The notes under the pieces: generated by a model
Seen by the model: only the letters and a program-made list of their open reading frames with translations
Databases searched by the model: none
Told to the model about the DNA's origin: nothing
Assembly (NCBI RefSeq): GCF_013368755.1
Contig: NC_049562.1
Coordinates: 4,464,001 to 4,528,000 of the forward strand
Reading direction: 5' to 3'
From: Talaromyces rugulosus
Lineage: Eukaryota; Ascomycota; Eurotiomycetes; Eurotiales; Trichocomaceae
Length of the DNA: 64,000 nucleotides
Program-made: the position numbers and the translations under genes
In this document: piece after piece, positions 1-64,000 of the stretch
Position numbering within the stretch: the stretch's first letter is position 1
Layout: the number at the start of each line of letters is the position of its first letter

Positions 1-12
1 CCTCCTGGGTTC

Positions 13-1611
13 ATGCCCTATCCCTTGAACCGGCCATATCCTCTGTCACGAAACGCAGTAGATGCTCCTGATTGTAACGGCCTCATCTCGCCTATATCAC
101 CAGCCTCGGTTCAAACTCCAGTGACGACGAGTGGCCTATCCTCTCCAATTGCTCTGACAACGGCTGCGAAACGCAAGAGTACCTCTGGCCACTCGCGTTC
201 CGATTCTGCATCAAGCATCGATGACGGTACCATCTCCCGCTACGGCTACCCAACCTATAGACAGCTTCCCAAGTATCTCTCTCGGTCAGATGCTTCCCCC
301 GTTAGTCCGGTCGACGGCACTTCTTTTGTCTTTCCTCCCTATGGCCAGGTCCCTCCGGTGCGCGTACTTCGCCCACTTGATGTGCAGTCGCAGTCACCGT
401 ATGGGGCGGCAATTCCATCGCCTCAGTACGAGTATCTCCGTGTTCAAAGCGCTCAGCCATCCCCAGTCGGCTTTCTTACACCAGCTATGCCGTCGCCATC
501 ATCGTCGACCACCTTGTTAACCCACTTGACCGATCCTATACCTGCAGTCAACCTGGTCCGCACAGTCAACTACGGCCCAACCCGAGGCCTTCATGATTAT
601 TTCTGGTGGGATGTTCGCCAACTGCGCAGCTGGTCGTCCTTTTGCCCTTCCACCTTCAACCAAGTCAAGGGACTCACCCAGCTTTTGAAAACCCCGATTC
701 CTGGTCAATTCACACCACGGCCGTCTGTCCCGTCCAATCGGTTGGCACCCGAGTCGGAAACCTCGCTTATTGGAGTCATAAATGACATTTATGCGCCTCT
801 CCTCAACGCAGCTCTGGCAGTGTCACAAGGGAATGACCATATGAGACTTTATATTTCCCCGGAGGCTACTTCACCAGGTAGAGGAGTCGCCAATGGACCT
901 CATTTCCTAGCAAACTACTCTTCCGACTCCGAACAAACCAGCTCGGGCTCGCCGCGGGGGCGCGTGGTTGGAATCGCCAAATGTTTTGATCGCTGGAATA
1001 CAGGCATGCGCAACGAACCTCCCCATCGTCGTGTAGAATACCTAAAAGGCATCGCCCATCTACAGCGGTGTATGCGCGAGCATTCTTGCCGGTACGGGTT
1101 TATTATCAGTGAGATCGAGTTAGTGTGTGTTCGCGCTGGATGCGACGATGACGACGATGTCCCTTACTTTGGATACCTTGAACTCTCGTCCCCGATCCCC
1201 ACGAGCGAGTCATCAGCATCCTATGATGGCTCAAGAAGATCCGTCACCCCCCGCTCTTCTGATGGAGAGTCGCGTAGCGTCTCCCCATCTTCGTCCTCGG
1301 AAGTGGACGATGGCCGCGGACTGGGAGCTCCCATGACGGCAGCATTGGCACTGTACTTTCTTCTCATGCTGTCGAAAGCAGTCCCTCTACCCTCACAGCC
1401 CTCGGGCCATCTCAATGTCGGCGGACTCGGAGCCCTCAGCCGGCAACGAGTCCTACCTGACGCCAAGGACAAATGGATGCCCGAGCCACAGACGGGCGAG
1501 AAGCGAGAAGCAAAACGAGTGCGCGGCTGGATCTGGCCTCAGGATGCCTGGCATCGACGCGAGGGTGCTCGCCCGAGGAGTGAAGCCAAGTCGAGGAAAT
1601 CGCGCAAATAG
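13..1611 (+). CDS. Conserved fungal hypothetical protein, possibly cut at the window start
   Basis: A single open frame of 532 codons. The frame is also open upstream to base 1, so the first ATG seen may not be the true start and the 5' part may lie outside the window. The first 170 residues are rich in Ser and Pro and look disordered. A more ordered central part (about residues 185-390) carries a Trp-rich stretch (HDYFWWDVRQLRSW) and a run of five Asp. The C terminus is basic (Arg/Lys-rich) and could be a nuclear localisation signal. I do not recognise a catalytic motif and do not assign a function. Coding seems sure from length and composition. Confidence 0.75.
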   Translation: MPYPLNRPYPLSRNAVDAPDCNGLISPISPASVQTPVTTSGLSSPIALTTAAKRKSTSGHSRSDSASSIDDGTISRYGYPTYRQLPKYLSRSDASPVSPVDGTSFVFPPYGQVPPVRVLRPLDVQSQSPYGAAIPSPQYEYLRVQSAQPSPVGFLTPAMPSPSSSTTLLTHLTDPIPAVNLVRTVNYGPTRGLHDYFWWDVRQLRSWSSFCPSTFNQVKGLTQLLKTPIPGQFTPRPSVPSNRLAPESETSLIGVINDIYAPLLNAALAVSQGNDHMRLYISPEATSPGRGVANGPHFLANYSSDSEQTSSGSPRGRVVGIAKCFDRWNTGMRNEPPHRRVEYLKGIAHLQRCMREHSCRYGFIISEIELVCVRAGCDDDDDVPYFGYLELSSPIPTSESSASYDGSRRSVTPRSSDGESRSVSPSSSSEVDDGRGLGAPMTAALALYFLLMLSKAVPLPSQPSGHLNVGGLGALSRQRVLPDAKDKWMPEPQTGEKREAKRVRGWIWPQDAWHRREGARPRSEAKSRKSRK

Positions 1612-3995
1612 AATATGCACCACGAGGCTTACATACACACACTCTTATCTGTTTTTAATTCGGATCTAATAATGTCTATTGGCATGCTAATTGCTGCTCT
1701 CGTCATTGTGACTTATGAATGTACGATCTATATATTGTATGGGTTGGATTTTGTGCACTTTTTGTTTTAATGGCTAGGATCAATTGATTTTTATTGCAAA
1801 GGACTTTCCTTTTTTTTTTTTTTTGCATCTTCCGGTGTCATAATCATACCTTGATTTCTTTTTATCAGTAAGCATGTATCAATTCCTGGTCCATAGTTTG
1901 GATTTATTGGTAAATACCAACAGCACTGAAATATATCCACATGTAAGAGGAGGATTCGACCCATGTGCATAAACCGACGTAAATGGATGCGGGGAATGCG
2001 TTTAAAATACCGCAAAAACAATGACATTATAAAAAAAAATAGGTTTGTAGTGTAGTATTCTCGAAGAACAAAGAAAAACGTTCCCACATTGTACAACGTG
2101 CGGCTCTCAAATCAGAATATTGAATGAACCGTGTCGGGAGATTAATATTGCTCAGAGGCCCGACCCAGCGGGTTTATGTTGTACTGAAAGAAAGAAATTA
2201 TCAATTAATGATTGAATACTCCTTCCCGGTCATGGATAGCTATCCATGACCTCAGGGAACCAGTTATATGCTTTTGACGAACCCGTTCCTGAAATACACT
2301 AAATTTAGACCAAAACCTATGCGACACTCTTAGTTCGTGATGCGTCATATTCCCCCCTCAACATCCCGCTGAGCTGCGCTACGACTCTACATACTACTGG
2401 AACCTTAGCGAGTGGATATTCACACAAAAAACGTTTATATTGCTAATGAAGACTTGAGAGGATCACATCAATTTTCATTATATATGTAGCTACTTCTGAC
2501 CTCCCATATGTAATATAGTAATAAAGAGATACAAATGTTAATAGGGCTAAACCCAGGTCAAGTCTCAAAGCAAGGAGTCTAAAGACTTTGTTGGTATCAC
2601 ATACTACGTACTACGTACAACTGACATGACGATCCTCTTGTCACAAATTTGGGTCACATTGAATATCATAACTATAAAGAGAAATGGGGTAAAGGTCTTA
2701 GGGCTATCCACGATCGCCGGGTTAGCCTCAGGAACCGTAAGAAGGAGCCAATCGGTGGCCAGAATGGGGCCGCTGTGGCTTGGTTAGGCCAGAAGCCTCT
2801 TGCTACCTCAGTCACCAATCAGACAAATTCAACCAACACTTTGTCATTCTCCTGCCAATGGCGGGGGTCCGGATTATAAAAAACAAGACTTATAAACCAT
2901 GTGATGACAGCAGTGACATGCGCCGTGGCTTGGAGCCTCTTGTCAGCCCCCCTAAGAAAGCCACCAACCATGGTAAATGGCTTTCGAGAAAGATCTGCTG
3001 CGATAGATGTTTTGTATCTGTTTCAATGTTCTTATTGGCCGTATCGTGATTGAATCTAATATCACTATATAGTAGTATACGCCTGCTAACAGTGCCAACT
3101 TGCCAAGTCCTTTAGATGTCACATCGGGGATCGGGCCCGCTGGAAAAAGACCGCAAGCTTATCACCGGTAAGAAGTTGTCTCTCCGCATTTTTGTCAGAG
3201 AGCGAATTATGTTTCCAACAATGTTTCAATGATGTGAAACGACAAAAGACGTACGTCGAGATGGTGGATCTATATAACCTGGAAGACGAACTAAAGGCCA
3301 AGAGGCCCCCTGCAAATTCCCGAGTAAACTGATACTCTGACACCGTAATTTGCATATACGCAGTGCTACATGTAGTGTTTTAAGTGCATTTAAGATGATG
3401 ACTGAACGGTCAATAATAATAACTAATAACAACAATAATAACACAGATTACTATTCCGTCCGTTCGGAAGGATACCAGCCGCAATGCTGACCCCGGTCAT
3501 ATGCAGGACCGGTCTAGCCTGGATCATTTCCGGCTTGCCTGCATGATCCACATGAATACTACCCCGGGACCTGATAGGAATTACAAGCGTAGGCAGCAAT
3601 AACAATATTAATAATGAGTTTTAGACTAGCCACCTCACTGTACAACCAGATCAGCATGGATTGCCTTCTATAGCATGGCTCTCCTCGTTGTAACCCACCT
3701 ATCTCATAGACTATTACCATTCGCGGTAATCCCGGTGCATTGCCACTACGTACTAGATACCGACCGCCACCGATCTGCTACTGTAATGTTCTAGTCTTGT
3801 TCCTGGGACTTGGCAGAGAAGAGGGGGACCATGAAAGATAAATAAGCCAGGGCAGGGGCTTCCATCAGCGTGTCCATTGGGTTTCTTTCTCTGACATACT
3901 CTCCTTTTCGTGTGCCACTGTACACGGTCCATTCCTTTTTCCAATACCACTTGATATCCTGAAGTTACTTGATACTTCAGAGTCTAGAAAAAAAA
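1612..3995. other. Intergenic region, 2.4 kb, no gene recognised
   Basis: Only short frames with no protein-like composition are present. There is a T run near 1810-1824 and AT-rich DNA at 1960-2060. The last few hundred bases presumably carry the GH64 promoter. No repeat, RNA gene or relic was recognised. Confidence 0.5.
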
Positions 3996-5330
3996 ATGTT
4001 TGGTCTCCAGAACTGGGCTCTGGCCCTCACTGCCGCGCTGAGCGTGGTTCAGCAGACCGTGGCTCGCCCTACAGAAGTCCACCCAGGATCTGCTAAAGAC
4101 ATTGTTCTGAACTCTCACGACACCCTTAACGGAACCACCGGCGGTGTTTTCAACACACCCAATGCCGGAAACAGCACTGGAGGTTTCAAAATCACCGTCA
4201 CAAACAACATTGCTAGCGGCCTGAAGTGCTATGTTACCGGTCAGGACCCAAACAAGAACAAGGCCCCTGCAATGCTGCAAAACGATGGCACATGGTACTA
4301 CCCTACCTCGAGCGGAGAAGTTGGTACCCCTCAGCCGATTACCGCCGACGTTGGCATTCCCATGAATGACAAGGGTCAAACCACTGATATCCAAATTCCC
4401 GGCTACCTCATCTCTGCCCGTGTCTGGTTCGCAGTTGGTGACCTGCAGTTCTTCGCCATCGCCAATGCCGACGGCACTTACTCGGTCGCCCAGCCGTCCG
4501 AGAGCAACACTGCTGACCCCAGCGCTGGCGTCAGCTGGGGATTCATTGAGTTTGATTACGAGGAGGAGAGCGGCCTGTATGCCAACATTAGTTACGTTGA
4601 CTTTGTTGGTCTACCCCTTGGCATGTCTCTTACCAACTCTACTGGAGCTGTTCAGACCGCTCTGGGTCTGCCCTCAACCGCTGTCACTAGCATCTGTGGT
4701 GATCTCAAGACCCAGGCGGGTAAGGATGGAAAGCCGTGGGATAAGCTATGCCAGTCAATCAACGGCACTACGCTGCGTGTCCTCTCTCCTTACACATACA
4801 TGATGGTCCCGGGCAACACCGGTTTCGATGACTACTTTTCCGACTACGTCGACAAGGTCTGGGAGCAGTATTCCAGCACTGGCCTCACCATTCTTCCCCA
4901 GAACGGCAACCCTAACGCTACCTGCACCGTGTCTGGCGAAACCCTTGACTGCCCTGGCGACAACAAGAACTACACCAAGCCCAGCTCCGCCGACATCTTC
5001 GGCTGCAACACTGGCCCCTTGACTGTTGACAACGACGTCGACACCGCCATCCACAAGGCTGCCGTGCCTCGTCTCTGCGCTGCTTTCCACCGTGCTACTT
5101 TCTTGTTGGATGGTGGCGACGTCCAGCCCAGCCTCGGCGCCAAATCTTACTACACTGCCGACGTGGGTAACTTCTACTCGCAGATCATCCACAAGTACGA
5201 AGTTGATGGCAAGGGCTACGCTTTCTCCTACGACGACGTCAACCCAGAGGGCAACGAGAATGCCTCGGGCAGTGTTAGTTCGAAGTCTCCCACTTTGATG
5301 ACTGTCACCGTTGGCGGACCTACTGAGTAG
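3996..5330 (+). CDS. Secreted GH64 endo-1,3-beta-glucanase
   Basis: Single-exon gene for 444 residues. The start is the ATG at 3996 after an A-rich leader; the frame extends a little upstream but only from a TTG. The first 23 residues form a signal peptide (Ala/Leu-rich core ending near TVARP). The rest resembles fungal GH64 laminaripentaose-producing beta-1,3-glucanases: an N-terminal beta-sandwich region (FKITVTNN, about residue 55), then the catalytic region with WGFIEFDYEE and SYVDFVGLPLGM, which hold the acidic residues typical of the fold. Several N-glycosylation sequons are present. The product probably acts on beta-1,3-glucan in fungal walls, in remodelling or mycoparasitism. Codon use is strongly C-ending, suggesting good expression. 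Confidence 0.9.
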   Translation: MFGLQNWALALTAALSVVQQTVARPTEVHPGSAKDIVLNSHDTLNGTTGGVFNTPNAGNSTGGFKITVTNNIASGLKCYVTGQDPNKNKAPAMLQNDGTWYYPTSSGEVGTPQPITADVGIPMNDKGQTTDIQIPGYLISARVWFAVGDLQFFAIANADGTYSVAQPSESNTADPSAGVSWGFIEFDYEEESGLYANISYVDFVGLPLGMSLTNSTGAVQTALGLPSTAVTSICGDLKTQAGKDGKPWDKLCQSINGTTLRVLSPYTYMMVPGNTGFDDYFSDYVDKVWEQYSSTGLTILPQNGNPNATCTVSGETLDCPGDNKNYTKPSSADIFGCNTGPLTVDNDVDTAIHKAAVPRLCAAFHRATFLLDGGDVQPSLGAKSYYTADVGNFYSQIIHKYEVDGKGYAFSYDDVNPEGNENASGSVSSKSPTLMTVTVGGPTE

Positions 5331-6041
5331 GATGCTAATAAGTGCGTTGTGCTCGAGTTATTTATCCTGAAGAGTAGATGACACGGGATTCTGTGTGACC
5401 ATTCATTCTTTTTTTTGTCACAATTATTGAGATGTCCAGACAATTTCGTGTACATAATTACAAATTTTCGGCTGTCAAGCAGTGCTGCAGTCTAGAACCT
5501 CAGCAATGAGAATGATCGTTCTTTAGAAATATTCAGCGTAAACTCTTAATAAGCGTAGTTTGAAAACATGAGGCGCCATTAGGGTGTAGTTTAGGCACGT
5601 GAAATTAGAGTTGCGCGTGTTAAGGTTTATTTCCCGATTTGGTATCTACTGGCCAAGACGTCAAGTCAATGTGGTCGGATGATTCGGCCTTGACCAACGA
5701 GCCTCATTTAACTAAAAATAAAACAAAAAGCCAAATAAATAACGAAAAAAAGGACAAATATATTATAAAAGGCATTATGAGTGAGATGTTGCGTGCTGCG
5801 TTTCGGGAGCTCCCCGGGTACTCATTTCGGCTCACTTTTGGCTGGAAGGATCGACTTCCTGTTGTGATCATTGAGAATAGATAGCCAAAGGGTCCCCAAA
5901 GACATGAGGACCCTGGGGATGAATACCACATCATCACTATAGAGCATGCACTGATACATTCTTTTAAATACCGACTTCGCAGTTCTGCTTTACTTGACCG
6001 AAGGTCTATCTACGTTTAGATAATACGAATAAACCTCTACA
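5331..6041. other. Intergenic region between GH64 and FAD oxidoreductase genes
   Basis: About 0.7 kb. It is A/T-rich at 5700-5770 and probably holds the GH64 terminator and the next gene's promoter. No coding or repeat structure was recognised. Confidence 0.5.
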
Positions 6042-7834
6042 ATGGACACAGCAAACGATATTCACGACGTGATAATCATCGGCGCCGGGCCATGCGGCCT
6101 CGCTGTGGCAGCCCGCTTGCGCGAGGAGACGCCGTCGGCCATGTTCACGGACGAAGAGCACCAGCGCTACCACTGGATCAAAAAACACCGTGGGAAGATG
6201 TCTCTGGTGAGAGGCCAGCGACGTAAGCATAAGGGTGTTCGTGCAGATCGGTACACTGGAAGTTCAGATACGAGTATGACGAAGACGAATCACCAAGAGC
6301 CGTCGGAAGAAGAAAAGTGTTGTGTCCAGGAAAGGAAGTACTCAACCATTGTTCTCGACAGTTCTGGGAACAGGTGGATGGAGCGCTGGAATAAAGCATT
6401 TCGTGCTCTGGAGATCGACTACCTGCGCAGTCCGATGTTTTTCCATGTGGACCCTGGCGATCGTGATGGGCTGCTGGCCTATACACGTGAGACAGGTCGG
6501 GAAAAGGAACTTTGTGAACTTTCTGGGTGTGTTGGGCATGAGATTAGCAAGCACAAGCGGAAAAAGATGAGGAATCAGTCTCAGTATGCCAGTCGCAATC
6601 ACAACCACAAAAGTTTTTACTAATGGTAAACTCTCTAGATTCCCACGTGAATCGGAAATCAACGAACGAGATCGGAAAGACTACTACACACCGTCGGCGA
6701 AGCTCTTTGCCGATTATTGCGCGTCTATAATCACACGGTATGGACTGAATGGGATGGACCAGATCCAACAATCGGATGTTCATAATATCCAATTTTCCGA
6801 AATAGAAGGGACCCCAGACAACAACAAGTTGTTCACTATCTCAACTTGCCACGGGCAGCTTCGTAGCAGGGCAGTAGTATTGGCGATTGGCCCTGGCCAC
6901 GTCAAGATGATGCCTTGGGAGCTCTCCCAGGATGAGCAATTAGCAGCATGTCATAGCTCCGAGATTGGGATTAAATTTCCGAGTCCTCTTCTCGCGAAAA
7001 AGATTGAGCACCGTCAAACGACTAATATGGTGGTAATTGGAGGAGGCTTGACCTCTGCACAGATATCCCACATTGCAACCCGCAAAGGCGTGACCAAAGT
7101 GTGGCATCTCATGCGGGGCGACCTGAAAGTCAAACACTTTGACGTCAGCCTGAACTGGATGGGCAAGTTTAAGAATTATGACAAAGCCGTATTTTGGTCG
7201 GCAGACGACGACGAAGGTGGGTTTTAAGAGTGTACCCTACAGCTTTGACGTCTTATAACTGACTTGTAAAATAGAGCGGCTTGGGATGTTGCAATATGCA
7301 CGGAATGGAGGGAGTATCACACCTCGCTATCACAAGCTTCTCAAGCAGCATATTGCCCACGATCGCCTATCAATTCACACCAACACCGTGGTCCGAGACA
7401 AGCATTTTGATTCTGTTTCCCAGACGTGGCAACTCACAACCGATCCGCCTATAGCAGGCCTGCCGGAATGCATAGACTATATCTGTTTCGCAACCGGAAT
7501 GAAAACAGACATTACTCAGATGCCTATGCTCCAGTCCATGAACCGCGACTATCCTATTGAAACTCTACAAGGACTGCCGTGTCTGACAGACGATCTCATG
7601 TGGAAGAACGACGTGCCTCTGTTTGTGACAGGTCGCTTGGCAGCTCTCCGTCTCGGACCAGCAGGTCCAAACCTCGAAGGAGCTCGACTTGGGGCTGAAC
7701 GAATTGCATGGGCTCTGGAGGATGTGCCGGGGATCAGCCGTGGTGTTGGCCATGATCGTAGCAGTCTGGACGAGGACCTGCAGAAGGCGTTTTGCGGACT
7801 AGGCAATCGGTACGATAGTCTGTGCGAGGAGTAG
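6042..7834 (+). CDS. FAD-dependent oxidoreductase (N-monooxygenase-like)
   Basis: Three exons join in frame: 6042-6583, 6639-7216 and 7275-7834, giving 559 residues. Intron 1 has a GTATGC donor, a CTAAT branch site and a CTCTAG acceptor; intron 2 has a GTGGGT donor. The N terminus has the FAD-binding motif GAGPCG (about residues 15-20). A second dinucleotide-binding motif, VIGGGLTSAQ, lies in exon 2, and an ATG-type motif near CFATGMKTD in exon 3. This order (FAD site, NAD(P)H site, ATG motif) is that of class B flavin and ornithine/lysine N-hydroxylating monooxygenases. The substrate cannot be told. Nothing nearby suggests siderophore synthesis, so a siderophore role is not claimed. Confidence 0.85.
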
Positions 7835-8152
7835 GGTTGAATACTGTATTGAGAGACATAAAACAATGAATTGCAACCTTGACTTGGTTGATTGCACGTA
7901 GTAAGTTGTCAAAGTTGTAGCAATAATAGAATAATAGGAGACGTCGGACCGGAGAACTCGGCGAAACCGGCAATCTGGCCCGGTTGTAGCCAATCACGGC
8001 AGGTGCAAAGGCCATTACTTCTTTCCCCCCGCGTGTAGCGTGGAATGCGGGGAGTGCCTTATCGCAACAGGCTGCGATTATTTATTACAGCTCTTCCTCC
8101 CCTTCCATAGTTTCTCCTAACTGCGCAACTATTGATTCTTTAGACCCCAGAG
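7835..8152. other. Short intergenic region, promoter of the Gfo/Idh/MocA gene
   Basis: About 320 bases between two same-strand genes. C/T-rich stretches lie just before the ATG at 8153, as is common in fungal promoters. Nothing else was recognised. Confidence 0.45.
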
Positions 8153-9766
8153 ATGGCAATAACCACACCAGCCGCTAAGACGGCTACAAAAGGCAACAAG
8201 AAGCTCAAGTTCCTCGTCATCGGGGCTGGATCGCGCGGCCACGCCTACTCTGAAGCTGTCGTCGAGTCGACATCTGCTGCAATCTACGCTGTTGCCGAAC
8301 CCCGTCCATATAACCGCCAGGAATTCGGCGACACCTTCATCTGGGGCGAGGGCGGGCGACCTGCCGAGGGCCAGGCATTCGAAGACTGGAAGGATTGGTT
8401 ACAATGGGAGCAGACACGACGACAAAAGGTCGAGCGAGGGGAGGAAAACGTGCCAGAGGGGGTTGATGGCGTGTTCGTTTGTGCTTTGGACGAGCTACAC
8501 GTGGAGATTATGTGCGCCATCGCGCCGTTGAATCTCCATGTACTGTGCGAGAAGCCGCTGGCAACCTCTCTCAAGGACTGTCTTGCCATCTATCGTTCCT
8601 TTGTGCCCCATGGCAAGGAAGATGTTGCTCCTTCCAAGGTATTCTCCATCGGCCATGTGATGCGATATAGCCCTCACAACATGCATCTGCGCCGCCTGCT
8701 CCTGACAGACCGCGTTATCGGCGACATTGTCTCGCTCGAGCATACAGAGCCAGTCGGATACTGGCACTTTTCTCACAGCTACGTGCGAGGGAACTGGAGA
8801 CGAGAAACACCCGAGGGCGTTGGGTCTCTATTGACCAAGTCATGCCACGACGTTGATTTTCTTGTCTGGCTACTCTCTTCTCCACCGCCGGGCGCCCCTC
8901 GGGATACACCTCCGCACCACCCGAGAAGCATCACATCCTCGGGCGTCCTGACCCAATTCCAAAGTAAACGGAAACCCAAGGAGGCGGGAACTGCGACCAA
9001 CTGTCTCACCTGCCCGATTGAGCGCCAGTGCACCTATAGCGCTGTACGCATATACAAGGAGAAACAACTGGACAAGGGCGACACCAAATGGCCGCTTAAC
9101 ATTGTCTGTCCGGACATTGAAGACACTTTCAAGACATCCGGCATAGCAGCCGCAGAAAAACAGCTCATGGGCAAGCTTGCCGAGGATTATGATAAGAACT
9201 CGACGCCAGATGAGAAGATCGCTTCTCGACCGTGGTTCGGCCGTTGCGTATATGAGTCCGACAACAACGTCTGCGACGACCAATTTGTCACAATCCGCTG
9301 GGATGATGACGAGGACGAGTCTATTAAGAAGTTCCCCTCGCGTATCGCCAAGACAGCCACCCTGCACATGATTGCCCCGACCCAGAAACAATGCGAGAGG
9401 CGTGGATGGGTATACGGTACCGAAGGTGAGATTGAATATGACAGCCGCACAATCAGGATTTACTCCTTTGCAACAAACGAGTTCACGACAATAGAGATTC
9501 CCAAGGCGAAGAATCCCAAAGAGGATCGCACTCATGGAGGCGGTGACTGGGGGTTGGCTCGTATGTACGTCGCTGCTGTGGATGCAGTTGAGAACCAAGG
9601 CTGGGATGTTCGTGATGCGCAGAACCACTTTATTGGGTGCACATTGGAAGAGGCAGTCAGAAGCCACGCGGTTGTTTTTGCCGCCGAGGAAGCTCGGAGA
9701 GAAGAAAAAGTGGTCAAGTGGCAGGAATGGTGGAATCAGAATCTGAAGTCTCAGGTTGCTGTTTGA
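8153..9766 (+). CDS. Gfo/Idh/MocA-family NAD(P)-dependent oxidoreductase
   Basis: Single exon, 537 residues. A Rossmann motif GAGSRG lies at residues 24-29, and the family signature EKP at 133-135 (CEKPLATSL) supplies the usual catalytic lysine. It is followed by HVMRYSPHN, the start of the C-terminal alpha/beta domain. The family oxidises or reduces sugars, inositols and related polyols with NAD(P). This protein is longer than the usual 350-400 residues. Part of the excess is a linker containing C-x2-C-x5-C (NCLTCPIERQC), which could bind zinc or iron-sulfur. The substrate is unknown. Codon bias is strong and no intron is present. Confidence 0.88.
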   Translation: MAITTPAAKTATKGNKKLKFLVIGAGSRGHAYSEAVVESTSAAIYAVAEPRPYNRQEFGDTFIWGEGGRPAEGQAFEDWKDWLQWEQTRRQKVERGEENVPEGVDGVFVCALDELHVEIMCAIAPLNLHVLCEKPLATSLKDCLAIYRSFVPHGKEDVAPSKVFSIGHVMRYSPHNMHLRRLLLTDRVIGDIVSLEHTEPVGYWHFSHSYVRGNWRRETPEGVGSLLTKSCHDVDFLVWLLSSPPPGAPRDTPPHHPRSITSSGVLTQFQSKRKPKEAGTATNCLTCPIERQCTYSAVRIYKEKQLDKGDTKWPLNIVCPDIEDTFKTSGIAAAEKQLMGKLAEDYDKNSTPDEKIASRPWFGRCVYESDNNVCDDQFVTIRWDDDEDESIKKFPSRIAKTATLHMIAPTQKQCERRGWVYGTEGEIEYDSRTIRIYSFATNEFTTIEIPKAKNPKEDRTHGGGDWGLARMYVAAVDAVENQGWDVRDAQNHFIGCTLEEAVRSHAVVFAAEEARREEKVVKWQEWWNQNLKSQVAV

Positions 9767-10083
9767 GCGAGGGTCATGACATGTATGACATACATTTCAA
9801 TGTTTGCACGAGTTACAATCATTTTCATAGTCTAATTAACGAGTAATTCACGAACCAGCTCTGCCACTTCATTACATTATATTGTCCATTGTATAGTAAT
9901 CAATTCGTTTGATACTTATAGTCATTCTAAGCAGATGAGTTCTCATCGTTTCAAATTATACGCTATCCATCTCATGCATCGCCTAGGCTTTGCTTGTTTA
10001 CATCGCTGATGTTGATAATCAATGAATAGAGAAAGAGAAAAAGAGAAAAAAGAAACCGGAATCATGACCCTTTCGTGTACAAT
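9767..10083. other. Convergent intergenic region
   Basis: About 320 bases between the 3' ends of the oxidoreductase and phosphoglucomutase genes. It is AT-rich with a purine tract at 10024-10060 and must contain both terminators. Nothing else was seen. Confidence 0.45.
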
Positions 10084-11890
<1,807 letters not shown>

Positions 11891-12489
11891 GGCGGGACAA
11901 TTCTCTGGCGGGGCCGAAGAAACAACAAAGGAGCAGCGGTGCAGCGGTAAAAGAGAAGTAGAAGCCCTCGGGATGGAGCGAAAAGAGAAAGCGAAGCTAT
12001 ACGACAGCACGCTCACCGACAATTCGGCAAGTGTAAGTGGCACGGGGCGGGATGGCAAGAGGGAAGCAAGGAGGGGCAATTCGCGTCATATCCGCATCGC
12101 CGTCCAAGCTCCTTCCTCCTGCCGCGGGGCACTGGATTTGCAGGCAATTGCAGTAAAAAGTTTTTGCAGAATTTGCAAAATTTAAATAAATAGATATAAT
12201 TTACTATGCATTGATAGACCATGTAACATTAATAGTCCATCACATGCAAAATAAATTTATCAACTAATAATGGTTTATATTAATGTTCCTCTCTTACATG
12301 TCATCTAGTATCTACCTAAAATTGACATCTGGAGGCAGTCTCAGGATCTTGTCTCTGGACCCATCAATTGATATTAATAGATCTTGCCTAACCATCTCTT
12401 TTAATCTCGGTTCTGTATATTAATATTGTCAAAATTATTATATGAGACAACTGCATTTATCACACAGTTTAACAGTTTGACAACATTGA
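11891..12489. other. Promoter side of phosphoglucomutase gene plus AT-rich DNA
   Basis: The first 250 bases are GC-rich promoter or leader for the phosphoglucomutase gene. From about 12170 the composition turns AT-rich and contains an inverted copy of a dispersed repeat (see 12181-12290). No gene was found. Confidence 0.5.
12181..12290 (-). repeat. Dispersed repeat, copy A (inverted)
   Basis: The reverse complement of this stretch matches the AT-rich core of copies B (36184-36560) and C (40470-40755). Shared blocks include gataaatttattt and attaatgttacatggtctat. It lies between the phosphoglucomutase promoter and the old yellow enzyme relic. Similarity was judged by eye; the exact ends are uncertain. 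Confidence 0.7.
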
Positions 12490-13020
12490 AGAATTGCAGA
12501 CTCAGCGGTTCCGGTCAATGTGCCGCCCTTTCTTCGCATATCTTCCACAGACATCATGGAAGATACAGATCTAGACAAGAAACTGGGATCGTGGGATGTC
12601 GACTCAACTATCAAATTTGCCAGAGAACTCCCTGCTTTAGGGGTTGATCTATTGGATGTCAGCAGCGATGAAAACAATCCCGGCCAGTATCTTGATGGAG
12701 CTAACACGAAAGACTACAACGTAAACATTGCTGGCAGGATCAGAGATGACATCCGCGTCAATAATCTAGAGTTGTTGATCGGAGTCGTTGGCATGATCAC
12801 GACAGCAGAACAGGCTGGAGACATAGTGGAACAGGGCGGAAATCAACCCAAGAAAGACCCAGATGCAGAAGGCGAGGCTACAAAACAGGTGACGCATGTC
12901 AAAAGCAATAGACAGGCAATGGAAGATTCTGTTTTTGTTGCTAGGCCGTTCTTGAGGGAGCCAGACTGGGTCTTCAAGGTTGCCTCCAAGTTGGGAGTAG
13001 ACGTCTGGCGGCCAAATTAG
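12490..13020 (+). pseudogene. Old yellow enzyme (NADH:flavin oxidoreductase) C-terminal relic
   Basis: The open frame matches only the C-terminal third of the NamA/OYE-like NADH:flavin oxidoreductase family: PPFLRIS, then GVDLLDVSS, GVVGMITTAEQAG and FLREPDWV, ending in LGVDVWRP. The whole FMN-binding N-terminal half of the barrel is missing, and the frame meets a stop shortly upstream. A hydrophilic stretch (about 12840-12910) interrupts the segment before the phosphate-binding FVAR motif, and the usual GG after SS is changed. I read this as a truncated, decaying gene. It stands tail to tail with the regulator at 13092-15196. Confidence 0.75.
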
Positions 13021-13091
13021 TCTCTGGGGATATAAAGTGTGATCTCTTGTATATTGATTATTTTCACACTCTTCTTTCGTAATTTTAATTA

Positions 13092-15196
13092 CTAGATAAA
13101 CTGTGAGTCCAAAAACTTATCCAGATCAAAGTCCAAGTCCCCTAGAAACCCTGTCAATGGCTCCGTAAATGTGTCCACGTCTATAGAGTCCATAGAATTA
13201 GTTTGTTCATTTTCGGGCGCGGTTTGGGATGAATGAACAGCAGTTGCCTGAGGTGGTATAGCAGCTATAACAAGACGATTAGTTGGTTCTATTCTACCTG
13301 TGTAAGTTGTTCTCCAAAGAAGAGCGTACCAATATCTTGCCGGACTCCCCCAGGCCGATCCATAAGGTGCTTTTCTCTCCAGCGAATAGCTATCTCATGG
13401 ACTACACCCGCGGAGAGTCTATGCTTGATCCGCAATCCAATGTCCCAATTTCCGTTAGAATCCTTAAACATGTTGTCAACATTCCACATCTGTTCAACAA
13501 TTGTCACTGCTCTATGAACTTTGTCGCCGTCTTCAAGAGAAACAGATTTCATGAAGTTGATCATTGCATGAAACATCAAGGAGCCCAGCTTTTCATCAAC
13601 ATAGCTTGCAAATGGTCCTTTGAGTAGCCGAAACATAAGAGCGTGTCCCATTTTTATTGCAAAAATGACGAAACGCGGACAGAAACTGCTGAGCTTATGA
13701 TTCTTTTCCTGCTCTCTTATAAAGGTGAAGACTTCGAGGACAGTGTTGAAGATCGTTTGACAAGTCTGTACATCGATACTCTCCCATGGTTTGAAAAAGT
13801 GCATGGCAAGAACTTCTAAACGGCAGATGGCCACATGAAAAATTTCCCAGTCCATTTACTTGTTAGTGTAATCCTGACAAAAAGTACCATGATTGATGGC
13901 ACTTACTTGATGAGGTGGTAGATTCTAGACCATCCAATTGACTGGTGATCATTTTCAAAACAGAATTTAAACTTTGCTCTTCCTGTATAGTCAATTTCTG
14001 TGAGTTGAATTGAACGAATATTCTCTGTGCGCCCGCCATGATATTGGAAAGCTGAAGCTGCACCTGTAAGTCGGTGGGAAGCTGTAACAATATGCTCTTG
14101 AGTTGTTCTTGGTCGGTATATGCATCGGCAGACAATAGAGGAGGGTATCCGCACCCGGAACAAGATCTGACGTAGCTGTTATGCGTTGGAAATCCCGAGG
14201 GGAGACGTATGGCCGCACCTTTGGTAGACAATAACAACGTAGACCCACAATCGTGTCCTCTCCACCGTGGAAGACTCGAAAAAACTAGACTGAGCTTCTA
14301 GTTTCGGTATCTCCTTGCCAAGATATGGGGTATGCAATCCGTTCTGCATTGCCATGTGAACAAGTGCACCGCTCAATACAAATGAGGGTTCACTCTGGTA
14401 GGGATTTGATGGGAACGGCCATTCCATAAGAAGTAGCACGGCTTCGATTACTTGTAGCGGCTTGGCCCGAGTGCTCAGCGAGGCTAAGACAAGCGGAGAA
14501 ATTCGAGGGGACAGTGCAGTTATGAGATTTGGATGGGCCAAGTTCTTTCGAGCACCAATGGAGACTATGACCCAAAAGAGGACCTGAGATTTCCCATATA
14601 GGAGATTCGGCGTAATTGTAGGATCAAGAACGGGAAGCAAGGGGTGGTAGTCACGGAAGAACAGCTTGAAACAATGATCTATGATAGAGGAGCCAATCTC
14701 GAGCCCATCAATAGATCTGGCCTCCGTCGCCTCGTAGTTCTGAGTGTCTTGAGTTCTTGTCACTTTTGAAACGTTAGCTTATCATAGAAGCCTTTCTACA
14801 GTACAATACTCGCCGGTAGTGGGCGGAGTGGGGCCACCTTGTAGCTCTCGTCGCAGTATTGAAGCTTCTTCCTCAAGCTCTTCCATACGCCTAGATATCA
14901 ATGAGATTTGCCAGACGGAATGGAAGATGATGCTTACTTTCGTTTGTGGACCCGATGGAAGGGGGCCGAATAGACGCAGGGTAGCTTCTGCCGTCGACAG
15001 CGCGAACAGGGTGTGCCAGACTCCTCAGAGCCATCGGAACATCGCATCTACTCACACCAAGATTAGCATCATCTAATCGTGAGACGCAGTCCCGCGAGCT
15101 ACTAGCTTTTTGCTGTCTGCACTCTACACAGGCTCTCTTTTTAGGGCCATCAGAGGACCCTCGTCGCGTACGCATGTTGAGACTGGGGGATAGCAA
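13092..15196 (-). CDS. Zn2Cys6 transcription factor
   Basis: A seven-exon model on the minus strand joins in frame to 579 residues: 15107-15196, 14938-15047, 14838-14890, 14219-14762, 13907-14175, 13298-13815 and 13092-13247. Exons 1 and 2 together give the binuclear zinc cluster C-x2-C-x6-C ... C-x2-C-x6-C (CVECRQQK then MRC, PCSRCRRQKLPC), followed by a basic stretch and a short coiled coil (MEELEEE). The middle is a fungal-specific transcription factor domain and the tail is acidic (DLDFDLDKFLD). Two splice sites are odd: the first donor is GC, and the fifth intron has a better-looking acceptor that would bring in an in-frame TAA. The gene may be intact or recently damaged. No target is evident. 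Confidence 0.7.
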
Positions 15197-15592
15197 TCTC
15201 GAGAATCTTAGTGTAAATCGAATCCGAAGTGGAACCCTAATACCGTTGATTTGATATGGAGTGGTGGTGGTGGCTTGAACTGTGGAGAGCTTCAGCGGCT
15301 ATAAATAGTGTAGATCTGCCACTAAACAAAAGGGGGAATAGCGCCGTTTTGCGCGTCGTCGTTGACCTTAAACATCTCCAGGTCAATGTTATTTGTAGTA
15401 TGCTGGGCTTTTTCGATGATCTCGCTAGTTTAATTTATTCTGGCTCATATTAAAACTCATGGCCCTCGGCGTGCTTACTAGTCATGCAGTAGAGTGGCAC
15501 GCGTATACAGAAAAGTCTCGATACTGTGAATTCAAGTACATATGTAAAGAGCAGGCTACATTTAAAAATATTTTTGGATGTCTCTTATTGTA
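15197..15592. other. Intergenic, promoter of the regulator
   Basis: About 400 bases between the regulator start and the 3' end of the lyase gene. No coding or repeat structure was recognised. Confidence 0.4.
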
Positions 15593-18162
15593 TTAGACTA
15601 TCAGATGAGATATCAACGTCCAGTCTTTCAGATCTACTAGTGGTGGTACCGATGGCTCTTGGGAATAATCCCAAACCGGTGAAAATATGACAGCAATAGT
15701 ATGCGTTCCTGCAGGTACGTCAATTGCAAGAACTCGTACACCACTATTTTCAGGATCAGTTTCCCCCTCTGGTAGATCGGGGCTGGATTCTCCACGGGTG
15801 GCTTCGACTGTTCGGAATGTCAACCCTAATGGTGATTGGATAGTTGCCGTGAGCGATTTTCCATTAAGGAAAAGGTCTAGATAGCCAGAATAAGTCCCAA
15901 ACCGATGAAATGAGCATGTGAGACAAACCAGCCGCAATTCCACCTTTTTTGTACTTGATTGTTGCGTTTGTATGCATCCTCCATTGGCAGGCTGACGTTG
16001 CCTCGGTGATCTCGTCTTGGAGAAGTACTTGGCTCCGACCATTAAAAAGTCTGATCCCTCTCTCAATCAAGACACCGCCATATAAAGTGGTCAAATTGAC
16101 GACCCAGTATACTGCGCTATCTTGTTTGGACAGACTTACGGGACCTGTTTGAGCGTTCCCCGTTGTTTCAAATCGAATCGAGGACGGTCTTGCATCGACA
16201 ACCTGATTGGATCCATTATAGACAATCGTATTCTGTCCTTCAGTGCGGGTACGGTAGTACAGCCAGCGGGTGCTGTTCTGGTTGTCGCTAGAAAAATATC
16301 CGGTCGATAGGTAAGATGCCTGGCAAAGCTCTCCTGCCCATCGCTCACCTAACGCATCTAGAACAAAATCACCGGCATCTATGTTGCTGTCTGTAATGTT
16401 TTCAAGTATCAAAAAAAAAAAGCTTGGATTTTGATAAAAATATATCATTCGTTTGTATTGACTGTACGTACGGGTCTGATGTCCCACCGCAGGACCGGCC
16501 TTCATAGCGACAAAAAGACCAGTTGTGTCCGTCCACGAAGACCGCATTGATACCCACGGGCTCTCAGCGCTTGAGAAATTGGCGTCTAAGGGAAGACCAA
16601 TGTACCACCCGCCAGTAACTTGAGGGTTATACCAAAATATACCCAGTGGATCAGCGGCTTCCGTGAAATCCCGTTGATAAAGTGTATACATAGGAAATGT
16701 AGTTAAATTAGCGTCAGTAAGGGACATATATTTAGGACAAGGGAAAACATACTATCGAACTGGTCACCATAGAAGAGCATGGCGTTTGCAGTGGCGGTAA
16801 ACTTTTCTGGTCCTAATAGAATTATGTTAGGCAAGATGTCACATGGAACGTGGTCGAAACCCTGGGATTGTAACAACCGCAGTCTCCGTAGTTAAAAAGA
16901 TCAGTCATCCCAAAGGAATAAATGTGAAATAAAGAGGTATTTTTAAAAGCCGGGTTGATGGTTAGTAAACTGTGCGTACTTCCTGTAGCTGTGAGTAACG
17001 CGGAACTCATTTGCGCGTGCCCCTGGACTCCGAAATACCTAGACTATGTTAATATATGCTTCAATAGAATGATACACATGTAAAAAATGTGAGATATATA
17101 CATACCAATAGTCTGGGGTTTCCGTCCAAGTTCCGTCCGAGTGGACGGCCTGGGCACAGTGCTGTTGTGCATTTGGAATGGCAAGCCCAAGAAGCTTTGC
17201 TGCTATTCCTGTCGGGTCTTCATTATAAATTGCAAGTGCACCGTTGATGATGCCTGCATTTGTAACACCTGTGTTTGGGCTTTATGAGTTACCTTCTTTA
17301 ATGGAAGACGCGCGATAAGACACTTACAATTCCAATTCCCTTCAACAAAGAGAAACCACATATTAGATTCGTAGGCTTCATACCCTTTATTGAGTCCTAA
17401 TGAGATGATGGACCACATGACGGAATCGCGTTGATCATTAGTCCATATATCATAGAGCCAGTCATATGCAATTGCAAACGCCGTTAAAAGTTCCCCGACA
17501 TCTAACCAATGTCTAATATTGCATGATTAGATAGATGAAATAGAGGGGGAAGTGACACTGATGTACTGAGTATTCCAATTATCACCAGCAACTCCGAAGT
17601 ATTGACTAGAATTGCCTGATGCCACAAGCAGCTCTTCCCAAGTCCGGTTAACCCATCGTGTATCGTTTGACATACGATAAGCATAGGCCCAGTGTTTTAC
17701 TCGCCGTTGTATCTGTCTTGCACAATCCAATATACCACTTCCATTGAGACCCCCGTCAGGTAGGTATTGCACTGGTGGCATCTGATAATACAATTCTGCG
17801 TGTTGGAAAATACTTTCATTCCACTTTTTGAGATATGGGTCTTGTTGAATAAGAAACGGGAGCCGGTGCCATTTGTAAATTGGTGCAAAAAGCCTGGGGT
17901 GTTGAGATCGAACAGAGATTGATGAGGCATTCTCAGGTACTATGGGGTCATCGCCCCAGTCTAAACAGTCGGTTTTTCTCAATGTTGGATTCGACAGATT
18001 GGAGTCCGGGTAAATGGGTAAGCCATGAGAAGTATGGCCTCTGTAGAGAACTTGGGAACTTCCATTGTGGGACAAACATGCAGCGTTAGTAACGCCAATC
18101 TTGAAATCCGTTGTGATGCTAGCTTGTACGCTGATTATTGTCGTTAGTATTAAGAATAGCAT
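15593..18162 (-). CDS. Secreted heparinase II/III-like polysaccharide lyase
   Basis: A multi-exon gene read from 18162 to 15593. A short signal peptide (FLILTTIISVQAS) starts the protein. An alpha-helical toroid region follows, with HPRLFAPIYKW, WAYAYRMS and HWLDVGELL. Then comes the C-terminal beta-sandwich domain with MRSSWTD, HQTHSNIDAGDFVLDALGERWAGEL and WLYYRTRTEGQNT. This layout is that of heparinase II/III and alginate/chondroitin lyases. The junctions giving HQTH (intron with GTACGT donor near 16470) and KKDLFLNGK (intron 15877-15943) are clean. The junction near 16655-16750 is less sure: GDQFD must splice into ADPLGIFWY and the only AG lies inside a conserved-looking stretch. Many N-glycosylation sites fit secretion. 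The substrate, a uronic acid polysaccharide, is not determined. Confidence 0.85.
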
Positions 18163-18883
18163 GACTATTCTTTATACTTAGAATGGACAATTAATAAGCC
18201 CGAGGATAGAGGGTCAAATGGAAGGTGAGAGGTATATGGGTGTGATTATAAAAAAAAATAGAATTTCCTCGCCATGACCAAAGCAGTAATACCGATAATG
18301 CTAGCTCTAAATGCCGAATACAATAGCCAAATTTCCGCGGACGTTCGGATTGAACTATATTACTGTAAATAGTAAATGAAAAAATTTCCGTCACACAATC
18401 ATTCCAAGGTTCCAGCAAGGATTAGGGTGGAGCTATTGCATTCCTCTGTCTGGTCTAAGATTCCTTGATAGAGAGTGCCAAATACCTCACTCTTCTTATG
18501 TTCAGAATGGTACGATTCGGCTAACCATATGCCCAATGCGACTTCTTATTCAAGAAAGTACGATAGGGGTGAAAAGCCGTCACGAAATAGTGAAGCAGGT
18601 TTTGATGCCGATTTGAGACTAACACCAGAACATCATCTCGCAAGACGACCTGTTGTATAGAATTCTCAGTCATGGCGAATGTTAATACTTTAGGCAGTAT
18701 CTGGCTGATAGTATGTCTTGACTGGACTGTGGTGAAGCCCATAATAGGCCCTGCATGAAAAAAAATTCCGATTTCAACTCGAGTTGTTTCTTGAAAAGGC
18801 CCAGGGCGTTCGAATCGAAACCACATGGCCAACCACTGCCTAGGAAATTACGAAGTTGAGACATGTCAGGGACTGACGCTCAT
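18163..18883. other. Intergenic, 0.7 kb
   Basis: Contains the lyase promoter and the oligoribonuclease terminator. Only short frames of no protein-like character are present. Confidence 0.45.
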
Positions 18884-19758
18884 TCATCGCCCGTCAAACA
18901 GTTTATCCCGATAATATTTCATTTCTGCAATGCTTTCAAGAATGTCGTCCCTGGCCAGGTGAAGTTCTCGTTTCGGCGGCGCGTCGCGAAGGAGCTCCTC
19001 ACTACCCCAGCGTCTGGCCGCCTCTTTCAGCGTACTGACATCGAGCAAGCGGTAATGTAGCCACTCGAGTACTTTGGCATATGGGCCTTTGGCGAGAAAG
19101 GCGCGGTCCGCGTGTATGCTGTTCCCCGCTAGGATAGCGGTGCGCTGCTCTGGGACGTGTTGCTTGATATAGGCCAGCAATTCCGCCGCTGCTGTGGCGG
19201 CGTCTGTGGTTGAGGCAAGAACGGCGTCGGTCAACCCCGATTTACCGTGGGTGTCAATGCACCATTGCGACATCGTGTCTAGGCTCGACTTGGGTTGGTG
19301 GATAATCGTCTCGAAGCCATTCGGTTCTAGCAGTTGAAGCTGTGCATCCGTGACGAAACAGCAAATCTGAAGGATCTGATCTGTCTCCGAGTCTAGGCCG
19401 GTCATCTAAATAGGAATTTGTTTCGATTAGTTTCTTGTTCTCCTCCGGATAAGCAATTTCGCAGAATCGTAAGCGCATTGCGGGGAACTCAAGTGAACTG
19501 GGAGCAGACCTCGCAATCAATCCACACCAACGGGGCTGTGGAACGCGTCAGGGACATAGTTTCGGTATTATCAAGGCTTAATGTGAAGCTCGATTTGACA
19601 AAACTTGGGCGGTGCGTGGGGAGGCGTTGGAAAGGGCTGGTTATGCTGGTTGGTGACGCGGAGGTGAAGCTGTGAGAAGAAGACCGGGACCGGGACGCGC
19701 CTTCGATCTTTCGCGTCAGAGGTCCCCGCAGTCGGGTCAATCTGATTATCTTCAACAT
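18884..19758 (-). CDS. Oligoribonuclease, probably mitochondrial
   Basis: Two exons, 19510-19758 and 18884-19405, give 256 residues with an intron of 104 bases. The DEDDh 3'-5' exonuclease motifs are all visible: VWIDCE (Asp81, Glu83), NSIHADRAF (Asp183) and HYRLLDVSTLKE (His200, Asp205). It degrades 2-5 base RNA oligomers to mononucleotides, like yeast Rex2 and bacterial Orn. The first 17 residues (MLKIIRLTRLRGPLTRK) are basic, amphipathic and free of acidic residues, as in a mitochondrial presequence. A later in-frame ATG (MSLTRS) would give a cytosolic form, so dual targeting is possible. Confidence 0.93.
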
Positions 19759-20025
19759 CCCGACCGACAATTGCTTTTCAGCTACTTGACTACCTCTAAA
19801 AGGAACCATTGTCTTTGCCTCGAAAACTCACCATACCAAACATATGCAAACACTACCTCCGGTGCCCGCGGGCCGTTTTTGTGAGACCGGGCCGAGAACG
19901 GCATCAACGGCCAGCTACATATATGGGCTGCATCGGTAGATTTTCTGAATGAGCGAAATGAGCAGTTATCGTCGAATCTCATATATAAAAATTTACCCTC
20001 AAGAAGGAATAAAAACCACGTTATA

Positions 20026-21554
20026 ATGGTGCAGGGACACGGTGCTAATGACGGACATGAGGCCGGCGTGACAAAGCAATTATGCGAATGGATCCAAAAA
20101 GTCTCCTTAGATGATGTCCCTGAAGATGTGCGCACTCGCGCCAAGCACCTAGTTCTCGATGGTCTTGCCTGCGCCATTGTGGGCTCTCATCTGCCATGGA
20201 CCGAGACTGCTGCCCGAGCTGTCTTTGACATGGAATCTTCAGGGAACTGCAGTGTTTGGGGCCATGAAAGGGTATTCCATCTATTTTAGATCTCCGGGCA
20301 GCTTTTGTTTTAGCAACTTAATAAAAGAGACGCTAATACTGATAATAGAAAACCGGCGCGTTACCTGCCGCGTTGTTAAACAGCACTGCTATCCAGGGAT
20401 TCGAGCTCGATGACTGGCACTTAATAGCCCCTCTGCACTCGAATTCTCTAATCCTACCCGCCGTATTTGCAGCGGCCAGCCAGGAGAGTGCTAAGAATTC
20501 TACAAAGTTTGACGGCAAGGCTTTCCTGCTCTCCGTTATTGCCGGGTATGAGACAGGGCCCCGAGTCGGCAATGCCTTGTATGGCAAAGATATGCTCACG
20601 CGTGGATGGCATTCCGGCGCTATATTTGGCCCATCTGCCTCCGCTGCAGCGGTTAGTAAGCTTCTCAACCTCCCTGCTGAATCTATCGAAGATGCCCTCG
20701 GTATTGCCTGTACGCAAGCCGGGGGGTTAATGTCGGCCCAGTTCGGCAGTGATGCAAAGCGCATGCAGCATGGATTTGCCGCTCGCAATGGCCTTTTTGC
20801 CGCTCTGTTGGCGAAACAAGGATATACCGGGATCAAGAATGTTTACGAAGAGTCATATGGGGGCTTTCTAGCTATGTTTGGAGAGGGTTCGGGCAAGGAG
20901 CCCCGATATCTACCGGAGGAGGTCTCAAAGGAGCTGGGCCAGAAGTGGCAATTACGGCTGATTGGCGTCAAGCTTCATGCCTCGATGGCTGCTACGCACT
21001 GCACAATTGATTGTGTACAAGCATTGCAAGAACGATATCCCAAAGAACTAGCCGACTTGAGGGAAGTCACCAGCATCAAGCTCGAAATGGGCGAAGCTGC
21101 ATGGAAACACGGTGGATTCGAAGTTAAACGGCCAGTTTCAGCAACTGGGGGCCAAATGAGCTGTGCGTATACAGCCGCTGTTCAGCTCGTTGATGGCCAG
21201 GTACTAGCAGACCAGTTCCGTCACAGCAAGCTGGATCGAGATATTATATGGGAACTGGTCAGAAAAACCCAATGTGTGCACGAACCTGATGTAGGAGACA
21301 CATATAAACAGCGAGTGACCATCACACTCAAGGCTGGAACGACTCTCACCCAAGAACTGGAGGGCCCCAAGAGCGTATTTCCTGGGGTATCAAATAAAGA
21401 GATTGTCGATAAATGGCGGCGTTTGACGCACGGAATCATCGAGGAGAAGCGTCGCGATGAAATTGAGAAGGTCGTACTAGATATTGAGGGGTTAGACGAC
21501 GTTGGCAATTTGGAAAAACTGCTGTCTGGTTCTATTTTGAGCCCAATTGCCTAA
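20026..21554 (+). CDS. MmgE/PrpD family protein (2-methylcitrate dehydratase / cis-aconitate decarboxylase-like)
   Basis: Two exons, 20026-20271 and 20349-21554, give 483 residues. The intron has a GTATTC donor and an ATAG acceptor after a CTAAT branch site. The family is recognised from the helical N terminus (RAKHLVLDGLACAIVG), ALLNSTAIQGFELDDWH (the conserved Asp-Asp-His region) and the SGAIFGPSASAAA segment. The family includes 2-methylcitrate dehydratase and cis-aconitate decarboxylase, which makes itaconate. No itaconate-cluster partners (mitochondrial tricarboxylate carrier, MFS exporter) lie nearby, so an itaconate role is not supported. The exact substrate is open. Confidence 0.85.
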
Positions 21555-23015
21555 TGTCTCGATCTCTTTACCGGTATTATTCACGAACTTGTTACAAAGA
21601 GTTTCAATGTTTCTTCCCATTTTGATGTTGTCTTCTCGCACCACTGAACGAATGTATAGGTAAAGGTACCTTCCATAAGGTTCTGAGATTTGGTGAAAGC
21701 CCAAACAAAGAAAGAATAAATAGCTTTTAAGGGAAGCCGGCTCTATCCTCTTTTCTATATTACATAGGAGCTATGGATTCAATGTTAATTGAAAAGCTTT
21801 TGGGTGAACTTCTCAAACTTTATAAATATGATCAAAGGGATACAAGCATCATCTCACACATTTTCGAAATGGCATCTTGGAAGGATTGGAGGGCGTCCTC
21901 AGTACGAAGGTTCACCTTGTCACTATCCCCTGTCCGCTTAAAAGGTTGAAAACTCGACCTCACTTTTTACTCGACACTAGGTTTAATTCTCATGTAGATT
22001 GGATTGTCTCCATCAACCAATAGTTCATTTCCCTAGTCCTTCTAGCGAATTAGGCCATTGGGACATATGTAGAATATTCTGGTTTGCAGACCAGAAGTTG
22101 GAGACGATAAGATGTAGCCAAAAGGCTTTTACCCACATCTTGGATTCCTGGAACTTAAAGCCGTACCCGGGAGAAGATGTTTTTGACCTTCTCTAGGCCC
22201 TAACCACTGCTAAAATGACCGTGATTGCGATGAGAATGGATTTCTGGGTTAATGAGCAAGCAAAATGCGCCTAAGAACTTTCTCATATCTCCATGAATTA
22301 GTAGATTAATCAAGTGCTACTAAAATAATTTTTATGATAAGGAATAGGCTACAAACGTTTGTTACTCTTTTTAGTCGTACTATTATGTGTTTTAAATAAA
22401 CTGTGTATGAAATATATATATATATATATATATTAGTCTAGCGTTGCTTATAAAATTTAATGATTTTATATGGTTTAGTGATTGTCTACTCTATTGCCCA
22501 CAATGGTTTGTTGACGTGTGTCTCTCCTGCTACTCAGGACGGAGCCGCCTTTTAAATCAACATCGCCAACAGTAGAGCAGCGTTTAGTAGCAAATAATCA
22601 ATGACTCTTCGATCTAGATTCTACTGAGAGTAATAAGAATACTTCGACTGTGCCTGTTTTCAGATTTTTAGAATTTGAGGGGCTTTCGCGAAATTATGCC
22701 TAACCACGACCCTGTTGTTTAGAAATGGAATCACTGTGTCACAGGAAAATGCGCCCGAAAAGAGAAATCGGTTTTAAAGAATAAGAACTTATTTCTAGTC
22801 TGATCTAGCTAAGCCTCAATACTGCTGCATGTGTAATCAGTACAATTTGAAAATGACGACCACTCAGCCCCTCGCCCTAATGCAGGCTTGATCGAGCAGC
22901 CTTGCGCTAAAAAGTATTTAATTAACATGTTGCATCTCCTCCCCCCCCCCAAAAAAAGGAAAAGCCTATACATTGCTGCTAAACAGCATCCTGAAATAAC
23001 ATAAGGCTCATCACA
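21555..23015. other. AT-rich intergenic region, 1.46 kb
   Basis: No convincing gene. The region is AT-rich, with an (AT)n microsatellite at 22412-22433 and a C run followed by an A run near 22940-22958, just before the next gene. It marks the border between ordinary genes and the accessory block. Confidence 0.5.
22412..22433. repeat. (AT)11 microsatellite
   Basis: Uninterrupted alternating A and T over 22 bases in AT-rich intergenic DNA. Confidence 0.9.
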
Positions 23016-25505
23016 ATGTCTCCCCGTGGTAAAAAAACAGCCCTGCGGCCAGAAGAAGAGCGACGCTTGTTGGACGAGTACGGAATCTTCTTCGACGGCC
23101 CGTTACTACCACGCGATTGGCCACCTGCATATCGGCAGATCTTTGAGACCATTCGCGAGATCGGACGAGAGACTTACGACACCTACGGAAACGATGGGAG
23201 ACTGGATGGCCGCTTGACTGTGTTAGCGAATGTTCCACAGATCAAGACAAGAGCCTGTGAGCTTCGAATCGAGGCGTATCGGTGTCGGCAGAAAAGAGTC
23301 AATGAAGCTACATGGAGGTCCGAAATTGAGCGTTTCATAATCAGCCCATTCAAGGCGGAGGCTGTATGGTGAGGTATTATTTCGTTGAAAAAGTGGCTTA
23401 ATAGTTAACGGTGCGGAACCAGTGCTAAGTGTGGAAAACGGTTCTGGGAGGCCGACTTTCAGGCAACCCAAGTTGAATACACTGTGAACGAAGACCTACA
23501 AAACAGACGTACGAGACGGTTGCGTTGTATCTGCAGCAACGATGAAAGAATCCTGGCCAATGTGTAAATATTTATTCAGGCATACTACGGCGACTGGTCT
23601 AATCATGCTGACATCGAAACAGTTATGACCAGGGGTCTAACCTGTTGTTCACTGACCTTTTGCAAACCACTGTTTTGTATCATCCAGAAGATCGGTTAGC
23701 AGAGAAAGGTGTGACTCAGAGAGAGCCGGACCGGATAGTTGGACTAGAGCATACTAACACTCTGAGACAACTTCTGCCGGGGTCTGATATAATACGGCAT
23801 AGCCCTTTTAAGGACAACCTCATTTCATATCCGTTTCTCATTATCGAAGCCAAATCAGAGAAAGGCAGCCCAGGTTTTGAGTCTGTGGAGAGACAGAGCG
23901 CTTTCCCTATAAGGACACTGCTCAAGCTCCAAGCTGATTTGCAGGCATTAAAAAACATCCCCATTAATCCCCTGGTATGGTTTATGGCAAATCAAGGAGA
24001 TGAGTGGCGTGTTTATGCATGTATAGTTGATGACACAAAATACGTATGTTCCATACATTTGGGTAATAGATGATATCTTACTAATGCCATTTTGGGAATA
24101 GAGAATCATTGACCTATGGCATGGATGCATGCTGTCCTTGGATAATACGCTGCAAATCCTATTAATAGCTGACCACATTTGTGATTGGGCTCGAGCTATT
24201 TTTTTACCAAATGTTCTCCGTTGCCTTCGCGGCCATCACGAAATTCCGCGTGGTGTGACCCCTATATCTGCGTATAGTATTATCACTACAACTCCAATTG
24301 ACCAAGAGAATTGTACGTTGGGTAATCTGAACGCCATTACTAGACGAACCCATAGCTTGTCGCTTGAATCAGTGCCAGGCGGTTCTTTTGATGCTACTTC
24401 TCATGATATCCGGTTTACGGACGATGAAAGCCATTCCGACGAAACCTTCAACAACGACGACGATCATCCATACTTGCGGTTCTCAAAGGTTGACAGTAAT
24501 CCTCTGCCTTGGCGGAAACATGCTACCATTCGACATGCAAACATGATTCTCTTTTCATTCCACATATTCTCCCTTCCTGAAGAGCCAGCCCAAATCAATA
24601 GTTTATTGAAATTTTTGGGCGAATCAGATCTGGGTTTATCGATCGCTTGCTCCCACTTATGGAACCTCTTGGAGGATAGCGAAAGTGTCATGGTTTCCAT
24701 GAACGCAATTTATGAACTGGAGAGCATCTGGACTGGGAGAGAGCATCGACTGAGTTCGATTGGTGATTACCCAGTCCGTGCCAAAGTATTATTCCACACA
24801 TATATCCGTGAAGATTGGCAAGTGGTTAGAGAGATTCATTGCATTGTTGCATCTCGATTTGCACTCAGGGCTTTGATGCAGATGACCAGCATGGTCCAAT
24901 CGTCGAATGTGAATTCTGGAATTTTACCTGACATTAGCCTTGTGACGGCTCGCATACATGCTCTGCGATGCTTTTCAGCAAGTCACTCTCTTGCTGCTGC
25001 GCTCGGAGCAGGGTATCTTCGCTTGAGGATAGAGCCATCGCATGGTGGTTCCACCCATTCGTGGGTGTTGAAAGGCCTAAATGAACGAAGTCCACTTCTT
25101 GATCTAGAAATGAAGATTGCGTATAAGCAAGCATGGAATCCTACTTCTTTGAAGTACGATGCTGTTGTATGCAGTTCCGAGGCGCCAAGTGAACTTGGGG
25201 ATTTGTATGGCCCGACTAGCAAAATGGACCAGACAGGTGCTGTGTTGATAAAAAAGCCATTCTCATGGAGTGCGGAATCACCGGAATTTTGTCTGATTAT
25301 TTTGGACGGCACGTCTTTCAGGGATGTTGCGGAGCTAGGACGGAAGTTGGCACAAGCCTACGAAGCTACTAACATTTACGTGACAGGATATGATAGGGAA
25401 AGTAGGATGCATCCTCTATCGGATGATGATAAAATTGGAATTCTACGCTGGGTAGATATACTGTCTGGCAGTCTACCAGAGGATTCGGTGTGGTTAATAG
25501 AATAA
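23016..25505 (+). CDS. Zinc-ribbon and PD-(D/E)XK nuclease-like protein, function unknown
   Basis: Four exons, 23016-23368, 23423-23563, 23623-24043 and 24102-25505, join in frame to 772 residues. After a helical N terminus (residues 1-115) there is a possible zinc ribbon: Cys118 and Cys121 (CAKC) with Cys153 and Cys155 (CIC). Next comes a PD-(D/E)XK-like core: EPDRI with Asp201, then a hydrophobic strand ending in FLIIEAKSEKG (Glu240-Ala-Lys242), followed by a helix with Leu-x-Gln residues (LLKLQADLQ). That is the usual Asp ... Glu-x-Lys active site. The C-terminal 450 residues are a large alpha/beta region I cannot name. Whether it cuts nucleic acid is inference. It converges with the next gene, only 43 bases apart. 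Confidence 0.75.
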
Positions 25506-25548
25506 GTAGGCTTGCAGACTCCCAAGAATTAGTTATGTTCAATTAAGT

Positions 25549-27646
25549 TCATGGAGTCGTCACAACCACCAGTGCTTCTGTGAGTCGTTCGGATTCCTGT
25601 CTCTCAGAAGCCAAACGACATACAAAGTTTTTCTGTATCACTTGCGCACAGTCATGCTTCCAAACGTATAGTGATGGTAGCAAACAAAGCTTGACATCTA
25701 TAGTTTGCGAAGCAACGTCAGCGGTCCTTATGACACTTCCTTGCATTGTCTCTGGTATCATGCGGCTTGGATCGAAGGGAGTATGAGATGAGTAGAAGAC
25801 TGCTTCGAATTGGTCATTACTAGTTATAAATTGACATTTCAATTTCAGAGCAGTCCAAAAAATCTTGATAAGTTTCTGTCTCCTGGGCTCCCAGATTTGC
25901 TGCTCTACTCCCCAAGTACTAAAATAGTCAAGAGAAGAACCTTGGCATGGTCTGTCTTGAAGTCTCTCTTCACCTTTCTCATTGACGAAAAACGGAGAGA
26001 GCGTCTTCAAGAATCGGTGAGCGAGAGACTCGGCCCTTTGTGGAATGATATGTTTCTGGAATAATTCTCCATTCAAAAGCGAATGATGCGCGGCAAAATC
26101 TAGATTTCGAAGAGATGTTTCTCCATCTTTGAGTTTATTAGCACATTAACGTTATAAGAAACGCAATTAAAGGTAAAACGAGTTTTATAGGGATGATATA
26201 GCTTGAGTACAGGGACAGAAGAGCAACAAGGCATGCAAATAGATAAAATGGACCAACCTCTCATTCTGAGATGAGCCTTATATTCCTCCAGCAATACTGA
26301 TTCGGTAAATATCATTCCGTGAATATCGGCCTCCAAAACCCACTCGCATATAGCAGCGAAAGTGAGACATCGAACAATAGCCTGCAGGCTGAAACTAGCC
26401 AACAGGCCTAGGACGGTATCCGCAGACAATTGAGCCTGCGAACTCACACCTAGGCCCTTTTGAACAAGAGTCCTCAGATCTTTATAGTTGTCGATATCAG
26501 GGGGATCGAAATTGTCAACATTGTCGTGGCCGTACAGCAACTGCTTCGCCAGATAGCCCATAGAACTCATTTCCTGACGAACATTCTCGCCTGTCCATGA
26601 TCGTATCTCTTCAGTCGACGCAAGCTGGGTAAATCTGCGAAGATGTCTTGCCTTGTCCAACTTCTCCTGCAGGGTCGCAATCTTTTTTGCCTGGTATTCC
26701 AATTGTCGATACGGTAAAGAATTATCGGTATTTTTCAAGCAGTTTATTCGGGTTTCGTCCTCTCTGTGGCGGCCTTCGGCTTGGAGTAGACTGGAATACA
26801 AAGACACTGTGAGTGAACGGTGGATATCGTTCATCAGCTCCACGCGCTCTTTCAATGCTTCAAATTCTGTTCTGAGATTCTCCAGCTCGGCCTTCAACCG
26901 ACAATTCGAAGCTCTTCCCTCATTATGATCTTTTGTCCTTGGAATAGGGATCTGATCGTCATCGCTGGCGATTTCCTCAGAGGCTACAGAAGACCCTTCA
27001 GATGTGGATAAAGTATACCCAGTCTTTGATTCGCGATTTTGAGACAAGGTGCGGTATTTCTGTATAATACAATTGAATTAGCCCAGAAGGCAGTTGGGGA
27101 TTGCGAACTTTTAGTTACCAGATTAGAAAGGCGCCTTCTTTTCCCAGGCCGATCATCATGATGCGCAGTACCAGGATTTGACGACGGTATAACAACAGAA
27201 GGAACTGGTAACTTAGACAGGCGGCGGTAGTGTGTTTTGCCTTTCTTTGCAGATGCAGCCCCGTGCTCGTCAACATGACTCTGTAAGGTAATCTCACTTA
27301 TTCGAGATGTGCTCCTCAACCGTCGCGGAGAATCGACATCTCGACCGTTCAGGTCAGCCACTTTCTCTGAGATGAGTTTTTTTCTTTCAGGCGGGAGGTA
27401 ACCAAGACAATCCGACCCTTGTTTGTACAAGTCGGCCACTTTTGCAGAGTCATCATCACCGAGGTAATTCCAAAACCGATATAATTTTGCTCTACATTGC
27501 TCGTAGCTGTAGCTGGTGTTGCATTCTTTGCTGAGGTGCGCCGACACTGACTCCTTAAAATACCTAAATCCGTCCGCTTTCAGCAGGCTATAATCGAGCC
27601 AAGCAAGCAGCACGTTTTCCTCGTGAGGTTTCCAATCTGCTGGCAT
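25549..27646 (-). CDS. Coiled-coil protein with SANT/Myb-like N terminus, function unknown
   Basis: Three exons, 27119-27646, 26258-27059 and 25549-26099, join in frame to 626 residues. The N terminus (WKPHEENVLLAWLDYSLLK) resembles a SANT/Myb-like helical unit. A charged, Ser/Arg-rich linker with a basic KRRR patch follows (possible nuclear signal). A long coiled coil occupies about residues 230-320. The C-terminal half is helical and contains two Cys pairs of unclear meaning. The last intron (26100-26257) contains an open frame, but splicing restores MRDFAAHHSLL. No family was recognised. Its 3' end nearly touches the nuclease-like gene, and its 5' end shares a promoter region with the Hsp70-like gene. 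Confidence 0.7.
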
Positions 27647-28281
27647 TTCTTGCGGATATTTCTCGCAATTATTGCAATTATTGGAAACCGAGTTTATGTG
27701 AATACAGCGCGCAAAAAAGAATTAAAAAAAAGGAAGAGAGATGGTTACGTGGTTACGGGTTACGCAGATATTCCGCATCGGAGACCTCCGGAGTCAGCCT
27801 TGCAGCGCCGCAAAAAAGTACTCCATCATTGGCCTGGGGCCAATATGGACTGTGATATCAGTGAGACTTTGCATTAGCAGCCGCATTAGTTTCTGAAAGC
27901 TAGCTACGCCAAGCCAATTGGAAAGAGTAGGTATGTAGCGACCCTTGTTTCATGTCTAATTTCTGCGTATGCACTGCGCCGCCTGCTGATGTATTAACCC
28001 CTCCAACAGAAGTAGTATTTCTTATGCCTAGATCAATTGATAGGTTAGTATACACCATAGCGTGAGGGGCTTCTGTTGTTTTTTCCAGACCAGTCAATGC
28101 CAATAAAAGGGTTGTTTGCTGGCACAACTTGCCAACCGTATCCTACTACTCCCTATCTTCTTTTTGCGAAGCTCAATAGTTATTTATCAGGCAACTTCAA
28201 TATTGGCAAGTATGTGCTTTTCTCATTTTGCTCACAAGTTGCGTTTGAGCAAAACCCACCTCCCAACCTGAAACTTACTAT
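27647..28281. promoter_or_regulatory. Divergent promoter region of coiled-coil and Hsp70-like genes
   Basis: About 630 bases between two divergent start codons, so it should hold both promoters. An A-rich tract lies at 27712-27736. No specific binding site, including a clear heat-shock element, was identified. Confidence 0.4.
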
Positions 28282-31036
28282 ATGCTAATCCTCTCAGTTA
28301 TGCATCACTCTTTTGTAAGAGCGTACTCTAGGGATCCCTTGGACGGTATTAGCAGCGAAAAGACTCCGCAGTCAACCACCCCAAGAGTTTCTACGCTAGA
28401 AGTTAATGTTGGAGCCCCGGACCAACCATCGCATAATACATTCGTTGTTGCAATAGATTTCGGAACCACCTTTTCTGCAGTAGCGTTCACGGTTCTTAGA
28501 CCTGGGGATCGAAGAGATATGGTTGAAATAGATGAAATAGCGTACATCTCGAACTATCCTGGCAGCCCAGGAGGTGTTCGAGGGTCTAAATTGGAAGCCC
28601 CGACAGAAAGTTGCTATGACATAAAGACAAAGCGGACGCTCGAGCCAAATAATAATCCTACAAACAACGATGACGACAGCGACAATGACAGCGACAATGA
28701 CAGCGACCATGCACAGGGATGTGATAGCCTCATAGAGCAAATGGAGATTGATACGAACGAAAACCCTGATCAGAATGACACAGATCCAGACTTCTTATGG
28801 GGCTATGGTGTGTATCAGCACTTCAGACATCCAGACGCAGACCGAACAAAATTTAGGAGAATAAACCGGTCAAAACTGCTTTTATACAGGAGCGAACACA
28901 CAAAAAAGCTTCGCAATCAACTAAAGAACACCGTGAGACAGCTTCAAGACATAGGGGCGATCCGAAGTGGAATGGATTTTATTGTTGACTATTTAGCACG
29001 GCTCCTCACGCACACAAAGCAACAACTCGTTCAGTATCACAAATTCAAAGAGACTGACTCGGTTGAGTTTGTTATCACTGTTCCGGCTATGTGGAAACGA
29101 TGGGCTTGCCGGAGAATGCAGAATGCACTAAGAGAAGCCAACCACAGGTCAGAATTTGTCAGAGAGACCTCAGCCAGGATCGAACATATTCATATCGTGT
29201 CGGAACCAGAAGCTGCGGCCGCACGTGTTCTAGCATCACAACGGGACATCCAGGTAGTCTAACCTTCGCAGCTTGTAAGCTTCCGTTGTTGTATTTGTTC
29301 ACTCCCTCTAACAAGGTTAGCCCGGAGATACATTCATGATTCTCGATGCTGGTGGAGGCACCGTTGACGCCATAACCTATAAATTAAAAGACACCGAACC
29401 CCTTCGAATGGAAAGAGAAGCTGTCAGACCAAAAGGTTTGTAATAAATCCTAGTCATTGTACCAATATTTGTTTTTAGTATACTAAGTGCTATAGGTGTT
29501 TTGTGTGGCTCTAGTTATTTGAATGAACATTTCGAACAACTTTTGCGTGAAAGATTGGAGGGAGAGACATACCTCAATATCGATACAGGAGATTTAACTA
29601 AATCTATTAGTATTGATGGGATCATAGATTCCCTAGTCATCGATTTCGAAAACCAAGACAAAAGAAACGTCGATATCACGGATAGCAACTTTTCAGGACA
29701 AGACGTCTTCGTATATGGCTTGAGACCGAACAAGGACAAAAACTTTGTGTATAATCGAATGCGTCTTAATCGGCAAGTTTTTCGTTCTTTTCTCCTCTAG
29801 AAACTAATAGCAGTGCTCTGTATGGGGGATTCTTTCATTTGACTAACTTTATATAGCGAAGACTTGAGGCGCATTTTTCTACCTTGTCTTAAAGGAATTT
29901 CTGATCTGATGATCTCCCAGCTTGAATTGGCCCGGGGTCAAAATATAACAGTCAAGGTATGATTTTCTTGATATTAAATTCCCACTTTCTCTTAAATTTG
30001 TCTCACACAGCACTACCAGACTGTCTTATTAATCGGTGGGTTTTCCGCTTCTCCTTCTCTTCACAATTACTTGAAGGGGGTATTGGAAAAACGATCAAAG
30101 GACACTGGTGAGCTACTAGTGGAGCTCTTATGTCAAGATGTGCCGTGAGTCTACCGTTATTTTATCTGCAAACGTTGTGTTTATTGAAAACCTGGGAGAA
30201 AGAATTTTCTGTTTCCCGGCTAACCCAACCACAAGTTCGTGACTAATGATTTAATGTGGCAGTGAAACTGCAGTTGCTTCGGGTGCCATTCTCAGCGCTC
30301 TTAATAGAGAACAAGGGCCCGCAAGAATTATTCAGTCAAGTTACGGGTTTCTGCGAAATGAGCCTTGGGAACCTGACACAATTGTGGCCCATCAGCAGAG
30401 TAACCCAAAACTCGCAGACCGAAACGATGGGGAAAGATATGTCAAAAATACCATCTTTTGGGTTATAAAGAAAGTAAGCGCGCTATTATGACAGCTATTG
30501 CTACGTGTTAACACGCCACACTAGGGTGACGAGGTCCCTTCATTCTCAGAATACTCCTTGACCACATTTTTCACGTTCCCGGCCAGACCAAACCAGAAGT
30601 TTATTTGCGAGGAAGTCTTGTATGTTTCCGATAGATATCAAGAAAGTCATTACAAAAAAGGGCATAGCAAAAATAAAGGTGAGGCTTCGATCAAACATTT
30701 CATCGTGTCAAAGAGGGCATAACCATTCTGATTCCAAACTATCTCAAAGGAGCAAAGGAAGCTGGGAAGATTGTAGTAGATATGACTTTCCTACGCACAG
30801 AAGGACATATTCAGCCAATAAAGCCAAACAATCCCTATGGCAGGCTCCACTATTACGTGGAGTTTGAGCTCGTTATGATTGTTGATGGTCTCAACATTAA
30901 ATATGAAGCCCGTTGGAATGACGGCCAAGAGATACATGTCCTCGCACGCAAACAAATCAGCATCGCTGCCGCTTTTGCTTCCCTGGAAGTAGACGGTGAA
31001 TCCGGAAGTGACGAAAATGATGACTTTTCCGACTAA
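28282..31036 (+). CDS. Hsp70-like actin-fold ATPase
   Basis: At least eight exons: 28282-29253, 29321-29435, 29496-29772, 29857-29956, 30011-30144, 30263-30473, 30525 to about 30675, and about 30711-31036; roughly 760 residues. Phosphate-1 motif VAIDFGTTFSAVA, VPAMWKRWA, SEPEAAAARVL and phosphate-2 motif LDAGGGTVDA mark the Hsp70/actin nucleotide fold; LLIGGFSASPSL is the adenosine motif. An acidic insert with repeated Ser-Asp-Asn-Asp lies near residues 130-150. The protein lacks the canonical Hsp70 substrate domain, as in the expanded fungal Hsp70-like families of unknown role. The third intron has a GC donor (GCAAGT). The last junction (about 30675-30711) is uncertain because the simplest intron would be only 35 bases. 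Confidence 0.8.
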
Positions 31037-32638
31037 AAGCGGATTTTATCCAAAGTTATTTATGAGGTAATATCTCTGTTTAGTTTCTTGTGGCTGTAGA
31101 AAATTATTGACCTATAACGTGTCTAGATGTCTAGAGTTTGTCATTTCTTTTTGTCCTTGAAGTTTATTTTTATAAAGCTATATAGTTGAAAGTCATTAAC
31201 AACTAACTAGTTATATCTTTCGTAAATTATAGACAGCTGATGAATGATCCATTTTACAGTATTTTTTTTTTGGCATAAAACAGATAATCGTATAGTTTTA
31301 GCAATTAGCTTTTGAAATTATTAAAGAATAACCCGTCTATTCCATATCTTTAGTTCTTGTAGCAATTAATATAGGGTTGGAAGGTTATACGAAATAAATC
31401 GGAAACCCTGGTTGAGACATGTTCTGACCACCGACCCATTGCTAGAACCGTTAGATATAGTACTAGTAAGCTGCAAATGACGTTCGCGCCTCCATAGGAA
31501 GATTTTGCTAAGGTATAAAATATAAGAAAGTAAAGCTATTATTATATAACTTATTTATACTAATACCATTCATTAGCAAAATCTTAAGAAAACCATAGCT
31601 ATAAAAACGAATAATTTTTAAAAGTTTAAATTGTTTTTATTAAAAAATTAACAAGTGTGACGGCTGGGGCTGAGGCTGAGGCTATCCCCAAGGGTAGGAG
31701 CTGCCTCGGAGCCGGGTAAGAGCCTCAGGCAGAAAGAGGCCTCAGGCTGGGAATAGCCTCACCATAAGGGGTCAAGCTGGTTACCTAAGCACACAAGGTA
31801 AAACCTTCCTGCAGGCCCTGGTAGCTAGATTCCTCCCCCATGCTTGTTGTTTTAGAGAACCGAACCGCACCCCTAGATAGAAATCAAACATCTTTGGAAA
31901 AGGCACGTCACAAAAGTACTATTATTTTTAGCCTAAAAAAATATTTTTCTATATTTATTAGCACGTAAGTAGCTGTATATTCTAGGAATAGAATCTTTTT
32001 AATATAGATTTGAACCGCGCTTGGGTCATATTAACGTTGACAGTACTACTATCAATTTCATATGGTTCGCCTATATTGGCAAGGTGTAAGGCAGATGAGA
32101 TGGTATTAATGGACGGCACAGAGACAGAAGCAGCAGGCGTAGTTCCTTGTTATATGATAACTTACGCTTACGCAGTGTTATAAGCAAATTAGAGTCTCTG
32201 GTCTTGTTACGAGATATTTGCTGTACATATATACTGATGCCGTGAGTGGAAGAGAATGTTCTGATATTTGTTACAGCTTGTTTCTCGTTGAGAAAATACT
32301 GCGTGTTCTACAGAGTACTGCCAGGCCCTGTTATTCTTGGCGTCGCCTGTGAGGCTGAGGGTGACGGTCCGAGGGGCCGTTTAAAGGTCATCAACCGCTA
32401 GATTAGGCTGGACTCGCCGCTAGGGAGAGATATCCCGTGGGATAGTATTCGTGCTGACTATGAGGAATTTGATAGGCAGGCAAATGGGCTCTTGTGGGGA
32501 CAATTCTGGATTATTTATATAGTTACTGATCCATATTCTGAAGAAAAGGCAACAACAACGAAGCACGGCATATACTGCATACAATGCAGATTTTTAGTAC
32601 CATAATTTGAAAGAGTCCACTAGATACACTCTAGCGCC
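31037..32638. other. AT-rich gene-free region with a GC-rich island
   Basis: 1.6 kb without a convincing gene. Most of it is very AT-rich and looks mutated or decayed. A GC-rich island sits inside it at about 31660-31870. A short open stretch near 32400-32560 (for example DIPWDSIRADYEEF) may be a coding fossil, but no family was recognised. Confidence 0.5.
31660..31870. repeat. GC-rich island with repeated GAGGC/GCCTC motifs
   Basis: In an otherwise AT-rich region, GAGGC or its complement GCCTC occurs seven times within about 100 bases. It may be a fragment of a transposable element, but no terminal repeats or coding part were recognised. Confidence 0.4.
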
Positions 32639-34198
32639 ATGAGGTTCTTCAATCAATTGGTGGCAGTGTGCATATCACTGCTGGTTGCTACAACTTCCGC
32701 CGGATTCGTCAGCTATCCGCGCCCTTCAATCTATAACAAATCTGCCCACTTCTCCCTAAAGGTTAATGGTACCTACGCATACACAGTTAGCTATGCTGGA
32801 TACGACTATGTTCAACTGTCCATGGACGAGGGTCACCCTACCGAGTTCAGGATTGCCCTCACAGACGAGTCTTCCATCACGTCTTATAACATTTCTCCTT
32901 TGAAAACCTCGATCCCCGCCACTGTTGATGGAAACGAACTCGTCTTTACTGTGACAACGGCAAATTACCTTATCGTGGAGATCAATGACGAAAAGAAATT
33001 TATCATTCTAGCAGATCCATCCGAGACAGATGTCCCCGATACGACGGCTAGTAACGTGTACAACGTTCTCAACTACACAGCAGATAATACAGGCGCGACT
33101 ACCACTAAAGGTGTACAGGCTGCGCTTGACGCTGCCGAGGGCCATGCTGGCAGCATTGTATATGTCCCTCCTGGTCTCTACATCGTTCCCAATTTGTACA
33201 TTCACTCGCAGACTTCTCTGTATCTTGCTGGCGGGGCGGTTCTGCGGATGTCTGACAATCCTGACGACTATAAACACGACTTCTACAAAAGTGGCGATGG
33301 TAATGGTACGTGGTGGATCCGGACCGATGCCGACTCTAAGGATATCAAGGTCTATGGTCGTGGTACCATTGATGGGAATGGGCAGACAATATTCCATCTC
33401 GAGCCTAGATTTATTGCGGATCTGCTCGTCCCAGTAGGAACAACAAACTTCAAGTGCGATGGGATATTGGTGCGCGATGCATCATTCTGGGCTGTAGTTC
33501 CCATCCAGGTCACCACCGCCTCGATAACAAACATCAAGATATTAGATCGCTTCAATATTGGTCAAAATGATGGGATTGATGTCGTCGAGTCTACTGATGT
33601 TACTATCGACCGAGCCATCGCCATTACCAACGACGATAGCTTCTCTACAAAGACTTGGCCGTACAATGTTGGGACCACAGTTCCATACCCGTACAAGCCA
33701 CGACCGTTGCGCAATGTCGTCTTTAATAACTGTATTGCCTGGACTAATTGCTATGGATACAAGGTTGGGCAAGGTATCTATGAGAGCCAGGACAATGTCA
33801 CCTTTACCAACAGTGTGGTTTATACGGCAGCCGTCGGCCTCGGCATCGATCATAAGTTTGGTACTAGTACGGTTAGTAACGTCAGTTTTACGAATATGGA
33901 CATTGAGGGATTACACGGTACAAACTTTGGCCACGCCACATGGCTAGCTGTGCTTGTCGAGCTCGACAACGGCGCTGGGGTTGGGCCTGTTGAAGGCGTC
34001 CTTGTCAATAATGTGACGGCTCGTGTGCTTGGGAAGTATAATAGTTTGGTTCAGGGTTACAATTCGTCTGCCATGGTGAGTGATGTGACGATTGGGAATG
34101 TGTATGTGCACAACAGCACTGTTCCAGCGAAGACTTTAGCCGACATAAAGGTGCTGGATACAGACTATTCAGAAGGCATAAAGCTCGTCAATAATTGA
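32639..34198 (+). CDS. Secreted parallel beta-helix glycosidase (GH28-like)
   Basis: Single exon, 519 residues, with signal peptide at 1-21 (VAVCISLLVATTSA). Residues 22-130 look like a beta-sandwich; from about 150 a right-handed parallel beta-helix begins (VYVPPGLYIVPNLYI, LYLAGGAVLR, GRGTIDGNGQT). Motifs near the GH28 active-site positions are partly kept: QNDGID (residues 309-314) and TNDDSFSTK (330-338, paired Asp). The GH28 GHG histidine is replaced (GYKVGQG, residues 373-379) and no RIK motif is seen. A beta-sandwich before a beta-helix also occurs in GH49, so the family is not certain. It probably acts outside the cell on a plant or microbial polysaccharide. Confidence 0.8.
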   Translation: MRFFNQLVAVCISLLVATTSAGFVSYPRPSIYNKSAHFSLKVNGTYAYTVSYAGYDYVQLSMDEGHPTEFRIALTDESSITSYNISPLKTSIPATVDGNELVFTVTTANYLIVEINDEKKFIILADPSETDVPDTTASNVYNVLNYTADNTGATTTKGVQAALDAAEGHAGSIVYVPPGLYIVPNLYIHSQTSLYLAGGAVLRMSDNPDDYKHDFYKSGDGNGTWWIRTDADSKDIKVYGRGTIDGNGQTIFHLEPRFIADLLVPVGTTNFKCDGILVRDASFWAVVPIQVTTASITNIKILDRFNIGQNDGIDVVESTDVTIDRAIAITNDDSFSTKTWPYNVGTTVPYPYKPRPLRNVVFNNCIAWTNCYGYKVGQGIYESQDNVTFTNSVVYTAAVGLGIDHKFGTSTVSNVSFTNMDIEGLHGTNFGHATWLAVLVELDNGAGVGPVEGVLVNNVTARVLGKYNSLVQGYNSSAMVSDVTIGNVYVHNSTVPAKTLADIKVLDTDYSEGIKLVNN

Positions 34199-35007
34199 GC
34201 GAATACTCATATCACTCAATTAGCACTCTTGTTAATCCGATCCATAACAATATAATAATATATGTGTCATTGAGTCTTGTCTAGCGCAACTAAACTAAAT
34301 AAAGATAGCATAAAATAAGTGAGTACAATCTTAATTAGGCATAGCACTGCACACATGACTGAAAACCCTTATCTCAGACCTCAGACGCTTCGCTTGAGGA
34401 CCTAATGCTCAATGCTCATAATAGAATTCTGTCAAGCTGCTAACCATATATGGTTAGTGGATGCGGAGAGACGGGGTGAGCCCGATAGGGCAGGCGGTGA
34501 AGCGCGCCGGTCACGAGATCCTCAGCGGGAGGTCTGAGGTCTGAGATAAAAAAATCCCCTCCTTCGGGCCATGATCAACCACTGAATCACTGACAACCAC
34601 CTCACTATCAGTAGTAACTAGTCAATAATACATTTTTCTTCATCTGGTTAGCCCAGTCTGCACTCTTAATCACCAATTATGGATCATACTGCAGTGGGAA
34701 ACCACTGCATTGGACCCTCGGAAGGGTGGTTTCCTCGGCCTCCGGGAACCTTATGATTCTCGGAGAGGCTCTTGGTTTCCTTTATATATGTACGCAGCAG
34801 AGAACAGTCGAAGAGATAGCCGAGCGCGGTTTTTCTAGTGAATGGCATTGGGATCGGGGTTATTACTTGAGATTCTATATGCACCCTGCCCGTTGCAAGT
34901 AAGTGCCGGTTCGACAAACACCCTGCCACTGCTCACACTGGCCTATTCCACGGGGCGGTCATATCTTCCACCACAATACCGAGGAGGATCCCAAGCAAGC
35001 CGCGACC
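34199..35007. other. Intergenic region holding a MITE-like element
   Basis: About 0.8 kb. It contains the inverted-repeat element at 34369-34549; the rest has no recognised gene. Confidence 0.5.
34369..34549. mobile_element. MITE-like element, 181 bases
   Basis: The ends are a perfect 18-base inverted repeat, ttatctcagacctcagac at 34369-34386 and its reverse complement at 34532-34549. A weaker inverted match continues about 15 bases inward (CGCTTGAGGACCT against CGCTGAGGATCT). The inside is GC-richer than its flanks and does not code. Size and structure fit a non-autonomous DNA transposon (MITE). No clear target-site duplication was found by eye, and no second copy was seen in the window. 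Confidence 0.7.
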
Positions 35008-35521
35008 ATGACCCTTGGGGAAGATTCGACGACGAATTCTGGTGAATTGCTCAAGTCTATTGATAAAGTGACCAAGGTTCGTGGGCTTACTTTCTGTTCC
35101 ATTCAAATCAATAATACTAATTAGGACGATAGGAAAGGAGATTGGTCCTCATATCCTTTGGATTTCGAAGACAAATGGCCCCTCACACGCGCCGAGCGGG
35201 TGCAGGAGCTAGAGGAACTACTATCCAGACACTACTTCAAGACAATGCAGAGAGAGAATATCAAGGGTGCCATAGCGTACCATGCGGGATTTCCGCCCGA
35301 CGAGGTGATGCCCGACGAAAGCGTCTGTTTCCAGGGCGTAAAGATTGTCGAGGTCCCGGTATCGGAGATTGACCCAGAGAAAGGTATTGTGTGGTGTGAA
35401 GTAAGCAGTAAAGGTGCTCTTTCTTATGATATATTAGCTGATCAGATCTATTATTATAGGGCCCCCCTGGCTGCGATTTTATGACCGGACATGGCCAAGG
35501 ACAACAGTTCAAAATTTCTCA
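35008..35521 (+). CDS. Unidentified gene or truncated gene
   Basis: Three open segments (from the ATG at 35008; 35125-35400; from 35460) join in frame across introns with GTTCGT and GTAAGC donors. They give about 135 residues containing EDKWPLTRAERVQELEELL and IKGAIAYHAGFPPDEVMPDE, and end in a Gly-rich GPPGCDFMTGHGQGQ. The reading then runs directly into sequence resembling the C terminus of an HNH nuclease at about 35522. I do not recognise the family. It may be a 3'-truncated gene, and its start could lie further upstream since the frame is open there. Confidence 0.45.
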
Positions 35522-35694
35522 GGTGATAAAATCACCCTGAAAACCAACGATCCTAAGACCATGCCATTACCAAATTGTGATATCTTGAAGATGCAATGGT
35601 TCCTTCAAAGGCCAGCAGCCATCAGCGGAGTAGCTGAAAGCTACAACGACGACTATCACGGTGACTTACACATACGTGAAGACATCAACAACTA
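35522..35694 (+). pseudogene. HNH-nuclease C-terminal fragment
   Basis: The translation GDKITLKTNDPKTMPLPN ... MQWFLQRPAAISGVAE matches the C-terminal part of the degenerate HNH gene at 58121-59250 (GDTITVKTEDPE, MPLPNWDILEMQWFLQR). The zinc/His core of the nuclease is absent here. A further similar stretch (gacgagtggattgattctga) lies near 35860. It is a fragment, not a gene. Confidence 0.7.
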
Positions 35695-37417
35695 ATCTTG
35701 ACGCCTGACCACATTTCCGTCACAACCGAAGTGTCCGTTGAAACGACACCGAGAGGAGACAGTGGGCCTAGGGTGATGAGAACCTGGGAATATTATCTCA
35801 TGCATTTATATATGCTAGTTATTCTACGCATTATCTCGAGTTACTATGATTTCGACAGACGACGAGTGGATTGATTCTGACATGGAGGGCCATCAGGCCA
35901 AATCTGAACCATATTGAAGCCAAGTCGATGTCTTCGGCTCCCTCCGTCTCGAACGAACCACACAAAGTGCGCAATAATCTCAACCATGTGGCACAGTCTT
36001 TGATGGACGCCGAAGGCAATTAAAGGAGATGGTGTTTTATGTGTGACCTGCGGGAAAGTTCATGAACAGCATGGTTTATTAGCTTAGCCCATTTCGTCGG
36101 TGAATTTTGCAAGATGTCGAACAAGAGGGTTTGTCTACTACTAGTGTAAAGCTCAGCGCGTTTTATGACCGGAGGTCTCTTTAGCAGTCAATCTATGGTT
36201 CATCACAGGCGTCAACAGAGCTTTTCAATGTTACCCAAGTACCTTGTAGATATGGAAGATGAAAACACTCAGTAACATAAGGCATACTTTTTATGAAATC
36301 CGACATTATAATGACAGCATCTGATGCGCTGTATACCACCGTATGACTAGACTACCCTGCCATGGAAGCAAGCTGGTTGCCTTCGCAGATCCGACCAGAT
36401 CCTGGGTGAGACTGCAATAAATTATTATTATTAATTGATAAATTTATTTACATGTAGTGAAAAAATTAATATTTCCTTTATTAATGTTACATGGTCTATC
36501 ATTGTATGGTAAGTTATTTAACCAGTAAACAAATAGCTAATGTGATTGTTCACGTCAGACTTGATGGCAAAAAAAAAAGAGCTAAAGTGATTTAGCTCGA
36601 GTACTTATCATACATGTGTCATAAGAATCTAGAAAATGCTGCCGTCCTCGGCTAGCATTTTCTTCTCTTCTTTTCTGTTTTCCAATTACCGCTGGAGTAT
36701 GGAGTACTTTGTAATCAGTATGATCTATACCGAGAGTCCCCCCCCCCAAAATGAAGAAGACTAAGCAAGCCTAAAATCGACAGGATTTACTCTATCGGTC
36801 TGCAGAATCCGGTCAATCGCGAATGATTTCAATGGTAAAGCTGCTTTATTTGTTGGCCTCATCTAACTGGGCTGAACTCAAATAGTTGGATATTTCGATT
36901 CAGACCTCGAACTCTGACTATTAAAACAAAGAAAAAAAAGAAAACAAGGAAAACAAGGATTAGGCCCGAGTCGCTCGGTTTAAAATCAATAGGTCTTCGG
37001 CCACTGGCCCCTCAGCCAATAATGTTGAAGTTTAAACCGGGGACATGTAAGTCGCATTTCGTACTTCTAACTATACACAGGATAGCTACATGCAGTGTCA
37101 CCTCCTTCGGCAGTGATTTGCCCCGAAAATCTATAGTTTGGACACCACTTATGCACGTACGGAGCACCTGATCATTAACTGATCCGTCACAAAAACAAAA
37201 GCAAATATTCTGAGATCATTTATACAAACAGGGTGTTGCAACGTGTACTACCTGTAGTGGATGAATATGGCTAGCAGCCTAGCACTTCATATTCTTGTCA
37301 CAGATCATCCCCCAAAACGTTGATAAAGTGATAAGTTACTCCGTACTTGTTCTTTTACTCTTTGCAAGCCACGAAAATTGTGTGCTATTCAGCAATAGCT
37401 TTGCGGGCGACCCAATA
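35695..37417. promoter_or_regulatory. Gene-free region with repeat copy B and the terpene synthase promoter
   Basis: 1.7 kb. It contains decayed HNH-locus 3' DNA to about 36180, then repeat copy B, then the presumed promoter of the terpene synthase. An inverted repeat CCGAG-TCG-CTCGG lies at 36966-36978, about 440 bases before the ATG. It has the form of a Zn2Cys6 binding site, but its function is inference. Confidence 0.45.
36184..36560 (+). repeat. Dispersed repeat, copy B (direct, upstream of terpene synthase)
   Basis: Clearly similar to copy C at 40470-40755 from gcagtcaatctatggtt to tgattgttcacg. Copy B has about 90 extra bases after atggaagatga. The right end of the shared stretch corresponds in copy C to the last codons and stop of the dehydrogenase gene, so this is a segmental duplication and not a simple mobile element. 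Confidence 0.85.
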
Positions 37418-39945
37418 ATGTCTATCTTAGATGACTTCCCTTACCAACATTCCCGGACTCTGGAGAAGAGCGAATTGCCAGAAGAATATTTCCACATCCT
37501 TCCTTTTCGAGTATCTAGGCCCAGAGAGGGGATGTTAGAAACTGCGAGGGCGGCGAAGTCTGAATGGGCCAAAGTTGTCGGCAAGGAGGATGCCCCTCTC
37601 ACTGCAGAGGAAATAGATGCCCCTTTGATGTACGTGATGCCAGAATGTCCTCCAGACATGGTGGCTTCTATAATGCGTTTTGGCACTTTTCTAGTGCTAT
37701 GGGACGGTACGTTTCCCGTCATAATCAATCGGAGCCCCCTGGTCTAACGAATTTAGATGAAACGGATGCTCTTGATGGCGAGAAAGTACGTTTAAATGTC
37801 GCCTACGAATGCGTATGTTGACAAAATATTAGCACAAAGTAATTACAGATGATTATTGCCTTGGTCTTATCTCAGAGTGCAAACTAGGAAAGCTTTCACC
37901 TTGCGACTTTGGAATCAACAGCCTATACCTTGATTCAGTTTTTCAATTACTGAAACAGACTACTGGCGATGATCATGCTTACAAGCGTGCGTTGCAAGTA
38001 TTTGAACATATCATGAGATCACAGCCTGTTCCTCCTCTTCATTCCGTGACCTTTGAAGAGTATAAAAAGGTTCGAACCGTGACTATTGCAGGAAAGTGAG
38101 TATCCATTCTTGACTTGCTTACTTGAAACTTTGGGCCAATATTCTATACTTACGGAAGATGACAGGCTGATCGAGGTTCTGCTACCTTCTATACATGGCT
38201 TAAGAATAAGCCAGGAAGAACAAGATTCCGTTTCATCAATAATTGAACAGGGCTGTCTGGCCGTGGGCTTAGCAAATGACCTTTATAGTTTCCCAAAAGA
38301 ATTTGAAGAGCATACCAAGAGCGGGAATATTGATGTAATACACAACGCAATGGCGGTTCTGATGTCGAATTACGGTTATACGGAAGAAGAATCCAAAGAG
38401 ATCCTGAGACAGGAGATTTTGTCTGTCGAGCGAGATGTTCTGGACGCATATGAGTCTTGGAAAAATTCTCCTGTATACAAGCCATCTGATTTGCGCCGCT
38501 ATATGGTTCTTGCAATGTTGGCCCTTGGAGGCGGATGTTATTACCAGGCCCGCTCACCCCGATACCACGGAAGAAAGCTCACTACGTCTGCGACAGATCG
38601 TGCTCAGCTAGTCGGGCGCAGCCATACAGCTTGGAAACTCCGAGGCTACTCTCCCCCGGAATCATTTAAGAAAGACGGAGCACTCTTAAATTCAGAAACA
38701 GAGTCTACAAGACCGGAAAAAGAAAAAGGTGAAGGCACTACTGCGTCAGAAACACCAGATATTCTAGCACCCTTTGAAAAGGCAATGGCAGAGCATGTTA
38801 GTATAAAAATGCACCTTATCATTCTAGTGAGGCTAACGTTACAAGCTATGCATGGCACCTTACAATTATACGAAATCCCTCCCTGGGAAGAAAACTGTCG
38901 GCAGATTAGTTGAATGCTTGCGGGTATGGTTTCAATTGCCTGATGATTCCGGTGACGTCATAGAGAATGTGATCAGTACGCTGTTTCACTCAACGCTTAT
39001 GTTGGTTATAATATCTTCTGCTAGTGTGTTACATCTACTGACCGTATCAATAGGATTGATGACATTGAAGATGGGTCAATTCTTCGGCGTGGGAAGCCAG
39101 CTGCACATACTGTATTTGGCATGAGCCAGACTGTTAATAGCGCAACGTATCTGTATTCTAGAGCAACCACTCAGCTGGAATTACTGAAAAGCCCTGAGTG
39201 CAGAAAAGTCTTCCTCGGTGAGTATACGGCCATTCTAGATTCTCTTTTCCCATTGATTCTTAGACACGTCACTAATACATGTAAAATAAGATGAACTAGA
39301 AACGCTTGCCTTCGGGCAAACTCTTGACCTCTACTGGAAATTCCACAAGACTTGCCCAAAAATCCAGGAATATCTCACAATGGTTGATAACAAGACCGGA
39401 GGATTCTTTCGAATGGCACTGCGGCTTACACAAGTCGAAGCGAAATCTGAGCCATGTCAGGATCTTTCTCATTTAATAACATTGATGGGAAGATACTATC
39501 AAATTCGGGATGATTACCTGAATTTGACGTCTCAAGAGGTACGTGTTATTTATTCTTTAAGTATACATATGAATTATTTATAACAAATGATCTATGAACA
39601 TACCGATATTAATGTGCCGCACAGTACACTGCCAAGAAAGGATTCTGCGATGATCTCTCGGAAGGCAAATTTTCTTTCCCTCTTATTCATACCCTGCAGA
39701 ATAGCCCGACAGCAGACGTTGTACGTGGCCTACTATTCCGTCGGGAAAATGGCACTGGAGATCTTACACCGGAGGTCAAGGCTTATATTGTCTCTGAAAT
39801 GAGATATGCAGGTAGCCTGACCTACACACGAGATACACTGACAGGCCTCTTTGACGCTATGATGGAAGGCTTGGAAAGAGCAGAGGCTAGTCTTGGTATT
39901 AATAAAAGGTTGAGAGCTTTCTTAATTTGGTTGAAAGTAGAATAG
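37418..39945 (+). CDS. Chimeric terpene cyclase / polyprenyl diphosphate synthase
   Basis: Eight exons join in frame to 695 residues: 37418-37706, 37757-37789, 37849-38095, 38166-38796, 38846-39000, 39054-39217, 39291-39538 and 39625-39945. The N-terminal class I cyclase domain has DDETD (residues 96-100), the NSE motif NDLYSFPKE (227-235) and the Arg-Tyr pair SPRYH (322-323). A linker rich in Glu, Ser and Thr spans about 345-390. The C-terminal prenyltransferase has [15 protein letters not shown] (first Asp-rich motif at 454-458) and IRDDYLNL (second, 580-584). Such fungal enzymes build GGPP or GFPP from IPP and DMAPP and cyclise it to a diterpene or sesterterpene. All metal-binding motifs are kept, so it looks functional. 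The intron-2 donor (GTTTAA) is weak, but it is the only one that keeps frame. The product cannot be told. It heads the cluster up to 54 kb. Confidence 0.93.
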
Positions 39946-40213
39946 AGCGTATTTGATTTTGACACGTATAAATTTTTTTAAACACTCTAAAATAATGTTG
40001 TCATTTTTTCAAAAGCTTCTTATTCTAGAGGCAGCCATAGCTACCCATGTTTTCATTAGGACTTTATCTCATATATTAAAAAAACCGTACTGATTAAATG
40101 TTAGTGATTATTAAGTTCTAATACACTAAGACTAAAGAATAACGAAGAAGGTCGGCGTTCACCATATTATTGAACCCTGGTCTGCTCACCCTAATCTGGC
40201 TGCGGTGATACAT

Positions 40214-40440
40214 GCATGAGGCTATACATGCCCCACTGCGATCAACAAATCCTTTGTTCTGGCTCACGGTGTGACAGAGACTGCTGTTTTGACTTCTCAT
40301 GTGATACATGTCTGCTAAAACTCCACTACCCCTCTTCTCATCACCTCTTCTCTATTGTCACTTCTCTCTCACGGTCTACATGATGACCAGCCAACCCCAT
40401 CAGCCATCGTCAACCAAGAGTTCCACGATGAACAATCTTG
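40214..40440 (+). pseudogene. 5' remnant of an HNH-nuclease locus
   Basis: Two short stretches match the region in front of and at the start of the HNH pseudogene at 58 kb: ctatacatgccccactgcg (compare 57540 on) and caaccaagagttccacgatg (compare 58123 on). The body of the gene is missing, and the sequence runs into repeat copy C. I read it as the promoter and first codons of a deleted copy. Confidence 0.65.
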
Positions 40441-40469
40441 ACAGCTGCACCAAAGACCAAATTATCTCT

Positions 40470-40755
40470 TTGGCAGTCAATCTATGGTTTATCACAGGCG
40501 TCAACAGAGCCATTCAACGGTACCCAAGTATTTTATAAATATGGAAGATGAAATACTCTAAAACCAGCTGGCTGCCTTCACAGATCCGACCAGATCTTGG
40601 GAGAGATTGCAATAAATTATCATTATCAGTTGATAAATTTATTTACATATAATAGATAAATCAATATTTCCTCTATTAATATTACATAGTCTATTATTGC
40701 ATGGTATGTTATTTCATCAGTAAACAAATAGCTATTGTGATTGTTCACGCCAGGG
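40470..40755 (+). repeat. Dispersed repeat, copy C (direct, downstream of terpene synthase)
   Basis: Matches copy B (36184-36560) over nearly its whole length and copy A (12181-12290) in its AT-rich core. It overlaps the last codons of the dehydrogenase gene on the minus strand. Together with copy B it brackets the terpene synthase gene. Confidence 0.85.
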
Positions 40756-42693
40756 CGATCCCAGTGAAGGCTCGATAATCGTCAGTATAAAGCTTTTCTT
40801 TCTTCTGGCCATCCAGACCGCAGTGGTAAATATTGCCACCAAGGTCTGTGATGTAAATGCCATTATTGACGAGATCCAACTTCAAGCCGATGGCTTCCTT
40901 GAAATGCCTTGAGAGAGACCGATATTTCTGAGCCTCATTCACTGAGGCAGGAAAACCAAGCACGTCTAGTTGGATCAAGTTCAGTGAGTTGCCACAGGGG
41001 ATTTCGCCCCGATCGGTCCAGTAGAGACGTCGAGATTGCTCATCTATTTCCAAATCCACCGGCTCTGGTAGGTCGTCGAGAATGCACTGGATATCGTCCC
41101 GTGTGCTCGCACATTGACCAGCGGGCATCGTGATATTGGCACCAAAAATGCGACCCTTGCCACCCTTGGAAGGACCTTTCTGAGACCAGTAGAATTTACC
41201 CAGGGTGGGAGCCACGGTAATACCAACGCACCACTTTGTTGCATCTTGACCGTACTCCTTGTAGGAGCCCGTCTCAATCACAGCCTCTAGATCGGATCCG
41301 TCAAAATTGCATCGGAAAACACGCAGCCCTTCCCGATCACAAAAGTAGACCTTTTGTGCTACACTATCAATGGTTAGTTGCTTCGGGGTATTGATAGTTC
41401 CCGGAGCGACGACGGTCTGGACGAGGCTGCCGTCCACGTTGGCCGAGTACACAGCGCCATCAATGTGGCCGGGCACGCCCATGCAGGTCCAAAACATGCG
41501 GCCATTAACGTGGTCAACGGCAATCCCGTCAGGCAGGGCCTGATTGCGAATGAGAACCTTTATTTTCCCCCCTGCCGTAAGTTCAACTATTTGGCCTGAG
41601 TTCAGACTTGGCTCAGCAGCGGAGAGACCCAAATCCAAGACCAAGATCTTTGGGTCTTTGGCAACGACACCATTCCTAGCCTTGGACTTGTCGTCTACTG
41701 GGGGATAAAGACCCCCAAGGGAACATTTGGTTCCCAACTTGCCATGGTTCAAATAGTTTTGTTGTAGAAAGTCAACGGTTTTCTCCGGGGATAGGCCGCG
41801 CTCATCAACATAGTGATGCTCGATGAAGGCCACCGTGTCGAGGCCGACGGCTTTATTCTCTGGTTAGTCGCACACTACGGCTGAAATTTGGAAGGCCGGT
41901 GGATTGTGACTCACCATCCATAGTCCGACAAGGAGCCATGCCTCCTTTGACAAACATTTCCATCCACATTGAGTCGATCTCCTCTGGAACAGAGACACCC
42001 TCTGCTAAAATACTCAAGATCTCGCGTTTAATGGCAGCCCAGAGACGGTTGAAAATGAAGCCTGTGGACTCTTTCCGGGCCAAATACGGCAAGGTAGCAA
42101 CCTCCTTCGAACGCTCAACAATAAATGGGAATATCGCGCTGTCAGTGCACCCATCAGTCATGATTTCCACTATCATGGACTGTGGAGGCATGTAATAATG
42201 CATATTTAAGATACGGGTTTTCGTATTCGCAGAAACCTTCGTGAGCATTTCAGAGGACTTGTATGAAGACGAGTTTGAGGCTAGAATACAGTCCGCAGGA
42301 GCCAGGGCTTCCAGCTCTGCGAATGTGTCAATCTTTAGCTGTATTTTCTCGGGGACAGCCTCAATAACCAGCCAGGCATTTTGAACAGCTCCTTTCAGAT
42401 GTTCAACTGCCTGTACCTTACCGGGTTTCTGCCCGGTCTTCTGGGAATATGACTCCACATTTTCCAGAATATATTCAATACCGTCCGCGCATTGCTCTGC
42501 GCTAGGGTCACGAAGAATCACATCATATCCACCAGATGCCCAAATACATCCTGTATGTAACGAGCGTAGTTAGTATTTATGCCTTTTCTTGGTGCTATCC
42601 GATTCGTTTACCTATGCGCCGACCAAGTACGCCCGCGCCAAGCACGGTAACAGGTCGGTTTCGATATTCCTCTGGTTGTTTCCAGGATTCCAT
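40745..42693 (-). CDS. 3-hydroxyacyl-CoA dehydrogenase fused to a YWTD-type beta-propeller
   Basis: Three exons, 42612-42693, 41915-42550 and 40745-41859, join in frame to 610 residues. Residues 15-190 form the NAD-binding domain of 3-hydroxyacyl-CoA dehydrogenases: GAGVLG (19-24), then VIEAVPEKIQLK and ILASNSSSYKSSEML with the usual catalytic-region Ser/Asn, and NMHYYMPP. The helical C-terminal domain follows (GFIFNRLWAAIKREIL) to about residue 270. The rest is a beta-propeller with repeated YWTD-like strands: RMFWTCMG, KVYFCDREG, KFYWSQKG, RLYWTDRGE and GIYITDLGG. Members of this dehydrogenase class act on hydroxy groups next to a carboxyl, CoA or sugar acid. In this cluster it could oxidise a terpenoid alcohol. 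What the propeller does is unknown. Confidence 0.9.
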
Positions 42694-43477
42694 TGTCGGT
42701 GAGTATATGGTAAATATGATTGTACAATGTAGACTTGATTAAGGAAGAGATTGGATCAGTGCGAGCTAGCAGAAGACGAAATGAAGGGATGATAATCAGC
42801 CCACTATATGGGAAAAAGATGGCGAGAAACTGGAGTCATATTCATCTTTATATACATGTTATTCTCAGTGTATATCGGCTTAAGACGGCATGCCGACTTT
42901 TAGCTGTACAGATGTGTGAAGGAAGGATGGGAATGCCGATTCCGAGGTTTCCATCCCTCGGTAGCGTTTCCTTTCCGACCGAGTCTGTACAGGAAAATTT
43001 CCTAATGGAGAATTAACTCGGAAAGGACGGATTGTGGGCCTCGAGTGGCGCAACGCATTATGTGTGGGCTTGGGACATTTTCCGTCCGGCTTTTGTTGGT
43101 ATCTAGGACCGAGGCAAATGTTGATAACGGAATGATACTGGGCTGCAGTCTAATCAGAAGATACCGTCATATACCTTTGCTCGTCATGCCGTTGATAAGT
43201 AAACCTTATGTGCGACATACTTGTGCCGTAGGTGGCAATTGGCTGCTAGTGTTTTCGACTATCGATACGAAGGCTGTGGTGTTCAGTGTGATGAGGAATT
43301 TGAAAAGTCGTTACCAATATGGGCATATTTATTCCGTGTTTAGAATATGTGATGGCGTATACAACAGTGGCTTTCCTCTTAGTTGGCAAAATTTTATACA
43401 ACAGGTAACAATCTAACAACATGATTTATAATACATAATAATAAACGAACATCCTGTATAACACGAATGTGCTTTCT
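42694..43477. promoter_or_regulatory. Promoter of the dehydrogenase gene with repeated CCGAG sites
   Basis: 784 bases. It holds an inverted repeat CCGAGG-N8-CCTCGG at 42942-42961 and further CCGAG/CTCGG sites near 42980, 43015 and 43109, two of them within TCGGAAAGG or its complement. Similar sites recur in the P450/b5 reductase promoter. They have the CGG half-site form of Zn2Cys6 targets. Binding by the cluster regulator is inference. Confidence 0.5.
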
Positions 43478-44951
43478 CTAGAAGCAAAAAATCTGATCAG
43501 TCATCTTTGAAATCGGTCCAGGAGCCTGGAATCCCATCTCAATCAAACCATTCTTCGACGCGTTAACCATACCCGGCGGACCACAGAGCATAACCTTTGT
43601 ATCAGGAGATGATCCAGGGAGCTTAGCAGCCATTACAGCGGGGGTCACATAACCTTTTCCGTAGGTCCAATCTTTTGGGGGGTGATCCAGCATGTACCAG
43701 AGCTTAAAGTTTCTAGGGTAATCGCGGGCAAATGCTTCTAGCTCCTGCCGCAAGAGAATATCCTCTTCAGTACGGTTGGCATAGATTAGGCTCACTTCCG
43801 TTGTATCAGCATCATCCTCGCAGATGGCGCGAATGAGCTGGTACATCGGGGTAATTCCAGTCCCGCCAGCAATCATCCCAATCTTTTTACAGAGACTGTT
43901 GTGATATTTCATTGCCCCTTTAGGGCCACGGAACTGAACTTGGTCACCCACTTTCAGATTAGCCAAATATTTCCCGGTAAGCAATCCATCTGGGTAGCAT
44001 TTGATCAGTAACTCGATCCTCCCCAAGTCCAAGTTGTTCGACGTTGGCGTGTATGACCTAGCAATAGCTTGTCCATCAACAGTAGCTTTAATAGCAACAT
44101 GCTGGCCGATTGGAAGCCCAACAATACCCTGTGGTCGCGGTAGTTGGAAGACAAAGCGGTATACATTGGGGGCCAGTTGGTCTTTTTTAACCAAGGGGAG
44201 GGCCTTGTATTCCTTCGGGTCAAGGTATCCCTTGAGAAGATGTGGATTTGGCTGTTTGGCGAGGCGAGATTTTATATGAGGGGGATATTTGGTGAATCCA
44301 GAGTCAATTTCAACCATTTTGGATAGTTTTGTTCCAACAAAACCGCCGATCGTAGCACATAGAAGGGTGGCAGCGACAAATCCCTTTGAAAAACCCCCGC
44401 TCAGGACTCCTCCATGAGAAAGGCTAGTCGTAGATCCCCAGTTGCTTAAAACCTGGGACACTTTCGCCAACGCCTCACCATCAACACGGCTTCGAGAGTA
44501 TAGGTAATACAGGAGTGCGCCCCCAAGAGATCCAGGTGCTAGTGCAGTTCCGATAGCAGAAAGAGGCTTCTGAGTGTTTTGGGTGGTTTGAGGCTTTTGC
44601 GGAATGAGCCGAACAGCCTTAGGCTTAGTGAACCCGATGGCATCTTTGACATTGCCAACCAAGTAGGATTCCAAGATATCATTGGCGTCTTTGGAATGGC
44701 CGACGTCCTCATATGCGGCGGTCGCATCGATCCCAGCAACATCAATCAGGACATCTGCACCACCGGGGTGATCTCTCACGTACTCGGTGATATCATACAC
44801 TATACAGTGGTGTTATGGGGCGAGCACTTGACTTAGGGGATGATGGACAGGGAGAAAGCAGCTTACCCTTTCCATGAATGATAATCCACAGGTCGCTTCT
44901 GCTATTGTGGGCTGCTACAGCCTCCACAGTGTATTCTTGCACTGTTGACAT
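43478..44951 (-). CDS. Cytochrome b5 / NADH-cytochrome b5 reductase fusion
   Basis: Two exons, 44867-44951 and 43478-44799, join in frame to 468 residues. The N-terminal cytochrome b5 domain (1-80) has both haem-ligand histidines, in HPGG (39-42) and VGHS (His63). A linker of about 100 residues contains two hydrophobic stretches (near 110-130 and 165-190) that could anchor it to the ER membrane. The C-terminal reductase has the FAD motif RSYTPTS (276 on), GGTGITPMYQ (NAD(P)H binding, 340-346) and CGPPGM (434-439), ending in a near-terminal Phe-Cys-Phe. It would carry electrons from NAD(P)H through FAD to haem. It is divergent from the P450 at 45464, sharing 512 bases of promoter, so it is likely its redox partner. 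Confidence 0.94.
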
Positions 44952-45463
44952 TGTTTCGCTATGTAGTATAGCAGCCGTTCCCAAATATGAGAAAATATCA
45001 ATTGTAAAGAAGATTCCATTGTGGCTGAACGGAGGTGAAGCCTTTAATAACTCTTGTAGGGAATTCTTGGGTCATCGACTTATACACCGGGTTTATGGAC
45101 AATGCTCGGTGAATAAAATTCAATACCGACTGCCGAGTTCCACGGAAAGAACCGGATATTCCCATTATAATTTTCTTTTCAGTAGACAAACCGGTCATAC
45201 AAGAACTTTTGTGCTTCTATAAAATTCGAGTTTCGTGGAAACCGAGGTAATGTGACCAATCGGAAAAGCTAATCGGACGTGATGCCGAGCTTTGTGCCGG
45301 TAATAATAATCATGACAGTGAGGAAGCCAAATAACCCGAATAGGCAATTCGGACCAGTCATAACATATAAAACTCTGCGTTTGTCTCGTCAGCGGTCTTT
45401 CTAAATTACTGACATACATTCATTGTGAGCATTGATGAATGATTGCGGATAATTACCTTCTCA
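44952..45463. promoter_or_regulatory. Shared divergent promoter of b5 reductase and P450 genes
   Basis: 512 bases between two divergent start codons. Motifs GCCGAG, ACCGAGG and TCGGAAA, like those in the dehydrogenase promoter, occur at about 45130, 45240, 45257 and 45282, and TATAAAA occurs at 45219-45225. Co-regulation of the two genes is likely from the layout alone. Confidence 0.55.
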
Positions 45464-47266
45464 ATGCCTGTACAAAAGTTCTATCTCCTCGGAGAGCCCA
45501 TCTCTTCTTCGAAAGACATCGATGTCGATCCTGCCATAAGCATCGATGACCTTCAACATCTCATCGCCGCTCACTTTGCCATAGTAGAGCCCAGTGGTTA
45601 GTCATCATACCCAGCCGATTTCTTCTTGATAATGAAAAGCCGACTACCTACTAATATGACATGCAGGCATTGGGTTCCAGACCGAGGACAACGTATTGAC
45701 CGACGTTCCCGAAATAATCTCAAGCAGCGGTTCCATCGCCCTGACGATAGATGGACATGCAGTACGGGAGCCAATGGGCCCCAAAGCCTTACCGTACGTT
45801 GGGAATTACTTTGAAGTGTATCCGGACCATCTGGGCAATCACCAGCGCCTGTTTGAACGATATGGACCAGTCTTCAAAACCACCAACATGGGCCGGGCAA
45901 CGTATCAAGTCAATGATCCGCAGCTTGCTGCTATTGTGTTTACCGAATCTGATTTTTTCACCAAAAAAATAAACGAGGCCCACCCTCTCTATGCCATCAA
46001 GACTCCAGTCGCAGGCGTTTTTCTTGGAGACACAGACACGCCAGAATGGAGGGCAGCCCATAAGTTTCTGCCCCCAGCCCTTGGACCCAAGGCAGTGCGT
46101 CACTACGCCCCCACCATGCAAGAAACCGTTGAAGATGCCTTCAAAGTTTTTGATGCCTTTGACGAGCAGGGAGAAGCATGGAATGTATATCAGTACATGC
46201 TCAAGCTTGGCTCACAAGCAGTTGGCAAGCTTACTCTTGGCTTGGATTTTGAACAATTCTCTAGCCCCGACGCACCTCTGCACGAGATGGTCCATTTAAT
46301 TGCTGAGGTCCTTGCACTGAATAAAAAGGTTACGTCAAAGGGTAATTGGTATGGCCGATTACCTTTTGGTGACCCACAGCGTCTGAAACAAGCAAGAGCT
46401 CGAGTGGAACAGTTAGTAGAGGAGTCGATTGAAAAGGCCGCCAGGGGTGGTATTGTCGACCTGCCGCTACAGGATGCGGCCTTGCAAGCCTCAAACATGG
46501 TAGGTAAGTAAAAGACATGCATCCATCTCTCATATTTAAGGGATCATTCTGAATTTTTTTTAATATTATTTTAGACTATGCTGTTCGTGCAGTCGATAAC
46601 GAGGGAGAGAAATTACCAAAGTCTAGTTTGGTATGGTCTATTCTTGTAGCAACAGGGGCTGGGTTCACTACTACGAGCTCACTGCTTTCCTGGCTTATCT
46701 ATGGTCTTGTTACCTATCCAGGCATGCAGGAACGCCTCTTACAGGAACTAATAGATCACGGGTTTGACGAGAATACTCACATCACAGCTGATCTTACCGA
46801 TCGCTTGGTGTTCCTAGACAAGTATATCAAGGAAACCCAGCGTCGACACAACCCATCCTTCCAACCTGGACGCACGGCAAAGGCGGATCTTATCCTACCA
46901 GGTGGCTACAAGCTGCCTAAAGATGCAGTCGTTATCCCTGCTTTGCATCACATCCACAATAATCCAAACTTATGGGACAACCCTAACCAGTTTGATCCGG
47001 ATCGATGGGATACGAACCAGGTGAAGCAGAGACACAAAGCTGCTTATATACCATTTGCCATGGGCCAGCGGATGTGCATTGGATTTAACTTTGCTCTTCA
47101 GGAAATCAAGGTATTCCTACCGAAGCTGATCTACCGATACAAGTTTACTCGAGAAGGAGATGCGCCTATCGAGTACGACCCAATGTTCCAGCTCATCCGG
47201 CCAACTAATCTATACGTCCGAACTACGAGACGAGTCAAGTGGCCTCCTCAGACAGCACCCGCATAG
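45464..47266 (+). CDS. Cytochrome P450 without N-terminal membrane anchor
   Basis: Three exons, 45464-45596, 45667-46503 and 46575-47266, join in frame to 553 residues. The oxygen-binding I helix has AGFTTT (352-357), the ExxR motif is ETQR (410-413) and the haem loop is FAMGQRMCIG with Cys491. There is no hydrophobic N-terminal anchor; instead about 80 extra residues (LISIDD-like, acidic and polar) precede the GPKALPYVGNYFEVYP start of the P450 fold. The sequence GVFLGDT ... WRAAHKFLPPALG resembles the soluble CYP102/CYP505 class more than typical microsomal fungal P450s, but no reductase domain is attached. It probably hydroxylates the terpene skeleton with electrons from the adjacent b5 reductase. 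Confidence 0.92.
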
Positions 47267-48092
47267 AAAATTGGAGTGGATTCCGCCGGGGAGAGGGGGG
47301 GGGGGGGGGGGGGGGATTTCTCATAACCCTTTTCCAGTCACACCTTTTCAATTCACTATTAGCAGTATAAATTAATACTTTAACTTTTATTAGAATTGAA
47401 TTTTTTCTTCTAGATAAGTACTTTCCAGCATAAGTGGTGATCAAGACTCCATTGAAAATTTGCCGAACTCTCCCCTGTAAGGGCCGTGGATTTATCATCG
47501 TTCATATTTGCTTTGACAGAACTCTAATACCACCAAACTTTGCAGCCTAGTGTAGCATCCGTACAGCACAGAAAGAGTAGACCTCTAAGTAGTCTTCTTA
47601 GCAGACTCTCAGCACGTTTAAATATTGAGCTGTAAAGGTATAGGAAGAAGAAGGAAATTTACTTCAATAAATGTTGTGGATGGCTAGATCTAATAGAAGA
47701 AATACACCTACGGAATATAATTCATATTAAAAATTGGATTGATATAATATTAGTCCAGCGTTCATCATGTCTATGAATGTATAAAGCTTCTAGATAAGAC
47801 ACCTGCCAAAAAGTTGGTAATTAATGTACTCAATCACATATTGCCTGTTAGTATACCACTAATACTTCCTTTTGGTTTGCGGATGGGCAACATATTACCT
47901 AATTCCCAGTGGGACCTGGAAGCCTGAGGCTGCCTTTTCAATGGTCTTTGCGGTGAGAAGAATCACGATAAATAATATATGTCATGATTCGAAGACAAAC
48001 CAGCAAATACTTAGAAACTCGCGCTAGAAGTCCATAAAATTACTACGACCCTGGGTTGATTGATATTATCTAGTTCCTCTACTGGTTGGCAA
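47267..48092. other. Convergent intergenic region with a 21-base G run
   Basis: About 0.8 kb between the 3' ends of the P450 and glucosyltransferase genes. It contains an uninterrupted run of 21 G at 47295-47315, 29 bases after the P450 stop, and otherwise AT-rich DNA. No gene was recognised. Confidence 0.6.
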
Positions 48093-51000
48093 CCTATATG
48101 CGTATTTCGTGCCACTTGTGAATGATTCTTTGCCGCTCCTCGTTTGACGCATCACACATTTCTTCAATGCCCTGCGTGATCCGTGATTGAATAATCCCTC
48201 TTAGTTTACTCCTGGATATATAGTTCCTGAGAGTCTTGTGTAACCCGTCAAGAGGAAAGCCTGCTATGGCGAGGATACCTCCATTACCAAAGGATGTTAG
48301 ATAGTACTTTCGGAGGTTGACAAATATAGCTGGACTTACCCGTCATCGGCTTGAAGAATGCACCACCAAGTCCTTTTCCAATTCCTGGTATCAGGCCTCT
48401 ACCCCCATGTTCTTGGACCGCTTCAACGGGCTGCATGATAATGCCAGTAATGCCGTCATAGAACTCTTGAGTGAATTCCTTTCAAGAGGTCAGCAGATGG
48501 TGACTTCCTGAGATGCCTTGGATATGCAGAATTACAGTGGTGGCAGCGCGAATCCCGCTTTTAGTGCTTCTGACAATGGGAAATTCTTTGACTGTTGAGT
48601 CATTGTACAATTTAGGCGCGTTATGAAACCCCTTTGTTAAACCGAGGGCAAAGTCGGTCGGAAGACGAAGAAAAAAATCAAGTAACTGTGTTGCAATTCT
48701 TCCGGTATAATGGGGCGTGTCGGTGAAGACTCCCTTGGTTCGTGCCGTCATTAGTTGCTGTTCCCGGTTAGGCGACTGATGGATAATCCCGATGTCGTTG
48801 TCTGTGTATTCAGAACCTATAACTGGAATGTTTCCAGCTGTACAACCATGATAGTAGCTGTTTACGCTTTCCGGGTACTCTTCAATCGGCACATCTGTCC
48901 CTGTTTCATCCTCCGAACTTACCCAAGTCACCTGTTTGGCTTTCCTGGAAAATGCGTTCGAAAAACGCTTCACGGCCCAACCGTGTAGTTTACTATTTTT
49001 GTATTCTCCCATGGGCTGCTTCCCAGTAACGAAGGATGATATATCCATTGGAATACGCACCATTCCGCCAACCATGTCAGTGACCAAGTCGTAAAAAGCC
49101 TCTGCACCGGCAGAGAGAGGGCCCCGAGGATCCCGGCCGGTGCTATACTCAAGTTGGTGGTACCTGGAATGGTTACAACAAGCCCAGGGCAATGTAGTCA
49201 GGAACACTTACATTACCAAATCATGCGGGTCAACTTGTCCCATATGTACCAAGACTGACGCTGCAAGCGCACTCAGCTTGATCCGTGAACGCCTGTGCCA
49301 CCATACAGCCGGCTTGTGTGGACAAATAGAGCAACGTAATTTTTCAGTGTTTAGATGGTGATGGAAGCTCCTGACCACGTTCTGCACACCGTTTTCCATT
49401 CTCATTTTCTTACCGATGTCCTCGGCATTGGTTTTGGTCAGAGGTTCGAGGGCCGTACTGATGGCAGAAGCCAAATCTGTTGCCGTGAGCCTTTTGTATG
49501 GCACCGGTGGTGGACCAGCACCTGCTTTGGCGACTATTGAACCCCAAAATGGCTGATCGCCAAAAAATGGTATAATCACTGTGGGGCGGCCAGCAAGCAA
49601 GCTGGCGGCAGTGGTTCCAGCACCTCCATGGTGTACCACGCATGAAACACGTGGAAAGAGCCATTCATGGGGGCAATTACCCAGAAGGAAAATGTCCCCA
49701 CGAGTCTCAGGTACACCCATGCCGATATTTGACCATCCCTTACTGATAATTGCTCGCTGGCCTGTCCGCCGGACAGCTTCAAAGATAATCAGTGTTAGAT
49801 TCACCGGCTCCTTGACAACTATTGACCCAAATCCAATATAAATTGGAGGTTCGCCTGCATCGAGAAACTCTTGCAGTGCCTGGGGTGCCCGATACTCCGT
49901 TTCCGAGGTCAAGAATTGAAAACCGCAAATGTCGATATTATCAGACCAGTCCTCGGGTTTTGGTAAGAGGGCGGGGGACCTGAAAACATCAAAAAGTGCG
50001 TTTAAAAGGGCTAGTGTAACTTTAACAAAAACGTACCAAAGGTAGCTGTACGGGATCTTTAGCTTTTGGATGAGACCGGGGACCTGACTGGAATCCAACG
50101 GATCCAGAGCAAGGTCCTTCTTGCGAAAATTGTTGATCAAATCACCAAGCCCATGCCAAATCATGATTTCCACCAAAGCATAAGAAGCAAAGTTTGCCAT
50201 AGATGTCTTCCCATCCTTCGATCGGACGCTAGCTAGAGGATGTGGGAATGAACGTGTTGGTGACCATGGCATCCTAACAGTCATTCAGCAGCTGCCTTGG
50301 AAAGTATTCCGTGGCATCATCGAACGAACGACTTACGTGAACATTAGATGGAGAGGGATTCCCAGCTTCTCAGCACAGCTGATGTGTGCAAAACTCGGTG
50401 GATTTGCAATAATAACATCGGCCACGAATGGTCGCGCATGGTTCTCAGTCGCATCGATTCCTATATTGTCGGGCATTTGACGCAGACCGGTTCCATCACC
50501 CATTTCAAAACAGGATCGCCAACAGCCGGAAAAAATGGCTTTCATTTCCCGGCGTCGTTGCCGAATCGCACCGCTTTTGATTGTGCTCAAACCCGGCATG
50601 AGGCCAGGGTTCTGGACCATGAAAGCCATTAACTGCTCCGGATCGCCCCCGATATCAAAGAATTCTAATCCACTTTCTCTTATTTCATCGCGGAACTTGA
50701 GATGTGTGGCGAGACGAACCCTATGGCTGTTTCTTCGAAGCTCCTTTCCCAGCGCAATAAATGGTTGAATGTCACCTCGTGAACCAACGACCTGAATGAC
50801 GATATTCAACTGAAGCGGGAATGGCTCCTTTTCTTCTTTTTGAAAATTGGAAGGTTCAATATTGCCATGAACCGTTTTCAGGCTTCTCTCAAGATATTGG
50901 ACCAGCTTTTTGAAGAAGGGCTTGTGCTCGTTGAATTTAATATTCAGCCGTCCATCATCTGCGAAGTGTCAATTCATCCATCATGTCCGATCTCCGAGGG

Positions 51001-51125
51001 AATAATAAGACCATACTTAGGATAAGATCGCCACTATCAAACTCCGGGTCCGCCGGCATACCACCTGTAGAAGGCATTGAAAGCTGCGAGTCCATCTCAT
51101 CGTCACGATTAGTTAGCAAGTCCAT
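48093..51125 (-). CDS. Sterol 3-beta-glucosyltransferase-like UDP-glycosyltransferase
   Basis: A multi-exon gene from 51125 to 48093, roughly 900 residues. After a polar leader, the GT domain begins with LNIVIQVVGSRGDIQPFIALG, the typical start of sterol glucosyltransferases. MPWSPTRSFPHP and SPALLPKPEDW follow. The donor-binding signature HEWLFPRVSCVVHHGGAGTT ... FFGDQPFWG has the His and Asp-Gln that hold UDP-glucose. An unusual C-terminal extension of about 300 residues follows (VTDMVGGMVRIPMDISSF, FYDGITGIIMQPVEAVQEHG), with repeated G-I/V-x-G helical motifs like those in the Atg2/VPS13 C-terminal region of fungal glucosyltransferases. It lacks the PH and GRAM domains of Atg26. Its place in the cluster suggests it glucosylates the terpenoid; a housekeeping sterol role is possible but less likely. 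Exon ends in the middle were not all fixed. Confidence 0.88.
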
Positions 51126-51810
51126 GTCTTCCGATACTGTGTACGCCTATACCATCCCCTTCCAACATAATTCCTTACAGTAGGTATATTCAAAGCTAGC
51201 ATGCGCCACAACAAACACCTCGAGATCTTGATTCTTGGCGGTTAGAGCGCTTTGATTACTCTGTGTCAATCGAAGCAGATCATTGTACAATAACCATACA
51301 GCCATCGATCACCTAATGTAACTTTGACTTTCCCATCTTTAAAGCCTTCACGCATTAATAAAGAACGAACTTGACTTTGGATACAGAATGACGACGTCAT
51401 CTTTGAACCTTGCTGAGAAATTGGGTTTGGCCACCCCGTCATATTTCCTCAGTGCAGCTACCTCGGGATCTGGCTCTATACCTCGGAACTGCTGGCAAAT
51501 CAAACACCCAGTTTTTCTCCGAGCGCGTACTCTATTTTGGTGAATATTATAATATTATTAATATTTAGCTATAACAGATTTTAATTGATTGATTTTTTTG
51601 TATGCCACTATTATTGTTATTATTAATTAGAAATTAAGACTATAAATCTATATAGTGTATGCGCTCGGAGTGTGGTGGGTCTATCATGTCCGCTGTATCC
51701 GTGATGTCGTCGTTGCCGAGGACTCTTCAACCAACGGTCATCCTGCCCTTTGCTCACCCCTGTCTGTTTAACAAGTTTGAACCTGGAAATTTGAGCAGCA
51801 GTCGTCTTTC
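51126..51810. promoter_or_regulatory. Divergent promoter of glucosyltransferase and regulator genes
   Basis: 685 bases between divergent starts. Part of it (about 51540-51650) is very AT-rich, and CCGAG-type sites occur near 51518 and 51716. It presumably drives both genes. Confidence 0.45.
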
Positions 51811-54261
51811 ATGGCGATCATGTCATCAACGAATCGTTCTCCTCGGACCCGCCGTCATAGATCTGCTGTTGCATGCCAGGCTTGTCGCCAACGCAAGGTA
51901 CGATGTAGCCTGACCGTTACTGGTGTGCCTTGCACCACCTGTACCCAAGACGGCTCCCAGTGTATTGTGAATAAAAAGCAAGCAAAAACGTAAGAAAACT
52001 CTAAGGAGGTATAGAATGTCTTGAAGAATGCTAAAAAAAGGCTGCGGGAAACTTTTCTTTTCAGGTCTAAACAGCTCGACCAGCTAGCACCTCGCTATCT
52101 TCACCCCAGTAACTCTGGGGCTGTTGACTCGAATCTTACCACCAACACGAACCGGACTTCTTTGAATTCTAGAGACCCTTCGCTTATGGGTGTCCAATCG
52201 GAACAAGTTACTCCTAACGTTACTAGGACTCCTTCGGATATTGGGCTAGCCAACATAGAAGACGAAGAACGCAATGGGCTCGAAATAGCATCGGCAGCCT
52301 TAGGACAACAAGAAATAATAGGGGAAGTTCCTTTTTATACTGGTAAAGAGAATGACATTACAAGGAATAACAGGAATAACATGTGGGCTCACTTTTCACA
52401 TAGGAGAGCGCACTGGGCCCACGTCAGCCCTACATATCTGCGCAGCCGACCAGCCGTTGCCCAGGCATTTCCTTATCCCAGCCCATAGAACGTGTCTCTC
52501 TGATGAGGACCGGGCTTTCCTCCAGAGAAAGGGTGTTTTTACACTTCCGGGAAAAAATACATGTGACAGCCTCGTTGAAGCATACTTTGTTCATGTACAT
52601 CCCATTTTGCCGGTGATTGAGGCTGATGTGCTTTTGCATCATCATCACACTGGGAAGCTGCAAGAGTACAACATCCTGCTCCTGTGGAGCCTTTTTTTCG
52701 TCGCTGCCAATGTATATCGCGGAATTGACGCCATGTATCTAATGAGACTAACTGAAGCTTGCAGTTTATTCCAACAAACATATACGAGCAAGAAGGATTT
52801 GCATCTAGGCGGTCAATGAAATTTGAGATGTACTCTCGTGCCAAGGAAAGAAATCTTTTCCCCTGCCTCAACATGCATGGACCTCTTAGACTAATTTTTC
52901 TTTTGTTAACAGTGCCTGTACAACAACGGTAACGAAAGAAACAAAATCGTGCTATTGCAATCTTCACTCCTAATGGGATTTTGGCACTCCGACATAGATG
53001 AACATGCACAACCGTGGTACTGGACAGGCAGCGCAATAAGTCTGTGCCAAATTCTTGGCCTACATCGAGATCCTAGCATTTCAAATCATAAACCCTCCAT
53101 TCCCAGTCGACAGCGATCTCTTTGGCGTCGTCTTTGGTGGTGTTGCTTTTTTCGGGATCGCTGGCTTGGTCTTTGCCTGGGGAGGCCACTGCGCATCAAT
53201 CTTGATGACTCTGATGTTCCCATGCCGGTTGCGGCGGACATGCTTTTTGACATCGATGTTCAACGAGAGCCCACTCTTACTTCCAAATTACCAAGCGACA
53301 TGGAAATATTAGCTGAATACTGGGTTATTCTCATTGAGCTTAGCCGCCAGTTAGGCAACATTCTGATTATGAATTATCGGGCAGCTCGACCTAGGCCAAC
53401 GCTAGATGAAGTTGAAGCCCTCGAGAAAGAGTTGTTACAGAGCAGACTTCCAGATCAATACGAAAGAGGTCTGACACGGATTTCACAATTTCATTCACGC
53501 CATATCCATCTACACTACCAGTTAGTTCCAACCACCCTTGAATGTTTTCTCTATTAATATAGAACGACAGAGCAATGTTGATTACCTTCTATCGGTCTTG
53601 GGGAATAGATTCTCCGGATGACCTCCCATCTACCGCAAAAGAAGACTGGAAACATCAAATGCAAGTAAGAGCCGACGCTGCTGCCTCTCAGACCAATGAA
53701 ATATTGGAAGCACTCGTTCAAGAACAACTTCTTGGATTTGCAGGGCCTATGACGTGAGCATCTCCAAGCCACCAGTCTCTTCTTTTGTTTTAGAGGTAGA
53801 GATATCCCTCTGCTACTCTAGACTGACTTGCATTCAAAATATCAAGACCACCGCTACTAGTTCCGGCGATGAAAACGCACTTATTTAAATGCAAATATGG
53901 TGATCCTCTCTCCAAACGTATCAAGCTTAAAAAGCTTGAAGTGTGTATGCTGGTCATGGAAGAGCTCCAGAAGACATATACTGTCGCTTCGGTATATCGT
54001 GCCATTTTTATAAAGGCTATCCAACAGGTTTTCCCGGATTACTCAGCCCCCGTGGCATTGTATAGTTCTGCAATCAATGGTGCCGCCGTTTCCGATACTC
54101 AAAATCTTGCTGAAAATCGGCTTGCAGGGGAGGAAGTGCCGGATCATTATGCCCCGCTCAGTGATGCCGAAATTGATGTTCTAGATGAGAGTTATTTTAT
54201 GCAGAACTTGATAGACGAGGCTTCGGATTTCAGTTTTTGGGAGACATGGAATCAAGCTTGA
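51811..54261 (+). CDS. Zn2Cys6 transcription factor, likely cluster regulator
   Basis: Seven exons give 683 residues: 51811-51989, 52065-52342, 52404-52711, 52765-52845, 52913-53520, 53571-53753 and 53847-54261. The zinc cluster CQACRQRKVRC ... CTTCTQDGSQC (about residues 23-50) is preceded by Arg residues, as usual. A polar, Asn/Ser-rich stretch follows, then the fungal transcription factor domain (YFVHVHPILPVIEAD, LLWSLFFVAAN, WYWTGSAISLCQILGLHRDP, LWRRLWWCCFFRDRW). The C terminus is acidic (DFSFWETWNQ), like an activation region. One junction is abnormal: the donor after exon 4 reads GA, not GT, although joining gives the expected RAKCLY. It is divergent from the glucosyltransferase and is the natural candidate to control the cluster. 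Confidence 0.85.
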
Positions 54262-55860
54262 AGTCCATGCCAAGATGTTTTTTCTATTCTTTCTTTCTTT
54301 TTCCTGTATTCTCTAAGATTTTAGCGTTATGGTGATAAATGGACAAAACAGGAATTCCAACTGTTACCTTTATAATAAAAGGTTATCTTCTAATATAGTG
54401 GGTCATTCAGTTACAAAATTCCTCAGGGGGACTCTCACAATCAAAATCATCGCCATCATCCTAGAAACGAAGGATGGGCAAATTTGTATATTTTATTGCA
54501 AGCTGTATCAAACTTTTATCCACTAGATTAGAAAAGGCGCAAACCATTTTTTCCAAGGGTTTTCCTAGTCTTCTTCAGTTTGACAGGTTTTTTACCTAGT
54601 GAGCGGTCCTGCACGTGGTATCTCAATGGGTAGTCATTATTGCACAATCTTCGCTCAGCGTACGGTTTATGAGTATAGAATGATTTATTTGTGAGCGCCC
54701 AGTTAGCGCCCAGTTAGCACCCAGTAGAAATTACATGTAGTGATCAATGGATGAACCGCCATGTAATTAAGTGTAAAAGTGGCGATGGGGTTTGACTTGA
54801 GGCCTATAACCGGCGCACATATTTTATATATATAGCATACATACCTTCATTGGCCGCGGTGCTAGGAGTTGACTTGATCAGAAGCAGACAATCTCTGCCT
54901 ACTTCTGGTTTGAAACGTAGTAGGCTAACCATTGAAAGTAAGTACTACATCCTCACGGATCATCAATTATACTTAGCAATGACCATAGAATTCAACACGA
55001 ACAACGACGATGGAAGACTTGCAGAGGAGGAAAGACAAAGAGCCGAGGTTGCTGCTAGGGAGGCTACCGGGAAGTGGCTCAAGAGGACCGGGCATCAGTT
55101 ACGAGAGGACTCGCCAATGAGGTGACGATGCGACAGTTATCTTCGTCGGGAATCGATGCTCAAAGGTGACATGAAAAGAACCAACCTCGTCAAGAGCGCC
55201 GAAGACCCAAATACCTGCCTCTTATTTCAATGAGAAATACCATACTGCCTTTGTATTACGTGCTGTTAGGGCCATCTTGAAAGAGTAAAAGTAGCTTTTT
55301 GTCGTATCCTTCCTTGTCTTTCAACTTCCTGGCCATGACATATGAATAATCCGATTCGTGCTATTAAGAGCAGGGTTTGGTAAAGCGCTAGGTTCAGAAT
55401 CTCTAGATTCAGGCCTGTGGTCTGCCTGTTTCGCTTTGTCAATGCAACCCGAACGACTGGGCCTTCCGGATGAGATCGTACTTAGCCGACAATAAGGAAT
55501 CCTGCGCTTCCATTAGTAGAAGAGGAAGAAAAATCAAGGAGGAAAACAGGCGAGTGTGCATTATGGAGTTGGAGCAGTTGGTAGCTAGACGACGAAGTTA
55601 TCAACCTGATAATTTGAGTTCGATTGACTGAGGTGCAGTCACCATGATGTACATAGATTATTAATGGGTTATTGTCCTTGTCTACTACAACAGCGGAAAT
55701 ACATGGATAGTAATAGGGCTTAATAAGGGCCGGATGACGGCACCGTGATATTGCAGCGGGCGTGAGATGTTAGCGCTGCAATACATAGGTACATATACGT
55801 AAATAATATGTGCAGTAGCTTGGATACTATGTCATTGATAAAAATAAAACTTTTGATTAT
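54262..55860. other. Gene-poor region after the regulator
   Basis: 1.6 kb without a convincing gene. Short frames such as 54979-55125 (a Glu/Arg-rich stretch, EEERQRAEVAAREATG) could be relic coding DNA, but no family was recognised. A small tandem repeat lies at 54695-54726. Composition falls back from coding to mixed. Confidence 0.5.
54695..54726. repeat. Three tandem copies of an 11-base unit
   Basis: Unit gcgcccagtta occurs twice exactly (54695-54705, 54706-54716) and a third time with changes (54717-54726). Confidence 0.85.
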
Positions 55861-56925
55861 TCAAAGCCGCATAACTTCACGACTGAAAATGTAGTCTTGC
55901 CTCTCAAGGGCCCACTCAGGAAGTACGATGGACAAAGGCAATGGCTCTTGCGTAGTTCCAAGCAAGACATCAGGGTCTAGTGTGCGAACTTTTGTTCCTT
56001 GTGGAAGACTAAGACCATCTTCCTTGGGCAGACCTTCTGACTGCAAACGATTCATTGTCTCCAGGCCATTGGCATCAGCTGCACTACGCAATAACTCCCA
56101 AAACTCCTGGTCCGACAAACTCCACAGGGATTCCTCCTTCACACTTCCTTTTCCAATTATCTCTCCAATCAGCTGGCCAGTTCTTCGGTACATATCGATG
56201 TGAGCTTTGTTTGACCAGACGTCCCTGTCTGTTGCCAAGTATACTCTTGCCAGCGCCAAGGCTAACTGCTCTTCCTCCAGCACGAGGAGTCTACGTGTAG
56301 AAGATACATCTGGAAAAGCTTTCAAAGCGGCGAAAATACGTTTGGCATCTTTTAGCTCAAGCTTTTTAAACCCCACTGCGTCTCGCAGCGAGTAGTCAAG
56401 CCGATCGGCACATAGATGAGGCGAGGGCATCTCTACAAGGGGATAAAGATCCTCGTTGAGCGGCCTCAAATCCCCATATCCGTGTTTGGTGAGAATTTGT
56501 GGTAGTGGAGTCTTCTTGACATAGCGTGCTTTGTGAACTTCGTGAAAACTTCCCTCGCCGGGCTTTGAAAATGCCCAGTCAACAACATGACTGAGTGTGG
56601 TATGACTGATGTCGTGAAGAAGGGCGGCAACCTGCTCCTCGAGGCTACCACGAACTTTGCGTACCAGCAGGAGTGCGCCCACAGAATGCTCGAAGCGGGT
56701 TATTCTGGGAGTCAAGCCTAATAAACCTGTCACGCCATGTTGACAGATACCTATTAATCGGAGGAGTACAGGAGAACGTAATAGCTCCACTAATACAGGC
56801 TCTGAAATTGTATGGTCGCCATACAACTCATCTCGAATCAGGACCGTGTCCTCAGACACTGATTCAAGAGTCTGAAAGAACCCTACCTTCAGTGGCGAGA
56901 CCGACGGAAGAACTGAAGAACCCAT
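55861..56925 (-). CDS. HD-domain phosphohydrolase (dNTPase/SAMHD1-like fold)
   Basis: Single exon. The ATG at 56925 (MGSSV) gives 354 residues; the frame extends to 57009, adding 28 residues that look like leader sequence. HD-domain metal ligands are visible: His80 (RFEHSVG), His104-Asp105 (LLHDISHTTLSH) and Asp174 (ADRLDYSLRD). The spacing and the E-H-S-x-G context match HD hydrolases related to dNTP triphosphohydrolases and SAMHD1. The substrate is not known; related bacterial and fungal proteins are annotated only as HD-domain metal-dependent phosphohydrolases. It is probably cytosolic. Confidence 0.88.
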   Translation of the reverse strand: MGSSVLPSVSPLKVGFFQTLESVSEDTVLIRDELYGDHTISEPVLVELLRSPVLLRLIGICQHGVTGLLGLTPRITRFEHSVGALLLVRKVRGSLEEQVAALLHDISHTTLSHVVDWAFSKPGEGSFHEVHKARYVKKTPLPQILTKHGYGDLRPLNEDLYPLVEMPSPHLCADRLDYSLRDAVGFKKLELKDAKRIFAALKAFPDVSSTRRLLVLEEEQLALALARVYLATDRDVWSNKAHIDMYRRTGQLIGEIIGKGSVKEESLWSLSDQEFWELLRSAADANGLETMNRLQSEGLPKEDGLSLPQGTKVRTLDPDVLLGTTQEPLPLSIVLPEWALERQDYIFSREVMRL

Positions 56926-58120
56926 GGTGTTGCAGTCAGAGAATCGTGAGCTGAAGGACAAATGTGACGGATTGGAGTTATGACGGCCTAAAACAGACAA
57001 CCACAACACCGCGACGGGACTAGGAAAGCAATGAACACTGCTTTATAGCGGATTCTATTATTATATGATGCTTTAAAGCAATGCTAAGGATGATGACGGC
57101 TGTCAAAATCGGGACTTGGCATTTGCTTACGTAAACGGTGCAAATTAGTAAAATCTATGAGCATGGGATTCTAATTTACATGGCAATTGGACCGGTTTAT
57201 ATATAAAAAGAGAATTAGTATATGATAATCAAGACCTTTCAACACCTATACAGATTACCTACCTAAAGAGGTTGATTAACCATATAAGCTTGGCCCGCTC
57301 CGCGCGTCATCCCCTAACGACATATGTAGGTCTAGCGTATATTAAATCTCACACGCAGTCCACAGATTATTATTACTAAGTATTACAACTCATCATCACT
57401 ATATGCTCCTGGCTGTCCTGATATTCTTCAGCATGCTAAGAAAGAATAACAAAGAACCCGCTTTCGAGTGGGGCTGCACCTGAAGAAGTCTGTGGAAAGG
57501 TATGGTTACTAGTCCTAATCGGGAATGCATAAGGTTATACATGCTCCACTGCGCTGAACAAAGCCTTTGTTCTGGCTACACCAGTGGTGTGGCTACTATG
57601 GAGGCTTGTGGGCGGGCGACTATAGCATATGTGAGTGGATCAGGTTTAAACATCGACTTTATAGGCATCAATGATGTACTCTAGTAGATAGCACCAGAAC
57701 GCATTATAATCTCTGGTTTTAGAAAATCAACACATTACGTCGTTGAGTAGTTGGCTCAACCAACTGTCGAACCCCTGAGCCCGCGAAAAGACATGCCCCC
57801 AACATCAGGTGGCAGGAACGCCCTGCCTAAAGCCCCATTTTCGTTTCCTTTGTCTGTGAGAATTCTTTGTTGCTTATTGACGTCAATTTTTTGGGGCCCA
57901 CTGCAGCCATAACATCCACATCATGACTGCCTATAAATAGACCTTCTCATCTTTTCTTCTCGCCCGAGTCTTCTCTTTTTTCATCTGTCCGATCTTTCTA
58001 TCCTCGTCTATCTCGGCTCGTCTGCCTTGTCTGTCTCCTCGTTGTTGTGCTCTTGAGCTTTTCTCTTTTCTCTTCCCTCGTCTCGCCGCATTCGACACAA
58101 TACCAAACCCATCATATATC
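56926..58120. other. Intergenic region, leader of the HNH pseudogene
   Basis: 1.2 kb. A stretch at about 57527-57600 matches 40214-40290 (ancestral HNH-locus upstream DNA). From 57940 the sequence becomes strongly C/T-rich up to 58090, like a fungal promoter and leader. No separate gene was recognised. Confidence 0.55.
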
Positions 58121-59250
58121 GTGGACCAAGAGTTCTACGATGAAAGACGTGTCGAGCTCTTAGCTCAACTAGAAGAAGTCGTCGGACTCACATGCCCCCC
58201 ACGATCCTGGGCCTTATTATGGCTAGCTGATATAGTATGGCTCGAGGCTTTCGTTGAAAAGCTTAAAAAGGAAAGTTACTGGGAGGCCCGTGGCAAGCTC
58301 GAAATCCCCTTTATTCTAAATTTGTTGCCTGCATATATTGCTCTCCCCTATGGTTTCACATGTCGAGTTTTCTATATGACTTGAAATACAGGGCTCACAA
58401 AATCTCGTCCGCGGGCGTCAACTACAAGCACGGCAACCCCATCTGTCGCTGCTTCGACAACTGCCTCGACCCCAACAGAGCTCAAGCGAAAGCTTGACGA
58501 AATGGACCTCCAGTCATTTGCGCCCCGTGCCAAGGTGGCGGCAATGTTTGTATGTTTCCAACCACTACCCTGTCTGTTTCTTTCACTAACGAAACATGGT
58601 GCGGTCAGCGAGATGGAGACCACTGCATATTCACCAAGGATGGAACAAAGGACGTGGCTTACATATGCCCCATTAGTCTGAATATCCACGAAGCAGGCTA
58701 TGCTCATGATGTGCTTTGGGACATTCTGCGTACGATCTGGTCTGAAAGCAAAGTAAATTCCTGGTTCAAGACGCTGTTTCCTAACGGTGACTATCGCGAT
58801 GCATGCCATAACCTGCTTTGCCTATCTGCCAGTGCCCACAGGTACTTCGGAAGTGCTAAATTTGCCCTAAAAACCTATCTCTATTTCTGACGACGAGAAA
58901 GAGTTGGTTGTGCAATTTTTCTGGCTCTCCAAGGGCGTTTTTCCACGCAAGTCGAAGCCAATAGTGAACCTGTGTCAACGGCCATCACTGGGGATTTTAG
59001 GTTCTGTTGGCACCGACAATGCTCGCCTATGGAATCATATCACTGGAGATCCAATTCGGTCTGGAGATACAATCACCGTGAAAACCGAGGACCCGAGACT
59101 ATGCCACTGCCAAATTGGGATATCTTGGAGATGCAATGGTTCCTTCAACGCGCAGCAGCTATGAGCGGAGTAGCTGACATCGACAACGACGAGAACGAAG
59201 ACGACGAGATTAGTGGTCTAGCAGATAGATACGCATCTAACGACGAGTAG
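58121..59250 (+). pseudogene. HNH-endonuclease family gene, degenerate
   Basis: Frames spliced by eye give the layout of fungal HNH nucleases: a helical N terminus (ERRVELLAQLEEVVGL), a Ser/Thr/Pro linker, then RDGDHCIFT and ISLNIHEAG (the Cys/His part of the zinc-HNH core), DACHNLLCLSASAHRYF, and a C-terminal MQWFLQR motif. It appears broken. The reading begins at GTG with no in-frame ATG in the preceding 100 bases. An extra A in the A run at 58869-58873 shifts frame between ALK and PISISDDE. A base is missing near 59093 (TEDP to ETMPLPN). The family's role in fungi is unknown; related fragments flank the terpene synthase. Confidence 0.75.
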
Positions 59251-60943
59251 GTAGATTCCGACATTGAAATAGCTGAGGCGGTTATTTAGAGCGACAACAA
59301 TAAACTCTTGGTCATTCTGGACCACAACTTGAAGAAGGGATGTCATATTGTATCGCAGATCGCGACCAGAAACATGCTTGAGGAGGCCACCATAGATGTA
59401 CACAACGACGAGTAGAAGCCCCCTAGAAGAGGACATGTTGGGTACTCGCTAGACGTTGAGAGTAAGACAGTTAATTCTCCGACACATATTCACCAAGAAC
59501 CTACTGTGTTTGGCTATATCTGCATGGGCCCTAATTCCGTGGCATTTCGCTCGCCGGTCCACAATGTATCCAATGACTGGGGATCATTAAAGCGCGAGTC
59601 ACCTATCAGTAGCTACACGTATAGGATACCCTATAAATAATCCTAGTACCATTCTGATACGTGAACTATGCTCATTAGTAAAACATTCCATGCAACACGT
59701 TGACGCGTCGCCTGGAAGATACGAAAATGCTGCCTCCGAGACAACCCAAATTGTTAAGTCTACTCTGAAGGGGAGGTTTTATTGAGACAACACTCAAAAT
59801 ATGGTTCTCTTCTGAAAACATCTACTTGGAATGGCACCAGACGAATTCCTGAAGCTTAGCAATGTAAAACGATTATTCGTATTATAGGGAAGGAAACCAC
59901 TGCTAGGATTCTAAAATTTGCGGCGGGTTGGGGCATTACTTCAGTGAAAACACTCGACGCTGGACCCCGCTACAAATAGCAGCATTATGACAGAGTACAA
60001 GCCATATGATCATGTGTAGATGGTTTGCGTATTGGCAGCGGGCTTGCAGTCTTTAGGGTTAGGGTTAGGGTTAATTATTCCTTCCCCACCAATCAGAATG
60101 GCGGACTGATGCAATAGTCCAACTAGATAGATAACCCCAAGTTGCGCATTGACACGAGGCCCGAATAAAGTCATTTGAGAGGTGGTATATAGTTGGACCT
60201 ATATTTTACCTAGCTCGCTGGTCCACCCTTTTCGAATGGCACGCGCAGCTAGCAGAAAGACAGTGAGCAGGTGAGATATCGAAGTCAGGCCGCGAAGCAG
60301 AAGGCGGTTAAGGTGCATCACGTGGCCCGGGCTCTGACCGCCTTCGTGCTCCACCAAGCCGGGGAACAATCAAACAGCAGCTGTGACAACAACAAACGAC
60401 CTTGATCACCAACCTCTCACATCTGTCGCGACCTTGTGCCTGCGCTTTCTGCTTGCAAGCCTGAACACAGTCCTATATCTGCCCACCACTATATTCTGAC
60501 TCGCCACGACCGTTTACTTTGCTATTGGCTGTTTAGCCAACCCCACCCGATGGAGGCATGACCCCGGCCAGTGACATTCACTGGGTGCATGTTTTTTGGT
60601 TTGTGCCTGTCACTGTCATTCTAGAAGCTGATACGGTCACTAACAAGAGGTCTTCAGCAGAAGGTAGTCGCCTTGCGACGGATTATTTACCTGTTATTGC
60701 CTATCGCTTGCGTATACTCGTCCCGCCGACGCTTCCCAAAATTTCACCACCCTCTTATCCACCGCACAAACGATATATATATTTTTTGAACGTCTCGCTT
60801 TGCGCTGTCTTTCATATAATACTACTTTGAGTCAGCAGTATCCATTTACGGAATCTTTTTTCAGTGTGCTGTCTGCCTGATAATCCATTTTCGTCTCCTC
60901 TCACTCATCGACTGTTCGCTTGCACGCAAGACACACTACAGCC
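59251..60943. other. Gene-free region with interstitial telomeric repeats
   Basis: 1.7 kb without a convincing gene. It includes a TTAGGG array at 60053-60073 and a CCAAT box near 60088. The last part (60400-60940) is a typical C/T-rich promoter or leader for the DUF7918-type gene. Confidence 0.55.
60053..60073 (+). repeat. Interstitial telomere-type repeat (TTAGGG)3
   Basis: Three exact TTAGGG units followed by TTA. TTAGGG is the usual telomere repeat of filamentous ascomycetes. In fungal promoters such short arrays can also act as telobox sites for telobox-binding factors. The next gene starts about 870 bases downstream. Confidence 0.9.
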
Positions 60944-62852
60944 ATGCCTTGCTTTAAGGGTTTAGCTGTCAGTATCCACACCCCAGATGGGCCAATTTCT
61001 GAGTTTTCGGTACAACGTCAATCTCGTCAATCACGAATCGCCTGTTTTATCCCCGTTCCCGCAGCAAAGATCGACGGAAATGAAAAACCACAACAGTCTA
61101 CGTTTGCCGTCTCGATAACTCTTCTCAATCCAGGCCAGAGCGTACCATATTCTACTCCGAAACCAACAGAGAACGACCCAAACCCGAAACCCCAGATTGT
61201 TGGGGGTTTGCCCGGTAAGACCGATGAGCGAGGGCAGTATATAGGCTCTGTCGGGCCGTATCAACCCCTGACGGGATCTCAAAACGAAACTGTTGCCGCT
61301 TACATATACTTTGATGGACGTCAGAAAGAGGAAGTGGCAACATTACTACGCAGAGGCGAAGAGACATGGGTTAATTCACGCTGGGTCAGCGTGCCTGATT
61401 CAGAAGGCGGTGGCCTTGCAGAGCGGGAATTTCTTTTCCGAGAAGTCGGCCTCGAGCGCTGGTTAAATGGTTTGGATCTGGATGGCAAGGATGCCGCCGC
61501 AAAGATCGAAAGACGGAGGCAGAAGATGGCAAAACGAAGGCTAAATAAAGGGGACTCGGACATGGATGATACCACGTCAGAAAAGCAAGACAAGGGGATC
61601 ATGCGATATGGTGACGACTCGAAATCGCCTCTCGAGAATTTATCCGACGAGGGCTCTTTATCCGATTCTGACGATGATCCGATCCCGGAATCTGCTGGCC
61701 AAATCAAGGTCGCCCTGTTCCGAGTAATTGCCTCGGGAGAAATCAGACGAGGCGAATATTCTCCTCAATTCGACGCCCATGATGACGACGATGAATCAAG
61801 CGGGGGGCAGAGCGGAAACGGGGCTGCAGATGTTGACCATACAACAAGCTTCGCGAAGCCTAAAACTCTTGATCCAAAGACAATCAGTACTCAGACTGTG
61901 ACTGGAATCGACCCTACCGACAAACCATACGCGGTATTTACGTTTATGTACCGCGGTGAACGTGAGTTATTATTGTTTTGTCTTTGAATCCAAATACTAA
62001 TGAATAATACAGGCCAATTACAAAAAATGGGTGTCTTCAAGTCAAAATCCCCGGAGAAGGAGACTGCTACCAAGAGAAAGTCAACCGACTTCGCTAATCT
62101 ACCACCGCTAAAGCCGGGTGGCGCTGTCGGTTTCATGAATTATCGCGAAGGCGAGAACTCAAATACAGCGAAGGGGAAGAAATCAAAGAAGACAAGCGAG
62201 AGTGATATGGATAGCGACGAAGACGAGGACGATGCTGTTGCCACCAAAGCTGAGGAAGAGGAAACCAATGGTACTATTCACCTATCCCCCGATGACATTC
62301 GCCGGCAAGGAGACCTGGCCGAGGGCGTTCGCAAGATCAAGGTATGTTGGTTTTTTAAATAGGAATACCATTCCATTTCCTTGCTAATGAAGGATATAGT
62401 TAAAACGTCAACATTCCGCCGAACCAATGGGAGATAATGCGTCCAGCTTGAATACTCCTGCGTCAGAGAGCACGCCTCCTGCGTCGAATGATGCATTGTC
62501 GACAACGCCACCACAAGCTTCTTCTGCTACTGCATCTAATTCCGGGGTATCGGAAGCTCTTCACAGCATCGCCGAGTCTTTGACCAACGATTATGTTGGA
62601 AGCCCTCTGAAGAAACCGAGGGCTAGCGTATCCACTGCGGACGAAAACGGTCTTCGCAAGCGACTCGAGACCAATGTTTCCAACAACATTGGCGAGGTTC
62701 TCGGACCAGCCGCTACGCCTCAGAACCCGGATTCATCTGTTGGTGGTACAGCATCTGGAGCGACAGCTAGCCAATTTGGAAGTAGCTTGAACGCATCCTC
62801 TGTCCCACCGGTCGCCCAGCCCCCAGTTCAAGAGGAAGAAGAGGAACTATAA
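60944..62852 (+). CDS. DUF7918-type conserved fungal protein
   Basis: Three exons, 60944-61961, 62013-62341 and 62400-62852, join in frame to 599 residues. The start MPCFKGLAVSIHTPDG is preferred over an ATG 24 bases upstream because the domain begins directly there. The N-terminal beta-rich domain (1-200: ISEFSVQRQSRQSRIACFIP, VAAYIYFDGRQKEEVATLLRRGEETW) and the later TDKPYAVFTFMYRGERQLQKMGV together make the domain seen in many fungal proteins as DUF7918. Between them are long acidic, low-complexity stretches (LSDEGSLSDSDDDP, DDDDESS). The C terminus is Ser/Pro/Ala-rich, with a possible nuclear signal (KSKSPEKETATKRKS). Function is unknown; nuclear location is inferred from composition. Confidence 0.85.
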
Positions 62853-63567
62853 TTATGTTCTGGTTGGTTTCCTTATTACGTTTCATCGAACGATTTGCAT
62901 GCCAGATCACTTCCCGCCAAATGGGTTGGTTGTCTGTGATACCTTATAAGCCTCTGGAATTGTCCTTTTTAAACTCTTCTCTCTTCGATACTTTCATTTG
63001 TAACCACTTTATACCTTTTCAGTTTACCTTTAAATTTTCTGTCGTATTACTATTTGGGTATGGGCATTCCCCCAGGTATGACTTGCTTATTTCGTTTTTT
63101 TATTTTTACCCCGTCTTTCTCAAGTACTTGCTATGCGGGCATTGTTTAACATACCAGGGAGAACTCTTTTTTTTTTTTTTTTTTTCCCCAGATATTCAGG
63201 ATCGAAGAATTTATTGATAGTATAGAATGGATTTTTGTTTCCTGTTGATATATCATTAACTTATGATTTAAAGTACGAGCTTGCTCACAGTTACGTTACA
63301 TCAATGTTTCCAACGTTTGTCGTAGTTTATCTGAGGGGCAAATGTGGGGGGATTCTCCAGATGTGAGCTTCAATAGAAGATCGATCGATCGAAGACAAGC
63401 ACCTGGCTAACGTCCAAAATATTTCGGAGATAGATCGGTCGTTTACCGAAAACCCTGAAGCAGGGGATAGCTTGTTTGTAGCATCCTTGTACTACTGCAA
63501 CTGACGATTCGGATCCTCTCTCAATTGGCTGTGTTTGGGAAGTTTGAACACCCCGACTACTCTGACG
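62853..63567. other. Intergenic, 0.7 kb, with a T run
   Basis: It holds the terminator of the previous gene, a run of 19 T at 63167-63185, and the promoter of the GH3 gene. Nothing else was recognised. Confidence 0.5.
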
Positions 63568-64000
63568 ATGCCCCCGCCAGAAGAGCTTCGTAAAAAGGTT
63601 GGCCAGGTATGTACAACTAACCACTCCCACCATGGAAATCCTTTGAGTTTGCTGATAACTTGAACGCGAAGCTTTTTGCTGCTGGCTTTCACGGTCTCAC
63701 TCCAGATTCTAAAATCAAGACATTGATCCGTAATTATGGGCTTGGGGCGATCGTCCTGTTCAGAAGGAATATTCAGGATGCAGCCCAACTTCAGGTATTT
63801 CATATTTTAACCCAAAAGGACTGGAACATACTAAGGGAAATGCCTAGGCCTTGACAAATTCTCTTCAGCAAGAAGCAAAAAATGCTGGCCATGAATACCC
63901 CTTACTCATTGGTATTGATCAGGAAAATGGTCTTGTAACTCGAGTCACGCCGCCCATGGTGCCGCAGCAACCGGGGCTGATGACCCTGGGAGCCACAGGA
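63568..64000 (+). CDS. GH3 beta-N-acetylglucosaminidase, N-terminal part
   Basis: Three exons are visible: 63568-63606, 63672-63794 and from 63848 to the window end, so the 3' part is outside. They join in frame (KVGQ-LFAAGF, AAQLQ-ALTNSLQQEA). The start matches NagZ-type GH3 enzymes: LRKKVGQLFAAGFHG, LGAIVLFRRNI and LLIGIDQENGLVTRV, the last with the Asp and Glu that contact the sugar. Fungal proteins of this type often carry an acetyltransferase domain after the GH3 domain, which cannot be checked here. The expected role is hydrolysis of terminal N-acetylglucosamine. Confidence 0.88.

Follow-up and report, generated by a model that had tools for sequence, protein, structure and literature searches.

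A chimeric terpene synthase beside a likely separate three-gene oxidation unit in Talaromyces rugulosus

Six contiguous genes of Talaromyces rugulosus, which look like a single terpenoid pathway, are likely to be two separate things, since the relatives of the outer two genes of an oxidation trio lie one gene apart in several fungi, including a Talaromyces species that is not among the 43 synthase matches. We consider it fairly probable that the synthase, likely making a C25 terpene alone, stands beside a separate three-gene unit which hydroxylates and then oxidises some substrate.

The gene locus

The window (the whole stretch of 64,000 nucleotides that was analysed) contains six genes lying together with the positions and identities given in the initial annotation, as borne out by spliced models and Pfam:

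37418..39945, plus strand: chimeric terpene synthase (TS), 8 exons, 699 aa, terpene synthase domain N-terminal (PF19086, 88-282) and prenyltransferase domain C-terminal (PF00348, 405-631); PbSS-like, likely a sesterterpene synthase
40745..42693, minus strand: 3-hydroxyacyl-CoA dehydrogenase (DH) with a fused YWTD-type propeller, 607 aa (PF02737, PF00725)
43478..44951, minus strand: cytochrome b5/b5 reductase (b5R) fusion, 468 aa (PF00173, PF00970, PF00175)
44952..45463, no strand: divergent promoter region between b5R and P450, 512 bp, from sequence
45464..47266, plus strand: cytochrome P450, TRUGW13939_04020, 553 aa (PF00067)
45464..45752, plus strand: P450 residues 1-73, predicted to be a beta-grasp (ubiquitin-like) domain at the N-terminus, with the intron 45597-45666 inside
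48094..51125, minus strand: sterol-glucosyltransferase-like GT28 enzyme (GT), 895 aa, whose C-terminal stretch is VPS13-like (PF03033)
51811..54261, plus strand: Zn2Cys6/Fungal_trans regulator, 687 aa in the model (PF00172, PF04082)

None of the six spliced models has an internal stop, and the regulator model needs one non-canonical intron (52846-52912, GA..AG, with no GT donor). The P450, the one model compared with a deposited protein, is identical to TRUGW13939_04020 of T. rugulosus (P0164). TRUGW13939 locus tags were not found in published papers among the matches listed. Chance grouping was rejected because each of the six genes shows clear domains and, one splice site excepted, an intact frame. 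The co-location is real; that the genes form a single pathway is a separate claim. GC3 is 0.42 in the synthase, 0.49-0.54 in the trio (DH, b5R and P450) and 0.44 in the regulator, which is closer to the synthase than to the trio.

The terpene synthase

In the synthase the terpene synthase domain is followed by the prenyltransferase domain within one protein (Pfam), and each domain has its metal motifs ([26 protein letters not shown]), confirming the chimeric enzyme with all metal motifs that had been described. Domain order and metal motifs are shared with sesterbrasiliatriene synthase PbSS (9wyx) and its relatives AuAS and AcAS. PbSS is the best PDB match (501 bits, spanning both domains), ahead of the next one at 279 bits and of fusicoccadiene synthase at 225. 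As PbSS is the closest solved structure, a C25 product is likely, and of the C20 or C25 terpenoid initially proposed the C20 alternative has become the less likely one. The name of the T. islandicus homologue points to a fusicoccadiene-type diterpene; this is less likely because PbSS outranks fusicoccadiene synthase. For the T. rugulosus enzyme the C25 product is predicted from similarity to PbSS. PbSS and AuAS have been placed in clade I, described in the cited part of the source as comprising sesterterpene synthases only (PMC9303889).

The nearest relatives of the synthase are those of T. islandicus (81% identity) and then T. proteolyticus (68%), among 43 matches at E 1e-40 with about 8000 candidates scored.

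The oxidation genes in other fungi

Relatives of the DH and of the P450 are two locus tags apart in eight of the ten species having ordered tags in both match lists (best 120 of 1022 matches for the DH, best 120 of 826 for the P450, about 8000 candidates scored for each). The two misfits are A. hancockii (5 apart) and P. crustosum (493 apart). Tags were taken as ordered by our own judgement, JGI DRAFT and PENCOP tags not being counted, and linkage was read indirectly from locus tags and contig sizes, several of the Aspergillus assemblies being fragmented. In the T. rugulosus window one gene, b5R, lies between the DH and the P450; outside the window the evidence for b5R in this position is a gene name in A. 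fumigatus (PMC10455693, as far as the cited part goes). The DH and P450 relatives are close together also in T. atroroseus, a species absent from the 43 synthase matches. The listed DH and P450 do not share a contig in A. bertholletiae, A. nomiae or A. avenaceus, and Emmonsiellopsis, the nearest by DH, is absent from the best 120 of 826 P450 matches. P. canescens and A. hancockii each have another, distant P450 (N7499_002503 and BBP40_001419).

A Mantel test on 31 pairs, selected for being linked, shows the distances among the DH proteins to correlate with those among the P450s (r 0.824), and none of 5000 permutations was as high, whether free or within genus. The 31 pairs comprise the window, the eight two-apart species, A. 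hancockii and 21 pairs with equal-sized contigs; P. crustosum, the second P. coprophilum assembly and the species with matches on different contigs are omitted. The DH-propeller and P450, and probably b5R with them, are not private to the synthase. The initial annotation had given the synthase its own redox pair, a view rejected for the DH and P450, the relatives of which are linked elsewhere too, T. atroroseus included.

The closest counterpart that we found by name is in A. fumigatus, where Afu5g10040, Afu5g10050, Afu5g10060 and Afu5g10070 are, consecutively, a C6 factor, a P450, a b5 reductase and a 3-hydroxyacyl-CoA dehydrogenase, appearing in one azole-induced list with log2FC of 2.09, 2.25, 2.37 and 1.99, respectively (PMC10455693). 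Afu5g10050-70 were equated to the trio relatives by name and order. Both species share the three enzyme types and their relative order, and each has a C6-type regulator on the side of the P450. In T. rugulosus, however, the GT sits between P450 and regulator, whereas the C6 gene of A. fumigatus is directly beside the P450, with no GT among the set genes as named in the cited sources (PMC10455693). The A. fumigatus set is annotated with an NRPS-like gene, within the predicted cluster Afu5g10040-10130 (PMC5144971; PMC3689640), while the T. rugulosus trio adjoins a terpene synthase. The main text of PMC10455693 mentions each of the four genes a single time, and the azole signal there therefore represents one isolate and treatment. 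Elsewhere, in the cited parts of the studies, AFUA_5G10040 is named without 10050-10070 (PMC4208449), and only single members occur, 10070 in PMC6978690 and 10040 in PMC8062887; co-regulation of the set is therefore not general.

Linkage of synthase and trio in relatives

In all eight species found both in the synthase list and in a trio list (DH or P450), the synthase and the trio gene are on different contigs. Only T. proteolyticus among these has a close synthase (68%), its P450 being on a contig other than that of the synthase; the synthases of the others are 42-52% identical. T. islandicus, nearest by synthase, is absent from the best 120 DH and the best 120 P450 matches. Linkage of tailoring genes to the synthase in relatives was thus not seen for the two genes compared, DH and P450. 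The initial annotation would be contradicted by relatives that keep DH, P450 and GT away from the synthase; this is seen for the first two, which lie close together in other species.

The trees were made by a quick method with SH-aLRT support only, from 25 of the 43 synthase matches, 37 of the 120 DH matches (each with the window protein) and 33 of the 119 other P450 matches with P0164, the window's own protein. T. rugulosus, T. islandicus and T. proteolyticus group together in the synthase tree (99). Apart from other Talaromyces, T. rugulosus joins two Onygenales in the DH tree (95), and Helicocarpus and A. bertholletiae in the P450 tree (91). The differing contigs, the absence of T. islandicus from the best-120 trio lists and the differing tree positions make the reading of a compact, apparently complete terpenoid cluster, as proposed at first, weak.

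A putative hydroxylation-oxidation unit

The trio is likely to be a self-contained, NADH-driven hydroxylation-oxidation unit. NADH would reduce the FAD of the b5 reductase, the fused b5 haem would hand electrons to the P450, and the P450 would hydroxylate a C-H bond of the substrate. The DH could then oxidise the resulting alcohol with NAD+, regenerating NADH, and the propeller may dock the substrate or a partner. No published substrate for the unit was found in the open-licence literature.

Alignments show the catalytic motifs to be intact. The DH keeps the positions taken as catalytic Ser/His/Glu/Asn, whose roles we assume from human HADH. Its propeller has no Pfam name but matches LRP YWTD propellers in sequence, and the propeller fold is seen in the predicted model of P0001, a 73% relative. 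The I-helix of the P450 reads AGFTTTSS (alignment of 121 rows, the window protein being in twice, as model and as P0164). Residues 1-73 of the P450 are predicted to form a beta-grasp (ubiquitin-like) domain: the order of strands and helices, as judged by us, fits, and the block has pLDDT of 76-88. Only this block of the model was used because much of the P450 domain is weakly modelled (mean pLDDT 62). A BM3-like fold came out of two comparisons, one with low-confidence stretches retained.

Penicillium P450s deposited as 'alnD', the name of a P450 of the asperlin cluster, are 74-75% identical to the window P450 (six such names among the matches listed); P0254, the only one in the tree, falls in a clade separate from it (100). 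A literature search on FAC6B23/FAC4N16 and alnD gave no FAC name among the matches listed, 'ALND' there being axillary surgery. The T. rugulosus genome has one full-length trio and, on C5, a diverged trio-like set with a DH-like protein, a b5 protein without reductase and a P450 of 42% identity. Near this set lies a frame that we took, by eye, for a ketosynthase.

Glucosyltransferase, regulator and promoters

The GT is closest in PDB to the sterol 3-beta-glucosyltransferase UGT51 of yeast (5xvm/5gl5, about 250 bits), and its catalytic region aligns to UGT51 over residues 92-186 and 217-533. In full-length Atg26/UGT51 the GT core is preceded by PH and GRAM domains. The core of the window GT is alike, but Pfam finds no PH or GRAM domain at E 0.01, and the C-terminal stretch is VPS13-like. 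The C6 gene that adjoins the P450 in A. fumigatus suggests that the trio may have a regulator of its own in the Zn2Cys6 gene. A search for a shared regulator motif gave nothing convincing: across the four promoter regions each CGG/CCG dyad is limited to two at most, and two 8-mers are found in three, both counted without shuffle control.

Alternative explanations

There is a smaller but real chance that the locus is a young, true six-gene cluster, the synthase having come beside the trio in the T. rugulosus lineage, with trio, GT and regulator now serving it to give an oxidised, perhaps glucosylated sesterterpenoid. Contiguity of the six genes speaks for this and against two units, as do a GT and a regulator, which are typical of clusters. 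Other sesterterpene clusters contain a P450, for example AuAS with AuAP450 (in the cited part of PMC9605422). The trio relatives of A. fumigatus beside an NRPS-like gene, and the diverged C5 set near a probable PKS frame, mean that pathways may recruit such sets, and the two shared 8-mers also fit. However, in the best-120 DH and P450 lists and the 43 synthase matches no linkage of synthase and trio is seen in relatives, their tree positions and GC3 differ, and the dyad is confined to two promoter regions at most.

It is quite improbable that trio, GT and regulator form a sterol- or membrane-lipid-handling locus answering azole-like stress, with the synthase as a bystander. The sterol-type match and VPS13-like stretch of the GT and the azole-induced list would agree with such a role, but the A. 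fumigatus set names no GT in the cited part of the source and its azole signal comes from one isolate and treatment (PMC10455693). The reading of a synthase beside a separate unit is the one that we prefer.

We know of no sterol substrate for these enzymes.

Implications

Genes beside a backbone enzyme are routinely labelled its tailoring enzymes. Here comparison with other species suggests that, of the five genes beside the synthase, three are a separate unit found in many fungi; this corrects the guessed pathway and directs attention to an oxidation module. A more speculative and rather unlikely extension is that the DH-propeller, b5R and ubiquitin-like-P450 are a portable, self-contained oxidation cassette with built-in NADH recycling, moved among fungi as one piece. 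Equally tentative are the pathways it would have entered: one with a sesterterpene synthase here in T. rugulosus, one with the NRPS-like gene of A. fumigatus and, for the diverged set, one with a polyketide synthase. Should the unit prove portable, the borders of fungal clusters would be drawn differently, and it would be a compact NADH-driven P450 system which may need no separate P450 reductase.

Gene content of the locus

The genome of T. rugulosus comprises 35.76 Mb in six contigs, and the window corresponds to G000:C2:4464001-4528000. The region from 37418 to 54261 holds six genes:

Plus strand, chimeric terpene synthase (TS)
Minus strand, 3-hydroxyacyl-CoA dehydrogenase-propeller fusion (DH)
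Minus strand, cytochrome b5/b5 reductase fusion
Plus strand, P450
Minus strand, sterol-glucosyltransferase-like gene (GT)
Plus strand, Zn2Cys6 regulator

The initial annotation placed six genes of these identities together, and this is confirmed by the gene models and by Pfam, which bears out the type of all six. Residue for residue, the P450 model matches the deposited T. rugulosus protein TRUGW13939_04020. Judged by eye, AT-rich intergenic patches lie between the genes at approximately 40600-40700, 47600-47800 and 51540-51660, a long G run occupies intergenic DNA at about 47298-47316, and minus-strand frames at 13289-14763 resemble pieces of another fungal transcription factor.

The core of the GT matches sterol 3-beta-glucosyltransferase (about 250 bits), its C-terminal end (residues 790-860, 48202-48475) is similar to VPS13 lipid-transfer proteins, and a paralogue (56-58%) is found on contig C5. 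In the regulator model the fourth intron (52846-52912) begins with GA, not GT, and no frame-keeping GT donor was found for it by eye; the gene may therefore be mis-spliced, broken or misread.

Terpene synthase

In the TS protein a Terpene_syn_C_2 domain is followed by a polyprenyl synthetase domain (Pfam), with the metal motifs of both. Sesterbrasiliatriene synthase PbSS is by far the best solved-structure match (501 bits), followed by stellatatriene synthase (279 bits), and fusicoccadiene synthase also matches (225 bits). PbSS and AuAS belong to clade I, described in PMC9303889 as containing sesterterpene synthases exclusively. Given the lead of PbSS and the composition of its clade, a C25 product is likely. 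The closest of the 43 homologues found at E 1e-40 are those of T. islandicus (81%) and T. proteolyticus (68%), which form one group with T. rugulosus in the TS tree (SH-aLRT 99*). Most fungal sesterterpenes come from single synthases without later modification, according to PMC9605422.

Oxidation trio

Relatives of DH and P450 were compared by locus tag among the best 120 of 1022 and the best 120 of 826 matches, respectively, tag order being judged to reflect gene order. Ten species had tags taken as gene-ordered in both lists, and in eight of them (Helicocarpus, P. canescens, Scytalidium, T. atroroseus, P. nucicola, P. antarcticum, P. coprophilum and P. fuscum) DH and P450 are two tags apart, with a single gene between; the exceptions are A. 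hancockii, with a spacing of five tags, and P. crustosum, with one of 493. Across 31 linked pairs, DH and P450 pairwise distances are correlated (r 0.824; 0.807 given genus); none of 5000 permutations, whether free or restricted to genera, gave a correlation as high. On these sequence comparisons, the trio of DH, b5/b5 reductase and P450 is likely a unit of its own; its full-length form is present once in the T. rugulosus genome.

The P450 I-helix reads AGFTTTSS (residues 352-359, 46658-46681), without the usual acid, and is invariant across the best 120 of 826 relatives, the deposited window protein included. Beyond gene identity, electrons would most likely pass from NADH through FAD and b5 to the P450, which would hydroxylate the substrate; DH would then oxidise the new alcohol and return NADH. 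No function of the trio was found in the literature searched.

A diverged trio-like set was located on C5:

G000:C5:1722134-1739302 (stretches L041-L043), DH-like gene, b5 protein and P450

Here the DH-like frame ends ahead of any propeller, the b5 protein has no reductase part, and the P450 (42% identity) is transcribed away from the b5 gene and carries AGFTTSSS, likewise without the acid. A frame resembling a ketosynthase, read by eye, lies nearby (L043 7201-7689). The set as a whole suggests that DH, b5 and P450 are long associated and that they can sit in a biosynthetic region.

In A. fumigatus, whose relatives appear in the best-120 lists at 66% (DH) and 78% (P450), the consecutively numbered Afu5g10040, 10050, 10060 and 10070 (C6 factor, P450, b5 reductase, 3-hydroxyacyl-CoA dehydrogenase) share one up-regulated list (log2FC 2.09, 2.25, 2.37 and 1.99; PMC10455693). 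By name and order, these enzymes are taken to be relatives of the trio matches. The list is taken to represent the pan-resistant isolate with isavuconazole, since the text gives its abcE (4.31) and Afu5g02260 (2.87) values for that isolate. Older annotation places these genes within a predicted cluster of unassigned product (PMC5144971, PMC3689640), labelled NRPS-like in PMC4208449. In the passages compared, three A. fumigatus studies besides PMC10455693, PMC4208449 among them, mention single members only, which counts against general co-regulation.

Probable separate histories of synthase and trio

Eight species are common to the synthase list of 43 and at least one best-120 trio list (T. proteolyticus, A. 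stella-maris, A. mulundensis, A. undulatus, A. cavernicola, A. oleicola, A. venezuelensis and A. nanangensis), and in all eight the contigs carrying the synthase and the trio relatives differ in length. Close similarity to the window synthase is limited among them to T. proteolyticus (68%); the other seven have synthases at 42-52%. T. islandicus, owner of the nearest synthase, was not found among the best 120 of either DH or P450 matches. In quick SH-aLRT trees built from chosen subsets, T. rugulosus joins Emmonsiellopsis and Helicocarpus, both Onygenales, for DH (95*), and Helicocarpus and A. bertholletiae for P450 (91, unstarred). Other Talaromyces fall apart from T. rugulosus: T. pinophilus in the DH tree, T. 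proteolyticus in the P450 tree and T. atroroseus in both. The DH position of A. bertholletiae does not follow that of its P450. Third-position GC is 0.42 in TS, 0.49-0.54 in the trio, 0.44 in the regulator and 0.49 in GT. A 31-kb JGI metagenome contig encodes P0108, an open frame of 362 aa that shares 94% identity with the window DH from the last exon; judged from this protein, a close relative of this locus exists in a metagenome.

Taken together, the differing contigs, the absence of T. islandicus from the best-120 trio lists, tree conflict and the GC difference are each indirect lines that make inheritance of TS and trio as one cluster unlikely, and recent recruitment would be compatible with them. 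The proposed terpenoid cluster is partly supported: the chimeric synthase, likely of sesterterpene type, stands, but among the matches compared the trio recurs in other fungi apart from the synthase. In the preferred reading, two distinct entities lie side by side: a likely sesterterpene synthase of a familiar type, and an oxidation trio found repeatedly among fungi.
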